Assembly: GCA_018607135.1 (NCBI GenBank)
Contig: JABBCA010000070.1
Coordinates: 1 to 64,000, forward strand
From: Opitutales bacterium
GTDB taxonomy: Bacteria > Verrucomicrobiota > Verrucomicrobiia > Opitutales > Coraliomargaritaceae
Reading direction: 5' to 3'
DNA: 64,000 nucleotides
Shown here: positions 1-64,000 of the stretch, one piece after another
Layout of the letters: every line of letters starts with the position of its first letter
How positions within the stretch are numbered: the stretch's first letter is position 1
The notes under the pieces: generated by a model
Told to the model about the DNA's origin: nothing
The model's database searches: none
What the model saw: only the letters and a program-made list of their open reading frames with translations
Made by a program: the position numbers and the translations under genes

Positions 1-188
1 CCTTCGGCGGTCCATGAGAAGGGCTCGGTGTATTCGATTTCTCCACCTGAAAGGGTTCGTTGTCCGTAGAGCACGTGTCCCCAAAGGTCTGGGTCGGCTG
101 CGGGCTCGGAAAATCTTAAAAACGCGAATGCGAGCGTCACTACAAGTAACAGCCAGTGTGTGATTTTTACGTGGGTGTGAATCGACAT
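1..188 (-). CDS. Integral membrane protein, possibly GT-C-like (3' part cut by window edge)
   Basis: The gene starts at an ATG at 188 and runs off the left edge, so only 62 residues are visible. They show a membrane segment at about residues 12-26 followed by an outside loop with the motif DPDLWGHVLYG (residues 32-42). An acidic DPDLW-H motif right after the first membrane helix is common in large bacterial membrane proteins related to GT-C glycosyltransferases, where the acidic residue is often catalytic. The fold cannot be confirmed from so short a piece. It lies 60 bases downstream of the barrel gene on the same strand and could be co-transcribed with it. Confidence 0.6.
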   Translation of the reverse strand, partial: MSIHTHVKITHWLLLVVTLAFAFLRFSEPAADPDLWGHVLYGQRTLSGGEIEYTEPFSWTAE

Positions 189-248
189 GTGCTGGCTGTT
201 ACTTGGACGTGTTTTGCGCGATAAGTTATCGTGCAGAGAATAGTGAGT

Positions 249-1349
249 TTAGAAGGCCATCTGCCAGCCAATAGTGATGACGGAGTCGGTTTCCAATTGG
301 TAGCCGTTGAGGTCTTGCCAGACTGGGAGTCTTACATCGATCGCGAGGCGTTGTCCTTTCAATGCGCCGCTGGGCATGTAGAGATTGATGCCGAGAATCG
401 CATCGAGACGTTCACCGCCGTAATTGTCTCCGAATGCGGTGGTCACAGAACGGCCTGCGGGTCCCATGGTGCCAATGTCTTTTTGGTCACCTTTTAGTTT
501 ACTGGTGTGAGTGTAATTGAAACCGCCATTGATGCCTAGCCACTCTGTGACATTGTAGCCAGTCCATGTGGTGACGCCGAAGGCGTTTCCCAAGCGATAG
601 TGGTTGTCGTTTTCGCTTTCAAGGCGAATGACTGCGTTGGCTTGTGCGCCCCATGACCCATTTTCGAACTGCTGCACGTAGGTGAGTGAGGGAAGCAAGT
701 CGTAGGTGCCCGAGCCGAGTTGCATTGGTGCGGGGAGCTGCTGCTTGGGGAAGCTTGGTGGCATACCTGGCAGTGGTGTGTTGTCTTTTTCGTCGATTGA
801 ACCCGTTGGCAAACTAAGGCTGAGACCAAAGTGTGCTTTACGGTTCTCTTTGAGGTAGAAGCGGTAGAGGCCGCCAATTTTGATGTCTCCGAATCCGCTG
901 GTCTCAGTGGTGAAGGTGTCGCCGTCGACCGCATTGAACAACATCGCAGGCGCACCTGGGTTGATGCGGTGATCCATCTCTGTTTCGATGTAGTTCGCCA
1001 TGAGCATCAGCGTGAGCTTGTCAGTTGGCGCATACATGAGCCCGAACATGTGCATGTCCATGGTCATCGATTCTGGTGTGACCGTGTAGCCCTCGGCGAA
1101 GACGTTTGCTGAGGAGGCGCGGTCGGTGCCATTACGCATGCCGTCCATGTCCATGCGCATAGCACGGTAGGAAACCATCCAGCCATCTTTGGCATGTGTG
1201 TGATCGCCCATTACGGAGATCGGGGCGTGGTCATCGGGTCGACCGACGTGATTAGGGTCGGTGGCGCAGCAGCTGAATGCGGGTGCGGCTTGTGCAGCGG
1301 TGGCTGCCGTGAGGGAAAGCGATACGAGTGTTTTTGTAAAAGTGTGCAT
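249..1349 (-). CDS. Met/His-rich outer-membrane barrel protein (transporter-like, phenol-MetA family type)
   Basis: A predicted exported beta-barrel of about 366 residues. I chose the ATG at 1349, because it starts directly with a signal peptide (MHTFTKTLVSLSLTAATAAQA); a GTG at 1370 would add seven residues. The mature N-terminus holds a Cys pair (SCC) and the block DHAPISVMGDHTH, followed by YRAMRMDMDGMRNGT, both rich in His, Met and Asp. The rest alternates short amphipathic strands with many Gly, Asn and aromatic residues, and ends in Phe as outer-membrane barrels usually do. Proteins with this APIxVMGDHxH opening are normally annotated as transporters of the MetA-like family and often sit near copper or heavy-metal genes. 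The Met/His content and the neighbouring Cys-pair protein agree with a metal-linked role, but the substrate is unknown. Confidence 0.8.
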   Translation of the reverse strand: MHTFTKTLVSLSLTAATAAQAAPAFSCCATDPNHVGRPDDHAPISVMGDHTHAKDGWMVSYRAMRMDMDGMRNGTDRASSANVFAEGYTVTPESMTMDMHMFGLMYAPTDKLTLMLMANYIETEMDHRINPGAPAMLFNAVDGDTFTTETSGFGDIKIGGLYRFYLKENRKAHFGLSLSLPTGSIDEKDNTPLPGMPPSFPKQQLPAPMQLGSGTYDLLPSLTYVQQFENGSWGAQANAVIRLESENDNHYRLGNAFGVTTWTGYNVTEWLGINGGFNYTHTSKLKGDQKDIGTMGPAGRSVTTAFGDNYGGERLDAILGINLYMPSGALKGQRLAIDVRLPVWQDLNGYQLETDSVITIGWQMAF

Positions 1350-1538
1350 GTGTATGTGTTGTTTGGGCACGCTGTGGTGTCGTGCATTATATTCATGTAA
1401 TTACTTTCAACTCCTAGGTTGAAAGCTCTGGGCAGCGCCGCACCGTCTCGATGCGCACATCGTTGTGCTCGTTGGATAGTTCAACATCCATGCGGCGCGA
1501 GACGTGCCTGCACTGCCACGAATCTACTGGTTCAGATT

Positions 1539-1922
1539 TTACGCCAATCGCGGTGGCGGTGTCGGCACTGCGGTGAGCGCGTTCTCGGGTCTTCTTTCGG
1601 TGCACAATGTGGTCGAGACTTTAGTCTCAGGAACCGTTAATGAAATTGCTTTGGCCAGTCCTAGCATGAGGGTCAGCTTGCGGGACTCTGAACTGTTGAG
1701 TGGGTGTTCTTGTTGTGTTTCGTCGACTGCTGTAATAATCTTACATAATTCACAGGGCCGATCGCCGCCGAAGGTTTCCTTAAATGCCTGTTCAATCGAG
1801 CTTTCTTGTGAGTAGCTCGCGACCATCCATGTCCATGCACCCAGTTGCAGCAATAACTGTGGTCCGGTGAGAAGCCAGCAGCAGAGGAGTAATAGGAGTG
1901 TCTTGCAGAAACGTGAAAGCAC
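1539..1922 (-). CDS. Small secreted or membrane-anchored protein with a CxxC pair
   Basis: A 127-residue protein starting at a GTG. It opens with a strong hydrophobic stretch (residues 8-33, TLLLLLCCWLLTGPQ then LLLQLGAWTWM), followed by YSQESSIEQAFKETF and GGDRPCELCKII. The PCxLC pair just outside the membrane looks like a metal or haem contact. I recognise the general style (short proteins with a hydrophobic start and a PCxLC motif beside metal-handling genes) but cannot assign a named family. The C-terminal third is low complexity and Pro-rich. It lies upstream of the Met/His-rich barrel gene on the same strand with about 190 bases between them, so the two may form a small metal-response unit. 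Confidence 0.6.
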   Translation of the reverse strand: MLSRFCKTLLLLLCCWLLTGPQLLLQLGAWTWMVASYSQESSIEQAFKETFGGDRPCELCKIITAVDETQQEHPLNSSESRKLTLMLGLAKAISLTVPETKVSTTLCTERRPENALTAVPTPPPRLA

Positions 1923-2235
1923 GGTGAAGACTCAAAGGTGCTGTTTTGAAAATGCGAGTTTGAAATTGTTTTGATGGGAGCGCGGACCTCCATGTCGCAG
2001 TTCTTATCGTGGTGTCCGTGCTGCGCGGGCCTACGTATGTTTTGTTAGGTTTGGGCAGCTTGCTTTCTAGGGCGCGAGCAAGCTCGCACACTACTGTAGT
2101 CTACAATTTTCGATTATAAATAAGACATGGGTAAAGAGCTGGATGTCGCCAGACGCTCCTGAATGGCGAGTCGATATCGAGTCGATTTAGAACATCCGAC
2201 TTCCGACGCTTGTAAGGCAGCCTTGGTTTCGCCGT
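1923..2235. other. Intergenic region, no gene seen
   Basis: About 310 bases between divergently read genes. Short reading frames here show no family features. A perfect inverted repeat GCGAGC-AA-GCTCGC lies at about 2070-2083. The region presumably holds promoters for both sides; I see no convincing operator or -10/-35 pair. Confidence 0.5.
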
Positions 2236-3594
2236 TTGGTTACGGTGCAGCACACTAAGATAAAATCATACGTTTACCCAGCCTACGGGGTGGCGAGCCT
2301 CGGCAAGGTCGCGGTGGAGGTGACGCTGCAGCTGTATCTATTTGATTTTTACACGCGGATTCTAGGTTTGGAGCCAGTCTTGGCGGGCTTGGCATTCGGT
2401 ATCGCGATCTTTTGGGATGCGGTCAGTGACTTGATGGTCTCTGCAGGTTTATTTGCAGCACGCTCGCGGGGTGTGCGCTATACGACGACGCTGTGGGTGG
2501 GGGCATTGCTGTTGGCGGTCACAACCGTGTTGCTGTTTTCACCTACAGAGACGGGGTCAAAATGGTATCTATTTTTTCATCTGCTGATTGCGTATGTATT
2601 GGTGAATACAGGAATGACGTTGCTGGATTTACCTCAAAGTAGCTTGAGCGCGGAGCTGAGTCGCAAGGCCGATGAGCGTAACAAACTGCTCGCTTCGCGC
2701 ATGGGGTTTGGGATCTTAGGCTTGGCGATTGGAAGTGCGTTGCCAGGTATCTATTTGGCGACTCTGCAAGGTGAGCCAACGGATGCTGTGGTCGCAGATT
2801 CACGTTCGGTGAGTGCATGGTGGCTGGCTATTCTCGTGATCCTTACTGGGAGTCTGACTGCATGGTTTTTGCGAGCTCGTGAGACGGAGACCGATACTGC
2901 GGAGCATTCGAAAATGCCGACATTAGCGGAGGTGTGGGACTTGTTTAAAGATCGCGCTTTTGTGGACTTATTGATCGCAGGTGTGATCGCGGCAGTGGGG
3001 CGCACCGTGAACGCAGCGTTGGCGTTGATGTATTACCGCTTTGTGTTGGAGCTTTCGGAGGCTCAAGTGACACAGTTCATTTTTCCTATATTTACACTGA
3101 GTATTGTGTTCTCGATTCCGCTTTGGATTCGACTCTCAAAGAGCTACGGGAAGCGCCTGCCAGCGTATGTTGCTATTGGAGGTCTTGGGTTGATGGGAAT
3201 CATCGCCTATCCGATTTTACCACCAGGGCTGCTTTGGCCTCCGCTGTTGGTGTCAACCATCGGAGGCGTGCTTTGTGGCGCGGTTTTTCTAGTGGATTCG
3301 TTGATTACTGATTTAATCGATTCGGATGAAGCGGCAACTGGTAAGCGCAAGGAGTCGCTGTATTTTGCAGTGTGGAAGTCGGGCCTAAAAGTGGCGCGTG
3401 CGATTGCGTTTGTGACGATTGGCTTAGGGCTGCAAATGATGGGTTTGGATCTGTCTTTGGACGTGGTCTCTGATTCGATGCAGTGGGGGATCGTGCTGCT
3501 ATTTGGAGTTTTAGTTGGAATTTGTTTTATAGTCGCTGGTTGGTTTATACGACGAGCGGATGTATCTGAGCCTGAAAATAGTAAACAGAATTAG
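2236..3594 (+). CDS. MFS transporter of the GPH (glycoside-pentoside-hexuronide:cation symporter) type
   Basis: A 452-residue polytopic membrane protein with about 12 predicted helices. The first part (KVAVEVTLQLYLFDFYT, then GLAFGIAIFWDAVSDLM) matches the MFS_2/GPH pattern, where an Asp in the second helix region (WDAVSDLMVG-like) helps couple sugar and cation uptake. A central cytoplasmic loop (about residues 205-230) separates two six-helix halves. The start is uncertain: TTG at 2236 or GTG at 2245, with no clear ribosome binding site. Substrate unknown; sugars are typical, but members of this broad family also move other small molecules. The lipocalin gene follows after 4 bases, so the two are probably co-transcribed. 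Confidence 0.85.
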   Translation: MVTVQHTKIKSYVYPAYGVASLGKVAVEVTLQLYLFDFYTRILGLEPVLAGLAFGIAIFWDAVSDLMVSAGLFAARSRGVRYTTTLWVGALLLAVTTVLLFSPTETGSKWYLFFHLLIAYVLVNTGMTLLDLPQSSLSAELSRKADERNKLLASRMGFGILGLAIGSALPGIYLATLQGEPTDAVVADSRSVSAWWLAILVILTGSLTAWFLRARETETDTAEHSKMPTLAEVWDLFKDRAFVDLLIAGVIAAVGRTVNAALALMYYRFVLELSEAQVTQFIFPIFTLSIVFSIPLWIRLSKSYGKRLPAYVAIGGLGLMGIIAYPILPPGLLWPPLLVSTIGGVLCGAVFLVDSLITDLIDSDEAATGKRKESLYFAVWKSGLKVARAIAFVTIGLGLQMMGLDLSLDVVSDSMQWGIVLLFGVLVGICFIVAGWFIRRADVSEPENSKQN

Positions 3595-3598
3595 AAAT

Positions 3599-4192
3599 AT
3601 GACATTACGAAAAAGAACCTTCAAAATTGTGAGTTTAGCTGCGAGCATGGTAGCTATGAGCTTGTTTAACGGTTGTGCAACGAATCGAGCACCGCTACCT
3701 ACCCCTGACTTCGTCGATATGGAACGGTTCATGGGGCGTTGGTATGTTGTGGGCTATACACCGATCCTTGTGGATAAGGCTGCACACAATGCAATTGAGC
3801 ATTATCGACTCGATGAGAATGCGAAGATTCGCACCACTTATCAATTTCGTGATGGGAGCCATGACGGCGAGTTGAAGACTTATACGCCGGTTGGGTGGGT
3901 CCATGACGAGCGGACCAATGCAGAGTGGCGTATGCAATTTATTTGGCCGCTACGCGCGGATTATATCATCCTTCACGTAGATGCTGCCTATACGGAAACG
4001 ATTATAGCGCATCCAAACCGAAAGTATGCATGGATCATGACACGTAGTCCTGAAGTGGATACGGAGGACTATCAGCGCATGCTGAAGCAATTGGGGTCGG
4101 TAGGCTACGACACGTCAATTATCAAGCGGCTTCCGCACGATTGGAGTGGAGAGGCCGAGCGCCTACAGGAACTGGAAGCTGCAGGGCTTTGA
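3599..4192 (+). CDS. Lipocalin family lipoprotein (Blc-like)
   Basis: A 197-residue lipoprotein. It starts at the ATG at 3599, 4 bases after the transporter stop. The signal peptide ends in the lipobox LFNGC, so the mature protein should be lipid-anchored. The lipocalin signature follows: MERFMGRWYVVGYTP (the GxW motif) near the mature N-terminus, and the C-terminal YAWIMTRSPEVD strand typical of Blc proteins. Blc-type lipocalins bind lysophospholipids or fatty acids in the periplasm and are linked to envelope stress; that role is known of the family and only inferred here. Confidence 0.88.
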   Translation: MTLRKRTFKIVSLAASMVAMSLFNGCATNRAPLPTPDFVDMERFMGRWYVVGYTPILVDKAAHNAIEHYRLDENAKIRTTYQFRDGSHDGELKTYTPVGWVHDERTNAEWRMQFIWPLRADYIILHVDAAYTETIIAHPNRKYAWIMTRSPEVDTEDYQRMLKQLGSVGYDTSIIKRLPHDWSGEAERLQELEAAGL

Positions 4193-4207
4193 CCTATAGC
4201 TCACGCT

Positions 4208-4243
4208 TTCGGCTACGGTTTTGCTTTGTGGACTGTAGCCGAA
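4208..4243. terminator. Hairpin between convergent genes
   Basis: A perfect 9-bp stem (TTCGGCTAC at 4208-4216 with GTAGCCGAA at 4235-4243) around an 18-base loop lies between the lipocalin stop and the purM stop. There is no long T-run on either strand, so it may be a weak bidirectional terminator or only an mRNA-end structure. Confidence 0.45.
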
Positions 4244-4270
4244 TCGGTGACGGTTTGGTTGCAGTAGTTA

Positions 4271-5467
4271 CTAGTGCTGGATCTCGTAAGTGAGGGTCTT
4301 GCCTTCGTGCTGGATGGTGACGTGGTTTTGCCCGTCTTCGCGTTGAGTGGCTTCGGTGCGGCCCACGATTTGTGCAGGGATGCCATAGGCTTCACTTTTG
4401 GCGATGATGTCCGCGGCGGCTTCGGGCTCGCAGTAGATATCCATGCGGTGGCCCATGTTATAGACTCGGAACATTTCTTCGTCACTGGTGCCACTGGCTT
4501 TTTGGATCGCCTTAAAGATTGGGGGCACAGGTAAGAAGTTGTCCTTTATATGGTGGACGCCTGTGCCGAATCGGATGCATTTAGTCTGGCCGCCGCCAGA
4601 GCAGTGCACCATGCCGTAGATTTCGTCGCGATTCTCGGTTAAGAGTTGTTTGATGATGGGCGCGTAGGTGCGGGTTGGGCTAAGGAGTGCGTCGCCGACG
4701 GTCATCGTGGAGTCAGGAAGCGGGTCGCTCATTTTGTATGGGCCGCAGTAGAGGTATTGTTTGTCGGTGGTGAGGTCGACTGTTTCTGGATACTTATCGA
4801 GGTAGTATGGGCTGAGTAAATCGTGGCGGGCGCTGGTTAAGCCGTTGCTGCCGATGCCCGAGTTCTCGAAGGTCTCATAGGTGGCTTGGCCTGAAGATGC
4901 GAGGCCGACGATGACAAGACCGGGCTTGATGTTGGCATTATCGACCACGTCTTTGCGGTCCATTACTACGACTGCACAGGAATCAACAGTGACGGTGCCG
5001 GTGAGGTCGCCGACGTCGGCCGTCTCACCGCCGCCGCTGTGAACGCCGACTCCGTATTCGCGGAGTGTCGCTAGGAAGTCTTCGGTTCCGGAAATGAGCT
5101 GGCCAAGCGCTTCAGCAGGGATGGCGCGGGCGTTGCGGTTGACTGTGCTGGAAATGAGGATGCCATCGATTGCGCCGACGCAAAGCAGGTCGTCGATATT
5201 CATGACCAGACTGTCTTGTGCGGTCTTGCGGAAGCCTGTCGGGTCGCCTGTTTCACGGTAGTGCAGGTAGGCGAGGGTGCTCTTGGTGCCCGAACCATCT
5301 GAGTGGATGATGTTACATTTCTCAGAATCTCCTGTAAGGATGTCGGCGCCGATCTTACAAAATGCACCTGGGAAAACGCCACGGTCAAGATTGTCCACGA
5401 CTGCGTGGACTTCAGATTTGGAGGAGGAGACGCCGCGTTGGGCATAGCGATCGGATGAGTTGCTCAT
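4271..5467 (-). CDS. purM: Phosphoribosylformylglycinamidine cyclo-ligase (AIR synthetase)
   Basis: A 398-residue enzyme of purine synthesis that closes the imidazole ring of AIR using ATP. The N-terminal [17 protein letters not shown] region, [15 protein letters not shown] and [10 protein letters not shown] are the PurM nucleotide and substrate-binding blocks, [12 protein letters not shown] is the conserved Gly-rich Asp-containing loop, and the C-terminal half carries HCSGGGQTK. At 398 residues it is longer than the E. coli enzyme (345) and resembles the longer form found in Bacteroidota-like lineages. It is the last gene of the minus-strand operon. Its start codon is only 14 bases from the inverted-repeat arm of the GxxExxY cassette, so the cassette forms its 5' leader. 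Confidence 0.96.
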
Positions 5468-5481
5468 GGAAATGTGATTTG

Positions 5482-5513
5482 AACCGTTAATTTACGTTAA
5501 TTAGCGTTAATTT
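5482..5513. repeat. Left inverted-repeat arm, three 10-bp iterons
   Basis: A 32-base arm. From 5485 it contains three tandem 10-mers, CGTTAATTTA, CGTTAATTAG and CGTTAATTTT, which share an eight-base core. The reverse complement of 5957-5988 differs from it only at position 17 (T against G). Confidence 0.9.
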
Positions 5514-5520
5514 TTTATGA

Positions 5521-5568
5521 CTGGAAATGCGTGATGCTGGAAATGCGTGATGCTGGAAATGCGTGATG
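5521..5568. repeat. Three perfect tandem copies of a 16-bp unit
   Basis: The unit CTGGAAATGCGTGATG occurs three times in a row without a mismatch, followed by a partial CTGG. It lies inside the cassette between the left arm and the GxxExxY stop codon. Confidence 0.95.
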
Positions 5569-5576
5569 CTGGGTTA

Positions 5577-5954
5577 TCATGAGTTTAAGGTGACTTTGCG
5601 CCACTGTAAACTTGGTTGTTTGAAGTTTATAATCAGGCCTACGTTTTTCTTGGTTACACGTAGGTAGCTTAACATTTGCCCCAGTTCGTAGTCTGCAATC
5701 TCCTCAATGGTCTTGGTGTCGACAACTATACTGTCTTCTACCTCAAGATCGGGAATATACTCATCAACTTTTACTCCACGATAGACAATCGGGTATTGAG
5801 CCTGCTGGCTGAATTGAATGCCTAAATGTGTTAGTTCGACTACTAGTGCACGCTCGTAAGTTTTTTCACGAAGTCCGTATCCAAGTTCACTGTGAACTTT
5901 CATCGCCGCCCCAATCACTTTATAAATCAGTTCCTCTATCTTCTCTTCTTGCAT
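5577..5954 (-). CDS. GxxExxY protein (PDDEXK_3-type)
   Basis: A 125-residue protein of the GxxExxY family. The naming motif is visible as GLREKTY near residue 28. The later strand region YIPDLEVEDSIVVDTK fits the D-x(n)-(D/E)xK core of a PDDEXK nuclease fold: D71 or D78-region acids and a DTK lysine. The cellular role is not established; these genes are abundant and patchily distributed in Verrucomicrobiota, Lentisphaerota and Planctomycetota. Here the gene is the only one inside an inverted-repeat cassette, in the same direction as the flanking operon, so it may be expressed by read-through. The ATG at 5954 directly follows the repeat arm. Confidence 0.92.
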   Translation of the reverse strand: MQEEKIEELIYKVIGAAMKVHSELGYGLREKTYERALVVELTHLGIQFSQQAQYPIVYRGVKVDEYIPDLEVEDSIVVDTKTIEEIADYELGQMLSYLRVTKKNVGLIINFKQPSLQWRKVTLNS

Positions 5955-5956
5955 TT

Positions 5957-5988
5957 AAATTAACGCTAATTCACGTAAATTAACGGTT
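5957..5988. repeat. Right inverted-repeat arm, next to the GxxExxY start codon
   Basis: The mate of the arm at 5482-5513. It begins 2 bases upstream of the GxxExxY ATG, so it occupies the position of that gene's ribosome binding site and leader. Confidence 0.9.
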
Positions 5989-6630
5989 TTAGATGATTTC
6001 GTATTTCGGAGCTTTTAGCTCCGTAATACGCGCCATGATGCGGCGAGAGGCTTCTAGGTAGCGTTCGGGGTGGTCTTTCCCGGGATCGATCTCGGCGGTG
6101 GTCATGGGCTTGCCGTAAGCGATGTGTATGGCGCCTCCGAGACTTGGGAGTTTGTCGTCACGTCCATAGACCTCATAAGTGCCGAAAAGGCGAGTGGGGA
6201 CGACTGTTGCGCGAGATTTGCATGCAATCATGCCCGCACCTGGCTTTGGCTCTGCGAGTTGGCCATCTGCGGAGCGAGTGCCTTCGGGGTAGATTGCAAT
6301 CGCTCCGTTGTTTTTGAGTGCTCGGAATATCGCTTTAAGTGACTTAATGTCAGCTTGTTCGCGAGCCACGGGGATGGCCTCGAGTTTGTGGAGCGCTTTG
6401 CCGAAATTACCTTTAAATAACGTGTCGCGAGCGAAGTAGTTGATATGGCGGTGGACTTGGCAGCCGATTGCGGGTGGATCAAAAAAGCTTACGTGGTTGG
6501 CGGCAAAGATGACGCTGCCTTCGAGTGGCACGTGACGCATGCCTGAGGTGCTAAAATCGTAAAAGGTGCTGAAGAACCAATCAGAAACAATTCGGACGTA
6601 GTTGTAGAACGTGGGAATTTTAGGACGCAT
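5989..6630 (-). CDS. plsC: 1-acyl-sn-glycerol-3-phosphate acyltransferase
   Basis: A 213-residue acyltransferase that adds the second acyl chain to make phosphatidic acid. The catalytic HX4D motif is in AANHVSFFDPP, the glycerophosphate-binding motif is YPEGTRS, and the block VPTRLFGTYEVYG follows. It has one hydrophobic N-terminal stretch, so it probably sits on the inner face of the membrane. It follows cmk with 29 bases between them. The stop codon lies directly against the right arm of the inverted-repeat cassette. Confidence 0.93.
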   Translation of the reverse strand: MRPKIPTFYNYVRIVSDWFFSTFYDFSTSGMRHVPLEGSVIFAANHVSFFDPPAIGCQVHRHINYFARDTLFKGNFGKALHKLEAIPVAREQADIKSLKAIFRALKNNGAIAIYPEGTRSADGQLAEPKPGAGMIACKSRATVVPTRLFGTYEVYGRDDKLPSLGGAIHIAYGKPMTTAEIDPGKDHPERYLEASRRIMARITELKAPKYEII

Positions 6631-6659
6631 ACAGGATGGTAGAAATGAGAAATGATAAC

Positions 6660-7322
6660 TCAGGAATTTATGATTCCAGCTATTTTATGAATGACTTCTT
6701 CAAGAGTGAGTGGCCCTGTGTCGACTTGTGTGGCTCCATCGGGGCAGACGAGCGGTGCAGTTTTGCGAGTTTTATCCATTTTGTCTCGCGCAGCGATCGA
6801 GTCGGTTTGCCCTTCTTTCGCTCTACGTTCGGCGCGTGTGGCCTCGTCTGCGTGAAGAAAAAAACGGTAGTCCGCATCGGGGAAGATCACAGAACCGATG
6901 TCGCGACCTTCCATGATGAGACCAGAGAAGTCATGCTGACGAGCTATGTCTGCAAGTGAGCGCTGATAATCGAATAGTTTTTGGCGAACGGCTGCGACTG
7001 CTGCGAACTTGGATACGTTTGCATTTACTTCTGGAGAGCGGATGTCTGCATCTGCTGGAACGACGCTGTCGATGCCGAGTCGAGCGGATCGACCCTCGAT
7101 TTGAGTGCTTAATTTGAGTTTGCTGAGTTGTTGGATGATATCGCTCTCGTTTTCAGAGTGGGCTCCGGCCTTCAGCAGTGCATAGGTAAGAGTGCGATAG
7201 TGTGCACCGGTATCCACGTGCATGAGGCTTAATTGTTCAGAAAGGCCGCGGGAGGTCGAGGACTTGCCAGTGGCGGCGCCCCCGTCGACGGCTATAATTT
7301 TAAATCTGGATGACTCTGTCAT
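6660..7322 (-). CDS. cmk: Cytidylate kinase
   Basis: A 220-residue P-loop kinase that phosphorylates CMP and dCMP. The P-loop is GGAATGKSSTSRGL, the (d)NMP-binding part is MHVDTGAHYRTLTYALLK, and MEGRDIGSVIFPDADYRFFL with RAERRAKEGQ is the lid region of the bacterial Cmk family. The spacer to aroA is 15 bases and the gene is part of the operon tyrA-aroA-cmk-plsC; adjacency of aroA and cmk is common in bacteria. Confidence 0.96.
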   Translation of the reverse strand: MTESSRFKIIAVDGGAATGKSSTSRGLSEQLSLMHVDTGAHYRTLTYALLKAGAHSENESDIIQQLSKLKLSTQIEGRSARLGIDSVVPADADIRSPEVNANVSKFAAVAAVRQKLFDYQRSLADIARQHDFSGLIMEGRDIGSVIFPDADYRFFLHADEATRAERRAKEGQTDSIAARDKMDKTRKTAPLVCPDGATQVDTGPLTLEEVIHKIAGIINS

Positions 7323-7337
7323 ATTCGGCTGATCGAA

Positions 7338-8693
7338 CTAGGCTCTGCGAAGGCTGTCGAGCACTTCGAAGAAGTTTGGAAAAGTTTTTCCGCAGCAGCC
7401 TGGGTCGTTAATGGCTAGCCACGGTTCTCCATCTTCAAGGAGGTCGAAGCAGCCAAGTATGGCAAAACTCATTGCGAAACGATGATCTTCGTAGGTATCT
7501 ACTGCAAGCAGGGTGCCTTGGTTGCGTGCTTTGAGCGCTCTGGCTCGCAGCTCGTTGGGCTTAATCATGATGGTGAGTGCATCGTCTTCTTCTTTGACGA
7601 GTTGGCCTAGTTTCGAGAGTTCGGTGGCCATGCCCGCGATACGGTCGGTTTCTTGATGGCGTGTGTGCCCAATACCGCATATTCGGACGGATCCACCTAG
7701 GAGTGGCGAAATCGCTGCATAGGTGAGAAAGGTGTCTGAAATGGTGTTAAAGTCGATTTCGCGATGGCCACGTTGGATGTCTGACGGGTCTGAGATCGAG
7801 GCGGTCCATTCGTTGTTTTCAACGTCAACTCTAAGCCCATGATGGTTGAGCACTTCCACGAAGTGTGCGTCGCCTTGTAAGGGGTCGGCGCCAACTTTTG
7901 GTATTTTGAGGCTACCACCTTGCGTGGTAGTCAGCGCTAGAAAGTAGCTGGCTGCGGAGAGGTCAGGCTCAATTGCATAGCTGCTTGGGCTCTTGTATTG
8001 GGTCGCGGCTAAAGTATAAGTGCCGTTTTTGTCAGCCTTTATCGGCGCAGCACCAAATGCTTCTCGTATTTTGTGTGTCAGTGTGACGTAGAATGGGCGA
8101 ACGTCAGGTGAATGCAGTCTGACGGGTCCGTCACCAGCTGGAGCTGCGAGAAGCAATGCGGAAAGAATTTGGCTGCTGCTGCTTGCATCGACGGTTGCGG
8201 TGCCTCCTTTGAAACCTTTGGCCTTCAGGGTGAAAGGAAAGTGTCCAACTTCACCGCGAAATTCAAATTCTGCTGCATTCAGTTCAACCAATGCATCCAG
8301 TAGGCCAGCCATGGGCCGTTCGCGCATCGCTGGATCGCCATCAAGTTTGTAGCAGCCCCCCGCGTTGAGTGCTAAAAATGCGGTTAAAAAACGAGCAGCG
8401 GTGCCTGCGTTACCGACATGGATTTCCGCTGTGTCAGTGGGAATCGTGCCACCTTCGCCTTGCACGGAGATCGTTTTTTGGGCTGGGTTGCTTTCGCATC
8501 TAAAGCCCAGTTGCTCAAGCGCGGCCAGCATGATCTTCGTATCGCGACTGAAAAGGGCACCTTCCAAGGTGGTGCAACCTTTAGCCAGCGCCGCTAGGAT
8601 GAGTGCACGGTTCGTGATGCTCTTGGAGCCTGGCAGTTCAATTGCTGAGCAAAGGGGGTGCTTAAAAGGAGTGATGGGAAGTGGGTCGTTCAT
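7338..8693 (-). CDS. aroA: 3-phosphoshikimate 1-carboxyvinyltransferase (EPSP synthase)
   Basis: A 451-residue enzyme of aromatic amino-acid synthesis joining shikimate-3-phosphate and PEP. Visible family blocks are PGSKSITNRALILAALA at the N-terminus, GNAGTAARFLTAFLA with RERPMAGLLDALVELNA in the first domain, and the C-terminal DTFLTYAAISPLL and YEDHRFAMSFAILG. The gene follows tyrA after 18 bases, matching its place in the same pathway. Confidence 0.97.
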   Translation of the reverse strand: MNDPLPITPFKHPLCSAIELPGSKSITNRALILAALAKGCTTLEGALFSRDTKIMLAALEQLGFRCESNPAQKTISVQGEGGTIPTDTAEIHVGNAGTAARFLTAFLALNAGGCYKLDGDPAMRERPMAGLLDALVELNAAEFEFRGEVGHFPFTLKAKGFKGGTATVDASSSSQILSALLLAAPAGDGPVRLHSPDVRPFYVTLTHKIREAFGAAPIKADKNGTYTLAATQYKSPSSYAIEPDLSAASYFLALTTTQGGSLKIPKVGADPLQGDAHFVEVLNHHGLRVDVENNEWTASISDPSDIQRGHREIDFNTISDTFLTYAAISPLLGGSVRICGIGHTRHQETDRIAGMATELSKLGQLVKEEDDALTIMIKPNELRARALKARNQGTLLAVDTYEDHRFAMSFAILGCFDLLEDGEPWLAINDPGCCGKTFPNFFEVLDSLRRA

Positions 8694-8711
8694 TGCTTCA
8701 GGTGCACAGCA

Positions 8712-9554
8712 TTAAAGCTGATCTCGGTATTGTTTACCACGCTTGAGTAACTGGGTCAGACTGTGCGACTCTTGGTTTAAGAGTGCGGATTTAAGTTTGT
8801 GGAGTTCCCCCTCGAAGGAATCGATCGCGCGGATGACTTCTTCGCGGTTCTGTTCGAGTATTTGTTTCCATAGGTATGGATCCCCAGACGCCACTCTTGT
8901 GCTGTCGCGTAATCCACCTCCAGAGAAATTGCCCCAGATCGGGTCTTTTTGCGCGAGCAAACTACAAACGGTGGATGCGAGTAAATGCGGTAGGTGGCTA
9001 ATGTGTGCGACGATCTCGTCGTGCTTCTCGGGGGAAACGGTGGCGATTTGCATCTCCAAGGCTTCCCAAAACGCGATCAACTGTGCAATTTTTTCGCTGG
9101 GTGCATGGGGCAGTGGTGTAATTAAGCAAGTTGCATTGGTGAACAGATCGACGTCTGCATGCTCTAGGCCGCTGCGCTCAGAACCAGCCATTGGGTGAGA
9201 CCCGATAAAGGTCACACCTGAAGGAACCGCGTTGGCAGATTGTCGGCAAATTAAACTTTTAGTGCTGCCCACGTCAGTGACTAAAGACTTGGGTTTGAGT
9301 GAGTGACTTACTTCCTTGATGAGCGGTGCAATGGTTTGCACCGGCGTGCAAATGATGACTAGATCGCTACCCTCGCAAGCTTCGCTGGCAGTTTCAAAGA
9401 CGGCATCGCACCAATGATGACGCATACATTTGGCGCGCGTTTCAGGTCGCCGCGACCAGGAGTGAACGGATGTCGTGAGCCCTCTGGCCTTGACGGCCAT
9501 TGCGAGAGAAGCTCCGAGTAAGCCGGGGCCGAGTATGGTAATCTGCTCAAACAT
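8712..9554 (-). CDS. tyrA: Prephenate/arogenate dehydrogenase
   Basis: A 280-residue NAD(P)-dependent dehydrogenase of tyrosine synthesis. It opens with a Rossmann motif, ITILGPGLLGASLAMAVKA, and carries VTDVGSTK, the substrate-binding GSHPMAGSERSG and the helical C-terminal region with HDEIVAHISHLPHLLAS. There is no ACT or chorismate mutase domain. It is the first gene of the minus-strand operon; a promoter should lie in the 132 bases shared with the divergent gene at 9687. Whether prephenate or arogenate is preferred cannot be read from the sequence. Confidence 0.94.
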   Translation of the reverse strand: MFEQITILGPGLLGASLAMAVKARGLTTSVHSWSRRPETRAKCMRHHWCDAVFETASEACEGSDLVIICTPVQTIAPLIKEVSHSLKPKSLVTDVGSTKSLICRQSANAVPSGVTFIGSHPMAGSERSGLEHADVDLFTNATCLITPLPHAPSEKIAQLIAFWEALEMQIATVSPEKHDEIVAHISHLPHLLASTVCSLLAQKDPIWGNFSGGGLRDSTRVASGDPYLWKQILEQNREEVIRAIDSFEGELHKLKSALLNQESHSLTQLLKRGKQYRDQL

Positions 9555-9686
9555 GCGCTTAAGTTGAAACTTTCTTTAGGGTTTGAAGTCGAGTGATAAA
9601 ACGAAGCTTTTGCCTTTTGCCTTGCACGCTTGGCTTTAGGCGACTCATTTTAGCACACCATTTTTCTGTGCCTGTCCGAAACATCT

Positions 9687-11444
9687 ATGGCTAAATCTAA
9701 GAAGACCCCTGAACGTAAGTTATCTCACGAACCGAGTGCCGCAAAGAGCGCATTTAGAGTGCTACTCATTCTTGTCGCAGCATTGGCGGTATTGGCGGGC
9801 TTTTGGTTTTTGACAAAGCTCGGCCCTCAGAATGTTGATTACGCAGATTACAGGAAGACTTTGGAGGTATCTGAGGATGTGCTTGCGCTAAAAAACAAGA
9901 GTATCGAGTTGGAGGCTCAGTTTGAAGAGATCCTAGCAATGCGTGAGGCCGAACCAAAGGATGTCGAGATTCTTCGGCGAGCGCTGGAGCTCCAGGAGGA
10001 ATACTTGGATCGGTTTCCCGGTGTGGATTCGGATGCATCCTCTCGTCGCATTAATTTGCGGCAGCGATATCAAGATTTAGCGGCGACGAATCTGCGCGAA
10101 GAAAGTCTAGCTCTTGAGCAAGAGGCACAGGCACTTGCTGCCAAATCGGATTATGAGGCAGCTCGGAGTAAATATCGAGACGCTTACCAGAGTCAGAAAA
10201 AGATAAATGAGGAGTTTCCAATCAGTTCGGCTTCTAATATCGGTAGAGCGACTCGCCTTGAAAGGCAGGCACGCTATTTGACGGCTCAACCTTTATATGA
10301 GCGTAGTATTGAATTGGAGCGTGAGGCCGATACACATATTGAAGCTCATGATTGGAAAAATGCCGAAGAGACGCTGCAACAATCAATTTCCATACAGGAT
10401 CAGCTCAATCGTGAATACCGTGGCACGAATCAGGCGAGCGTCTCGCGACTTGAGAATTTGAGAGTGAAACTAGTCGGCATTCGCTCGGGCCAAAGTTATC
10501 TTGAGGTCGAGCGTGTGGCTGATTTGGCGGACGCCAGCAGTGTGAGTGGGGAAAATTTAGAAGCTGCCAGCTTGTATTTAGAAGCTGCACGGCTGCAGCG
10601 GCAATTAAACGAGCAGTTTACGGACAGCCCCTATGCCTCTTCGGAGCGTGTTTCCGAGTTTCAACGCAAGGCGCAAACTTCAGAGAGCTTTGAGTTGGGG
10701 CGCGAAATTGAGCGCAATAATGATCGATTGAAGATGTTATTGGCAGATCGTCGCACTTATGAGGCTGCAGAGGTGATTGCTGATTTGCGAAGGGATATTA
10801 AGCAGATGGAAGAGGCGTATCCGCGTAGTTCTTTAAATGACGAAGAGCTACAGTTGAAGATTCGTTATTTAAATTTAGTGCAGAAGGATTTAGGCTTCAT
10901 TCAAGATCGAGTGTATGATGCGTTGCTACCGATTCCAGAGGCGGATAGTTGGATGATGTTACGCACTGAGGTCTCTCAAGCCTTGTATTCTCTGATCATG
11001 GGCACGAATCCAAGTCGGAACCTTGGTGACGTTTTGCCGGTAGATTCCGTGAGCTGGACTGAGGCGAAGAGCTTTTGTGATCGTCTTTCTTGGATACTTG
11101 GTAAATCCGTTCGCTTGCCGACTGAGAATGAATTTAGGCAAGCGCTAGGGCGTTTGCGTTATGTAGTTCTGGAGGACCACGCCTGGAGCGCGGCGTCTTC
11201 AAGCGGTGTGGCCCAAGGTGTGGGACTTAAAGAGCCATTTTCTAGTGGATTTTATGATTTGTTGGGTAATGTCAGTGAGTGGCTTGAGTCTGTGGATCGT
11301 TTTGACGATGAGGATGCGCGCCACATTGGTGGGCATGCGCAGGATCGACTGGAGGCCATATTCACTGTTCCTGTGCGAGAAGCTGCAAGAGGTGAGCGTA
11401 ATCGTATGACAGGATTTCGATTTGTGGTAAAATCGAAGACTTAG
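9687..11444 (+). CDS. Membrane-anchored coiled-coil/TPR-like protein with a C-terminal FGE-like domain
   Basis: A 585-residue protein with a short basic cytoplasmic start, one membrane helix (about residues 24-46) and a long helical region (about 50-400). That region repeats 40-50-residue units with the pattern LExEAQAL-AAKSDYEAARSKY and LYERSIELEREADTHIEA, which reads as TPR-like repeats or coiled coil. The last 170 residues form a formylglycine-generating-enzyme-like (SUMF1/FGE) fold: RTEVSQALYSLIMGTNPSRN, PVDSVSWTEAKSFCDRLS, RLPTENEFRQAL and FYDLLGNVSEWLES are the usual landmarks. Only one Cys (in KSFCDRL) is present in that domain, so catalysis of the sulfatase-activating kind is unlikely. 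In Planctomycetota-Verrucomicrobiota such domains are often fused to kinases and anchors; function unknown. Confidence 0.82.
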   Translation: MAKSKKTPERKLSHEPSAAKSAFRVLLILVAALAVLAGFWFLTKLGPQNVDYADYRKTLEVSEDVLALKNKSIELEAQFEEILAMREAEPKDVEILRRALELQEEYLDRFPGVDSDASSRRINLRQRYQDLAATNLREESLALEQEAQALAAKSDYEAARSKYRDAYQSQKKINEEFPISSASNIGRATRLERQARYLTAQPLYERSIELEREADTHIEAHDWKNAEETLQQSISIQDQLNREYRGTNQASVSRLENLRVKLVGIRSGQSYLEVERVADLADASSVSGENLEAASLYLEAARLQRQLNEQFTDSPYASSERVSEFQRKAQTSESFELGREIERNNDRLKMLLADRRTYEAAEVIADLRRDIKQMEEAYPRSSLNDEELQLKIRYLNLVQKDLGFIQDRVYDALLPIPEADSWMMLRTEVSQALYSLIMGTNPSRNLGDVLPVDSVSWTEAKSFCDRLSWILGKSVRLPTENEFRQALGRLRYVVLEDHAWSAASSSGVAQGVGLKEPFSSGFYDLLGNVSEWLESVDRFDDEDARHIGGHAQDRLEAIFTVPVREAARGERNRMTGFRFVVKSKT

Positions 11445-11500
11445 TGCGTGCTTTAGCTAGAAGTTCTGATTGCTAGAGGGGCGATACTTACTAGTATGGC

Positions 11501-11644
11501 ATGGTGGAACCATCGATTCATCAGGGCATTTCAGTGTCAAATCGGGCCAAGCGTGCTCAAAAAATTATTTACCTGTTAATGGCTATTTTCATAGCTCTAC
11601 CTTTTGTAGTCGCATGGCTGACTGGGAACCTTAGCTTCAATTAG
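11501..11644 (+). CDS. Small single-pass membrane protein, 47 residues
   Basis: A short open frame starting at ATG 11501 and ending at TAG 11642-11644, 11 bases before the PIN-TRAM gene. The product has a polar, basic first half (SNRAKRAQK) and one hydrophobic helix (IIYLLMAIFIALPFVVAWL), a cytoplasmic-N tail arrangement. No family is recognised. Placement in a gap of otherwise unused sequence and the clean basic-then-hydrophobic layout argue for a real gene. Confidence 0.55.
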   Translation: MVEPSIHQGISVSNRAKRAQKIIYLLMAIFIALPFVVAWLTGNLSFN

Positions 11645-11655
11645 TCGAATTTGCC

Positions 11656-12669
11656 ATGCGTAAAACACTTTTAATCTTTCGTCTCTTCTTTCTTATTATC
11701 AGCTTTTGCGGCTGTGTCTTGATGTGGTATGTGGTGGATGATTGGAGCCTGTTTTTAGTCATGAGCGTGGGTATGGGCATTGCTGCTTTGGTGATTCTTA
11801 CCGATCTTCTGTTGGAAGGGTTTTCTCTACGCGGGCTCTCTGCGGTCACTTTCGGTCTCGCGATTGGTGCCTTGATCGCATTCTTGATGTCCAATTCTCC
11901 ACTCTTTGAGCCATTGCAAGATTCACCAGAATTGGCTCAAATGCTCTATCTCACTCGGTTATCCTTGTATGTAATTACCATGTATTTGGCCACTGTGGTG
12001 GCTTTGCGTGGCAAGGATGAGTTCAACTTAGTCATTCCTTATGTGAGTTTTAGTCCGCAAAATGTGGAAAGTCGTCTAGCGGTGGTCGATACCAGTGCCC
12101 TGATCGACGGGCGTATTGTCGCGATTTGTGAGAGTGGTTGGTTTGTTTACCACTTGTTGGTTCCACGATTTGTATTGGATGAGCTGCAGGCAGTTGCAGA
12201 TTCAAGCGATCCTGCACGTAAAGAAAAGGGACGCAAGGGCTTGAACGTGTTGAATCGCTTACGAGAAATTGATGGTATTGAGCTCAGAATACATGAAAGT
12301 GATGTTCCTGATCGCGAAGCGGTCGATTCTAAGCTGATTTATCTTTGTGATTCGATGAAGGCCAAGTTACTGACTACGGACTTTAATTTGGCAAAGCTAG
12401 CTGAGTTTCACGGGATTGGTTGGTTAAACCTGACTTCGTTGGTAAAGGCCTTAAATCAAGAAATCTCAGTCGGTGCACAAGTCACCGCACTTTTGGTGCG
12501 ACCAGGCAAAGATGCGGATCAGGCAATTGGATATTTGCCCGATGGTTCGATGCTAGTTGTGAACAACGGAAAATCCGTAATCGGGCAAGAAGTCAGCGTC
12601 GAGGTGGACTCTGTGGTTCCATCTGCTGGAGGTAAAATGGTCTTTGCCACTTTTTCCGCAAAAGTGTAG
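11656..12669 (+). CDS. PIN-TRAM domain membrane protein (YacL-like)
   Basis: A 337-residue protein with about four membrane helices (residues 1-120), a PIN domain and a C-terminal TRAM domain. The PIN start is RLAVVDTSALIDGRIVAIC, with the catalytic Asp in VVDTSALIDGR, then FVLDELQAVADSSD and LLTTDFNLAK supplying further acidic residues. The TRAM segment (about 275-335) contains VLVRPGKDADQAIGYLPDGS and QEVSVEVDSV. The YacL-like family is widespread in Gram-positive and other bacteria; a ribonuclease role is expected from the PIN fold but not shown. Confidence 0.92.
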   Translation: MRKTLLIFRLFFLIISFCGCVLMWYVVDDWSLFLVMSVGMGIAALVILTDLLLEGFSLRGLSAVTFGLAIGALIAFLMSNSPLFEPLQDSPELAQMLYLTRLSLYVITMYLATVVALRGKDEFNLVIPYVSFSPQNVESRLAVVDTSALIDGRIVAICESGWFVYHLLVPRFVLDELQAVADSSDPARKEKGRKGLNVLNRLREIDGIELRIHESDVPDREAVDSKLIYLCDSMKAKLLTTDFNLAKLAEFHGIGWLNLTSLVKALNQEISVGAQVTALLVRPGKDADQAIGYLPDGSMLVVNNGKSVIGQEVSVEVDSVVPSAGGKMVFATFSAKV

Positions 12670-12773
12670 ATCTGTTAACTGCCAAGGTCGGGCTATAATT
12701 AGTGCCAGTCCTCTAAGTCCTTCCTATTGAGGTAAAAACGTGCTTGGATTTATTCAAAAGTATAGTTAGCTAG

Positions 12774-12796
12774 GGTGTGTTTGGTGCTAACACGCC
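12774..12796 (+). other. Hairpin in the leader of the first prepilin gene
   Basis: An 8-bp stem with one G-T wobble (GGTGTGTT at 12774-12781 with AACACGCC at 12789-12796) and a 7-base loop lies 42 bases upstream of the prepilin ATG. It is followed by a very AT-rich tract containing TATATAAT near 12815. Role unknown; it could be a promoter-region structure or an mRNA-stability element. Confidence 0.35.
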
Positions 12797-12837
12797 AGAC
12801 CATATATCATAAATACTATATAATAAATCATACCTCC

Positions 12838-13197
12838 ATGAAAACTATCAAACCAAAAGGTTTCACGCTTGTTGAAATCATGATCGTAGTCGTGATCATC
12901 GGACTACTCGCTGCCATGGCGATTCCCGCCTTCCAGAAGATACGCGGAAACTCGCAAGATAAGACAGTCATTAATAATCTACGCCAAATGGCGTCGGGTG
13001 CGGACCAATACTTCCTAGAAAATGGGGTTTCCAGCGTTCTTTCGAATGTTCTGGTTGGCTCCGGATCGACGTTTTATGTTAAGATGTATAGTCCTGTCGC
13101 TACCGAAACTTATCCGACCACGATAAATTCAACCGATGAGACACTATCCATCACTTCTAAGGGTGGGCTTCGTAAAACCTTATCGATCAATTTTTAG
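12838..13197 (+). CDS. Type IV pilin / pseudopilin-like protein, copy 1
   Basis: A 119-residue prepilin. The ATG at 12838 puts the short basic leader MKTIKPKG directly before the cleavage site; the mature protein should start at F with E5 (FTLVEIMIVVVIIGLLAAMA), the class-III signal for prepilin peptidase. A short soluble head follows, with NNLRQMASGADQYFLE and VLVGSGSTFYVK, also found in the copy at 13329. At about 110 mature residues it is short for a type IV pilin and closer to a GspG-sized pseudopilin. No pilus assembly genes are in the window. The stretch just before the ATG is CCTCC, so there is no normal Shine-Dalgarno site. Confidence 0.93.
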   Translation: MKTIKPKGFTLVEIMIVVVIIGLLAAMAIPAFQKIRGNSQDKTVINNLRQMASGADQYFLENGVSSVLSNVLVGSGSTFYVKMYSPVATETYPTTINSTDETLSITSKGGLRKTLSINF

Positions 13198-13328
13198 CTA
13201 TTTAATTAAAAAATGTAAAAAGTTGATGACTCTTCAAAATCTTCTTGGATAATTATCAGATTTCCATTTACTCGAAAATGTTAAACAGGGTATTCCCCTA
13301 CACGTTAAATATTAACAAGAATATTATT

Positions 13329-13691
<363 letters not shown>

Positions 13692-13714
13692 TCGTTTACA
13701 CTTCTCATTTTACC

Positions 13715-13746
13715 AAAGCTGCCTACTGATGTAGGCAGCTTTTTTT
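13715..13746 (+). terminator. Rho-independent terminator after the prepilins
   Basis: A 10-bp perfect stem (AGCTGCCTAC at 13717-13726 with GTAGGCAGCT at 13731-13740), a TGAT loop, and six T residues at 13741-13746. Two A-T pairs can extend the stem. The T-run ends on the base before the ATG of the next gene. Confidence 0.92.
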
Positions 13747-15582
13747 ATGCCATTACGCAATGTCATTTACATCCTCTGGTTGGTCCTGACGACCACGGTC
13801 TCCGTTTGGATCGCCTTCTTTGCATTAAATAGCTCTGAAGCGATACATGTCGTTAAGAACTATGGGTATTGGGTGATGCTCACCAATTGTGGTGTTGTTC
13901 TGTATTTACTGCGCAAATGTGTTTCGCACTCAACGTTAAGCACCAAGTGGATTCGGGCGGGTGTATTTCGTTACAAATGGCCAGTGCTCTTTATACTCGC
14001 TGCGACCCTCATTACACAGCTACTGCAGCCGCATGGCTACAAAATCACCATGGATGAGCCTGTGTTGGGGGCGACCGCACAGCGAATGCACGAGTATAAA
14101 GAGGTGATGACGACTGCCCGCACCCATGAAATCAATGGCGTGTATCGCCAGCTTGATGGATTTGTCGATAAACGCCCCTTTTTCTACCCCTTTCTAGTCA
14201 GTATCTTGCACGATGTGACGGGATATCGTGCGAGTAATCCGATTTTGTTGAATGCTGGACTGACCCTAATTCTCTTAGTGCTTATCTATATTACAGGCGC
14301 GCACTTTTGGCCCGGATATGGTGGGTATCTGTCGATCCTTTTATTTTTAACCGTGCCACTACTGTCCATGAGCGCCACTGGTGCAGGCTTTGGTATTTTA
14401 AACTTGGTGATGATCCTTACGGTCATTCATGCTGCTTTGGTTTATCTGAGAGCTCCTGAGATTCATTCTATGAATGTGCTCGTGTATCTTGGCCTGCTTT
14501 TGGCTCAGACTCGTTATGAGTCGGCCTTGTTTATTTTGCCCATTACTGTGGTTATTTTGCTCGGTTGGAAAAAGCGTAATGAGATACTGCTCTCGTGCGC
14601 TACTGTCTGTGCGCCGCTTCTGATGATCCCCTATGGCTTGCAACGTGTTATATTCGACTCAAGTCCGCTTTCTTATGAGCTAAGAGACGGCGCGACCGAT
14701 GCATTTTCACTCTCATACATTCCTTCAAACTTGATAGATGCTGCTGATTATTTTTTTAACTTAAGTATTCAGACATATCCGAATAGCGCGCTTCTTAGCG
14801 GTGCATTTTGTGTCGGAGTTTTACTGCTGTTGGTTTCGATAGTGTTGAGGCGAATGCGTATCGATTTTAGTCATTCGGATGTTTGGGTATGGCTCAGTTT
14901 TGCGGCGGTGATTGTTTTTAATTTCTTTTTATTAATGGCGTATCATTGGGGGCAATTAAACGACATTATGGCGACGCGTATTGCATTACCGTTTATGGTT
15001 TTACAAGTGCTGGTCTGTGTATTTGTCTTGCGTAGGCTGTTAATCAATCGCATTGCCATTACAGGTTTCGTTGCTTGCTGTATTGTTTATTTTGTTGGTT
15101 TTACGATACCATCGACCGCGCAGAATGATTATCTACAGTGGGTGCCTGGGCATCATGAAGCGATGTGGATACAGAAACAATCCGCTCGTTTACGTGGTGA
15201 AAATGCGCTGGTGATCTCCAAGATGCATCTGATGTCGATAGTTGAGCGAATTCCTGCAATCGAAGAATCATGGGCCCGTGCAAATTTAGCGAAGGTGCAG
15301 TTACATTATGAATTACAGACTTATGACAATATCTATGTGATGCATACTATGGTTGCAGACCCAAATAGTGATACTGGCATGGTGCCTGCGACTCGAGTTT
15401 ATGAAGACTACGACTTGGAGTTGGTTGCCGAAGAGAAGTTGGGCGAACGTCGTTTTATTCGGATGAGTCGTGTCGTGGGAGTGCATGCAGGTGCGAGCTA
15501 TGACGCATTGATCCAATCTCTTAAGCGTGTTCCTGTTACTGATCATGAGAAGCTGGCGTTTATCGCAGAGACATTACCGTGA
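13747..15582 (+). CDS. GT-C type integral membrane glycosyltransferase, VDKRP subfamily copy A
   Basis: A 611-residue protein with about 11-13 membrane helices and a C-terminal soluble part of roughly 100 residues. The first large outside loop carries KITMDEPVLGATAQRMHEY (an acidic pair of the type that is catalytic in GT-C enzymes) and then GFVDKRPFFYPFLVSILHD and TGYRASN. The same block recurs in the genes at 15594 and 23427. GT-C enzymes transfer a sugar from a polyprenyl-phosphate carrier on the outer face of the inner membrane; donor and acceptor are unknown here. The ATG directly follows the T-run of the prepilin terminator, so the upstream Shine-Dalgarno region would be inside a hairpin; a later start would remove the first helix. 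Confidence 0.82.
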   Translation: MPLRNVIYILWLVLTTTVSVWIAFFALNSSEAIHVVKNYGYWVMLTNCGVVLYLLRKCVSHSTLSTKWIRAGVFRYKWPVLFILAATLITQLLQPHGYKITMDEPVLGATAQRMHEYKEVMTTARTHEINGVYRQLDGFVDKRPFFYPFLVSILHDVTGYRASNPILLNAGLTLILLVLIYITGAHFWPGYGGYLSILLFLTVPLLSMSATGAGFGILNLVMILTVIHAALVYLRAPEIHSMNVLVYLGLLLAQTRYESALFILPITVVILLGWKKRNEILLSCATVCAPLLMIPYGLQRVIFDSSPLSYELRDGATDAFSLSYIPSNLIDAADYFFNLSIQTYPNSALLSGAFCVGVLLLLVSIVLRRMRIDFSHSDVWVWLSFAAVIVFNFFLLMAYHWGQLNDIMATRIALPFMVLQVLVCVFVLRRLLINRIAITGFVACCIVYFVGFTIPSTAQNDYLQWVPGHHEAMWIQKQSARLRGENALVISKMHLMSIVERIPAIEESWARANLAKVQLHYELQTYDNIYVMHTMVADPNSDTGMVPATRVYEDYDLELVAEEKLGERRFIRMSRVVGVHAGASYDALIQSLKRVPVTDHEKLAFIAETLP

Positions 15583-15593
15583 GTGGAAATACG

Positions 15594-17381
15594 ATGAATG
15601 AAACCGTGAAGCATTTACTAAACTCGCTGCCAATGCCCCGCGTATTGCTAGCACTGTTCGGCGTATTCGTTCTAATTATGAGCTATGTGCTGATGCCAGT
15701 TGAAGGGGCCGAGGCGTTTGTCCGTTTGGGTGGTTATTGGTTCACTTTTTTGATCTCAGTCGGCACGATTTTTTATGTCTTCTTAAATCGTTCCCGATAT
15801 GTGGACTTGGTTCAAACGATAGCACCTAGTATCAGATACATCCTCCTGTCTTATTGGGTTTGCCTGAGTTGTTTAATGCTCGTGCATACGAGTCTTGCAC
15901 CAAAGGTGATGATGGACGATGCGGTGTTGGAGTCCACTGCTCGAAATCTTCATGAATCGAGAGCTGTTTACGTAACCACCTATGGGCGTATAATAGAAAA
16001 CCAGTTCAACTCATTTGAGGGTTATGTCGACAAACGGCCCTGGCTATATCCATTTGTGGTTTCGGTTGTTCATGATTTCACCGGTTATCGGGTTGGAAAT
16101 TCGTATTATACAAATGTAGTGCTAGGAATTCTGTTTTTGGGATTACTCCATCTAATTGGTTTAAAGATTTCAGGTTTGAGTGGAGCCTTGTTGTTACCGC
16201 TTTTGTGGATAACGATTCCGTTACTATCTCAAAACGCCACCGGCAGTGGTATGGATATGCTCAATTTATTTCTGATTGGGCTTATCATTATTTCTGGAAT
16301 TCAGTATTTAGAACGCCCTTCCTTAGAGTCTGAGGCCTTGTTGAGTCTTTCGGGCTTGCTGCTGGCTTATGCGCGTTACGAGTCTTTGATATTTTGTGGA
16401 TTGGTTTGTGTTTTAATTCCATTGGGTTGGTGGAGAGCTGGGCGCATCTATCTATCTGCGGCCTCGATTTTAGCTGCGCCCTTGTTGATTGGGCGTGTCT
16501 TACAGCAAAAGTTTTTCACCGCAACTGAGGCGTTATGGGAACTCAATCAGACTGGAGCTGAGCCATTTGGGCTCTCACATTTTACAAGTAATCTGGCTCA
16601 TGCGTATGCGTTCTTTTTCAGCCTCAGTGATGAGTTGGGTAATTCATACCTAGTCGCTCTGCTAGGAGTCGTCGCTATTTTTCTGGTTCTTTTGTATATG
16701 TTGAGAAATGCGAGCTCTCTTCGTCGATGGAACTCAGTTTATTTGGTGGTTGGAACAGTATCACTATTTCTCCTGCTGCACTTATTTATAATTTTGTGCT
16801 ATCACGATGGAGACTTGAGTCGATTGTTTGCCTCTAGGTTTTCTTTGCCGTTCTATATGTTGTTAACCTTACTGATAGTCGTGTGTCTCAAATTGTATGA
16901 GAGTGCGCATTTTTGTTTGAATGTTGTTTTTGCGCTGACGCTATTTTTCTTAGTGTGTGTGACTATGCCTAACCAGGCGAAGGGAGTCTTTACGCATCGT
17001 AATTATGTAGTTCGCGAGTTGCAATGGATCGAATCCATTTTGGCCGAGGAGGCATCGCCTCGGATGTTAGTAGTCGATGTTTATGGTGTGTATTGGGCGC
17101 TTCGTGATATTTCTGCGTTGCCGCAGTCGATGGTGATGATCAGTGCAGATCGTATCGAGGCGGAAGTCGCTGCTGGTAAATTTTCAGAGATCCTTGTAAT
17201 TGATCGTCGTGATCTAGTGTTTGAGCAGGGCGCCCTCTCCTCGGCCCCAATAGAATTTAATCTAGCGTCCTTTGACCTCGAGCTTATCGATCAAGCGAGT
17301 TTTAAGCCGATGCAGCTTACCACTATCTATCGTGTTTCCGATTTGACTCCGCACTTTAGTGAGGTGCTGCCGCTTGATTAG
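15594..17381 (+). CDS. GT-C type integral membrane glycosyltransferase, VDKRP subfamily copy B
   Basis: A membrane protein of about 595 residues homologous along its length to the upstream gene. The loop motif reads MMDDAVLESTARNLHE, then GYVDKRPWLYPFVVSVVHD and TGYRVGN. I chose the ATG at 15594, which has TGGA eight bases upstream; a GTG at 15579 would overlap the previous stop codon by 4 bases. The tight junction with copy A points to one transcript and probably translational coupling. The soluble C-terminal region (MLVVDVYGVYWALRD and following) resembles that of copy A in size but is poorly conserved, as expected for an acceptor-facing part. Substrates unknown. Confidence 0.82.
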   Translation: MNETVKHLLNSLPMPRVLLALFGVFVLIMSYVLMPVEGAEAFVRLGGYWFTFLISVGTIFYVFLNRSRYVDLVQTIAPSIRYILLSYWVCLSCLMLVHTSLAPKVMMDDAVLESTARNLHESRAVYVTTYGRIIENQFNSFEGYVDKRPWLYPFVVSVVHDFTGYRVGNSYYTNVVLGILFLGLLHLIGLKISGLSGALLLPLLWITIPLLSQNATGSGMDMLNLFLIGLIIISGIQYLERPSLESEALLSLSGLLLAYARYESLIFCGLVCVLIPLGWWRAGRIYLSAASILAAPLLIGRVLQQKFFTATEALWELNQTGAEPFGLSHFTSNLAHAYAFFFSLSDELGNSYLVALLGVVAIFLVLLYMLRNASSLRRWNSVYLVVGTVSLFLLLHLFIILCYHDGDLSRLFASRFSLPFYMLLTLLIVVCLKLYESAHFCLNVVFALTLFFLVCVTMPNQAKGVFTHRNYVVRELQWIESILAEEASPRMLVVDVYGVYWALRDISALPQSMVMISADRIEAEVAAGKFSEILVIDRRDLVFEQGALSSAPIEFNLASFDLELIDQASFKPMQLTTIYRVSDLTPHFSEVLPLD

Positions 17382-17384
17382 TGA

Positions 17385-18677
17385 CTACGCCTTGGTTGTG
17401 CGCGAGATTGGACTCCACGACAGTAGATCGTTTTTGAGGATCATCGTCGCGATCATTATATTCGTGGTAATCATGATCCAAGATGCGGTGTGTTCTATTA
17501 TAGATATTTTCTGATAAGTCTTATAGTTAATCAACCAACCTAATTCCACAGTGTCGAAAATGCTCCAGAAGTAAATATACTCTGGCCAGGCAGTCAGTAA
17601 TGTGGCGATTAAGTATGTGAGAGCCGTGGCTTTGGGGATTCTGCGTGAAGACTTTAGCAGTCTAAGTAGTAGGGGGAGCGTAGGTATAACAAAGATGAGG
17701 CGGTAGTCCCAATTGCCACTTAAGAAGAAGCAAAAAGTTAATACCGAGCTGCCCAATAGGAAGTAGAGTTCATCTTTTGAATCCCCTTCAATTTCGTCTT
17801 TCTGGATTTTTGGGTGCAATAGGCAGGTCGCTGCAATTATGGCGACTATAGCAATGCCGTAGATGAATAGTATAGAATGTTGAGCCGCATCGATTTTTAG
17901 CGTTTGAAAAAGCAATGTTTTGCCGAAGGAGCAATTGCCGGGAGGGTCGGGGAAGCGTTCGGAGACATTTCTCAGTTCGTCTTGGATCGTCCATAAAAGT
18001 CCGCCCACAAAGAATACTGATATCAAGGTATAGCATGTGAGCTCTTTTATATTTTTGAACTTGTGGACAAAAAGTGAATAAACGACCGCAGGATAGTATT
18101 TCATCGGGGTGAGTAGGCTAATGATGAGCCACCCCAAGGGTTTCCCCCATGTCGCTTTTGAGGCCATTAACAATGGCACAAAGCAGATGAAAGTGTAGAT
18201 GATTATATCGTCATTTGCGCGTTCTAATAGTGTTAGTGCTGGAGGCGAGAGTAGAATGGAGAGGATTACTACTAGCTCTATAAAAGATCTAGGGCGTAGG
18301 AGCCAAAAATTCCAGAGCAGGTAGGTTGCGCAAAAGAATACGCCCATTGGAATGGTGTGGCTTTTATCGAGTCCTAAAAATGAAAGGATGGTCACCGTGT
18401 AGAGCGGCTTATTGTTAAGGGCATGCGGGTTCCCGAAAGGGTTGACCTCATTATTGACGTCAATTCCGTGGCTGATGCCTTCAGCCACACCTAGCCGAGC
18501 CATCATGTCGGCAAATGGGTAGCCGAGTTGTAGATTATGTAGCGGCCCGATTACGTAAAACCAGTGCTCATGTGATGAATAGATGAGCGCTACGACTGTG
18601 AGCGTGATCGCGATGAGTGCGATATGCAGGCGGTTTAATCTCTTGGAGTTGGGCGAGGATGTCGAGTCGGGTGGCAT
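17385..18677 (-). CDS. GT87/DUF2029-like membrane glycosyltransferase
   Basis: A 430-residue protein with about 10-12 membrane helices. Its landmarks are LLERANDDIIIYTFICF in the middle and SLLTPMKYYPAVVYSLF, matching the ERxNDD and KxYP patterns of the GT87 (DUF2029) family of polyprenyl-phosphate-mannose-type transferases. The first outside loop contains PFADMMARLGVAEGISHG with an acidic residue after the first helix. It converges on copy B with only 3 bases between stop codons and stands alone on the minus strand. A role in surface-glycan assembly is inferred from family and neighbourhood. Confidence 0.75.
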   Translation of the reverse strand: MPPDSTSSPNSKRLNRLHIALIAITLTVVALIYSSHEHWFYVIGPLHNLQLGYPFADMMARLGVAEGISHGIDVNNEVNPFGNPHALNNKPLYTVTILSFLGLDKSHTIPMGVFFCATYLLWNFWLLRPRSFIELVVILSILLSPPALTLLERANDDIIIYTFICFVPLLMASKATWGKPLGWLIISLLTPMKYYPAVVYSLFVHKFKNIKELTCYTLISVFFVGGLLWTIQDELRNVSERFPDPPGNCSFGKTLLFQTLKIDAAQHSILFIYGIAIVAIIAATCLLHPKIQKDEIEGDSKDELYFLLGSSVLTFCFFLSGNWDYRLIFVIPTLPLLLRLLKSSRRIPKATALTYLIATLLTAWPEYIYFWSIFDTVELGWLINYKTYQKISIIEHTASWIMITTNIMIATMILKNDLLSWSPISRTTKA

Positions 18678-18743
18678 TAGATAGAGGTCGTATCTGTAGA
18701 GTTCTGATTGCTATTTTATCTAAAGTGAAGAGTGTTTTTTTCT

Positions 18744-19535
18744 ATGTATGAGCATCCTGCATATGGCGTAGTTATCCCAGAGAAATCGTGGGTGCCTGCA
18801 CCTCGGTATTTATTGCGCCGTGATCGTATCCTGCGTTGGCTAAAAACACAACCAAAGGGCAGCGTGTTGGAAATTGGCCCTGGTAGTGGAGCTTTGTTGA
18901 AGGATATGGCAAAAATGGGTTGGGACTGTGTTGGCTTGGATGTGTCTAAAAATGCCCTCGATTTGACGAATTATGTGACTGAGTCCTGTGGTAATGTAGA
19001 GCTATATGCGAATAAGGATGATTTGGAGGGGCGTCAGTTTGATTTGGTGATTGCGTGTGAGGTGTTAGAACACATCGAGGGGGATCAGCAGATGTTTAAT
19101 GAATGGTCGGATTTTTTACGGTCAGGAGGATGCCTATTGCTTTCGATGCCTGCTCATATGAAGCGATGGGACGAGACGGATGTTTGGGCGGGGCATTATC
19201 GCAGATATGAATACGATGATCTCGTAGCTCTATCTCAAAATAATTCGATGGAGATTGGGAAAATCGAGTGCTATGGCTTTCCCTTGGCTTTACTTACAAC
19301 CGCCGTGAGGGTCAGTTATTTATCTAAGAAGGGGCGAGCAGAGCGAAAGAATCCGGGTGATAAACAAGAGAAGACTGAGCAAAGTGGAGTGAATCGTGGG
19401 TTTGAAATGCGCTACTTTGGGATTCAGAAATCCTGGCTGGGTGTCTTGGCTATGAGGTTCGGTATGTGGTTACAGCACTTGTTTGTGAAGAAGCCTTACG
19501 GTAACGGTTATCTCTTGTGGGCGCTTAAGAAATGA
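18744..19535 (+). CDS. SAM-dependent methyltransferase (class I)
   Basis: A methyltransferase of about 263 residues. Motif I is SVLEIGPGSGALLKDMA and motif IV is LVIACEVLEHIEGD, both typical of the ubiquinone/menaquinone-biosynthesis-like class I group; GHYRRYEYDDLVAL follows, a block seen in methyltransferases near sugar-chain genes. I prefer the ATG at 18744 over a GTG at 18732, with GAAGAG upstream. It overlaps the next gene by 4 bases (ATGA) in a three-gene unit with a UPF0104 protein and a GT4 transferase. A sugar or lipid-carrier substrate is likely from context. Confidence 0.85.
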   Translation: MYEHPAYGVVIPEKSWVPAPRYLLRRDRILRWLKTQPKGSVLEIGPGSGALLKDMAKMGWDCVGLDVSKNALDLTNYVTESCGNVELYANKDDLEGRQFDLVIACEVLEHIEGDQQMFNEWSDFLRSGGCLLLSMPAHMKRWDETDVWAGHYRRYEYDDLVALSQNNSMEIGKIECYGFPLALLTTAVRVSYLSKKGRAERKNPGDKQEKTEQSGVNRGFEMRYFGIQKSWLGVLAMRFGMWLQHLFVKKPYGNGYLLWALKK

Positions 19536-20479
19536 AGCCGTTGATTAAGTGGATCGGTTTTTTAGTGGCTTGCGTCGCTTTACTGTATTTTGGCTTTAAG
19601 TTTAAAGATCAAATACAAGAAGCCATGCCATTGCTCTTGGAGTCGAACAACTTGATTTGGTGTGGGGTTGGCGCACTTGCAGTATCAATACAGATGGCAT
19701 GCGCAGGATTGGCATGGCAGCGTATCCTTGTAGCGATGGGCATTTCTATTCCCTCACTAGATGCTATTCGTATTTTGTTTGTGTCACAATTCGCTCGCTA
19801 TATTCCTGGCAATATTGGTCATCATTTAGGCAAGCTTGCAATGGCCAGAGCAGAAGGTGTGAGTTTGAAGAAAGGTGCCATATCCATCTTTATTGAGACG
19901 GTTCTAGTTTTATTAATCGGTTTATCTATCTCAACTATTTTTCTACCGAGACATTTTTATGACTATCTCACTCAAGCGGATTGGAAATTGGGCGTGGTGG
20001 TTATCATCGGTGTATTCCTTGTTGGAGTGGTGTGTGTGTGGAGGCGCAATTGGTTGATACAGACCCTTCTTGAGGCGAAGGATGCGCTTGCCCAAAATTG
20101 GCAGAGCCAATTACTGCGACTATTTGAAGTTCTCATATACTATACTATAAATTTTCTCTTTCTTGGTTGGTTAGCTTGGTTGATTGTTACGCAGGTATTT
20201 GAGGTTTATTCACTTTCGATGCTACAATTGACTTCTATAATGGCCTTCTCGTGGGCGGTTGGATTTGTTGCTCCTGGTGCACCAGCAGGCTTGGGAGTGC
20301 GTGAGGTGATTGCACTTTCACTTTTGACCGGGAGTTATGATCCTGGTGTTGCTGCTGGGATCGTTATGCTACATCGCTTGGTTTTGACTCTCGGCGATTT
20401 GATAACGTTCGGTTTGGGGCTACTGATGACAGTCATTCGCGGGCGCAAGCAAAGGCCAACCGTAGGAGGTGAACTATGA
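19532..20479 (+). CDS. UPF0104 / lysylphosphatidylglycerol-synthase-TM family protein
   Basis: A 315-residue membrane protein with about eight helices. Family landmarks are LFVSQFARYIPGNIGHHLGK near residue 90, SIFIETVLVLLIGLS, and AVGFVAPGAPAGLGVREVI near 250, matching the R-(Y/L)-xPG...G and PGGxGxRE blocks of UPF0104. Members of this broad family occur as the flippase part of MprF and as stand-alone proteins beside glycosyltransferases, where lipid-carrier transport is suspected. The gene overlaps its neighbours by 4 bases on both sides, so co-translation is likely. Confidence 0.85.
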   Translation: MKPLIKWIGFLVACVALLYFGFKFKDQIQEAMPLLLESNNLIWCGVGALAVSIQMACAGLAWQRILVAMGISIPSLDAIRILFVSQFARYIPGNIGHHLGKLAMARAEGVSLKKGAISIFIETVLVLLIGLSISTIFLPRHFYDYLTQADWKLGVVVIIGVFLVGVVCVWRRNWLIQTLLEAKDALAQNWQSQLLRLFEVLIYYTINFLFLGWLAWLIVTQVFEVYSLSMLQLTSIMAFSWAVGFVAPGAPAGLGVREVIALSLLTGSYDPGVAAGIVMLHRLVLTLGDLITFGLGLLMTVIRGRKQRPTVGGEL

Positions 20480-21552
20480 AGTTGAAGGTCTTATTTATTG
20501 CCTCGAAACAGCCAAACTACTCTAGGATTAAATTACTAAAGGCTGCTTTGGAGGAGGACTATGAAGTCAATTGTGTCTTTTCCGGCCATGCGTCATACCC
20601 GATGCGTTTGATTGATGTCTGTTGGCGTTTTATGTGGATGGATAAGAAAGCTTACGATGTGATCGTCGTTGGTTTTTTTGCGCAGCTGTTCTTTCCTTTT
20701 ATACGCCTCTTCTGGAGAGGGAGGTTGATATCAGACTGTTTTATATCGCTATACGATTCATTGATCTGTGATCGGTCGAAATATAAGGAAGGCGGACTTA
20801 TCGCACGCTTTGCGAGATTTATGGATGCCTATATGCTACGTCATTCTGACCTGACCCTTACCGACACTCAGTCGCATGCTAATTATTTAGTGGATGAGTT
20901 TTCCATTGATCCGACTAAGGTTGTTCCAGTGGCTGTGAGTGCGGATGTTAACGTTTTCCCTTTTACTCCAGCTAAGGCTGAAGACTATTCACCTGATGCG
21001 GTGTTCAATGTATTGTTCTATGGGGCTTATATCCCATTGCAGGGCACCGAGGTGATCGTGCGAGCGGCGAAATTACTAGAGGGGCAAGCGGTGACCATAA
21101 ATATGGTTGGAGATGGGCAAACTTATGCTTCGACTAGGTCTTTAGCGGAGGAACTTTCGGTTGAGAATGTTCAGTTTTATGGTCTGCAAACTTTAGAACG
21201 ACTGGCGGAAATGTCGTGTGAAAGTCATTTGCTGCTCGGGATATTCGGGACCACTGAGAAGGCGCGACGAGTGATTCCAAATAAGGTTTTCGAAGCGGTC
21301 GCTCTGGGGCGTCCCGTCATCACTGGTGATTCGTGTGTCGTTCGTGCGCATTTCGCCGATGGTGACACTATTTTACTTGTGCCTTTTGCGGATCCGCAGG
21401 CACTCGCCAAAAAAATATTATGGGCTAAGCAGCATTATCAAGAAGCTGCGGCGATCGGAAAAGCGGGACATTCGGTTTTTGCTAATGAACTGTCACCTGC
21501 GCATGTGAGTGCTAAGCTAAATACGGCAATTAGAGCTGTGGTCAGCTCTTGA
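20476..21552 (+). CDS. Glycosyltransferase family 4-like
   Basis: A 358-residue cytoplasmic GT-B enzyme. The C-terminal donor-binding half shows FNVLFYGAYIPLQGTEVIV, INMVGDGQTYA and PNKVFEAVALGRPVITGD, the E-x7-E-like region of GT4. The N-terminal half (LKVLFIASKQPNYSRIK) is the acceptor domain and is less conserved. It is the last gene of the three-gene unit after the methyltransferase and the UPF0104 protein. Its 3' end overlaps the convergent reductase gene by 11 bases. Confidence 0.88.
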   Translation: MKLKVLFIASKQPNYSRIKLLKAALEEDYEVNCVFSGHASYPMRLIDVCWRFMWMDKKAYDVIVVGFFAQLFFPFIRLFWRGRLISDCFISLYDSLICDRSKYKEGGLIARFARFMDAYMLRHSDLTLTDTQSHANYLVDEFSIDPTKVVPVAVSADVNVFPFTPAKAEDYSPDAVFNVLFYGAYIPLQGTEVIVRAAKLLEGQAVTINMVGDGQTYASTRSLAEELSVENVQFYGLQTLERLAEMSCESHLLLGIFGTTEKARRVIPNKVFEAVALGRPVITGDSCVVRAHFADGDTILLVPFADPQALAKKILWAKQHYQEAAAIGKAGHSVFANELSPAHVSAKLNTAIRAVVSS

Positions 21553-22426
21553 GTAACTTGCTTGGCGCCCAATTGTGTAATGCCTTTTCAATGGCTTCGT
21601 GAATCGGTGTGAGTGAGATTCCCGCTCGCAATAGTTTTTCGGAACTCATGGTGCAATTACTACGTGGTGTGATTGCAGCTTTGGTCATGAATTCACTCTC
21701 ATCTTTGAAGAATTTGAAGGCTTTGTTGCACAGCCCGCTTTTATGTATGAGTTCTGTAACTTCTTGGGTCGTGATCGGACCTGGATTCGTCACGTTGTAA
21801 GTGCCAAACGGAATCCTTTTTAGCCAGCAATCTAAACTTGCTGCAGTAAATTCATCTAGCTGAGAAATGCTATTGGTAGCTTGCAGCAGGTTCTCGTAGC
21901 ACATCAATTTTTTGAGGTAGTTTCTAGGATGGTCGCAGTTGTTAAATGGGATTCGAACACGCCAAATATAAATGTCGGAGTATTTTGAGAGGACTTCTTC
22001 GCCGAGTGCTTTGGTGCCGGAGTAGAATGAACAGTTGTTTTGTCGGAAGGTGAAGTTTGGTGCGTCCTCTTCATTGAATCCTGCCCCATCTGCTCTGGAG
22101 CCTGTAAAGATGCAACCCGACGAGACGTGTCCCCATGGCGTATTTGTTGCTTGGCAGGCTTCTGCGACGATGCCTGGGAATACAGCATTTCCAAAAAGAC
22201 AATTGCCTTTGTCTAGCTCACACGCGTCGACATTTGGTTTTCCAGTATAGCCTGCTGCGTTGATTAAGAATTCAGGCTTATCCTCGTTGATGGCATTAAT
22301 TAGTGTCTGGAGATCTGTGTAATCAATCTCTGCGCGACTTAAGTTGCGGTATGGAATGCCGCGTTGTTTTAAAAGTGCTTGGTATGCTTGGCCAATATAG
22401 CCAGTCCCGCCTAAAAGGTAGATCAT
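21542..22426 (-). CDS. NAD(P)-dependent sugar-nucleotide reductase/epimerase (RmlD-like SDR)
   Basis: A 294-residue extended short-chain dehydrogenase. The Rossmann motif is YLLGGTGYIGQAYQALL and the catalytic YxxxK is in FYSGTKALGEEVL; EFLINAAGYTGKPNVDACE is the NAAAYT-VDxAE block characteristic of dTDP-4-dehydrorhamnose reductases. It lacks the full RmlD C-terminal pattern, so the substrate may be another keto-sugar. It follows the GT2 gene with a one-base stop-start overlap (TAATG). Confidence 0.85.
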   Translation of the reverse strand: MIYLLGGTGYIGQAYQALLKQRGIPYRNLSRAEIDYTDLQTLINAINEDKPEFLINAAGYTGKPNVDACELDKGNCLFGNAVFPGIVAEACQATNTPWGHVSSGCIFTGSRADGAGFNEEDAPNFTFRQNNCSFYSGTKALGEEVLSKYSDIYIWRVRIPFNNCDHPRNYLKKLMCYENLLQATNSISQLDEFTAASLDCWLKRIPFGTYNVTNPGPITTQEVTELIHKSGLCNKAFKFFKDESEFMTKAAITPRSNCTMSSEKLLRAGISLTPIHEAIEKALHNWAPSKLLKS

Positions 22427-23400
22427 TACTTGGTAGTGTTTGGTTTGAGCGGTAGATTCGTTTGTATCTGCTTGTGAGTCGAAGCTTTGGGGCCGTTGCG
22501 CAATATCATCTCAGCAATGAGTCCGAGTGATAATAATTGGACTCCCAGTAAGACTAGTAGGATACCTAAAAAGAATAGAGGTCTAGTTCCGATCGGGTTT
22601 CCTAGGATCAATTTACTGAAGGACAGCCATACTAAAACAATGAAGCCGCATGTCCCAGAAGTAATGCCTGCTGCGCCGAAAATATGAGCTGGTCGGCGTA
22701 AGTAGCGTGTGGTGAAAGTGACTGTAAGCAGATCTAAAAAGCCTTTGACGAAACGCTTTCCGCCATACTTTGATACGCCGTGTTCTCTTGGATGATGCTC
22801 TACTGAGAGCTCGCCGATCTTATAGCCCTCTGCGTGCGCGAGTATTGGAATGAAACGATGAAGTTCTCCAAAGAGGCTGATGTTTTCGGTGACTTCTTTT
22901 TTGTATGCTTTAAACCCGCAATTAAAGTCATGAAGTTGCACGCCACTCAATGCACGTGCGAGTGAGTTAAATATTTTAGAGGGTAGTGTTTTCGATAGGG
23001 GGTCGTGTCGCACTTCTTTCCATCCAGAAACCAGATCGTAGCCCTCATTTAGTTTCTCGAGAAATGCAGGAATCTCCTTGGGGTCGTCCTGTAAATCGGC
23101 ATCCATTGTGAAGATGATGTCACCTTTCGCGCTGTTGAAGCCTGCTTGGAGGGCGTCTGCCTTGCCAAAGTTTCGGCGGAAGCGAATGGCCGAAGTATGT
23201 GCTGGCTCCTGTTCAGTTAGCTGTGCGATCGCTTCCCATGATTGATCTGTGCTGCCATCGTCGATGAAGCAAATTTCATAATCCGTCAGGTCAGCAGCTT
23301 GTAGTGTCGATAGAATACGTTGGTGCAAAGTCGCAAGCGTAGCTGCCTCGTTGTAAACGGGAATGAGGATACTGATAGATGGCTGTGGCGCGGATGGCAT
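22426..23400 (-). CDS. GT2 glycosyltransferase, polyprenyl-phosphate type (GtrB/ArnC-like)
   Basis: A 324-residue protein with an N-terminal GT-A domain and two C-terminal membrane helices. Motifs: SILIPVYNEAATLATL, ICFIDDGSTDQSW, FTMDADLQDDPKEIP (the catalytic DxD-type block) and HDFNCGFKAYKKEV. This layout is that of enzymes that load a sugar from a nucleotide onto undecaprenyl or dolichyl phosphate, the donor type used by GT-C enzymes. It lies directly upstream of the RmlD-like gene and downstream of GT-C copy C on the same strand, so all three may act in one sugar pathway. Confidence 0.9.
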   Translation of the reverse strand: MPSAPQPSISILIPVYNEAATLATLHQRILSTLQAADLTDYEICFIDDGSTDQSWEAIAQLTEQEPAHTSAIRFRRNFGKADALQAGFNSAKGDIIFTMDADLQDDPKEIPAFLEKLNEGYDLVSGWKEVRHDPLSKTLPSKIFNSLARALSGVQLHDFNCGFKAYKKEVTENISLFGELHRFIPILAHAEGYKIGELSVEHHPREHGVSKYGGKRFVKGFLDLLTVTFTTRYLRRPAHIFGAAGITSGTCGFIVLVWLSFSKLILGNPIGTRPLFFLGILLVLLGVQLLSLGLIAEMILRNGPKASTHKQIQTNLPLKPNTTK

Positions 23401-23426
23401 GCTTGGACGGTAAGGCTGATGGTCGA

Positions 23427-25262
23427 TTAATTCGTGACGAGTGGGAGTGCTTTGTCGAGGTAGTCTCGGTAGGCATTTGGGTCGTCTATCGAGGGGACTG
23501 TGCTGGGTGGTTCAGGTGAATGGGTAGATGTGTTTGGGCGTAGTTCAACGACTTGACTGATACGGTAAAAGGCATTCGTTGAAAAGGCTTTTTGCGCGAC
23601 TGGTTTTAGGACGTAGTCTTTTGACAAAGGTGTAGCATTTGGGGGAGTTTGAGCGGTTTTTAGAGTTGTTCCGCCGACGAATGCTTCGACCACATAAATA
23701 TCCTCGTAGAAGCCTGTATCTTTGAGGTGGATGACGTGCTTTGGAAGTTGGTTGGCAACTTGGATCGGGATCGCGGGGAAGTGGTATAGCTGTATGCCAA
23801 TGCAGCCGTCGCTGATGATTAGGTTCTGCTCTGCAGGTATGTTTTCTGTGAGCCAAGTTAATGCCCAATGATTTCCTGTCGGCACCAATAGGCGGGGTTC
23901 GGATTGAATGCGTTGGTTGATATGGCTGCTGATGACTAGGGTGAAGAGAATGGCGCTGATGATTGCTGCCAGATGAAGGCGCTTAACATGAAAGATGTGG
24001 TAAAGAGCCAGCGCGGGCATGATCGCTAATATGAATTGTAGCGGCAGTGAGAAGCGAGAGGTCGAAGGGTCTGTCCATTCTCCCCAATAGCATGTGAGGG
24101 CGAGCAGTGTATTTAAAGTGATGATGGAGAAAACTGCTGCGAATGCGGGCAGGTGGTCACGTAATACTGGAGGGCGTTTGAGGAGTAAGCGAGTGCTTGC
24201 GAGCAGTGATAGAATGCCTGTTATACTCAACAGTATTGAGTTCGAATGGTCGCCGTTTGTGTTAAACAGGTAGGCGGTTGCTGCTTTAAAGTTGCCAGGG
24301 AAGTGATCCAAACTGAAGAAGTTCTCGGCAGTCGTTTGAATGAAGCCTGCACTCCCTTTGAAAATAGAATAAGAGAGCAGCGGTGTAATCAGTAGTAGAG
24401 GGCTGATACATGTGAACCATGTGAGTTCAATGCGCCGCGTTCTAGACGACTTAATGATCCAGAGTATGACGGGGACCAATGTATAGAGTAGTGACTCGTA
24501 GCGAGTGCTAGCGAGTAAGATCGCGTTTAATACAAGTAGGTTTAGGCCTTCGTTTTTGGGGTTCTTTAGATATTGAATGCCGAAGATGAGTAGGCTGGCA
24601 ATTAAACATGCATTGAGTAGTTCGTAGCCGCCACCGTTGGTGTTTTGAGCGAGTAGTGGTAGACTGACCAGAAGGATTATTGAGAGCAGTGCATGTCGTT
24701 TGGAACTGAAGGAAACCGCAATGCTGTAGAGTAGGCTTAGTAGTAGCGTTGTGAGCGCTGTATTCACCCAGAACACGTTTTCAGCTGTATATCCAGTTAG
24801 CTGATGGGCAATGGCGATTAGGAAGGGGAATAGAATGGGGCGTTTATCGACAAAGCCGACTGCGGAAACGATTTCGCCATCTATTTGATGGGATGCGGTT
24901 TGAACGGATGCCCAGCCATTGGTGTGCATATTCATCGCGGTTGAGCTTAGAGTGTATTCGTCGTAGAGTATCTTAAAGCTGTCGTCTATCTGTGAGTGTA
25001 AATAGACAGTGGCGATTAAGATGACGACCACAGCAACCCAATGGTTCCTTAGCAGCTCTTTTAGGCTGGATAGGTTGACGTCCTTGATTGGCTGGCGGAG
25101 CTCAAATAGAAAGAGCAGTGTGGTCGCAAGTGTGAGCCACATTCCATAGTGTTTGATGATGATCGTCGCCTCATCTGTGCTTAATACCCGAAAAGGAATT
25201 AATAAAGCCAATGCGGATGTGATACCGGCGAGGCCTAACTTGCAGATCGTTGATTTACACAT
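23427..25262 (-). CDS. GT-C type integral membrane glycosyltransferase, VDKRP subfamily copy C
   Basis: A 611-residue polytopic protein, the third copy of the family at 13747 and 15594 but on the opposite strand. Its loop block is FKILYDEYTLSSTAMNMH, then GFVDKRPILFPFLIAIAHQ and TGYTAEN. The C-terminal 120 residues are soluble and carry EQNLIISDGCIGIQLYHFP. The GT2 polyprenyl-phosphate transferase follows after 26 bases. The donor sugar could be the one loaded by that GT2 enzyme; this is inferred from order alone. Confidence 0.82.
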   Translation of the reverse strand: MCKSTICKLGLAGITSALALLIPFRVLSTDEATIIIKHYGMWLTLATTLLFLFELRQPIKDVNLSSLKELLRNHWVAVVVILIATVYLHSQIDDSFKILYDEYTLSSTAMNMHTNGWASVQTASHQIDGEIVSAVGFVDKRPILFPFLIAIAHQLTGYTAENVFWVNTALTTLLLSLLYSIAVSFSSKRHALLSIILLVSLPLLAQNTNGGGYELLNACLIASLLIFGIQYLKNPKNEGLNLLVLNAILLASTRYESLLYTLVPVILWIIKSSRTRRIELTWFTCISPLLLITPLLSYSIFKGSAGFIQTTAENFFSLDHFPGNFKAATAYLFNTNGDHSNSILLSITGILSLLASTRLLLKRPPVLRDHLPAFAAVFSIITLNTLLALTCYWGEWTDPSTSRFSLPLQFILAIMPALALYHIFHVKRLHLAAIISAILFTLVISSHINQRIQSEPRLLVPTGNHWALTWLTENIPAEQNLIISDGCIGIQLYHFPAIPIQVANQLPKHVIHLKDTGFYEDIYVVEAFVGGTTLKTAQTPPNATPLSKDYVLKPVAQKAFSTNAFYRISQVVELRPNTSTHSPEPPSTVPSIDDPNAYRDYLDKALPLVTN

Positions 25263-25288
25263 TGTATAGCGTGATGGCGGTCTACGAA

Positions 25289-26161
25289 TTATTTGAAAAT
25301 CGGAGTATTTGCTCCTTTGGGAACTAGGACTACATTTTGACTGGCTCCATTTGGAATACTATTTGCGATCTCTTTAGCGGTGCCTGAGAGCAGTTGGCCT
25401 TTGAAGGTATAGAAGGCATAGTCGAGTTCGCTGAGTAATGCGTGAATATTATAGAAGCCTTTGAGGTCTTCGGGGGAGTGATAGTCGGGCGCAACCTCCA
25501 TTAAGATGGTAGGCTGTAATTGTGACAGTGTCTCTTGAGCGCCTGACAATACATCCCACTCGTTTCCGTCGACATCGAGCTTGATCATGTCGAGGCGTTG
25601 AAGGCCATGCGTTTTGACAATTTGATCTAAAGTCGTGGTTGCGGCAGCCCCTGTCGTTTTAAATACCCCTTGATGTGAGGCGTGCCTTTGTTCGTTGGTT
25701 TCGAAGGGCCAACTGGAGTGAATTTCGATGTGCCGTTTCTGGCACTCTTTTGACGATAAAATGCTATGCGTGGGGGTGATGTGCGCATCAATGGTCGGGT
25801 TCAATTGTATATTTTGAATCAGTTTCTTATAGGCGTATTCCGTGGCTTCAATCGCGTAGACATGACCATCTTGGCCAACGCTTTTTCCCATCATTAGTGT
25901 GTGTGCTCCAATATTCGCACCAATATCCATCGCAATGTCTCCATTGCCTAGGTTTTTGGCAATAAAACGATTCAAGTCACCCTCGAAGCTTCCGCTAATG
26001 TAGATCATGAAGTCGACGACTTCTTGTAGGTCCAGCTCCCATGTGAAATCGCCTCGTTTAAACTGACCCACTAAGCTCTTGCCAGTAATGGATCGTGCGA
26101 TTCGAATTACCCGAAAAGCGAGTGATGCGATAAAGATTTTGTGTTTCGTTTGAAGGTGCAT
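25289..26161 (-). CDS. FkbM family methyltransferase
   Basis: A methyltransferase of about 290 residues. Motif I is IAMDIGANIGAHTLMMG, with YAIEATEYAYKKL next and MIKLDVDGNEWDVLSGA, the FkbM hallmark K-x-D-x-(E/D)-G-x-E. The ATG at 26161 is preferred; a TTG at 26203 would extend it into the upstream gene by 29 bases. FkbM enzymes usually O-methylate sugars or polyketides; a glycan substrate fits the neighbours. Confidence 0.9.
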   Translation of the reverse strand: MHLQTKHKIFIASLAFRVIRIARSITGKSLVGQFKRGDFTWELDLQEVVDFMIYISGSFEGDLNRFIAKNLGNGDIAMDIGANIGAHTLMMGKSVGQDGHVYAIEATEYAYKKLIQNIQLNPTIDAHITPTHSILSSKECQKRHIEIHSSWPFETNEQRHASHQGVFKTTGAAATTTLDQIVKTHGLQRLDMIKLDVDGNEWDVLSGAQETLSQLQPTILMEVAPDYHSPEDLKGFYNIHALLSELDYAFYTFKGQLLSGTAKEIANSIPNGASQNVVLVPKGANTPIFK

Positions 26162-26174
26162 GAGGATGTGGGTT

Positions 26175-28055
26175 CTACTCGGCTTCGCGGAAAATATTCT
26201 CAAATAGATGGTAGAGCGGATCGGTCTTGTCGGAGGCGTGGATGGCAGCTTGCAATAGGCTGCTCCCTTTCTTGCCTTGGTAAAGGCTCAACTCTGTCTG
26301 ACTCGAAGGAGGTGCGGCTCCTGTCCAAACTAGGCAGAGGTAGGCAAATGGTTCGTCGGGTTTCACGCGTGTCCACTGCTCAATGGCGTCTTCTTTTTGA
26401 CCTAGTTTCCACATATAGATTCCAATAATAGTTTGAATGGCGGATCGATTACTTGAGTGGTTTTGTGCCGCATTGAGTAAGTTGGTTGCTTGCGCCGCGC
26501 TCAGTAGATTGGGCGTTCCCGAAAATGCCCACAGGTTGAATTGGGCTTGGACTAGGTTGTCTTGCATATCCTCGCGCTCTGGATTTAGCCGAAGGCTTTG
26601 TTTGGACCATTTTATGGCATCAGTATCATTGCCAGTTCGTATGGATGCATTTGAAAGCAGCGCGTAGTCCTCTTCCCAAGTATTTGTGTCATGGGCGTTA
26701 TAGAAATTTGAATAGGCGAGACCGAGAGTGGTGAGGATACACATAGAAAGGCCAAGTTTCCATTTGTAGCGATTGTCTCGTAGGCTTGATTTCAGGTAAA
26801 TGCTGCCGCCGCACAATAAGCTTAGTATCGGAATCATGGGCACTCGAAAACGGTTGGGTGTATAAAACCAGATAGTGCCGGCGGCGTAGAGTGCGAAAAG
26901 TAAGATTAGTGTAATCACGATGTTGCGTGATTTGATATCTCGAAGCCCAATGAGCGCGCCAATTACTGCGATCGATAGTAATGCGCCCCAATGAATGGGA
27001 TTCCATCGCAATGGCCAGTGTAGCTGCTTCTGCAAGTTGTAAGTCTTGTTATCGTATTGCTCGTAATTGTTTAAAAAGTAATAACTCTTTCGTAGCATGA
27101 GACCGAGCCATTGCAGTGGATTCTTAGAGATATGTTCAAAGGTTTTGGCTTTCCAATAGGCATTCATCTTATCAATAGAAGCCTGGATGTCGCCTGTTTC
27201 TGCTTGATACAAAGTAAGTGACTCTAACTTTGCTGGGTTGTCATAGTTTGCGTCAAATTCGACTCGAACACTTTGGGTATAAATTTTGCCGCTCGCTTCT
27301 GGTCCATTTCCAGCCCACAGGTTATAAGCACCTTGCCAAGGCATGATACGAAACTCGTCAGCCACATTCTTGTTCGCAATGCCGAGCAAGAGGAAACTGA
27401 GCGCTACTGGGATCGCTGCAATTGTTAGGTGTCGAAAAGAACTTTTTTGTGTTAGTAGCAGGCATGCCATAGGCCATATGAGCGCTAAGGGTAGCAAGTG
27501 AGAGCGCAGGGCAGATCCCAGCGATAAAAATAGCGCAATCCATAGGGTTCTAGATAGCTTTGAATCTTTGTTCCAAGAGACAAATTGATGGAGCGCAAGG
27601 CAGAGGCAGGCAGTTGCCATGAGTATGTCGAATGGGTCGCCTGCGAAAAATAGCATGACGGGGTTTAGGCCAATAAGGAGGCCGCTAATCCATCCTGATG
27701 TAGTTGATTTCCAAATACGGGTAGAGCAAAGGCTAATGGTCGTAGCGCAAATTAAAAGTGCTGCCGCATTCAAAGCTCGGGCCAGGTCTGGTAGTAGTTC
27801 TAAAGGGATGCCCAATCTTAAGAATATGGAGAGTATGTATGGGTAAAGTGGGGCTCGGTGAAAGGGCTCAGCAGGGAGCCTGTGATTAGCCATCTGCTCG
27901 GCTAATAGGAGCGTTTGTTGATTGTCTAGTGCTGGGGATTGCCCAAGCGCAGTGCCGCTGTAATAACTAAGCCACACAAACGCATAGAGTAAACTCACGA
28001 GAGCGACACCAATCAACATCCTTCTGTGAGCTAGAGTTTCGCTACATTTACTCAT
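26175..28055 (-). CDS. GT-C/PMT-like membrane glycosyltransferase with C-terminal helical repeats
   Basis: A 626-residue protein. About 11 membrane helices occupy the first 430 residues; the loop after the first helix has SPALDNQQTLLLAEQMA and EPFHRAPLYPYILSIFLRL, as in ArnT/PMT_2-type enzymes. The last 180 residues are soluble and helical with TPR-like content (TDAIKWSKQSLRLNPEREDM, then EDAIEQWTRVKP). The mix of a GT-C membrane part and a TPR tail recalls TMTC-type O-mannosyltransferases, which suggests a protein acceptor, but the resemblance is at the level of layout. It overlaps the upstream gene by 4 bases. Confidence 0.78.
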   Translation of the reverse strand: MSKCSETLAHRRMLIGVALVSLLYAFVWLSYYSGTALGQSPALDNQQTLLLAEQMANHRLPAEPFHRAPLYPYILSIFLRLGIPLELLPDLARALNAAALLICATTISLCSTRIWKSTTSGWISGLLIGLNPVMLFFAGDPFDILMATACLCLALHQFVSWNKDSKLSRTLWIALFLSLGSALRSHLLPLALIWPMACLLLTQKSSFRHLTIAAIPVALSFLLLGIANKNVADEFRIMPWQGAYNLWAGNGPEASGKIYTQSVRVEFDANYDNPAKLESLTLYQAETGDIQASIDKMNAYWKAKTFEHISKNPLQWLGLMLRKSYYFLNNYEQYDNKTYNLQKQLHWPLRWNPIHWGALLSIAVIGALIGLRDIKSRNIVITLILLFALYAAGTIWFYTPNRFRVPMIPILSLLCGGSIYLKSSLRDNRYKWKLGLSMCILTTLGLAYSNFYNAHDTNTWEEDYALLSNASIRTGNDTDAIKWSKQSLRLNPEREDMQDNLVQAQFNLWAFSGTPNLLSAAQATNLLNAAQNHSSNRSAIQTIIGIYMWKLGQKEDAIEQWTRVKPDEPFAYLCLVWTGAAPPSSQTELSLYQGKKGSSLLQAAIHASDKTDPLYHLFENIFREAE

Positions 28056-30046
28056 TGTGCGGATGCTTTTTTAGTGATCACATGTCCGTAATTATCTGTG
28101 CAATGACGTGCGAGATTGTATGGGATTCCTGCTGGCATTGCGCCAATGATGACACAGAAGAGATATTCGCTTTGAATGAACTTTCCTAGTGCTGCAGGAG
28201 TGTCGATTTCTCCATAATTGAGGCTGCCATTTAGTGGTCGCCAGACGATGTCTGGTCGCGCCGTGTAGAAATTGAAATGGCCCAAATGCCCAAATCCAAT
28301 AAGCGCGACTTCAGCTCCATGCGGAATCTGGTTGAGTAGTTCTTTTGGATTTCCTGGATTGAGGCGATTGCCATTCATGGCCTTGGTCCAGATGTTCTCA
28401 CCGTCCTTGAATGAATATTCGTAAACACTTTTGGGGGTAATGCTTTTTTCTCTCGATACCATTTTCCCAATGGCGATTAACGGGCGATTAAAGTCAGTAG
28501 TCTTTACGATGAGCAGTGTGATTGAGGCGATGAATATGAGCGAAGCTCTAAGGAGCTTATGGTTATAATAATTTAGAGCGATAGCGACTGCGGGCGTGAG
28601 ACTTAAAAAGAAAGTCGTCATGAAGCGCCCGTTCCAAATCATCCATGAGATGGTTCCAGAGAGGATAAAAAAATAGAGTATCGCGGGTGTGAGGGCTAGT
28701 AATACTTGTGGCTTTCTTAGGATCGCTAGTGGGGTCAGCACGAACAGGACTAGTGTCCCGCAAAGTCCGAACCAACTATAGTCTTCTTGCGTGAGCGTTT
28801 GTTTCTCGAATGGACCCCGTTCCGATCCAGCTTCTTGAAAGTGAGGTTCTAGGTGGTCGATATACGTTTGATTGAGCAGGTCGCTAAGAGAGGGTATTTG
28901 GAATGCTGGAGCGAGGATGTTATCAGTAATGAAGCCAGTTTCTAGACTTTGAAATGCGTAACGTGTGCTGTTTGCGATAAGGCCTTTGATGCCATCGTGC
29001 TGTTGATGCCGATGTGTAAAACTCTCGGGGCCTGACCATCCTTGATAGTTACTGGCATTCCATGCATAGAGCCATATTTGTGAAGTTATTAGTAATGGGA
29101 TAATGAGTAGCAAGGTAAGCTTGCAGTTTGCCCGCGCTTCACTGATCAGTCGTGCGAGTGTATCGCTTTTCCATAATTTTAATTTCCAGATGACAATGAT
29201 CAAGAGCCCGATCGCAAAGGCGGGGAACGATGTTTTAGTGGATGCCCCGAAGGCGCACAGGCACAGCAGTAGTAGTAAGTGACGGTATGATGAACCACTC
29301 GACAGGCGAAGCGTTATGGCTAACGCGGTAATCGCAGCGTTTGCCATAATGATGTCATTTTTAATTGAAACCGACTGGAGCACTATGACGTTTAGGCTCA
29401 TCATTACGAGCATGCACACGATGCTGTTGCGAGGTGAGGTATAGTTACGGGCAATGCTGTAAACCGCTGCGCCAATCGCGATGTAGCTCGTAAAGCTATA
29501 GATACTAATGCCAGCAGTAGTTCCAAGCGCGAGGAAGGGGTAAAACAGTATGTCTGAGCCTACTGGAAAAATCACTTCGTGATATCGTGTGAATTGCTCT
29601 AAAAATAAGGTATTCTCTTGGATGAATAGCCAAACGCGAGGCAAGTGGTAGGTGGCACCATCAATATTGGTGGCTGGAAGCAACAGCACTTGTAGGATGC
29701 CGTAAATCAGGCTGAGTCCTAAGATTGCGGATACAAATGGCCACTTTTTATAAATATTCAGTAAGGATTTAACATCCTGTGTAAGTTGGCTGTGCTGCTT
29801 GCGTAGTGTATGAGTTGACCAGAGGATTAAGAGTAGGCTGGCAACGATGCCGACGAGTGGTAGCCCTGATAAGAACCGAGCTTGAAAAATAATCGAAAAG
29901 CTTGCCTGTGCTAGTGGCACAGCAGTGGCTAATCCAAGCGCCATGGTTTGTCCAAACGTTCGCAGAAAGCCGTAAAATCCAGCAATTGTGCAGACGTAGA
30001 GACCAATTAGCGCCAAGCTAAGGCAAATGTCGGAAAATTCTGGCAT
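28052..30046 (-). CDS. Large GT-C-like integral membrane protein
   Basis: A 664-residue protein with about 12-14 membrane helices and a C-terminal soluble stretch. The first large outside loop contains NIDGATYHLPRVWLFIQENT and FPVGSDILFYPFLAL, where D-G-x-x-YH-LPR is a recurring pattern of GT-C-fold membrane transferases. It starts the transcript that continues into the gene at 26175 (4-base overlap). Divergent from the GT2 gene at 30206, with about 160 bases for promoters. Donor and acceptor unknown. Confidence 0.75.
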   Translation of the reverse strand: MPEFSDICLSLALIGLYVCTIAGFYGFLRTFGQTMALGLATAVPLAQASFSIIFQARFLSGLPLVGIVASLLLILWSTHTLRKQHSQLTQDVKSLLNIYKKWPFVSAILGLSLIYGILQVLLLPATNIDGATYHLPRVWLFIQENTLFLEQFTRYHEVIFPVGSDILFYPFLALGTTAGISIYSFTSYIAIGAAVYSIARNYTSPRNSIVCMLVMMSLNVIVLQSVSIKNDIIMANAAITALAITLRLSSGSSYRHLLLLLCLCAFGASTKTSFPAFAIGLLIIVIWKLKLWKSDTLARLISEARANCKLTLLLIIPLLITSQIWLYAWNASNYQGWSGPESFTHRHQQHDGIKGLIANSTRYAFQSLETGFITDNILAPAFQIPSLSDLLNQTYIDHLEPHFQEAGSERGPFEKQTLTQEDYSWFGLCGTLVLFVLTPLAILRKPQVLLALTPAILYFFILSGTISWMIWNGRFMTTFFLSLTPAVAIALNYYNHKLLRASLIFIASITLLIVKTTDFNRPLIAIGKMVSREKSITPKSVYEYSFKDGENIWTKAMNGNRLNPGNPKELLNQIPHGAEVALIGFGHLGHFNFYTARPDIVWRPLNGSLNYGEIDTPAALGKFIQSEYLFCVIIGAMPAGIPYNLARHCTDNYGHVITKKASAQ

Positions 30047-30205
30047 GGGATGGGTCTTGGTCTGGCTAAACGTAACAGTGAATCATTGCCTTTGCTTAAT
30101 TATTGGCAAGCCATGTTTGATAACTGCAATATGGGCGACTATTAATAGGGTCCTAGCTATATTTAATTGCTATCGAGGGCTCAACTCGACTCTATTTGAT
30201 TTAGA

Positions 30206-30898
30206 ATGAAGGTCTCTATTGTTATCCCAATTTATAATGAAAAAGAAACGCTACACGAAATTATACAGCGTGTGCGGGCGGTTGAAGCGCTGGACTTGCA
30301 AGAAATTATTTTGGTGGACGACTTTTCAACTGACGGCACGCGAGAGCTGCTAGAGTCAGATTTTAATGATTCGATCTTCGTAAAATTATATCACGACGTG
30401 AATCAAGGTAAAGGGGCAGCTCTGCGCACTGGTTTTGCAGCGGCAAGTGGCGCTATCGTCGCGGTCCAAGATGCTGACTTGGAGTATGATCCTGCAGAGC
30501 TTCCAGGCTTGATTCGGCCTATTGTAAACAATCAAGCTGACGTAGTCTTTGGCTCCCGTTTTATCGGGAATGGTGCTCATCGCGTCGTCTTTTTTTGGCA
30601 CATGATGGGAAATAAATTCCTCACTCTTTTGAGTAACATGATGACAAATTTGAATCTTACGGACATGGAGTGCTGTTACAAATTGTTTAGGCGTGATGTG
30701 ATTCAGCAAATAACGATCGAAGAAAATCGATTTGGTGTGGAACCAGAGCTGACGGCCAAACTCTCGAAGCTCGATGTGCGCATTTTTGAGGTCGGTATTT
30801 CTTATTATGGCCGCTCTTATGATGAGGGTAAGAAGATTGGTTGGAGAGATGGTGTGCGTGCAATTTATGCGATTTTGAAATACGGATTGTTTCGTTAA
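30206..30898 (+). CDS. GT2 glycosyltransferase, DPM1-like
   Basis: A 230-residue enzyme without C-terminal membrane helices. Motifs: [42 protein letters not shown] (DxD block), [11 protein letters not shown] and [15 protein letters not shown]. It resembles dolichyl-phosphate-mannose synthase-type enzymes that act on polyprenyl phosphate, and so could charge the carrier for neighbouring GT-C proteins. Its stop codon shares bases with that of the convergent gene (TTAA at 30895-30898). Confidence 0.9.
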
Positions 30899-32562
30899 TG
30901 AACTGGTTCTTGAGCTGTGTTTACATCGGCTGCGAATTCATGGATCCAAAAACTTTCGTTGCCGAACCTTTTAAGTAGAGTAAATTTAGCTGTTTGATCA
31001 GGTTGCACAGGGCCATCTGAGGGTGGATGCATGTTTGAGCCTCGGACAATGACTCCTTTAGTTCGCGGGTGCAGTTCGCCAATGGGTATGCGAGTTCTTT
31101 CGAGGTAGAATCGAGATGCCCAAACGGAGAACCAGAGGTTTTTGCCATATACAGTGGTGATCTCTTTTTCGTAGTGAGATCCTGCGAAAATATCGCCAAA
31201 GATTAATGCAAAGTTTTGATTTGAGGAGCCGTAGGCGTTGGCGGTGGTGAAAGTTGGCGGCAATGAGTTTGCGAACTCTTCCGCAGCCTCACTGTTTGTG
31301 CAAATTGCTGTAATTGCTTGAATGCCTGACTCGTAGCGAACGCCTAATAGTATTGAGAATAGGCCGATGAGGGCGACTGCTAGGAGTGTGAAAAGTCGAG
31401 ATGTCGTTTTAAAATATGCTTTAATGGAGTCTGCGAAATAAACACCAGTAAACGCGAGAATCGGAAGCGCGGGAGTTAGATAGTGAATTCGAGGTTGTTT
31501 AAAAAGAATGATCAGGAATGCTATCTGAAATAGGCTAAGTATTACGGGTGGTGACTGTATGATTTGCTGTAGTGATCTGGTTGCTGGCTTTGAACGCAGC
31601 CACTGAGCGCATTGTATACAAAGATAGGCTAAAATTCCGATCATACTGATGAAGTAGATTGGTTCGTCGGTCATGCATCGATTAATGAATAGTAAATTTT
31701 CTAATTTGATGAGCCCGACTTCTCCCTTGCCGTAAGCTTCAGTATGTAACGCAAGTCCTACGAGCCAGTCTGTATAGTAGTCGAGCCTCGGGATCAGAGG
31801 GATTGCCCATAGTGCTGACGTAATGAGCGTGCTCATTACGTAGATTAGTTTCGCGCGTATGCCACAGGTAAGTAAGAGTAAGGCAATGGCGATAGGCGCA
31901 AAAGTCACTTTGGTCATTACTCCAATGGCGGTTAAGATACCTAGGGCTACAGTGATTCGCGTGTTCGTGGGTTTTGATGCCTCTGTGGTGGTGATTACTG
32001 AAAACAGTAGAGCCGAGATGCTGTAGCCAATGATGAGTAGCATCGATTCTGCGTGGACACGAGCCATTGATATACCAATGGTGAAAAACCAGAACGGAGA
32101 GGATTGAAGGAGCATGGCTAGCGCAATCGATTGACGATACCGATATGCGGTCAGGCCTAAGATACCGATGGTCACACAGCCGGTTACTAAGAGTGTAAAC
32201 TGTATCGCCCCGAGGTAATACTCTGGGTTACTAATCACGGATTGGACCAAAGGCTGTCCGTTAGATGGAGGAACTAGTAAGTGGGTGCCTCTAAGGATGA
32301 GTGCGCCTGTTGCTTGTAGTGGTGTTCCTGGGTGATCCACATGGTGTGGAGCGAGCCCTTGTGCGATGTTCAACGAGTTTAATAGGTAGGCATACTCAGG
32401 GTCGTCATTGAAATTGTAGTAGTAGGGACCTCGCGTTTCTTTCACGTAGGAAGCATAGAAAAAGAGTGCTAATGGCATAAGCATTAGCAGACAGATCGAT
32501 ACAGTTCTTCTCTTGATTTGCAGCACGTCGTTCACGCCTAGCTTAGTTTTCGAGCGATACAC
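30895..32562 (-). CDS. GT-C-like integral membrane protein
   Basis: A protein of about 555 residues with about 11 helices. The first outside loop reads [19 protein letters not shown] then [19 protein letters not shown]; the DDPEYAYL and DHPGTP blocks resemble GT39/PMT_2-type membrane enzymes. The C-terminal 150 residues form the soluble part. Start uncertain: a GTG at 32562 overlaps the methyltransferase gene by 25 bases, while GTG at 32535 begins just after that gene's stop. Part of a three-gene unit with the methyltransferase and the TPR transferase upstream. Confidence 0.75.
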
Positions 32563-33251
32563 ACAAGGCTTTGCCCGCGTAAGCGATGGGCACCCAATTT
32601 GTCTAAGAGTTTACTTGGTTGTATTAGATATCGCTCATGGAATGCTATTTTGGCCTTTGAGAAAGATTTCTTTTTAAGCAGTTTAAAATTTAACATCCAG
32701 AGCCAGTAGCCTACATGGTTGAAATAAGTCAATTTCTCTACCTTGAATCCAGCTGACTCGAACACCTCGCGAAGTGTGTCAGGTGTGTAGCGCCGGTAGT
32801 GTCCCATTAAGTGGTCGATCGGAGTGTATAGCTCAGTGCAAGCTGGAACCAGCACGCATGCAGTCCCATTTTCTTTCAACAGACGGTGCCATGTCTTCAG
32901 CTCATCTTCATGATCCTTGATGTGCTCTAGCACGTTTACGTTGATGATGCTGTCATAATGTTCTGTTTCTGCTAGGTCTTGGGCGTAACCGTGAAAACTT
33001 TCAATTTGAGGGAGTTTTGCTGCAAGTTGCTCGTAAAATTCTTGAAAGGGTTCCAGGGAAGTTATCTGAGAGTTGATGGCGTGCTCGTAAATGACTTCCG
33101 TGAAGTGGCCAATGCCACCGCCGACTTCTAGTATCTTAGGTGATGCCATGAGTGTGCTTGAAAATTGTTCCCAGATCCATCTCTTGTAGTTGATCGCCTG
33201 TGCAAGTGCTTCGAATTCGAAAGCATCTAATGAGTTGAAGTCAGATGTCAT
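32538..33251 (-). CDS. SAM-dependent methyltransferase (class I)
   Basis: A 237-residue methyltransferase. Motif I is KILEVGGGIGHFTEVI, the next strand is ITSLEPFQEF, and motif IV is INVNVLEHIKDHEDEL, followed by GHYRRYTPDTLREVFESAGF, a block also found in the methyltransferase at 18744. Overlaps the upstream TPR transferase gene by 4 bases (ATGA). Substrate unknown; context suggests glycan or carrier lipid. Confidence 0.87.
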   Translation of the reverse strand: MTSDFNSLDAFEFEALAQAINYKRWIWEQFSSTLMASPKILEVGGGIGHFTEVIYEHAINSQITSLEPFQEFYEQLAAKLPQIESFHGYAQDLAETEHYDSIINVNVLEHIKDHEDELKTWHRLLKENGTACVLVPACTELYTPIDHLMGHYRRYTPDTLREVFESAGFKVEKLTYFNHVGYWLWMLNFKLLKKKSFSKAKIAFHERYLIQPSKLLDKLGAHRLRGQSLVCIARKLS

Positions 33252-35068
33252 TTTAAAGGGGTGGAATTGATTAGGCTATTTAACTGCTCCCTGATGTAGC
33301 TGTTATCTGGCGATTTTTCTAGAAGCTTGCGATAAATAGTTTCTGCGTCTCGATCCATTCCAAGTGCTTGAAAGTTCCGCGCCTGATTTAGCCGAGCAGT
33401 GTCATTATTAGGATTTAAGTTAATTGCTTTTTGATAATATTCGATGGCTTCTTCGTTTCTGCTTAATTCCGATAATATAGCGGCCAAGTTACTGTAGTGT
33501 AGGTGGTTGTTGGGTTCTAAGTTGATTAGTTTTGGATAGTGGTCTACAGCGGCATTTCGTTGCCCGTCTTCTATGAGTTTCGTGATGTATAGTTCATGTG
33601 AGCTAATATACTCTGGGTCTAGGAGTAGTGCATGGTGAAGGTGTCGAATGGCTTGTTTTGTGTCTGTGGTTAAGACGGCAATGTTTTGGTGAGTGCCAGG
33701 TTGTTGAGGGTAAACGTTCAAAGAGTCTATGAAGGATTGAATTGCCAGTTGGTTTTTATTTTGACGTATGTATTCAACGGCTAAGTTGGAATGAGCCATC
33801 CAGTTGTTAGTTGTATGGTCAAGTGCATACTGAAATAGGTGAATTGGATTTCTCCAGAGTGTGATTTGTTGAATGCTAAGGATCGCAAGTGCGCAGATCC
33901 ATGCGACCGATAACATCGGTAGAGTTCGTGTCGAAAGCGCGCTGTAGCGCTTGGCTGCTGTATAATAGAGATCGCTGAGTCCCCATACTAAGGCGATAGT
34001 GATGCCTATCGACGGGAGATACGTAAATCGATTCGCTATGGATTGTGAGCCAGCTTGCATGATTCCGCTTACTGGGAATAATGTAATGATAAACCATGTG
34101 TATCCGAAAAAAAGATACGGTTTAGTTTTAATCAAACGTAGTGCGATGATTCCGATCGCAGTCAAAGCCGATGCGATGGCAAGGGTTGCTGGGGTGTTGA
34201 ATTCGAGGCGTCCTGAATGGAAAATGGATAAATTATGTGGCCACACTATATTTAAAAGCGACTCCCAGTAGTTTAGGGCGACATTGTGCATGCGTTCTTC
34301 TATTCCGATCCTACTGAGTGACGACACTTCAGGATCTGTTCCTTTTGAATAGATAGTCATCAACGTGGATGCAATCGCGAGCGCGATTAGAGGTGCTTTC
34401 TCTAAGATGAGTTGTGTGGCTCGTCGCCAGTGAAACTTTTGGCCAAATCGGTTGATTGGCCAAAAGTCTAGTAGTAGTAGGACGCCGGGTATGACTATGA
34501 TGATGGGCTTACTCAGTAAGCCCATCACGTAGCTCGTGAGGATTAAACAGTAGCGTGCTAGGTTGGGCTTTTCTGTATATTTATAGTAGGCGAGAATAGT
34601 TAGTAGGAAAAATAGTAAGCTGAGGCAGTCTTTTCGACCAGCCATCCAAATTACAGGCTCAACACGTAGGGGGTGTAGTGCAAACAACGCGCAGATGAGG
34701 GCTGATTTCCAAAATCCGCCAAAAAATTTGCATAGTAGGTAAAAGAGTAAAACGGAACTCGTTGCATGAAGTAGGATATTTAACAAATGATGCATGCCTG
34801 CATCCATTCCCCACAGTTCAATGTCTATCATGTGACTAATGAGGGTTAATGGCTGCCAGTAGAGCAGATCGGTTCTGGTGAAAGCACCCTTTAGATTATC
34901 TAAATGAAGTCCTGTTTGTATTACGGGGTCCTCCAAATATACACCAGAATCCATTGCGATATATCCATATTGTAGACTCGGCGAATACAATATAAATAGG
35001 GATAAATACAGTAACCCACAGAAAATAATACCCTCTTTATGCAGGCGCGGATTTTTTGGATTAAACAT
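33248..35068 (-). CDS. TMTC-like membrane glycosyltransferase with TPR tail
   Basis: A 606-residue protein. The N-terminal two thirds hold about 10 helices with the first loop MDSGVYLEDPVIQTGLHL and, later, HPLRVEPVIWMAGRKDCLSL, which together are the signature of bacterial relatives of TMTC O-mannosyltransferases. The last 200 residues contain at least four TPR motifs (NWMAHSNLAVEYIRQNKNQL, HYSNLAAILSELSRNEEAIE and YYQKAINLNPNNDTARLNQA are successive parts). TPRs in TMTC proteins are thought to bind protein acceptors. It begins the unit continuing into the methyltransferase and the gene at 30895. Confidence 0.87.
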   Translation of the reverse strand: MFNPKNPRLHKEGIIFCGLLYLSLFILYSPSLQYGYIAMDSGVYLEDPVIQTGLHLDNLKGAFTRTDLLYWQPLTLISHMIDIELWGMDAGMHHLLNILLHATSSVLLFYLLCKFFGGFWKSALICALFALHPLRVEPVIWMAGRKDCLSLLFFLLTILAYYKYTEKPNLARYCLILTSYVMGLLSKPIIIVIPGVLLLLDFWPINRFGQKFHWRRATQLILEKAPLIALAIASTLMTIYSKGTDPEVSSLSRIGIEERMHNVALNYWESLLNIVWPHNLSIFHSGRLEFNTPATLAIASALTAIGIIALRLIKTKPYLFFGYTWFIITLFPVSGIMQAGSQSIANRFTYLPSIGITIALVWGLSDLYYTAAKRYSALSTRTLPMLSVAWICALAILSIQQITLWRNPIHLFQYALDHTTNNWMAHSNLAVEYIRQNKNQLAIQSFIDSLNVYPQQPGTHQNIAVLTTDTKQAIRHLHHALLLDPEYISSHELYITKLIEDGQRNAAVDHYPKLINLEPNNHLHYSNLAAILSELSRNEEAIEYYQKAINLNPNNDTARLNQARNFQALGMDRDAETIYRKLLEKSPDNSYIREQLNSLINSTPLK

Positions 35069-35115
35069 CTTAGTCTGTCGAATGTGAGGTCCTATAATCT
35101 TTGCTCCGTGACTGT

Positions 35116-36594
35116 TTAGTCGATATTCGAATTTAAGAATTTGATAAGCCGTTCCGCGGTGACTTTACCAATGCCTTCTATTTGCACCAATTCTTCAATC
35201 TGTGCCGCTTTTAGTTTTTCGATCGACCCAAAGTGGTGAATAAGTTGCTGTTTGCGTTGTGTCCCTAGGCCGGAAAAGTCGTCGAGGATGGATTCGCGTA
35301 GGCGTTTGCTGCGCAATTCTGCGTTGAAGCTGTTGGCGAAGTGGTGTGCTTCATCGCGGATGTGCTGCAGGAGTCTAAGTGCGGGGTCATGGTGGGGTAA
35401 ATTAAGGGGCTCGCGCCCGTCGCTGAAAATGACAGTTTCGTTGCGTTTGGCGAGTCCGATGAGTTCGGGTGGTTCGAGGCCTTGGCCGAGGAATGCCTTA
35501 AGGGCGGCGGTCACTTGACCTGCGCCGCCGTCGATCACGATGAGGTCTGGAAATGCTTTTCCTTCTTGGTGAAGCCGACGATAGCGACGACCAACCACTT
35601 CTTCCATGGCTCGAAAATCGTCGTTGCCGACGAAGGACTTAATTTTGAAGCGGCGGTAGTTTTTGCGGTCTGGCTTGCCATCTTTGAAGGCCACCATGGA
35701 CGCTACGCAGAAGCTGCCTGAAATGTGTGAAATGTCGAAGCACTCCATATAGTTGGGTGTAGCCGAAAGGTTGAGCTTTTTCCGTATACGTTTAACGACT
35801 TGGAGGTGGTTGTGTGTGCCGAGTCGGTTACGCTCAAATTTCCGTGTTCGACTGACGGTTCGTTCCAGAGCCTGCACCATGTCGCGAAGTGAGGCTGCTT
35901 TTTCATAAGCGCGATCATTGGCGGCTTGCTGCATGGAGTTCTTAAGCTCTGCGATCCACTCGCGGGCTTTACCGTCCAGAAAGTCGCAGGCGGCTTCGAG
36001 CCGTTGTTGGTAGTCAGCTTCAGTGATTTCGTTGGCATGATCGTAGATCTCGGCACGGGCATCATCGTAGAGTCGCCAGCGACCGTCGCCGAGATCGAGT
36101 GGTTTCGCATCGCTGAGTAGGATGCCAAACTTGCGGCGCAATTCCGCGAGTGTTTTGCGAAGGTGTCCTGAATGCGCAAAGGGGCCGTAGTAGCGTGAGT
36201 TACTGTCGGTTCGGTTTCGAGTGAGCCGGAAGCGGGGGAGGGTTTCGCGAGGGTCGACGCGAACTAGCAGGAAGCGTTTGTCGTCGGTAAAATCGGTATT
36301 GTAGCGCGGTTTATACTTTTTAATTAATTGGCCTTCAAGAAGGAGCGCCTCGGCTTCTGAATGGACTAGTATAGTCTCAAAGTCACGGATCAGATCGATC
36401 ATGGCGCGCACTTTTGGCTGGGCGACCATGAGCTTGCGCGACGCTTGAAAGTAGGTCGAGACGCGCTTCTTAAGATCCTTGGCTTTACCGACGTAGATCG
36501 TTTGTCCGATTCGATCTTTCATCAAATACACTCCAGGCCGATGGGGGAGCCGTCGGACTTTTTCTTTGATGTTTATTTTATCGGGCTCTGGCAT
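35116..36594 (-). CDS. uvrC: Excinuclease ABC subunit C, compact form
   Basis: A 492-residue nucleotide-excision-repair nuclease; family members are usually near 600. The GIY-YIG domain is at about residues 15-95 (GVYLMKDRIGQTIYVGKAK), the UVR helix pair at about 205-240 (AANDRAYEKAASLRDMVQAL), the RNase H-like part starts at MECFDISHISGSFCV, with LIVIDGGAGQV and IRDEAHHFANSFN, and two HhH motifs close the protein (FSGLGTQRKQQL, IEGIGKVTAERL). The Cys-rich segment between GIY-YIG and UVR has lost its cysteines, and roughly 100 residues normally found between UVR and RNase H are missing. Both nuclease centres look intact. Divergent from the CinA gene. Confidence 0.95.
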   Translation of the reverse strand: MPEPDKINIKEKVRRLPHRPGVYLMKDRIGQTIYVGKAKDLKKRVSTYFQASRKLMVAQPKVRAMIDLIRDFETILVHSEAEALLLEGQLIKKYKPRYNTDFTDDKRFLLVRVDPRETLPRFRLTRNRTDSNSRYYGPFAHSGHLRKTLAELRRKFGILLSDAKPLDLGDGRWRLYDDARAEIYDHANEITEADYQQRLEAACDFLDGKAREWIAELKNSMQQAANDRAYEKAASLRDMVQALERTVSRTRKFERNRLGTHNHLQVVKRIRKKLNLSATPNYMECFDISHISGSFCVASMVAFKDGKPDRKNYRRFKIKSFVGNDDFRAMEEVVGRRYRRLHQEGKAFPDLIVIDGGAGQVTAALKAFLGQGLEPPELIGLAKRNETVIFSDGREPLNLPHHDPALRLLQHIRDEAHHFANSFNAELRSKRLRESILDDFSGLGTQRKQQLIHHFGSIEKLKAAQIEELVQIEGIGKVTAERLIKFLNSNID

Positions 36595-36677
36595 TTGTTA
36601 CAAAATGGTGTAGCGTGTATTGCGATGATTGAGCCAATGTGAAGTGCGCTCAACTAAAACCCAACACAAACTACTCA

Positions 36678-37961
36678 ATGCCACAACCTACCAAAGTGGA
36701 AGTCATCAATTTCGGCGACGAATTACTCGTCGGTATTCGTGAGAATGCCCATCTAACTTACCTCGGCGAGCAACTTGCTCGTTACGGTCTGCCGATACAT
36801 CGTGCGCGCATTATTACGGATGATCTGAACGAAATTAAGAACGCATTTTCAGATGCTTGGGCGCATTCGGATCTCGTGATCACTACCGGCGGTTTAGGTC
36901 CTACTGCGGACGATATGACCCGCGAATCGATTGCGGAAGCACTTGGAGCGGAACTGGTCTTCGATCCTTCGATCGAAATCGTGATTCAGGAACGTTTTAA
37001 AGTGATGGGGCGAACGATGGCTGCGCATCACAAGAAACAGTGCTATCGCTTTAAGGACGGTCAGGTGTTACGTAATGATAGAGGCACGGCACCTGGGTTA
37101 TACTATGAAGCCGAAGGGAAATGTTTAATCATGCTCCCTGGGCCGACGCATGAATTACAGCCGATATTTGAAAAGCAGGTGCTGCCATTGCTTCAAGAGA
37201 AAGAGGTGCTGTCGGACCAAGAAGCTTATTTGCAACTACGAACCTGCGGCTCAGGCGAGTCGACTATTGAACAATTGATGCAGCCGATCATTAACGCGCA
37301 CGCTGAGCTGACTGTAGCTTATTGTGTGCATTACGGAATTGTTGATGTGCGTTTGAGTAGCCGTGATGCGTCGCTGAATTGGGAGCAATTGCAATCAATT
37401 GGACAAGAAGCCCGCGAGGTTTTAGGCGATGACTTCGTCTGTTTTGGGCATTGTTCCTTGGCAAAAGTGGTATTTCACGAACTGCGAGCTCTGGATCGAA
37501 CCTTGGCGGTTGCGGAGTCGTGCACTGGTGGATCTTTAGCGGATGCCTTCACGAATATTGCCGGAGCCTCAAAGGTGTTTGCGGGTGGAGTGGTCTGTTA
37601 CACGAATGATGTAAAGATGGACATTTTAGGGGTTCCTGAATGCCTGCTGGACCAGCACGGCGCTGTGAGTTCAGAATGTGCAGTGGCGTTGGCTTCGGGA
37701 GTAGCTGAAAGATTTTCTACCGATTATGGTTTGAGCGTGACAGGGTTTGCGGGTCCAGGTGGCGGTGATGAGGCCAATCCCGTAGGCACCATACATTTAG
37801 GCTATCACTCGCCTGTAGGCGTGTGGTGCAAGACGGTTCGCTACACTGGTGGTCGGCTGGATGTGAAGGCGCGAGCAGTGCACGCCGCGCTCGATTGGAT
37901 GCGCCGTAAACTGAAGAAATACAAGATGGAAGAGATGCTCTGCTGCGGGGGCAAAGATTAG
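36678..37961 (+). CDS. cinA: CinA family protein (nicotinamide-nucleotide amidase-like)
   Basis: A 427-residue two-domain protein. The N-terminal MoCF-like half has VEVINFGDELLVGIRENAH, VITTGGLGPTADDMT and HELQPIFEKQVLP. The C-terminal amidase domain has AVAESCTGGSLADAFTNI, FAGGVVCYTNDVKMDILGV and VTGFAGPGGGDEANPVGTIH, matching the PncC family that deamidates NMN in pyridine-nucleotide salvage. The ATG at 36678 gives the usual N-terminus; an upstream frame to 36639 adds 13 unlikely residues. Confidence 0.93.
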   Translation: MPQPTKVEVINFGDELLVGIRENAHLTYLGEQLARYGLPIHRARIITDDLNEIKNAFSDAWAHSDLVITTGGLGPTADDMTRESIAEALGAELVFDPSIEIVIQERFKVMGRTMAAHHKKQCYRFKDGQVLRNDRGTAPGLYYEAEGKCLIMLPGPTHELQPIFEKQVLPLLQEKEVLSDQEAYLQLRTCGSGESTIEQLMQPIINAHAELTVAYCVHYGIVDVRLSSRDASLNWEQLQSIGQEAREVLGDDFVCFGHCSLAKVVFHELRALDRTLAVAESCTGGSLADAFTNIAGASKVFAGGVVCYTNDVKMDILGVPECLLDQHGAVSSECAVALASGVAERFSTDYGLSVTGFAGPGGGDEANPVGTIHLGYHSPVGVWCKTVRYTGGRLDVKARAVHAALDWMRRKLKKYKMEEMLCCGGKD

Positions 37962-38027
37962 AACGTGATATTTTCTTAGCTTGAGGCTTGGACAATGCGG
38001 GCAATTTGCTTTGCTCTCAATTAGAAC

Positions 38028-39125
38028 ATGTCCACCAAGCCATTCACATTCATCTGCGGAGAAGACGACTATTTGGTCTCTGAGAAGGGGCGTGCATGGT
38101 TTAAGGAGCAAGCGAAGGATATCGTGGATGATTTGTCGAAGGAGACTATTGACGGTCGTGCGGGGAACATCGCTGAAGTGGAACAAGCGCTGAATCGATT
38201 TACGAGTGCAGTGCAGACTTTGGATATGTTTGGCGGGCGTAAAGTGGTTTGGTTGAAGGATGTCAATTTTATGGCCAACAACCAGACTGGTAATGCACAA
38301 GGCACCTTGGATTTAGTCGATGGCTTAAAGGATTTGCTTGGTGGGATTGATCCCGATGCAGTCGGCGTGTTGATCACTGCGCACCCGATCTACAAGGTGC
38401 GTAGTTTTTATAAATGGGTGAAGTCGAATGCGGACTTTACCCTGATCGAGGGCGGCAAAGACTCTGCGGCGGGCTTAGCCGCGATCATTCACGAAGAGTG
38501 CGACAAAGCGGGAGCTTCGATTACTCGTGATGCAGTGCAACTGCTCATCGGGAAGGTGAATGGTAATACACGTTTGATTGTCGAGGAAACGCGGAAATTG
38601 GTGACCTTCGTCGGCACCGAGGGTGGGGCGATCTCGGATCGCTTGGTGACGGATCTAGTGCCCAACTTTGGCGATGCAGATTTCTTTGAGGCGGCAGATG
38701 CATTTTACTCATTGAAACTCGATTGGACCTTGGAGGCGCTACGCCGACATTTCTTCACCGAAAGTGAGTCGCGTCCATTACTCGGTAGCCTGCAATCACG
38801 TAATCGTTTGTTGATTCAGCTGCGAGTTTTGATGGATGCGGGGGCCATTCGCTTAGGTGGGCGAGGCATCGCCAAGTCGGACCTCGAGGCCGCAGCGCGC
38901 ACCTATGGTCACCATTTCGGCGAAGGCGCTGAGAAAAGTAATTTGAATGTGTTCACGCAGAACCCTTGGTATCTTGGGCGTCTCGCTCAAACCGCAGCGA
39001 AAGTGCCCCTGAAGAAGCTCGTGGACTTTCAGATCGCGTTTACGGAGGCATTCGAGGCCATCATCGCTCGCCCGAATGAGCAAGAGGAAGTCTGCCGCGA
39101 GTTGGCAGTCAAGTGCTTGAGCTAG
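38028..39125 (+). CDS. holA: DNA polymerase III subunit delta
   Basis: A 365-residue clamp-loader subunit. The N-terminal part opens with FTFICGEDDYLVSEKG, and LDMFGGRKVVWLKDVNF is the segment that marks HolA; the middle (NGNTRLIVEETRKLVTFVG) and helical C-terminus (SLQSRNRLLIQLRVLMDAGA, then ANPWYLGRLAQTA-like block) complete the three-domain layout. It lies 66 bases after the CinA gene on the same strand. Confidence 0.9.
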   Translation: MSTKPFTFICGEDDYLVSEKGRAWFKEQAKDIVDDLSKETIDGRAGNIAEVEQALNRFTSAVQTLDMFGGRKVVWLKDVNFMANNQTGNAQGTLDLVDGLKDLLGGIDPDAVGVLITAHPIYKVRSFYKWVKSNADFTLIEGGKDSAAGLAAIIHEECDKAGASITRDAVQLLIGKVNGNTRLIVEETRKLVTFVGTEGGAISDRLVTDLVPNFGDADFFEAADAFYSLKLDWTLEALRRHFFTESESRPLLGSLQSRNRLLIQLRVLMDAGAIRLGGRGIAKSDLEAAARTYGHHFGEGAEKSNLNVFTQNPWYLGRLAQTAAKVPLKKLVDFQIAFTEAFEAIIARPNEQEEVCRELAVKCLS

Positions 39126-39129
39126 GGGG

Positions 39130-39250
39130 AGAAATGTGGGTGACATCCATTGTCGAGTGGTGCCGATACTCATGCAATTCTGCTGTCACCGTCGCCCACA
39201 ACCTTGCGCGTCCCCGCGCAACGCAGTAGGGGTGGACCGTAGTCCGCCAA
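39130..39250. other. Intergenic segment with several stem-loops
   Basis: Between holA and the PEP-CTERM gene. It holds a perfect 7-bp stem (TTGCGCG at 39204-39210 with CGCGCAA at 39215-39221, TCCC loop), a 6-bp stem with one wobble (GGTGGA at 39231-39236 with TCCGCC at 39243-39248), and an imperfect outer pairing of TGTGGGTGACA (39135-39145) with TGTCACC...CCCACA (39184-39200). No coding frame. It may be a structured 3' end or a dispersed repeat; no known RNA family is recognised. Confidence 0.4.
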
Positions 39251-39264
39251 AATAGTAATGCCGA

Positions 39265-39292
39265 CAAAAAAGCCGTCTCTTAGGACGGCTTT
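39265..39292 (-). terminator. Rho-independent terminator of the PEP-CTERM gene
   Basis: A 9-bp perfect stem (AAAGCCGTC at 39269-39277 with GACGGCTTT at 39284-39292), a 6-base loop and, read on the minus strand, a run of T residues (A-run at 39266-39271 on the plus strand). It lies about 20 bases after the stop codon at 39313. Confidence 0.88.
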
Positions 39293-39312
39293 AGGTAAGC
39301 TAGACTCGGTGC

Positions 39313-39969
39313 TTACAGTCTCGTATGACGGCGGCGTATTATTATCAAGCTAAGAGCACAGAGGCCTGTGAGCATGGCGTAAGCGCTAGATTCCGGAACC
39401 ACTGTGATGTTAAATCCCTCAATTGCAAAATCTCCGTCGACTCGGCTAATTGTAAATGATTCGTTTGCAATCAAGGCATTTCCTGTAGTGAAGGTGATCG
39501 TATCGCTAGTGTCGTTATCGAAATCTCCGCCAACCAGACTAATGGTTGGGTTGGCATTTGAATAGCTGAGTGATACCGAGTCTTCACCAGCTAATCCTTC
39601 TCCAGTGAAATCACCCATATCTAAAAAATCGAAGGTGATCGCTTTGTTGAAGCTGAAAGTCAGTGCGTCGCCAGCGGTGTTGAGTGTGCCGCCAGAGGTG
39701 ATACCAAGGCCGTTTGCTGTATTACTTATGTCAGATTGGGAGGGAGTTATCGTAAGTGTAAGTCCCGCTATCACGCTACTCAGATCGAACAGGGTCGCAG
39801 TGGTTTCCCCATCGACTGCATTTTTGAATGCCGTCCCCAGTGAGCCATTTCCATTAATGGTGCTGGCGTCAAATTCAAAGCTGACGGTGCCAGTTGCTGG
39901 TGCCACAGGGGCGCCAGCATGGGTCAAGCAGGCACTTATAAGGAATAGAGCGATTGACTGATATTTCAT
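39313..39969 (-). CDS. PEP-CTERM sorting-domain protein
   Basis: A 218-residue exported protein. I chose the ATG at 39969 because the signal peptide MKYQSIALFLISACLTHAGA starts there. The body is Gly/Asn/Thr/Ser/Asp-rich and predicted mostly beta. The C-terminus is a PEP-CTERM signal: VPESSAYAMLTGL, a hydrophobic stretch and a final basic RRRHTRL. Such tails are removed by an exosortase, linked in other bacteria to exopolysaccharide and surface proteins. No exosortase is in the window. The next gene upstream on this strand (40130) is a different exported protein about 160 bases away. Confidence 0.88.
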   Translation of the reverse strand: MKYQSIALFLISACLTHAGAPVAPATGTVSFEFDASTINGNGSLGTAFKNAVDGETTATLFDLSSVIAGLTLTITPSQSDISNTANGLGITSGGTLNTAGDALTFSFNKAITFDFLDMGDFTGEGLAGEDSVSLSYSNANPTISLVGGDFDNDTSDTITFTTGNALIANESFTISRVDGDFAIEGFNITVVPESSAYAMLTGLCALSLIIIRRRHTRL

Positions 39970-40129
39970 AATAGAGGGTGGGTTCGCTGAGTGTTTACCA
40001 AGAAACTGTATGCAGGGCATGTGCCAGATGGCAATAATGTTATACTAATGGGCCGAATATCTCTATTTGGCAGTCAACTAGTTACAAATCAGTTAACATT
40101 ATGGTGTTAATGCAAGAATGTTGGCCCTC

Positions 40130-40978
40130 TCACTGCCAATCGGCGCTGTCCCAGTAGAAAGTGCCCCAACTTGCTGGTGCGCTGGCGCTGGTTGTGCCAG
40201 CCCCAGAAGAGACAAATTCTACATTGTATAAGGTGAAAACCTCCGTTTTGAGTGAATTGAGACCGTCGATGAAATCCTGTTCATTAAGATTCGGTAGATT
40301 GACTCCTGTGCTTCCGATCTCAATCGCACTGCCAGTATCTTTGCCGTCTAGCTTCCCGTCACTGATATCTGTGACAAGTGCGTCTATGACGTCATCACTA
40401 TCGGGCTGAACGCTTGGGAAGATATTGGTGTCATTCATGATCGATAGAGTGAGTTTTGCTAAGGCTCCGATCATCGCTGTGTAGACTCGGGCATTTCTTG
40501 TTGCTGAAGAGAGTCCGTCCGCTCCAAGTAGGTCAGCTCCCTCGTTGCTGGCGAAGTTCAGGCCGAAGACGGTCTGTAGGTCTGCGTATATACTGGGGGT
40601 GCTGAGCGCTTGGTTACTAAATTCAGCGGCAATAGTGCCCGCTAGTGTGGAGTCGGACGAGGGATCGATGCCGAAAATGCGGTAGAACTTCTGGCCTGCT
40701 TCGGTATCGATTGGGTCAGACACATCGGTCGAAGATCCTCCAGAGCTGAGGCGGCAAAGTGATCCCCAGTTGTTGGTGGCAAGATCATCGTTACACTCAA
40801 CAACATACTCGCCTGCATCACCGTCAAAGGCGATGACGATACGTCCAGCTTCATTGACGGTGATAGATGTGATGGTCGGAGTGTTCTGTGCCAAGCATGG
40901 GCTCAGTAATAGGGCAATGCCAGCCAGCGTGGACGCGAAGCGTTTCCACTGGCAGATGTGTTTGAATGAAGATTTCAT
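40130..40978 (-). CDS. Exported hypothetical protein with an N-terminal beta domain
   Basis: A 282-residue protein with a signal peptide ending near PCLAQ. The following 85 residues (ITSITVNEAGRIVIAFDG, YVVECNDDLATNNWG and KFYRIFG) match a short beta domain often seen in Verrucomicrobiota secreted proteins, with the pattern Y-x-V-E-x-S-x-D-L...W...FYR. The remaining part is helical and Asp/Ser-rich, without a recognised family. There is no PEP-CTERM tail or membrane anchor. Flanked by two other exported proteins. Confidence 0.7.
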   Translation of the reverse strand: MKSSFKHICQWKRFASTLAGIALLLSPCLAQNTPTITSITVNEAGRIVIAFDGDAGEYVVECNDDLATNNWGSLCRLSSGGSSTDVSDPIDTEAGQKFYRIFGIDPSSDSTLAGTIAAEFSNQALSTPSIYADLQTVFGLNFASNEGADLLGADGLSSATRNARVYTAMIGALAKLTLSIMNDTNIFPSVQPDSDDVIDALVTDISDGKLDGKDTGSAIEIGSTGVNLPNLNEQDFIDGLNSLKTEVFTLYNVEFVSSGAGTTSASAPASWGTFYWDSADWQ

Positions 40979-41004
40979 TTTCCTATGGGTTGGCCGGTTG
41001 CGTG

Positions 41005-41700
41005 TTATGGTGCTGCAACTGCGCGAACGCCGATGACCAAATCGGCATTAGTCATGAAGGGGCCGCCAGCAACTAATTGCTCATCGTCTAACTCAGCAGC
41101 TCCAGATACGAACATATTGCCGTCAGGGGTGACCAGATACTCATCTGTGTCGCCATCGTAGCTTATGGTGAGCGTCGATCCGCTTAAGCTCCATGTTCCC
41201 GTGTCGGTGCCAGTGCCCGAGTCCTGGATGTCTGTTTGAATCGTGACGATATTGTCCTCATCGCCAAATAAATTTTGTTCCACATCGAGCGTCGTTGCTC
41301 GCTCGGTGAAATCATAGCTGACACTTAATATACCTCCGGCGGAGAGCGTGAATATGGACGTATCGCCTCCGACAAATGCATTGAGTATACCAGCAGAACC
41401 AGCGCCAGACGTCGCGCCGACACCAGTTTCAATCGTGTATACGGTGAAAGTGCTGCCAGTGAGGATCGCAGATAGCGTTGGGGCTTCAAGTGCTGCGATA
41501 CGTGCTTCGAGTGCTGCGATCTGCGCGTTGTTATCATTGATTGCGCTTACCAGCTCTTGGATTGTCTGATTTACGTCGGCAGCACAGGCAGGTGTTGCTG
41601 CAGTGAAGGTGACGATCTCGGCGTTGTCGACTGTGTCTGCGGAAAGTGAGAGGGCGATGAGGACTGCGCTCATCGAGAGTATGGAGATTGGTTTTAGCAT
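41005..41700 (-). CDS. Exported hypothetical protein with a short coiled coil and beta-rich body
   Basis: A 231-residue protein. The ATG at 41700 begins a signal peptide (MLKPISILSMSAVLIALSLSA). A heptad-like segment, INDNNAQIAALEARIAALEA, suggests a short coiled coil and oligomerisation. The rest is Thr/Gly/Asp-rich with repeating beta strands (SILTVYTIET-like and GTWSLSGSTLTISYDGDTDE), somewhat like lipocalin-type or beta-barrel repeats. No family recognised. It is 26 bases upstream of the gene ending at 40130 and may be co-transcribed with it. Confidence 0.65.
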   Translation of the reverse strand: MLKPISILSMSAVLIALSLSADTVDNAEIVTFTAATPACAADVNQTIQELVSAINDNNAQIAALEARIAALEAPTLSAILTGSTFTVYTIETGVGATSGAGSAGILNAFVGGDTSIFTLSAGGILSVSYDFTERATTLDVEQNLFGDEDNIVTIQTDIQDSGTGTDTGTWSLSGSTLTISYDGDTDEYLVTPDGNMFVSGAAELDDEQLVAGGPFMTNADLVIGVRAVAAP

Positions 41701-41867
41701 TAGGTGATGTGGGCGATTCGTTGAAGTTTGTAAGTGAAATTGAATCATCTGTGACAAAATTGCGATTTACGGGCAAGTTTTGACAAAGTGTCGCGCAGTG
41801 TAACAGGTGCCTTCATCTGAGTTCCTGTTAGAATTAGATAAATTTGTGGGGTTTAGTAACTGGGTAT

Positions 41868-41894
41868 AAAAAAACAGAACGCTTGCACGTTCCG
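41868..41894 (-). terminator. Rho-independent terminator of the suf operon
   Basis: On the minus strand, CGGAACG (41888-41894) and CGTTCTG (41875-41881) pair with one G-T wobble around a 6-base loop, followed by seven T residues (A-run at 41868-41874). It lies 27 bases after the sufT stop codon. Confidence 0.85.
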
Positions 41895-41921
41895 CTTTTG
41901 AAAAATTGGTTCGCTTTGGTT

Positions 41922-42467
41922 TTATATCAATCCGAGGACCATTTTGCCTTCTTCGGTGATCATGTCTTGGTTCCAGGGCGGATCCCAGACGATCTCGACG
42001 TCGGCTTCGGCGACACCGGGGACGCTTTCGAGGCGCATCTTGGCGTCTTCAGCGATGACTGGGCCCATGCCGCAACCGGGTGCGGTGAGTGTCATGTTCA
42101 TGTCGACTTTGTGGCCACCTTCGGGTCGTTCGGCGCACTCGAGAGAGTAGACGAGGCCAAGATCGACGATGTTTACTGGGATCTCTGGGTCGAATACTGT
42201 CTTGAGCGCTTCCCATAGGTCGTCCGTCGCTACGGGCGCGTTGGCGCCTTCGGCTTCGGCGTGTTTGGCTGCGGAAGAGACTTCCTCTCCGAGCGCATCG
42301 GCATTGGCTCCGCTAATACGGAACATGCCATTGTGCGTCATCACGGTGAAATTACCGCCGAGGCGATGCGTAATGGTGACCGCTTCGCCTTCTGGCAAAG
42401 TCATTGGTGTGCCTTGTGGGATGAGGGTGACCTCTACCTCACGAGTGAGTGTGCGTAAATCGTCCAT
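41922..42467 (-). CDS. sufT: Iron-sulfur assembly factor SufT (MIP18/DUF59 type)
   Basis: A 181-residue protein. An N-terminal segment of about 80 residues ([20 protein letters not shown], the start of the SufT-specific extension) precedes a MIP18 domain with [20 protein letters not shown] and [18 protein letters not shown], containing the conserved Cys. SufT helps mature Fe-S proteins, probably in late transfer to client proteins. It is the last gene of the operon and is separated from sufD by a stretch of repeats. Confidence 0.92.
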
Positions 42468-42471
42468 AAAT

Positions 42472-42506
42472 TAATGGCTAATGGCTAATTGCTAATGGCT
42501 AATGAG
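42472..42506. repeat. Five tandem 7-bp units upstream of sufT
   Basis: Units TAATGGC, TAATGGC, TAATTGC, TAATGGC and TAATGAG run without gaps starting 5 bases upstream of the sufT start codon. They cover the place where a Shine-Dalgarno site would normally be for this minus-strand gene. Confidence 0.9.
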
Positions 42507-42514
42507 TGATTATT

Positions 42515-42585
42515 TGTAGGGGCGCAACTCGATGCGCCAGCGCTGAATTTTCCATATGGCGGGCGCGTCAAGTCGCGCCCCTACA
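42515..42585. repeat. Palindromic intergenic repeat between sufD and sufT
   Basis: Two 24-base arms, 42515-42538 (starting TGTAGGGGCGC) and 42562-42585 (ending GCGCCCCTACA), match as inverted repeats at 21 of 24 positions around a 23-base loop. One arm ends 1 base from the sufD stop codon. TAGGGGCGCGA-type palindromes occur in many copies in various bacteria, so this is probably one copy of a dispersed REP-like repeat. Confidence 0.85.
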
Positions 42586-42586
42586 G

Positions 42587-43885
42587 TTATTTAATCTTAG
42601 ACTCGAACTTGTTGCGGATGAGTTGGCGAAGGTTTTCGGCGAGTTCGTCGCTCTCGACCTTTTCGATGACTTCTTCGAAGAAGCCGAAGACCATCAACTG
42701 CATGGCCACACGCTTGGAAATTCCACGCGCCATCATGTAGAAGAGCTCGTCGGCATCGACATTGCCAGTCGTTGCACCGTGTGAGCAGCGCACGTCATTC
42801 GCCAAAATCTCTAGACCAGGAAGCGCGTTGGCTTCTGCGGTTGGATCGAGGAGTAAGTTGCGGTTGGTTTGATACGCGTCGGTTTGCTGCGCGCCTTCGG
42901 CGACTTTGATCAAGCCAGAGAAGATGGTGCGTGCATTGTCGAGGAGTGCGTTTTTGTAGAGTAGGTCGGAAACGGCGTTACCAGCGTTGTGTGTCTGAAA
43001 GGTGCGTTGGTCAAACTCTTGGTTCTTCTCGGCGACGGTGAGCGAATACATTTTCACGTCAGCACCAGGGCCTTCGATACGTGTTTGGTTTTCGAAACGC
43101 GCTCGCTCGGCGCCGATGTTGACTGCTACGTTTTTCACTTGTGCGTCGCGATCGGCAACGGTGGTGTCGAGTTGGAAGGAAACGGTCTTCTCGTTCCAGT
43201 CCTGCACGATCTTGCGGAAGACGTTGGCACCAGCTCCTGCATGGATATTGGAAACGGATACGTTGAGTGCTTCGTTCTCTTCAGTTTCCGAAAAGAAGAT
43301 GTCGACGACGGATGCCTTCGCATTGTCCTCAGCGATCACGAGTGTGTGTGGAAAGACCGCAGCCTTTTCACCGCTGGTCCAGTAGTAGTTGACGAAAGGT
43401 TTTTCGATTTCGACGCCCTTAGGGACGAAGAGCACGGAGCCTGCTTTGATGGATGCAGCGTGGAGGCCGAAGAACTTCTCAGAACCGAGCTCTGTCGATT
43501 CCTTGAGGAAGTATTGCTCCATCAGCTCAGGATGCTGCGCGACGGCGTCTGCAATCGGTAAATAGACGACACCTTTAGCGGCGAGCTCATCGGAGATGCC
43601 TTCAAAATTGGCTTGTGCGTCGTTGACGTATACGCTCAGTCCTTCACGTTCGGTGACTAAGTTTGAGCGCCCGACGAGTGCTGCGACCGTGTCGGCTGCA
43701 GGAGCGTCTGTGGCGTCGTAGCCGTCGATGCTGAGACGACCTACGGATGCAAAGCGCCACATTTCATCTCGTGCGGATGGCATTGGTAAGTTTTTGAATT
43801 GCTCAAGGCCTGCGGCGCGACGATCGGCGAGCCATGCCGGCTCGTCAGTTGTGGATGTAGTTGGATTTTCCAAAATAGTATTCAT
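42587..43885 (-). CDS. sufD: Fe-S cluster assembly protein SufD
   Basis: A 432-residue SUF scaffold component. Its C-terminal core is SufB/SufD-like beta-helix: [20 protein letters not shown] and [10 protein letters not shown]-type blocks; [10 protein letters not shown] carries the conserved Cys-His of SufD. SufB, SufC and SufD form the SufBC2D complex that builds clusters in the cytoplasm. The variable N-terminal part aligns with SufD in containing [16 protein letters not shown]. The gene follows sufB after 44 bases. Confidence 0.95.
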
Positions 43886-43929
43886 TCGGTGTTCGAAGTT
43901 GAAAGTTTAGTGTGCGACGTTCGTCGACT

Positions 43930-45348
<1,419 letters not shown>

Positions 45349-45396
45349 GGATAAAAATGGTTAATGGCTGATGGAGAATAGCTAAGAGTAGAGGGC

Positions 45397-46158
45397 TTAG
45401 GCGGGAGCGTTTACGAACTCTTCTTGAACCCAGTCGTAGCCTTTAGACTCCAGTTCTTTGGCGAGTTCTGCGTCGCCGCTGTGGACGATCTTACCATCGA
45501 ACATGACGTGCACGACGTCTGGAACGATGTAGTCAAGCAGGCGCTGGTAGTGGGTAATTACTAGGAAGCTGCGCTCAGGGCCGCGCATTAGGTTCACGCC
45601 CTCGGAAACGATGCGGAGGGCATCGATATCGAGACCAGAATCCGTTTCATCCATGACGCAACAAGTTGGATTCAGCATGGACATTTGGAGGATCTCGCAG
45701 CGCTTTTTTTCGCCACCTGAGAAACCTTCGTTCAGTGAACGGGCTGTGAACTTGCGATCCATTTTGAGCGCATCCATTTTAGCGTAGAGTTCTTTGTAGT
45801 ATTCAACGGCATTGATGTCTTCGCCTTCTGGGAGGCGAGCTTGACGAGCGGCGCGAATGAAGTTGGCGATGGAAACACCTGGGATTTCGAGTGGGTATTG
45901 GAACGCGAGAAAGAGGCCTGCTTTGGCGATTTCGTCGGGATCTTCGCCAAGGATGTTGACGCCATCGAGAAGGATTTCGCCGCTTTCGACTGTGTAGTCT
46001 TCGTGGCCAGCCATGACTTTAGCCAAGGTGCTCTTACCGGTGCCGTTTGGACCCATGAGTGCGTGCACTTCGCCCTTCGGGATAGTCAAGTTGAAGTCTT
46101 TTAGGATGGCTTGGCCATCGATGGAGACATTGAGATTTTTAATTTCGAGCGTGTTCAT
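45397..46158 (-). CDS. sufC: Fe-S cluster assembly ATPase SufC
   Basis: A 253-residue ABC-type ATPase. The Walker A motif is [17 protein letters not shown], the signature motif is [15 protein letters not shown], Walker B is [19 protein letters not shown], and [19 protein letters not shown] is the H-loop region characteristic of SufC. It drives conformational changes of the SufB-SufD pair. It is the first structural gene after the regulator, 43 bases downstream. Confidence 0.97.
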
Positions 46159-46201
46159 TTTAAAGAAGTTTGAATTTAGAAGTGAGAAGTTAGTTGTTAA
46201 A

Positions 46202-46633
46202 TTAGTCGTGGCAGCCGTTGCATTTGCCGTCGTATGCGATGTCGATGTGGCGGGCGCTAAAGCCTTTTGGTAGGGCCTTCATGAGTGTTTCGATCGCTTC
46301 GTCGGAGAGTTCGATGTCGACGATCTCACCGCTTTCACGGCAGTAGAAGTGTGCGTGTTGAGTGAGGTTGGGACAGTAGCGAGTGGGCTCGCGCTCAAAG
46401 TTGACTTGGCGGATGAGGCTCGTTTCGACCAATGTTTCTAAACAGTTATATACTGTCGCAAGGGAAATGGTGGGCATGTCTGACTTGGCGCGAGCATACA
46501 CTTCGTCGGCAGTCGGATGGTCACGTTTCTCGAGTAAGACTGAGAAGATGTGTTCGCGCTGCTTGGTTGAGCGCTGGCCGCTGTGCTCGAGTGCTTTGTC
46601 GAGACGGGCTTTATATTCAGGTGCAAGGTTCAT
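46202..46633 (-). CDS. Fur/PerR-family transcriptional regulator
   Basis: A 143-residue winged-helix metalloregulator. The DNA-binding part contains [13 protein letters not shown] and [13 protein letters not shown] with [15 protein letters not shown]; the dimer and metal part has [17 protein letters not shown]. The C-terminus has one CxxC (CNGCHD), but the first Cys pair typical of the structural zinc site is reduced to C-R-E-S. The family senses iron, peroxide or both. It leads the suf gene group and has two palindromes in its upstream region, so autoregulation and control of suf is likely. Fur against PerR cannot be decided from the sequence. Confidence 0.9.
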
Positions 46634-46655
46634 GTGTTTACGCGTGAGCTATTAT

Positions 46656-46670
46656 TTAGAATAATTCTAA
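46656..46670. promoter_or_regulatory. PerR/Fur-type box 1
   Basis: TTAGAATAATTCTAA is a perfect 7-1-7 inverted repeat 23 bases upstream of the regulator start codon. It differs from the Bacillus PerR consensus TTATAATNATTATAA at two symmetric positions. Position suggests it overlaps the regulator/suf promoter. Confidence 0.75.
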
Positions 46671-46689
46671 GTCTCATCAATAATGAGAC
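46671..46689. other. Perfect 7-bp hairpin between the two boxes
   Basis: GTCTCAT (46671-46677) and ATGAGAC (46683-46689) pair around a 5-base loop directly next to box 1. It could be an extra operator half or an mRNA hairpin. Confidence 0.5.
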
Positions 46690-46732
46690 CGAGTTGCAAT
46701 AAATGCGAGTTTTTCCAGAATTCAAGTAATAA

Positions 46733-46747
46733 TTGGAATAATTCTAA
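46733..46747. promoter_or_regulatory. PerR/Fur-type box 2
   Basis: TTGGAATAATTCTAA is a 7-1-7 inverted repeat with one mismatch, sharing 14 of 15 bases with box 1. Centres are 77 bases apart, about seven helical turns, which would place both boxes on one face of the DNA. It is also about 130 bases upstream of the GT-C gene at 46876 in the other direction. Confidence 0.7.
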
Positions 46748-46875
46748 AAAGCTGAATCAGAGTTACCGCACTACGCCTATTGACTCCAGATTAACTTTCG
46801 CACGTCTCACACTCAGTTCGTGCGACCTTGGAGATTAGGCTTTATCTTCAGCGTCGATTGTTTGTCGATAGTGGG

Positions 46876-48387
46876 ATGCTCACTTCGGTTTCAAAGTTTT
46901 TGTCAGTGAATAAACTGCTGACCTTTATTATGTTTAGTGGTGTCGGTTTGCGGCTAATACGCTATTTTTGGAATTCGGGACTCTATCATGATGAAGTCTT
47001 ATTAGCCCTGAATATCGCTCGGCGCAGCACCATGGGGCTTTTAGAACCTTTAGATTATGGGCAGGTGGCGCCTCCACTCTTTTTATTAGCCGCGAATGCT
47101 GTCACCGCGTTGCTGGGGCATGGGGAGTGGGCACTTCGTTTATTTCCAGTTTTCTGTTCATGTGTGGCGATGATTTGGTTCGTCCAATTTTCAAAGCGCT
47201 ACTTACATCCGCTAGTAGCGATAGTCGGAAGTAGTATATTGGCATTTTCGCCAATATTAGTTCTGTATGCGGTCAATTTTAAGCCATATGCATCCGACGT
47301 ATTGATTTCTGTCGTTTTATTGCACATCTACAGCAAGACAGCTTATTCACGAGTCACTCTGATATTGTGTGGCTTTGCGCTTTTGTTGGCTCCCTGGATG
47401 TCCTTCCCATCTGTTTTTGTCGTGGCGGGCCTGGGAGTTGGATTTTTTTGCTATCATATGAGCCTCAAGCAGTGGCGAGAAGCAGGGCTTGTTGCAGCAC
47501 TTAGCTTTGTCGCATTTATCAGTTTCTGTGCCCTGCATTTTACCATCATCCGAAATACTGCTTCAAGTGAGCTTCTGGCTAGTTTTTGGGAGCCTTACTA
47601 CATGGTTTCGCCGTATTTTTCAGTTCATAATTTGAATGTATTTTTTAACGGTGTTCGGCAAAGTGCTGGACTACTTCCCCATGGTAATAATTTCCTTATC
47701 GTGTTTTCGATATTGTTTGTCGTGTCTATGATCGTAGGCCTCTGGAGGCATTCACGGCAGGCTTTGCCTTGTGTCACGGTTTTGATGGTTACTGCGTTAG
47801 CATCTGGCTTGAGTCTATACCCTTTTGCTGAGCGACTGTTGATATTTATGTCTCCAATGGTTGGGATACTATTTGGGCATTTGTTTGCTGAGATCGATGC
47901 GAAGGGACGCTCCTGTAACTGGGTCGCCTTGTCGTTATTCTTGATTTTTATCGGAATCCATTGGAGTTGGAACCTCGCTTCCGTTTTCAGTCCTCCTAGT
48001 CAGCAGCAGGCAAGGGAGGCCTTGCGCTATGTGTTTGATCATCGAAAGCCAGTGGAGCCGGTATTTACAGTTTCGCCTGGTGGTGTCTTTTGCGAATACC
48101 CGATGCTTGCATTTAGTGAATATTACAGGATGCAAGGCCTAGAGGTCCCTTGCCAAGTGATCGAAAATCTCGAGCACTCAACTGTGATTGAAAAAGTAAA
48201 AGGGGAGGCTGCTTTTTGGGTGGTCTCTGAGGAGCGAATTCAAGAGCAAATAGACCACCTAGAAGGCTTCCTGAGTTCTATTTCACGAGCAAGCGCTACT
48301 GGTGAAATGGATACCTATGTGCTCGATTATTTCCCTTTTAAAGGGGCGATGGTGTTGCATTTGAGGGTTAATGGTGTGGATGACTAG
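46876..48387 (+). CDS. GT39/PMT-like GT-C membrane protein, tandem copy 1
   Basis: A protein of about 503 residues with about 10 helices. The first outside loop reads GLYHDEVLLALNIARR then PLDYGQVAPPLFLLAANAV; the HDE acids sit where GT-C catalytic Asp/Glu residues do, and VNFKPYASDVLISVVLLH follows. I use the ATG at 46876 (TGGG upstream); a TTG at 46828 would add 16 polar residues. The C-terminal tail contains AFWVVSEERIQEQID. The next gene is a diverged copy. Divergent from the Fur-type regulator. Confidence 0.78.
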   Translation: MLTSVSKFLSVNKLLTFIMFSGVGLRLIRYFWNSGLYHDEVLLALNIARRSTMGLLEPLDYGQVAPPLFLLAANAVTALLGHGEWALRLFPVFCSCVAMIWFVQFSKRYLHPLVAIVGSSILAFSPILVLYAVNFKPYASDVLISVVLLHIYSKTAYSRVTLILCGFALLLAPWMSFPSVFVVAGLGVGFFCYHMSLKQWREAGLVAALSFVAFISFCALHFTIIRNTASSELLASFWEPYYMVSPYFSVHNLNVFFNGVRQSAGLLPHGNNFLIVFSILFVVSMIVGLWRHSRQALPCVTVLMVTALASGLSLYPFAERLLIFMSPMVGILFGHLFAEIDAKGRSCNWVALSLFLIFIGIHWSWNLASVFSPPSQQQAREALRYVFDHRKPVEPVFTVSPGGVFCEYPMLAFSEYYRMQGLEVPCQVIENLEHSTVIEKVKGEAAFWVVSEERIQEQIDHLEGFLSSISRASATGEMDTYVLDYFPFKGAMVLHLRVNGVDD

Positions 48388-48484
48388 CGATCAAAAATTC
48401 TCAGTGTTTCAGCGACAGATAAGAGATGCTTGAGCTTCGGTTGACCTTGATTCATCTGCTTGCTTGCTATCTAAATCAAAATTA

Positions 48485-49960
48485 ATGTTTTTCGAATTCC
48501 TAAAGAAGCGGTGGGTAGATGTTACTATATGCAGCGTCATACTAATTGGTATTATATGGAGACTGGGTTTTTACTTTTGGGATGTCAGTCTGTGGCATGA
48601 CGAAATCTTGCTGGCTAACAGTATCATTGATCGTGGGTATTTAGAATTATTGCGACCTTTGGAATACGGGCAGGTTGCCCCGCATGTTTTCCTTTTTGCT
48701 GTTGAGGCCAGCACTCGTTTGTTTGGAGAGTCTGAGTGGTCGCTGCGTCTTATTCCAATGTTAAGTGGATGTCTCGCGCTGGTTTGGATGGGATATTATG
48801 CTAGAAGATACCTCGATCCCGTTGTTGCGATATTTGTCTGTAGCTTGATGTCATTTTCGACTTCCTTGATGATGTATACGGTTAATTTTAAGCAGTATTC
48901 AGGGGACTTACTTGCTTCAGTGGTCGCCTTACACCTATTTACTCTGGTTCAAGACTCTAAGCGCTGGTGTATTGGCGCTAGTGGTCTGGTTCTGCTACTG
49001 CCATGGATGTCCTTTCCCTCAATATTTGTGATAGCGGGCTTAACCATCGGCTTCCTTTTCAATGCACTATTTGACCGTGATCAAAGGCAGTTTGCTCGAA
49101 TCGCGGTAGTGGGAGGTGTCGGGGCGATTAGTTTTTCAATCTATTATTTTCTAATTCTAGCGAATATCTCCAGCAGCGAGGATTTGGTCGATTTTTGGGT
49201 TCATTTTTATTTCTGGGAGCCACTGTGGAGCTATCGTAATTACTTGCTGCTGAATTCTGGCATCATGTATACGACTACCTTTTATTATGGTTTAACTATG
49301 TGGGTTTTTGTCGCGGGCTTAGTTTTGGGCCTGTGGCGTAACTATAGGCAAATTCTACCGTGTATGTGTGTCTTTGCGGTCACGCTTATAGTGGTTTATT
49401 TACAGAAATACCCTTTTTGTGAACGACTTATACTCTTTCTGTTTCCGTTTTCGGCTATAATTGTAAGTCAAATTGTAGCACTGATTCCGCGCACGAAAAT
49501 GATCCTTGTTGTGGTCTCCGTTGCTTCAGCGTTGTCGATGTTTTTGCACAGTTATCAATCAAATGTCTCGTATTTATTGAATGGGCCTGTCTATCAAGAT
49601 GTTCGGAGTAATTTTGATTTTATAGAGTCGAATGGTGCACCCGATGAGATCATTTGTTTGGTGCCTCCTTTTGATGAATTTAGTAAATTTTATAGTGATT
49701 ACCCTGCGCTTTCTGAGGCTGTAGTCCTTGGAGACTTATCAGAGCTTACCCTGCTTCCAATGGTGGAGTCAGCGAAGCCGATTTGGGTGGTATCTGAAGA
49801 GCGTAGGGCTGATCAGTCACAATTTCTAATCGATTTGGTTTATGAATTTAACCAGCTCGCGGAGTCGTTGGGGCGGGGTGACTATGAGCTGTCGTATGTG
49901 AAATTTAAGCGCACAATTATGATCTATTTTGAGCCTGCGGTCGGCGTTGATACGCTTTGA
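48485..49960 (+). CDS. GT39/PMT-like GT-C membrane protein, tandem copy 2
   Basis: A protein of about 491 residues, homologous along its length to the gene before it. Shared blocks are SLWHDEILLANSI, PLEYGQVAPHVFLFA, VNFKQYSGDLLASVVALH and, in the soluble tail, PIWVVSEERRADQSQ. ATG 48485 is used; a TTG at 48464 is possible. A likely role is surface glycosylation with polyprenyl-phosphate sugars. The spacer between the copies is about 97 bases, so co-transcription is plausible. Confidence 0.78.
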   Translation: MFFEFLKKRWVDVTICSVILIGIIWRLGFYFWDVSLWHDEILLANSIIDRGYLELLRPLEYGQVAPHVFLFAVEASTRLFGESEWSLRLIPMLSGCLALVWMGYYARRYLDPVVAIFVCSLMSFSTSLMMYTVNFKQYSGDLLASVVALHLFTLVQDSKRWCIGASGLVLLLPWMSFPSIFVIAGLTIGFLFNALFDRDQRQFARIAVVGGVGAISFSIYYFLILANISSSEDLVDFWVHFYFWEPLWSYRNYLLLNSGIMYTTTFYYGLTMWVFVAGLVLGLWRNYRQILPCMCVFAVTLIVVYLQKYPFCERLILFLFPFSAIIVSQIVALIPRTKMILVVVSVASALSMFLHSYQSNVSYLLNGPVYQDVRSNFDFIESNGAPDEIICLVPPFDEFSKFYSDYPALSEAVVLGDLSELTLLPMVESAKPIWVVSEERRADQSQFLIDLVYEFNQLAESLGRGDYELSYVKFKRTIMIYFEPAVGVDTL

Positions 49961-50148
49961 ATTTTAATTTGCGTTCTCAGTTGTCTTCTTAACCAAGTGC
50001 CCTCTTTTAACTTAGCCTTGAAATTGGCAGTGATGGGGTTACAAAGATTAGAAAATTTAATGTCCGTCCACCCCGCGGATGCAGGTCGTAGAAGCCTGCG
50101 GTCTTGAAGATTTCCCCGATCGATAGGCCTCTTCTGCTAAAACAATCT

Positions 50149-51638
<1,490 letters not shown>

Positions 51639-51642
<4 letters not shown>

Positions 51643-52682
51643 CACCTAGCCGACAGATCCAACTGTGCCTCACTTTTTTAGGGATGAGTGCGATGCTTTG
51701 CGCCGCACCCAAGGTCATTGCTTTGGATTCAGGGGAGCGTGTCGTGGGCGATTTACTTCCAAAATCCACGGACACTACTATTTTTCTACAATCGGCCTTA
51801 CTCGGTGAAATATCGATTCCGCGCAAGCGTGTTGTTAAAATAGAAGATCAAGAAGTCCCGTTAGTTGAAGTTGCAGAAAAGTCAAAAAAGAAGCCGATAC
51901 CTAAGGCTGTTGAAACGCCTACCAAGAAAGTGGCGCTCACAGAAGAAGAGATTGATCATATTGAAGAGCGGCGTGTGATTGATACCTTACGCGATTTTAA
52001 GGCGCCAGATTCTTGGAATGGAAATCTTCGCTTAGGGCTCAATTTGAGCCAAGGAGACCGTAAGTGGACGGAGACATATGTTCGAGGTAATCTTGAAATT
52101 AAGCCTAAAGGAAGTCGCAATTTTTATCGTTTCGACGGTTCATATACTTACCGAGAAAGTGAGCGCAGCAATGGTAGCTCGTTCAAAACTACGGATAAGT
52201 ATGATGTCAATTTCACCTATCGACGGACTTTTTATGACAACTGGTTCGCGCAAAATTCTCTCGGTTATCGAGTCGATCAAATTAAGGGCATTGATCGCGA
52301 ATTACAGGAGTCAGTGGGCGTGGGATATAAATTTAAGCCGAACAGTAAAATTGAATTTTTATTAGGCGGCGGCGGGGGAGTTGAGGAGTTTCAGGCAGAG
52401 ACAGACGGCACCCGCTTGGGATGGAGCCCATTGGTGAATGTTTTCCAGGAGGCGACTTGGAAACCTTGGAGGCGAACCTCTCTGGTTCAGAAATTTAATT
52501 ACTATTGGAATCCTGAAAATTCGGAGCAGTTCAATTATATCATGAGCGCAGCGATTCGCTTTCGGCTAACCGATTTGGTGGGCCTTGAGTTCTCCTATAA
52601 TAAGAACTTCGATAACGACATCGGAAATGGAGACACCAAAGATGATACCCAGTGGCGTAATGCGCTGGTGGTTTACTTTTAG
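51639..52682 (+). CDS. DUF481 family outer-membrane protein
   Basis: A 347-residue exported protein. After the signal peptide (about residues 1-24) comes a short domain with [20 protein letters not shown], then a helical Lys/Glu linker (about 70-115), and a DUF481 barrel of about 220 residues starting [15 protein letters not shown] with repeated strands such as [16 protein letters not shown] and ending in VVYF (a C-terminal aromatic residue). DUF481 proteins are outer-membrane barrels of unknown function. Translationally coupled to rny by a 4-base overlap, which is unusual pairing. Confidence 0.88.
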
Positions 52683-52734
52683 TTGCTTGCTCGTGAGGGG
52701 TTGAAGCTGTTGAAGCTAGATTCTTCATGCGCCT

Positions 52735-54825
52735 CTAAGCCAGCAAGCCGTCCCTTCGTAGCAGCGCGTCTGGGTCGGGTGCTCGGTGCATAAAGTCTTT
52801 GAAGAGTTTCATGGGGTCTTCAGAGTTTCCTTTCGCCAGTATTTTATCGCGAAAATCGCGTCCAGTTTGCGCGTTTAAAATGCCCTCCTCTTGGAAGCGG
52901 GTAAATGCATCGGCATCAAGCACTTCCGCCCACTTATAAGAGTAGTAGCCTGCGGCATAGCCAGTGGCACTGCTAAATAGGTGGCCGAAGTTGAATATAT
53001 GTGATTTGGGCTCGGTTTTGTATTCGGCGTTGTAGCCTTGGAGCTTTGATTTGATAAATGGATCGAGGTCCGGCTTACCTGAATTTGCCCAGTTGATGTG
53101 CAGCTCTAAGTCCATTTTTCCAAACGAAAGCTGGCGGACGTTGGCGCTGGCTTTCATGTAGTTGCGTGCTGCTAGCATCTTGTTAAATAGTTCCTCTGGA
53201 ATAGGGGCACCTGTTTCATGATGACGTGCAAAGATGTCTAGGCTTTCACGTTCCCAGCACCAGTTCTCCATGATCTGAGATGGCAACTCGACAAAGTCCC
53301 ATGGAACGTTGACACCATTGAGCGACTTGACTTCGACCTCGCCGCAGAGGTGGTGGAGTAGGTGGCCGAACTCATGGAAAATGGTTTCGACTTCCCGATG
53401 GTTAAGGAGGGCAGCCTGATCGCCGATTGATGGCGTAAGGTTGCCGCAGATCAGGCCTAGGTGGGGAGTGCGCGCGCCTACGCTTTCATCGCGATTACCT
53501 GTGACCAAGTAGTTCATCCATGCGCCACCACGCTTTGACTCGCGTGGGTGCCAATCTGCGTAAAAGGCACCTAACAGCTCATTGCTCTCTGCATCGTAGA
53601 GCTTGTAGAATTTTACTTCTGGATGCCAGACTTCCGGTAAGCTTTTGGGGTTTTCGGCTGAGGACCTCGGGTCGATGTAGATGGATTCTTCTACTTCGAT
53701 ACGGAGTCCAAAGATCTGTTGAGCGATGTCGAACATCCCGTCAATCACGCGATTGATGGGAAAGTAGGGGCGCAATGCTTCTTCGTCGAAATCGTAGTTT
53801 GCTTTGCGTTGGTGCTCGGCCCAGTAGCTGGCTTCCCATGGTTCTAAAGGCTCTGTTTTGTGACCGGTCACTTTTGCTTTGTAGTCACGAAGTGCTTGAG
53901 CTTCTTGGTCAAACGACGTCTTTACTTTGTCAAAGATCGCTTCGCCAAATTTAAGAGCAGCCATGCCCGATGCAGCCATGCGGCGCTCGGTCACATGGTC
54001 GGCAAAGTTTGCTTGACCTACGAGTTGTGCAAACTCGTGGCGTAGGTCTAAGATTTCGCGGACAAGCTCACGATTGTCATGTGGCTCGTTACGGCCGATG
54101 GCTGCATATGCTTGCCAGAGTTCTTTGCGCAATGCGTTGTTTTCAGCGTAGGTGAGCACTGGGATAAACGAAGGTGCTTGTAGTGTGAAGCGCCACGCAT
54201 TCTCGTGGCCTTTTTGCTGTGCATTTTGTTTGGCAGCATCGAGTGCGGACTGTGGTAAGCCTTTTAATTCAGTCACATCGGTAATGATCTTTTCCCAAGC
54301 ATTGATGGCATCGAGGCAGTTCTCGGAATATTTCTGAGTGCTTTCGGCTAGGCGGCTTTGTAGCTCGCTAGCACGTTTCTTTTTCGCAGGTGGTAGGTCC
54401 GCACCTTCTTCTCGAAAGTCCGCGAGTGTTTCATGGATATATCGAGTTTTTGTGGGGGATAGTGTGGGTGCACGTTCGGCGAAGGCACTGAGTGTTTGCC
54501 AGAGGCCTTCATTGAGTGGGATGCTTGAGTAGAACGCCGAGACTTTTGGCAGCATCGCATTGTGCGCTTTGCGTAGTTCAGGGCTGTTGCAGACCGAGTC
54601 TAGGTGGCTGACCAGACCCCATGCTCGATTGAGTGTTTCGAGGCCGTCATCGAGTGCGACGATGGTATTGTCGTAATTCAGTGAAGTGCCTGACTTGGCG
54701 AGCGCGGCGACGCTGTCGACTTTAGCTTGGGCCTCGGTGAGTGCTTTTTCGATGTCCGTTTCGATGTGGTCTGGAGTGAGTGTGGACCAGCGGATTTGAA
54801 AGTCGTTTTGTAAAAAAGGGTGCAT
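52735..54825 (-). CDS. prlC: M3 family oligopeptidase (oligopeptidase A-like)
   Basis: A 696-residue zinc peptidase. The zinc site is ETIFHEFGHLLHHL, with the third ligand Glu in QIMENWCWERE about 25 residues downstream. The N-terminal helical domain starts with NDFQIRWSTLTPDHIETDI, and HVTERRMAASGMAALKF is conserved in the OpdA/PrlC group. Its length matches E. coli oligopeptidase A (680). It degrades short peptides, including signal-peptide remnants. Convergent with the DUF481 gene. Confidence 0.95.
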   Translation of the reverse strand: MHPFLQNDFQIRWSTLTPDHIETDIEKALTEAQAKVDSVAALAKSGTSLNYDNTIVALDDGLETLNRAWGLVSHLDSVCNSPELRKAHNAMLPKVSAFYSSIPLNEGLWQTLSAFAERAPTLSPTKTRYIHETLADFREEGADLPPAKKKRASELQSRLAESTQKYSENCLDAINAWEKIITDVTELKGLPQSALDAAKQNAQQKGHENAWRFTLQAPSFIPVLTYAENNALRKELWQAYAAIGRNEPHDNRELVREILDLRHEFAQLVGQANFADHVTERRMAASGMAALKFGEAIFDKVKTSFDQEAQALRDYKAKVTGHKTEPLEPWEASYWAEHQRKANYDFDEEALRPYFPINRVIDGMFDIAQQIFGLRIEVEESIYIDPRSSAENPKSLPEVWHPEVKFYKLYDAESNELLGAFYADWHPRESKRGGAWMNYLVTGNRDESVGARTPHLGLICGNLTPSIGDQAALLNHREVETIFHEFGHLLHHLCGEVEVKSLNGVNVPWDFVELPSQIMENWCWERESLDIFARHHETGAPIPEELFNKMLAARNYMKASANVRQLSFGKMDLELHINWANSGKPDLDPFIKSKLQGYNAEYKTEPKSHIFNFGHLFSSATGYAAGYYSYKWAEVLDADAFTRFQEEGILNAQTGRDFRDKILAKGNSEDPMKLFKDFMHRAPDPDALLRRDGLLA

Positions 54826-54952
54826 GATAAAAAGTCTACAGGTAAGAAGAAGTTGAGAAATTGAAAGTCTGCACCGATTAGGTCGAACACGTATTTTGCT
54901 TTCCTGTAAAATTACTTTGCGGGTCTATCGCTGATTGGGCATGGATCGTTCC

Positions 54953-55939
54953 ATGGATTTACAGAAAGCGATTCGTCATCATGAATTTGGCAAACCTGAG
55001 GAGGTGTTAACCTTGGAGTCGATTCTCGTGCCAAAACCAAGGACTGGCGAGGTGCGGGTGCGGCTTTTGGTGGCATCTATCAATCCTTCCGATCGAGGAA
55101 TGATTGGAGGCAGTTATGGCAAGCTGAGAGAGTTGCCTGCAATTGCTGGACGAGAGGCTGTGGGAGTTGTGGATACTTTGGGTAAAGGAGTCGAAGGTGT
55201 GGCTATAGGCACGAAGGTGCGGTTCCCGGGTGAAGATGGTGCCTGGTGTGAATTTGCATGCGCGCGTGCTGAGGATTTGTTGGTGGTTCCGGATGGGGTG
55301 CTAGACGAGCAAGCAGCAATGTCATTTATCAATCCTCCCACCGCATATTGTTTGTTGAAGAAAGTCATTGATTTGGAGCCAGGCAGCTGGTTGGTGCAGA
55401 ATGCAGGTAATTCAGCAGTGGGGATTTCTGTAATACAGATGGCGAAAGCGATGGGGCTAAAGACCATCAGTCAAGTTCGGCGTGAATCGTTGATCCCTCC
55501 TCTAAAAGCTTTGGGCGCCGATCATGTAGTGCTTGAGGGAAGTGATTGGGGCGCGCAGAGAGATCAGTTAACTGACGGTGAGCCCATTTGTTTGGCGTTG
55601 AATTCAATCGGTGGAGCCAGTGCAATCGATCAGATCAAAGTATTGGCTGAGGGTGGGACGCAGGTGACTTTTGGTGGAATGGTTGGCGACCCAGTGCGTT
55701 TCCCTACTAGGTATTTGATATTTAAGGATGTTCGACTCGTAGGCTTTTGGTGGGATCGTTGGTCTCGAACGCATGGTTCGAATGGAGTCTCTGGGGTGAT
55801 GGCTGAGGTCTATAAAATGATGACTTCAGGTGTCTTGTGCCTGCCGATTGAGCAGGTCTATTTATTTGAGGAGTTTGAGGCCGCGATGAAGCATGATCTG
55901 AAGCCTCGATTGGGTAAGGTTTTGTTGTGTCCTCGCTGA
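54953..55939 (+). CDS. Zinc-independent MDR family reductase (2-enoyl thioester reductase-like)
   Basis: A reductase of about 328 residues (ATG at 54953; ATG 54941 also possible). The N-terminal block KAIRHHEFGKPEEVLTLE and VASINPSDRGMIGGSYG, with PAIAGREAVGVVDTLGKG, mark the GroES-like domain. The cofactor domain has WLVQNAGNSAVGISVIQMA and LKTISQVRRE, the pattern of MECR/ETR1-type mitochondrial-like 2-enoyl thioester reductases that act with NADPH. No zinc ligands are seen. A role in fatty-acid synthesis is possible but related quinone reductases share the fold. Confidence 0.85.
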   Translation: MDLQKAIRHHEFGKPEEVLTLESILVPKPRTGEVRVRLLVASINPSDRGMIGGSYGKLRELPAIAGREAVGVVDTLGKGVEGVAIGTKVRFPGEDGAWCEFACARAEDLLVVPDGVLDEQAAMSFINPPTAYCLLKKVIDLEPGSWLVQNAGNSAVGISVIQMAKAMGLKTISQVRRESLIPPLKALGADHVVLEGSDWGAQRDQLTDGEPICLALNSIGGASAIDQIKVLAEGGTQVTFGGMVGDPVRFPTRYLIFKDVRLVGFWWDRWSRTHGSNGVSGVMAEVYKMMTSGVLCLPIEQVYLFEEFEAAMKHDLKPRLGKVLLCPR

Positions 55940-56045
55940 ATTGCTCATAAATGAGGTATTCTTCGTGGTGTGGTGCCTATTCGCTTGCGAGTGCTTAGTA
56001 TTTTTAATCTCATACTAGGGTGAGGTATTTGATTCCTCATGTAGT

Positions 56046-58439
56046 ATGAATATTTTCAAGCAACAAAGTCCTGGGGATGAAGCTGGTTTTTACAGCTTCT
56101 ACCACTGTGTTGAAGCGTTGTTTGTTTATTTGCTGTTCACTGTGTCGCTGGCACTGTCGCTGACTTGGTTGGGGGCGGCACAAGGCGCGGTTTTTCTCCT
56201 GCTTCCTTTAGCCTTGAGTTTCGCTGTCTTAGGCGCGCTACGATTTCGGATCAGAGGAGTTATTTTGACTAGTTTGATCACGGTGAGCATGTCTTCGGTG
56301 TTTGCTGTTTTCGAGCTTGGAGCCTACGGCACGGGTGTTATTCAAAATCCTTTCTGGTTCACGTTCGGCTTGATTCTTTTATTTAGCGTTTTGACCGGTG
56401 TTGTGGCTGTAGTAACGGGCTATCATTTGCAGTCGGTGTCGATTTCGAACCACCGCCAGAATATGTTGCGCAAGATCTTTGATTCTTTGCCCGTGGGCAT
56501 TTGGGTGCGTGCGAGGTCTGGCGAAACCGTTTATTTAAATGATCGTTGGGCGAGTTTCTCGCCCAAGACGAAACATGAACTTTTAGATACGAACTCAGGC
56601 GGGTCTCCAGTAGAATTCGATATTTTGTGCGAGCGCGAGGCCTTTGAGATGCTAGAGGCGGAAGACGAGTCTACGCGTTATAAGGCAGTGAATTTAATCG
56701 ATTCAAAAGGACGGCGCATTAGTTGTAATTTGTTAACACTGCGCATTTTTATCGATCAGTTGAATGACTTTGGAACCCTATCATTGCTTGTCGATGAAAC
56801 GGCTTCGCGTATCTACCAAGATAAGATTCGAATGAGTGAGAACAGTCTCCGTATGGCACTGAATAATGCGGAGATGGGGTTTTGGGATCAAAATTTAGAG
56901 ACCGGTGAGATTCATTTTGATGAAAATTGGCTCAAATTGTTGGACTTGGATGTCGATGATACGAGAAACCCTCTCGATTTATGGAAGGGCCGAATTCATC
57001 CAGAGGATACTGAGCGCGTGCACGAGGTGTATCGTGAGTATTTCCAACAGCATGCCGATTCTGTGCGAATTGATTACCGAATGCAAAAAGGGGATGGGGA
57101 GTATATTTGGGTGCAAGACTATGTAGGAGCAGTTGAGCGTCGGCAGGATGGTTCGCTTAAGCGCATTATGGGAACGATGCAGGATATCACTGCGCGTAAG
57201 CAATATGAAATTGATTTGGAGCATGCGAAGGAGCGCGCTGAAATGGCGAGTGAGGCGAAGGGGCAATTCATTGCCACGATTTCACATGAGATTCGCACAC
57301 CGCTAAATGCCATTATCGGGTTGTCGAGCTTCTTGGCTGAGTCGGAATTGCTAGAGGATCAATTGGATTTAGCGCAAACGATTCATAATAGTGGCAACAG
57401 TTTATTAATGTTAGTGAATGATGTTCTAGATTTTTCGAAAATAGAGTCCGGGCGGTTGGAATTAGAGGTTCAAGAGTTTCCGCTTCGCTTATGTTTTGAA
57501 GAGTGTGTGAAATTGTTTAAGATGCGCGCAGCGGAGAAAGATCTAATTCTTTCGCTAAGTTTTGATCCGTCACTTCCAGAATTTGCTGTCGGAGATATGG
57601 AGCGCTTAAAGCAGATCGTGCATAATCTTTTATCGAACGCCCTAAAATTTACCGATTCGGGTCATGTTGAAATCTCAGTTGCTGAGGTTGCTCGCGAAGA
57701 ACTTTCGCCGCAGAACCGACCCGATCCCGCACGGAAAGTTGGATTTTTGGATGGGGCTTTTTCGTATCTGCGGGTGAATGTGACGGATACTGGAGTGGGT
57801 ATCCCCGAGACTCGCCAGCATGTATTATTTCAAGCGTTCACTCAAGCGGATGCTTCTACGACTCGCAAATATGGTGGCACTGGGCTGGGTCTTGCTATTT
57901 GTAAGCGATTAGTTGACGCAATGGGAGGTAATATTTGGGTGGACAGTTGCGAAGGTAGGGGCTCGCAATTCAGCTTTGTCATTCGAACTCAATTCGCTGC
58001 TGAGGACCCGACTTATGCAGGAGTGACGCACAGTCCATTCTATAAAGTGGAGCGTATCGCATTTGAGTATCCATGTGATATTTTGATTGTTGGCCCGAAA
58101 GAGGAGACGAAGCATTTGATCCATTCATGCCGCGAGCTGGGCTACGCACCACATCAGTCTATCGATTACAATTTAAACTCTAGGGCGTTCATTCGACGCC
58201 ACTACGGTATGATTTTTATCTGGCTGGGAGATGAGGAGCGCGCCCTCACTCTAAGTCGTGGACTGAGCAGTAACATTGGAATCAAAAAAACCGCTTCGAT
58301 AATTGGTTATGCTTCCGAAGGTCGAGCGGTCTCTATAGAGCGTTGCAGGCTTTCTGGGCTACAGGACGTAGTCAACGCACCGATTCGCCCCAAAGTGCTT
58401 TCGCGGCTTATTCTGTCAAAGCTAGGTGTCCGCGGTTGA
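56046..58439 (+). CDS. PAS sensor histidine kinase with a degenerate receiver-like C-terminus
   Basis: A 797-residue membrane kinase. The first 140 residues contain about five helices and no known sensor. Two PAS-like domains follow (about 145-265 and 270-395; the second includes [20 protein letters not shown] and ends at [14 protein letters not shown]). HisKA is at about 405-470 with [20 protein letters not shown] (phospho-His in SHE), and the ATPase domain has [23 protein letters not shown] and [14 protein letters not shown]. The last 120 residues start [19 protein letters not shown] and look like a receiver fold without the phosphoacceptor Asp ([10 protein letters not shown] at the usual site). 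No regulator gene adjoins it. Confidence 0.9.
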
Positions 58440-60099
58440 TTGCGCTCACCAGTGCTTTCAAGCCTGCGAGCTCGATACTGCCGTCAATGCCGCAGCCAAA
58501 GGCGGGTATGCCGTCTTCCTGTTTGATTTGTATATAAGCGGCTGCTTTCGTTTTGGAGCCACCACCGATGGAATGTTGGCGATAGTCGACCAGCGTGAAG
58601 TTTTTCCAGCCCTTTTGCTCAAGCGCATCGACGAACGCGCTTATTGGGCCGTTGCCGATTCCACAGACATTGGCATCTTGGCCCTTATAGCGTATCGCAG
58701 CCTCGACTTTGACTTCCCCTGTTTTAGAAAAGTCTTCTCTATTAATAGAAACGATTTCGAGGGGCTCGCCAACGTTAACGTATTCCCGTTGAAACACATC
58801 ATGGACCTCTGCGGGTGAGAGTTCTCGGCTGCCCTTGTCGGCAGCATTGTTTACGACGGTGCCAACTTCTGGGTGCATTGCCTTTGGCAAGTCGAGTCCA
58901 TAGTCGCGATCTAAAATGTAGGCGACCCCGCCTTTACCGCTTTGGCTATTGATGCGGATGATTGCCTCGTAGTCACGGCCAATATCCTCAGGGTCGATTA
59001 ATAAGTAGGGGACTTCCCATCGAGTGGTGTCGGTGGTGTCTTTGGCACGCAGATCCATGCCTTTTTTGATCGCATCTTGGTGCGAGCCTGAAAATGCCGT
59101 AAAGACCAAGTCGCCAGCATAGGGATGGCGTTCATGCACAGTCATGCGAGTCACTCGCTCAAAGACTGAACGAATATGAGATAAGTTACTGAAGTTGAGC
59201 TGCGGGTCGACGCCTTGAGTATATTGGTTGAGCGCGACCGTAACGATGTCGAGATTGCCCGTGCGTTCGCCGTTGCCGAAGAGCGTGCCTTCGACTCGGT
59301 CGGCCCCTGCCATTAAGCCAAGCTCAGTGGCTGCAATGCCAGTTCCGCGGTCATTGTGCGTGTGCAAGCTGATGATCGCCTTGTTGCGGTCTTTCAAATT
59401 GCGGCAAAACCATTCGATTTGATCGGCATGCACATTCGGGGTCGCAACTTCAACGGTCGCAGGTAAGTTCAAGATGATTTTAGCATCTTCGGTGGGGCTC
59501 CATTCGGCCATGACCGCCTCGCAAACTTCGAGCGCATAATCGACTTCGGTATCTGAGAAACTCTCGGGTGAATATTCAAGGCGCACCTGTGTATCCGGTA
59601 TCGTAGAAACTAAGCTTTTTACCAAGCGTGTGCCTTCGACCGCGATCGCTTTGATCTCTTCCTTGGTCTTATTGAATGTGACACGACGTTGCAGTGGCGA
59701 GGTGGAGTTATATAGGTGCACAATGGCCTTAGATACGCCTTCCAAGCTTTCGAAGGTGCGACGAATTAAATGCTCTCGGGCTTGGACCAATACCTGCAAG
59801 GTGACGTCTTCAGGAATGCGTTTTTCGTCGACCAAGCGGCGAATGAAGTTGAATTCTGTGTCACTAGCCGAGGGAAAACCAACCTCGATTTCCTTGAAGC
59901 CAATATCAACGAGGAGTTCGAACATTTCGAGTTTCTCATCGACGTTCATTGGGATCGCGAGTGCTTGATTACCATCGCGCAAGTCCACGCTCGCCCAAAT
60001 GGGAGCGCGGTCAATGACATTGCTCGGCCAGGTGCGGTCGGGCAGGTCGATGGTTTTAAAGGGAGTGTATTTGGTGATGTTGCTTGTTTGCATGGTCAT
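58408..60099 (-). CDS. leuA: 2-isopropylmalate synthase, long (LeuA2-like) form
   Basis: A 563-residue enzyme that condenses 2-ketoisovalerate with acetyl-CoA in leucine synthesis. Blocks: PIWASVDLRDGNQALAIPM (metal-binding RDGNQ), GFKEIEVGFPSASDTEF, ISLHTHNDRGTGIAATELG (metal HxH) and GTLFGNGERTGNLDIVTVAL. Residues 440 onward form the regulatory domain with RYKGQDANVCGIGNGPISAF and DYRQHSIGGGSKTKAAAYI. It resembles the yeast/mycobacterial type more than E. coli LeuA. Start is ATG at 60099 or 60093. It overlaps the sensor kinase by 32 bases tail to tail. Confidence 0.95.
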   Translation of the reverse strand: MTMQTSNITKYTPFKTIDLPDRTWPSNVIDRAPIWASVDLRDGNQALAIPMNVDEKLEMFELLVDIGFKEIEVGFPSASDTEFNFIRRLVDEKRIPEDVTLQVLVQAREHLIRRTFESLEGVSKAIVHLYNSTSPLQRRVTFNKTKEEIKAIAVEGTRLVKSLVSTIPDTQVRLEYSPESFSDTEVDYALEVCEAVMAEWSPTEDAKIILNLPATVEVATPNVHADQIEWFCRNLKDRNKAIISLHTHNDRGTGIAATELGLMAGADRVEGTLFGNGERTGNLDIVTVALNQYTQGVDPQLNFSNLSHIRSVFERVTRMTVHERHPYAGDLVFTAFSGSHQDAIKKGMDLRAKDTTDTTRWEVPYLLIDPEDIGRDYEAIIRINSQSGKGGVAYILDRDYGLDLPKAMHPEVGTVVNNAADKGSRELSPAEVHDVFQREYVNVGEPLEIVSINREDFSKTGEVKVEAAIRYKGQDANVCGIGNGPISAFVDALEQKGWKNFTLVDYRQHSIGGGSKTKAAAYIQIKQEDGIPAFGCGIDGSIELAGLKALVSAINRGHLALTE

Positions 60100-60441
60100 C
60101 GTGTTTCAATCGGTTCGGTATCTTTGTGCGATTTTTGCCTAAATGCCAAAGCGAAAGTTTGCTATTGGGCGGTGGAAGGAGCAATTGCTCATTTCGTAGC
60201 AGGGCGAGCCATTTGCCCGCGGTCGAGTTACTTCAAATCCCTCAAGGGGAGAAGCTCTGTGAAGTATCCGAGTAGGACGTGTCGATTGCCAAAAGTCGTT
60301 TGCATCTGTTTGCAGCAATGCATTGCCCGCACGTGCTGTCAAGCGTCTGATAGAATGAGCACGGGGGCGGCAACCAATTCAGTTGATCACGATGTGACTT
60401 GAGTCTTGTTTGTCTGGGTAAAACCCCTCATTTTGAATTCA
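60100..60441. other. Divergent intergenic region upstream of leuA and coaC
   Basis: About 340 bases with no supported gene. I see no T-box, no Leu-rich leader peptide and no attenuator hairpin with a T-run on the leuA side. A palindrome GAGCAATTGCTC lies at 60179-60190, and a -35-like TTGACA reads toward leuA near 60340 without a good -10. Nothing else stands out. Confidence 0.5.
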
Positions 60442-61005
60442 GTGTCAGAAGTAAACACAGTTTTGGAAGGACGCACCATTCTCTTGGGCGTCACTGGATC
60501 AATCGCGGCCTTCAAGGCTGCAGATATTACGAGTCGCTTAACTGAAGCGGGCGCAAAAGTGTGTCCAGTGATGACTGCCGGGGCCTGTAGCTTTATACAG
60601 CCACTCACTTTACAGACTCTGTCTCGTCAACCAGTGGTGTCAGATATTTGGAGTGAAGGGCAAGGTTGGCAGCCTGGGCATATTGAGTTGGCAGATCGAG
60701 CTGACTTGCTTCTGGTCGCACCAGCAACCGCTCATTGCATTGCCCAGTTTGCGAATGGTCTGGCTCCGGACCTGTTGACATCTATTCACTTGGCAACAAC
60801 TGCCCCCGTGATGATTGCACCAGCAATGAATGGCAAGATGCTCGCACATCCAGCTACGCAAGCAAATATCGCAACTTTACGCGATCGAGGCTATCACTTT
60901 ATCGAACCAGATCGCGGTATGCTCGCGTGTGGGTATGAGGGTGAGGGTAAGCTCGCGTCGGTAGACCGAATTGTTGAAACGGTGGTGCACTTTTTTAGAG
61001 AGTAG
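60442..61005 (+). CDS. coaC: Phosphopantothenoylcysteine decarboxylase-like flavoprotein (CoaC half only)
   Basis: A flavoprotein of about 187 residues. Motifs: ILLGVTGSIAAFKAADITS (FMN-binding start), HIELADRADLLLVAPATAH (with the His used in decarboxylation), and MIAPAMNGKMLAHPATQANI, the PXMNXXMW-type FMN motif, followed by ACGYEGEGKL, the substrate-recognition loop with Cys. The CoaB synthetase half usually fused in bacteria is absent from this gene and is not in the window. Start uncertain: GTG at 60442 fits the motif start; a TTG at 60406 would add 12 residues. It is 12 bases upstream of the pseudokinase gene. Confidence 0.88.
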   Translation: MSEVNTVLEGRTILLGVTGSIAAFKAADITSRLTEAGAKVCPVMTAGACSFIQPLTLQTLSRQPVVSDIWSEGQGWQPGHIELADRADLLLVAPATAHCIAQFANGLAPDLLTSIHLATTAPVMIAPAMNGKMLAHPATQANIATLRDRGYHFIEPDRGMLACGYEGEGKLASVDRIVETVVHFFRE

Positions 61006-61017
61006 ATAGTATTTTTG

Positions 61018-64000
61018 ATGGATTCCGAACAACCTCAGTCTGAATTGCCAAATTCTAAATCTGCGAGTGGGAAAATAAAGACTCGCATATTAGAGACCGG
61101 GGAAAGCTTTGGTAATTTCCGCGTGGTAAAGTGTCTGAGTGCGGGCTTAATCGCCAATTATTATCACATGCAGCATGTGCGTGATTTGCACGATGTGACT
61201 GTTGGCATCTTTCACGTGCGCACGATGGAAGACGGCCGTTTTCTAAAGCGTTTGCAAAATTTGCAAAAGACGCTTGGAGGTTTTAGCCACGAGGGGATAC
61301 CAAAGATTAAAGATTGTGGTATCATCAATGAGCGCCACTGCATTTTTTTAGATCCGATTCGGGGTCAGTCCTTGGGTGCCTACTTTGCTGGGAATGGCCA
61401 GCCTGGTCACTGTGGGCTCGCTCCCGAACAGGCCACTGAGGTTATTGCTCAATTACTCGGGGTATTGGGTTACGCACATTCTCGGGGCTTGGATCACCGT
61501 GATTTAGATTCCGAACTCGTGTATGTTCAAGAAAATGGTGCGATACAAGTATTAGGAGTGGGGATTAAGCTGACCTTAGGTGTGGACTTGTTTGAATCGA
61601 TTGTTTCAGCATCCGTTTCGCCACTTTCTTCTGAAAAGACGGTGGGTCGTTTAAATTCGTTTGATGTCATGAGCCCTGAATACAAGGCAGGGCAGAGCGA
61701 GGACTCGCGAGTGGACCTTTATGCCGTCGGAATGATTGGCTATTGGTTGATCACTGCGCGCAAGGCGAGTTTGTCTAAATTTGTTGAGGCCAGCACCATT
61801 GTCCAGGAGCTTCCAGTTGCTTGGGATGAGTTTTTCAGCCACTGCTTGGTTAGGGATTCGGAGACGCGTTATCAGTCATGTAAAATTGCATTGCTGGCTT
61901 TGCAGGCTACTGAAGTTCGAGAGGACGAGGGAACTGTCGGTTTAGTGCAGCGCCAGATTGACCGAATGCTAAAGCCGGTGGGCATCATCAGTCGCAGTAA
62001 GGGCATTTCCAGAGTATATCGACTATGCTTTATTGGGATCGTGGGATTGGTGCTGACTTCATTGACCGTGTTTTATTACAAAGACACTTTGATTGAAACG
62101 GAAGCGTATCAGCGTGATATTGCAAAAAAGGCGACTGCGGATGAGGAAGCGAATGTAGTGCTTTCTATCCGTCCGCCTGTGGCGAAACTACAGTTCGTAG
62201 GATATAATGAGAAGTTTTTGGCTAAGGATGGGCTGATTCGTCTGATTGTGCAGCCCAGTGAATATGCGTTGTTGGTCACGGCTCCACATCACAGTGAGAA
62301 GCGACTTTCTATTGATTTACGGGAAAATAAAGTGGCCTTGGATGTCGAGCTGGAGCCTGCATGGTCAGACTTGAAGATTGTTTCGGTCCCGCAGGCATCG
62401 ATTTCCGTCTTGGATGAGCGCGGTGTTGAGATTGCTTCTGGTGAGACGAATCATGAAGGCGTCTTTTTCCTGCAAAAAGGTATTTTTGCTGGAACGTATA
62501 CAATGCTCATTAAGAAGGAGGGCTACGAAACGCTCACTTTAGATGATCAAGCGGTCGCTTTTGGTAAACTGACTGAGCTAGCAGTGGATTTAGTTCCCTT
62601 AGCTGCAACGCTTACAATAGTCACTCAGCCAGAAGGCGCCCGTATTTTGATTGATGATCAACCCGTGGGTGTGACTCCTTTGAGGATAGATGCCGCAACA
62701 CTAGGTGCGAATCAGATGGTAGTCGCGCACCTTGATGGATATCGTTCAGTCGGCCGTCAGATAGAAGTAAACGCTGGGCAAGGCTTAAATTTAGACTTGG
62801 GTCAATTGGTTCCGCGCGCAGGAGAGCTATCGTTCGAGGTTTTATTCATTGGCGTGCCAGACGAGGAAGTGGAAGCGCTGATGTCTGAGCTAACTGTGCA
62901 AATAGACAGCGAGGTCATGCCTTACGGTGATGGTATTTTTAAAGAAATCAAAGAAGGCCCACGACAGGTGCGCTTATTACATCCACTCTATAGTTCATCC
63001 ACACGCACAATAAATGTATCCGATCGTGATGCGGTCGAAGTGCGTGCGGTCTTGTCGCCGCGACCGGGTGTTCTCGAATTGGAATTGCCAGAGGCCATAA
63101 GTGCCTCGCTGTTCGTTGATGACAATGCGGTGACTGTCGTGGACGGACAAGTAAATGTAGCTGCGGGTAAGCAGCTACATCTACAACTGCGCATTAAGAA
63201 TCACTTGACGATGACGCGTGAGATAACCCTTAAACCGAATGAGCGCTTTGTTTGGAAGGTCGAGCCAGTCGCGATTCCAGGGCCACAAGTTGGACAGCCG
63301 TGGGCAGTGCCTTATTTGGGGCATACGTTTGTATGGGTCGAGCCCGGGCAGTTTAATATGGGTAGCCCTCCCGTGGAATCAGGCCGGCTCCCAAATGAGG
63401 GGCCTCAGACACAAGTGCGATTTAGCCAAGGTTTCTGGATGGCCACTCATGAAGTGACTCAGGAAAAATTCCTTGAAATAATGGATCGTAATCCATCAGA
63501 GTTTGAAGGTCTACAAAAGCCCGTCGAGAATGTTTCGTGGGCGCAGGCGAAGCAGTTTTGCCAGTTGTTAAGCCATTTTGAGAAAGTTGCAGGGAGGCTC
63601 CCTGACGGCTATGTCTACCGCTTGCCGACTGAAGCGGAGTGGGAGTATGCCGCACGAGCGAAGACGACCACTCCATTTTGTTTTGGTGAAGAGGCAGATC
63701 CAAGCTTTGGGAATTTCCGGGGTGTTTATCCAAAGTCTTGGAGTGGAGCTGCTAAGGCGTCTACGCATTATGGCACGGTTCCGGTGGGCTCTTACCAAGC
63801 CAACACTCTCGGGCTCTACGATGTGAATGGCAATGTCGCTGAATGGACCTTAGATTTTTATAGCGCGCGACTTCCTGGAGGTAGTTTGACAGATCCTGCG
63901 CCACGAGCAAATGGCACTCGCATTGCAGTTCGTGGTGGCAGTTGGGAAGATTACGCGACCGCAGTGCGTTCGGCCATTCGAAAAGAGGTGCGCTCCGACA
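61018..64000 (+). CDS. Pseudokinase - membrane span - PEGA-like repeats - FGE-like domain protein (3' end outside window)
   Basis: An open frame of 994 visible residues that is still open at the window end. Residues about 25-300 have a protein-kinase-like layout, but the key residues are changed: the Lys of the VAIK strand is Phe (VGIFHVR, residues 62-68), HRD is kept (DHRDLDSELV, 159-168) with KPEN replaced, and DFG is GVG (180-182). One membrane helix lies at about 334-356. Residues 360-760 hold repeated beta units of the PEGA type (TIVTQPEGARILIDDQPVG near 533). From 769 an FGE-like domain begins (FVWVEPGQFNMGS, MATHEVTQEKFLEIMD, RLPTEAEWEYAARA, LGLYDVNGNVAEWTLDF and VRGGSWED). All these domains are joined in one chain. 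Likely an inside pseudokinase coupled to an outside ligand-binding part. Confidence 0.85.
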   Translation, partial: MDSEQPQSELPNSKSASGKIKTRILETGESFGNFRVVKCLSAGLIANYYHMQHVRDLHDVTVGIFHVRTMEDGRFLKRLQNLQKTLGGFSHEGIPKIKDCGIINERHCIFLDPIRGQSLGAYFAGNGQPGHCGLAPEQATEVIAQLLGVLGYAHSRGLDHRDLDSELVYVQENGAIQVLGVGIKLTLGVDLFESIVSASVSPLSSEKTVGRLNSFDVMSPEYKAGQSEDSRVDLYAVGMIGYWLITARKASLSKFVEASTIVQELPVAWDEFFSHCLVRDSETRYQSCKIALLALQATEVREDEGTVGLVQRQIDRMLKPVGIISRSKGISRVYRLCFIGIVGLVLTSLTVFYYKDTLIETEAYQRDIAKKATADEEANVVLSIRPPVAKLQFVGYNEKFLAKDGLIRLIVQPSEYALLVTAPHHSEKRLSIDLRENKVALDVELEPAWSDLKIVSVPQASISVLDERGVEIASGETNHEGVFFLQKGIFAGTYTMLIKKEGYETLTLDDQAVAFGKLTELAVDLVPLAATLTIVTQPEGARILIDDQPVGVTPLRIDAATLGANQMVVAHLDGYRSVGRQIEVNAGQGLNLDLGQLVPRAGELSFEVLFIGVPDEEVEALMSELTVQIDSEVMPYGDGIFKEIKEGPRQVRLLHPLYSSSTRTINVSDRDAVEVRAVLSPRPGVLELELPEAISASLFVDDNAVTVVDGQVNVAAGKQLHLQLRIKNHLTMTREITLKPNERFVWKVEPVAIPGPQVGQPWAVPYLGHTFVWVEPGQFNMGSPPVESGRLPNEGPQTQVRFSQGFWMATHEVTQEKFLEIMDRNPSEFEGLQKPVENVSWAQAKQFCQLLSHFEKVAGRLPDGYVYRLPTEAEWEYAARAKTTTPFCFGEEADPSFGNFRGVYPKSWSGAAKASTHYGTVPVGSYQANTLGLYDVNGNVAEWTLDFYSARLPGGSLTDPAPRANGTRIAVRGGSWEDYATAVRSAIRKEVRSD

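Follow-up and report, generated by a model that had tools for sequence, protein, structure and literature searches.

A GxxExxY nuclease gene between inverted unit arrays at an operon junction: a candidate minimal mobile cassette

In an Opitutales bacterium, a single GxxExxY gene lies between plsC and purM, enclosed by a pair of nearly perfect inverted repeats that fill the junction almost from one gene to the other. This raises the question of whether the unit is a mobile element, an element acting at the level of RNA, or simply an old operon gene, and what its repeats are for. The unit was studied within a 64,000-nt stretch of contig JABBCA010000070.1 (the window), in the remainder of its own genome, and in related genomes and other phyla. 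Its features are collected in Table 1.

Table 1. Features of the cassette and its host genes in the window
Feature	Position	Strand	Description
purM	4271..5467	-	host gene, transcript-downstream; slot boundary, start codon 14 nt from arm
purM-side inverted arm	5482..5513	+	terminus AAC, then three CGTTAAT units (5485-5491, 5495-5501, 5505-5511), period 10
three copies of the 16-bp unit CTGGAAATGCGTGATG	5521..5572		between GxxExxY gene stop and purM-side arm
GxxExxY gene	5577..5954	-	125-aa compact predicted PD-(D/E)XK nuclease; TIGR04256, PF13366
plsC-side inverted arm	5957..5988	-	mirror-image array, CGTTAAT / CGTGAAT / CGTTAAT on the - strand, within 5959-5985
plsC (acyltransferase)	5989..6630	-	host gene, transcript-upstream; slot boundary, stop codon abuts arm

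The arms are 32 nt each, complementary at 31 of 32 positions (97%) as a preliminary description of this DNA had reported, and are separated by 443 nt. A scan of the 64-kb window (pairs of 20 bp or more, 12-bp exact seed, span below 1.2 kb) found no further inverted pair, and theirs are the only two triple arrays in the whole window (0.1 expected in shuffles). The preliminary description had also given all units a shared core; there are indeed three phased units of 7-8 bp per arm, but CGTTAATT is carried by five of the six, the middle unit of the plsC-side arm being CGTGAATT. Both outer boundaries were reproduced, at the purM start and at the base adjoining the plsC stop, and the GxxExxY start codon lies 2 nt from the plsC-side arm. 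The claim that GxxExxY is the only gene inside also holds, in that its PD-(D/E)XK frame is the only ORF of at least 80 aa within the unit and matches both family models; no DDE, HUH, serine or tyrosine recombinase was found among ORFs of that length there. Terminal inverted repeats, as in insertion sequences and MITEs, are present in this unit and at most other GxxExxY loci. The CTGGAAATGCGTGATG repeat inside the unit had escaped the preliminary description; diverged versions of it occur in the orthologous cassettes of two relatives (G004 and G011), where it has been expanded differently and part of it is joined to both arms.

The window protein matched TIGR04256 (E 1.8e-38, 131.4 bits, curated cut-off 35) and PF13366 (PDDEXK_3; E 5.1e-35, 120.8 bits, curated cut-off 22). 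A Foldseek search with its AlphaFold model (pLDDT 95.2) returned LHK-Exo, SSO0001, which we take to be a Cas4 nuclease, and lambda exonuclease at probability 1.00, with TM-scores of only 0.50-0.56. In the family alignment, E30, D69 and K81 are conserved and Q93 and Y97 are nearly invariant, while D79 of the window protein is E in most members. The predicted active site comprises E30, D69 and D79-x-K81, plus the Q93xxxY97 motif; E30 (of the GxxExxY motif itself), D69, K81 and Q93xxxY97 presumably fit the RecB/Cas4/lambda-exonuclease branch of PD-(D/E)XK enzymes. The model is consistent with a compact PD-(D/E)XK nuclease of this branch. PADLOC returned no anti-phage defence model for the protein, and neither an anti-phage nor a phage reading was supported by the searches made.

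GxxExxY genes are under purifying selection, with a median dN/dS of 0.10 over 56 pairs and synonymous sites saturated in many. Where both neighbours of a cassette lie on the same strand, the GxxExxY gene is co-directional with them in 88 of 92 cases (88:4; 59:3 in a smaller earlier count), the neighbours being taken as simple long ORFs, not curated genes. This orientation makes it probable that the gene is transcribed as part of the host operon, and the window cassette, which has no evident promoter, is probably expressed by such read-through.

The genome of origin (G000) holds nine GxxExxY matches. The preliminary description had proposed looking there for further copies of the arm, each beside a GxxExxY gene; copies were found, but all are degenerate, three solitary sequences with two to three mismatches on contigs C62, C82 and C2, none of them next to such a gene, and the arm is not otherwise exactly repeated. 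Inverted arrays also enclose other GxxExxY genes of this genome, with different units such as CGCAAAG (L006, gatA-gatB junction); some genes have a plain inverted pair instead of an array (L004). The window cassette is therefore single-copy in its genome, while the architecture recurs there. Three contigs (C18, C28 and C33; loci L002, L003, L007 and L009) end inside GxxExxY genes of a CGCTTAT class, so that recent near-identical copies probably broke the assembly. Palindromes of CTTAATC/CTTACTC units were also seen (L012 on C62 and L345 on the gatA side), and a palindrome of this type flanks a four-helix-bundle gene in G018 (L217).

The same arrangement is widespread. When the best inverted match between the 350 bp upstream and the 350 bp downstream of each gene was scored (threshold 14), inverted arrays flanked 85% of 72 GxxExxY genes in related genomes, compared to 4% of 3,000 cross-paired controls. 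In a scan of all phyla, 68% of 74 loci had them against 12.5% of cross-paired controls, in one subclade (A2) whose shared unit class inflates that control. These loci came from Verrucomicrobiota, Planctomycetota, Gammaproteobacteria, Desulfobacterota, Chloroflexi, Nitrospinota, KSB1 and others. Most other GxxExxY genes thus do have flanking repeats, the lack of which the preliminary description would have counted against its idea. A typical arm has three units of 7 bp with the consensus CRCnRA(G/T/A), at a period of 8, 9 or 10 that is mostly constant within an array; unit sequences differ between cassettes and agree within one. The arrays converge on the gene in most loci, and 48 of about 150 loci have exactly one strict array on each side. 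In one relative, seven arrays at 199-bp steps lead up to a GxxExxY gene (G032:C13:121724-122940).

What the arms conserve was seen by comparing left and right arms within 95 cassettes, both phased by the left arm alone. Mismatches amounted to 10% in unit cores and 33% in spacers, those in cores falling mostly at position 4 (30%, compared to 4-8% at other positions). Arms taken from different cassettes with the same spacing and the same last base differed at 37% of core and 62% of spacer positions. Arm mismatches were G-U-compatible in 71 cases and incompatible in 95, showing no G-U excess. These comparisons indicate that the unit cores are maintained through some form of sequence recognition. 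Since spacers also agree beyond expectation (33% against 62% mismatch), the arms are in addition homogenised, were once copied from each other, or pair as well.

Array type also follows the protein. On a tree of 87 GxxExxY proteins, the last base of the unit requires 7 changes, compared to 26.9 after shuffling, and 0 of 200 shuffles came as low. The period clusters on the tree as well, with CRCNRAG at period 8-9 in one half and CRCRRAT at period 10 in another, and with smaller clades of CGCTTAA and CGCAACG. Given saturated synonymous sites and low dN/dS, neutral sequence would have been randomised; that unit type tracks the protein tree nonetheless is the main reason to propose that each protein recognises its own array. 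This recognition is our interpretation of an association computed from sequence, and that association could stem in part from array and gene being inherited together.

Orthologous operon junctions show how such cassettes come and go. The plsC-purM junction was compared in 29 genomes. In outgroup genera it is short and without a cassette. In genera g1, g3 and g9 it is occupied by intact GxxExxY cassettes (G000, G004, G011 and G018), by frameshifted or deleted remnants in sister species (e.g., G001, G014, G024, G027, G032 and G034), or by a four-helix-bundle gene (TIGR02436) in G002, G010, G030 and G036, with different arrays around it in the first three. G010 additionally has a CGTTAAT-type cassette one gene away, upstream of plsC. 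The comparison that the preliminary description had recommended thus yielded empty outgroup sites, replacement and decay, but also the cassette itself at the same junction in relatives. Being single-copy, with its nearest kin at the plsC-purM slot of other species, the window copy may be old. At the leuB-alaS junction, G018 and G027 have flanks that are 95% and 97% identical, while their GxxExxY genes are 68% identical and their units are CGCAGAT and CACGAAT, respectively. One of these cassettes is common to G018 and G034 (99%) and the other to G027 and G032 (97%); since assemblies made independently agree in this, chimeric contigs are an unlikely explanation. Whole cassettes have therefore been exchanged between close species at fixed orthologous slots. 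Further slots show similar turnover among palindromes of different classes. At one of them, the gene of G018, G036 and G030 lies between two directly repeated copies of an array-spacer-array block of about 75 bp, while G014 and G024 have one block and no gene; this may represent insertion with duplication, or loss by recombination.

Arrays also occur without a gene. Of the relatives that have GxxExxY, 25 of 27 contained exact array patterns; of those that lack it, 4 of 30 did (Fisher p 7e-10, uncorrected for phylogeny or genome size). The four are G003, G012, G016 and G052, in which no GxxExxY gene was detected, and G012 holds a decayed cassette. The period-10 pattern gave about 250 matches, compared to 2 for a backwards control, and the period-8 pattern, with its higher background, gave 487 compared to 24, of which 365 were in G043. 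That genome shows extreme amplification, with long runs of CACAAAGG units. Many array matches in relatives form converging pairs that are separated by 40-130 bp and enclose no gene. Such dispersed gene-less inverted pairs are characteristic of REPIN/RAYT systems; of the window class, the own genome has only the three solitary degenerate copies. All 28 arrays examined in G038 start with ATC directly before the first unit, mostly with no evident similarity further out, and no target-site duplication was apparent by eye around these 28. Near-identical short elements in G010 (L286/L287) and G024 (L301/L302) were considered as signs of recent movement and left uncounted, as their homology extends past the arrays and the copies are nested. 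These array palindromes, together with L303 in G024, lie inside other inverted-repeat elements, with ends such as CTAGTGTGGAGCACGCTAAGTTAGTG, and were copied along with them.

GxxExxY is not the only gene found in this setting. Four-helix-bundle (TIGR02436) genes lie between inverted arrays in 52% of cases, compared to 2.8% of controls (L195-L224), with unit classes of their own such as GTTAGAAG, GGCTGTA and GTTTTCAG, and they co-occur with GxxExxY in 24 of 26 genomes. We take this protein to belong to the family encoded in 23S rRNA intervening sequences, of which Coxiella reportedly provides a case. Because these genes share the architecture, array ends are not private to the GxxExxY nuclease, and homologous recombination through the flanks, or a second enzyme, becomes the more possible.

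It is probable, on this evidence, that the window unit is a complete minimal mobile cassette of the autonomous type, whose nuclease most likely recognises its own arrays as DNA ends. The architecture, the co-variation of arrays and proteins, the exchange of whole cassettes, decay and empty sites, the orientation bias and purifying selection are directly supported; we infer sequence-specific binding and cleavage by the protein, a DNA route of movement, and mobilisation of short palindromes in trans. The preliminary description had seen either a non-autonomous cassette or a nuclease-like gene with its own repeats as recognition sites or as means of mobilisation, with a logic like that of RAYT/REP or MITE systems. 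The latter view is well supported by the flanked kin, by units that track the protein tree, by whole swaps and by abundant gene-less palindromes. The 'non-autonomous' view fares less well, as the gene-bearing unit looks autonomous and the label would suit the short palindromes better. Read-through from the host operon transcript would supply the nuclease, which would explain why cassettes are almost always co-directional. Acting on double-stranded DNA, the protein would bind the phased units of both ends, the unit being particular to each protein lineage, and would cut at the cassette ends or at a target, either an array-bearing slot or an operon junction. Repair-mediated copying by the host might then insert the cassette or replace a resident one, so that the same slots would cycle through invasion, decay and loss before being invaded again, and the short gene-less palindromes would be non-autonomous (REPIN/MITE-like) derivatives mobilised alongside. 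A wider proposal, which we put forward tentatively as a serious possibility and not as the expected outcome, is that 'array-ended operon cassettes' form a categorically new class of mobile DNA over many bacterial phyla, in which a stand-alone Cas4-like PD-(D/E)XK nuclease recognises the triple-unit arrays at its ends, invades fixed operon slots or replaces the cassettes there, and mobilises gene-less palindromes, while the unrelated four-helix-bundle protein does the like in parallel, occupying those slots with array classes of its own.

Other explanations have to be weighed against these data. The arrays might be moved by another enzyme or by plain homologous recombination, with GxxExxY and the four-helix-bundle protein as cargo kept for, e.g., regulation or addiction. 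That two unrelated proteins share one inverted-array architecture and even one slot fits this idea, as do gene-less palindromes and arrays in four genomes without a detected GxxExxY gene. Cassette swaps could likewise stem from ordinary recombination through flanking genes, as at leuB-alaS with its 95% identical flank. Against this, unit sequence and period track the GxxExxY protein tree across phyla, and one of the four genomes (G012) retains a decayed cassette; we regard this explanation as unlikely.

An element acting on RNA, like the 23S rRNA intervening sequences, is less probable still. The arms would form a transcript hairpin that is cut out or processed, with the protein acting on RNA, in keeping with the strong co-direction in operons (88:4), with arm cores that are about 90% complementary, and with the similar arms of a protein presumed to be of the intervening-sequence family. 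Against it, mismatches concentrate in spacers and at core position 4, G-U-compatible changes are not in excess, inverted sites cannot both read as one single-stranded RNA motif, and Rfam returned no structured-RNA match for the element. The hairpin reading was disfavoured for its lack of a pair-conserving excess and because cores are conserved over spacers. Least credible, and already disfavoured, is that these are ancient non-mobile operon genes, inherited from a single ancestral insertion in the family, with arms kept alike by template-switch correction of palindromes and by slippage. The same slots are filled across genera and the spacers of both arms agree beyond chance, as such descent would have it, but cassettes that are unrelated or strongly diverged sit between near-identical flanks, one slot holds two gene families, the protein has relatives across phyla, and homogenisation by itself would not keep cores more alike than spacers.

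If nucleases of this kind do recognise their own arrays, the consequences extend beyond one operon. GxxExxY genes are abundant and listed as of 'unknown function', and co-varying arrays allow the family to be tested as a mobile-element enzyme, each protein having a predicted recognition sequence that can be read from its own flanks. The scattered CRCNRAG/T-type repeats of bacterial genomes would be explained, a PD-(D/E)XK nuclease would join the short list of mobility enzymes, and the family could be a source of small sequence-specific nucleases whose targets are read from their flanks. Searches by repeat sequence and family name, in literature other than subscription journals and bioRxiv, found no description of the system.

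Among known systems, the closest in logic is REPIN/RAYT (TnpA-REP), in which a repeat-flanked nuclease gene is likewise accompanied by many gene-less inverted pairs, mostly intergenic and often between unidirectional genes. RAYTs are HUH Y1 tyrosine nucleases with single strands as substrate, and the REPs themselves are tagged hairpins (PMC3733652, PMC3116915). The cassette differs in its predicted PD-(D/E)XK nuclease and in its arrays, each of three phased 7-bp units whose sequence varies from one protein lineage to another; it was rejected as REPIN/RAYT proper since its protein is of the PD-(D/E)XK type and not a HUH Y1 tyrosine transposase. MITEs and their parental insertion sequences are similar in that short gene-less elements share the inverted ends of a longer gene-bearing one, but in the cassette neither a DDE transposase nor a target duplication was recognised. 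Proteins of the PD-(D/E)XK_2 (YhgA/Rpn) type have been proposed as parents of a Thiomargarita MITE family (PMC4853749), a precedent in enzyme class only. Rpn/YhgA proteins have also been linked to RecA-independent DNA transfer (PMC5350276) and reported as toxin-antitoxin defence (PMC10327210); they form a separate Pfam family, PF04754, and the abstract of the former report (PMC5350276) says nothing of flanking unit arrays. Homing endonuclease genes resemble the cassette in that an orthologous slot is repeatedly intact, decayed, empty and re-invaded by a small nuclease gene alone. Unlike them, the cassette lies outside any intron or intein, has its own inverted arrays and uses operon junctions as slots, and homing itself is only an analogy here. 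The 23S rRNA intervening sequences with an S23/four-helix-bundle ORF also place a small ORF between complementary arms in a transcription unit, and related four-helix-bundle genes fill the same slots here; the cassette arms, in contrast, are unit arrays in protein-coding operons, and pairing is not the conserved feature. Tandem 7-bp intergenic units are shared with the TAACTGA heptamers of Beggiatoaceae, which occur immediately before start codons in numerous intergenic regions of several phyla; these are mostly direct sets, interpreted as post-transcriptional regulation, with no flanked nuclease reported in the portion of that work available (PMC4679880). The TAACTGA sets of Beggiatoaceae and cyanobacteria could be arrays of a similar general kind. 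Comparison with about 150 relatives from many phyla, in which such units are exchanged whole at fixed slots while each enzyme lineage retains its own repeat, suggests that minimal mobile cassettes of this sort make up a large family not described before. By analogy, the cassette would be a variant of self-flanked mobile elements, REPIN/RAYT-like in logic and different in enzyme class and end design.
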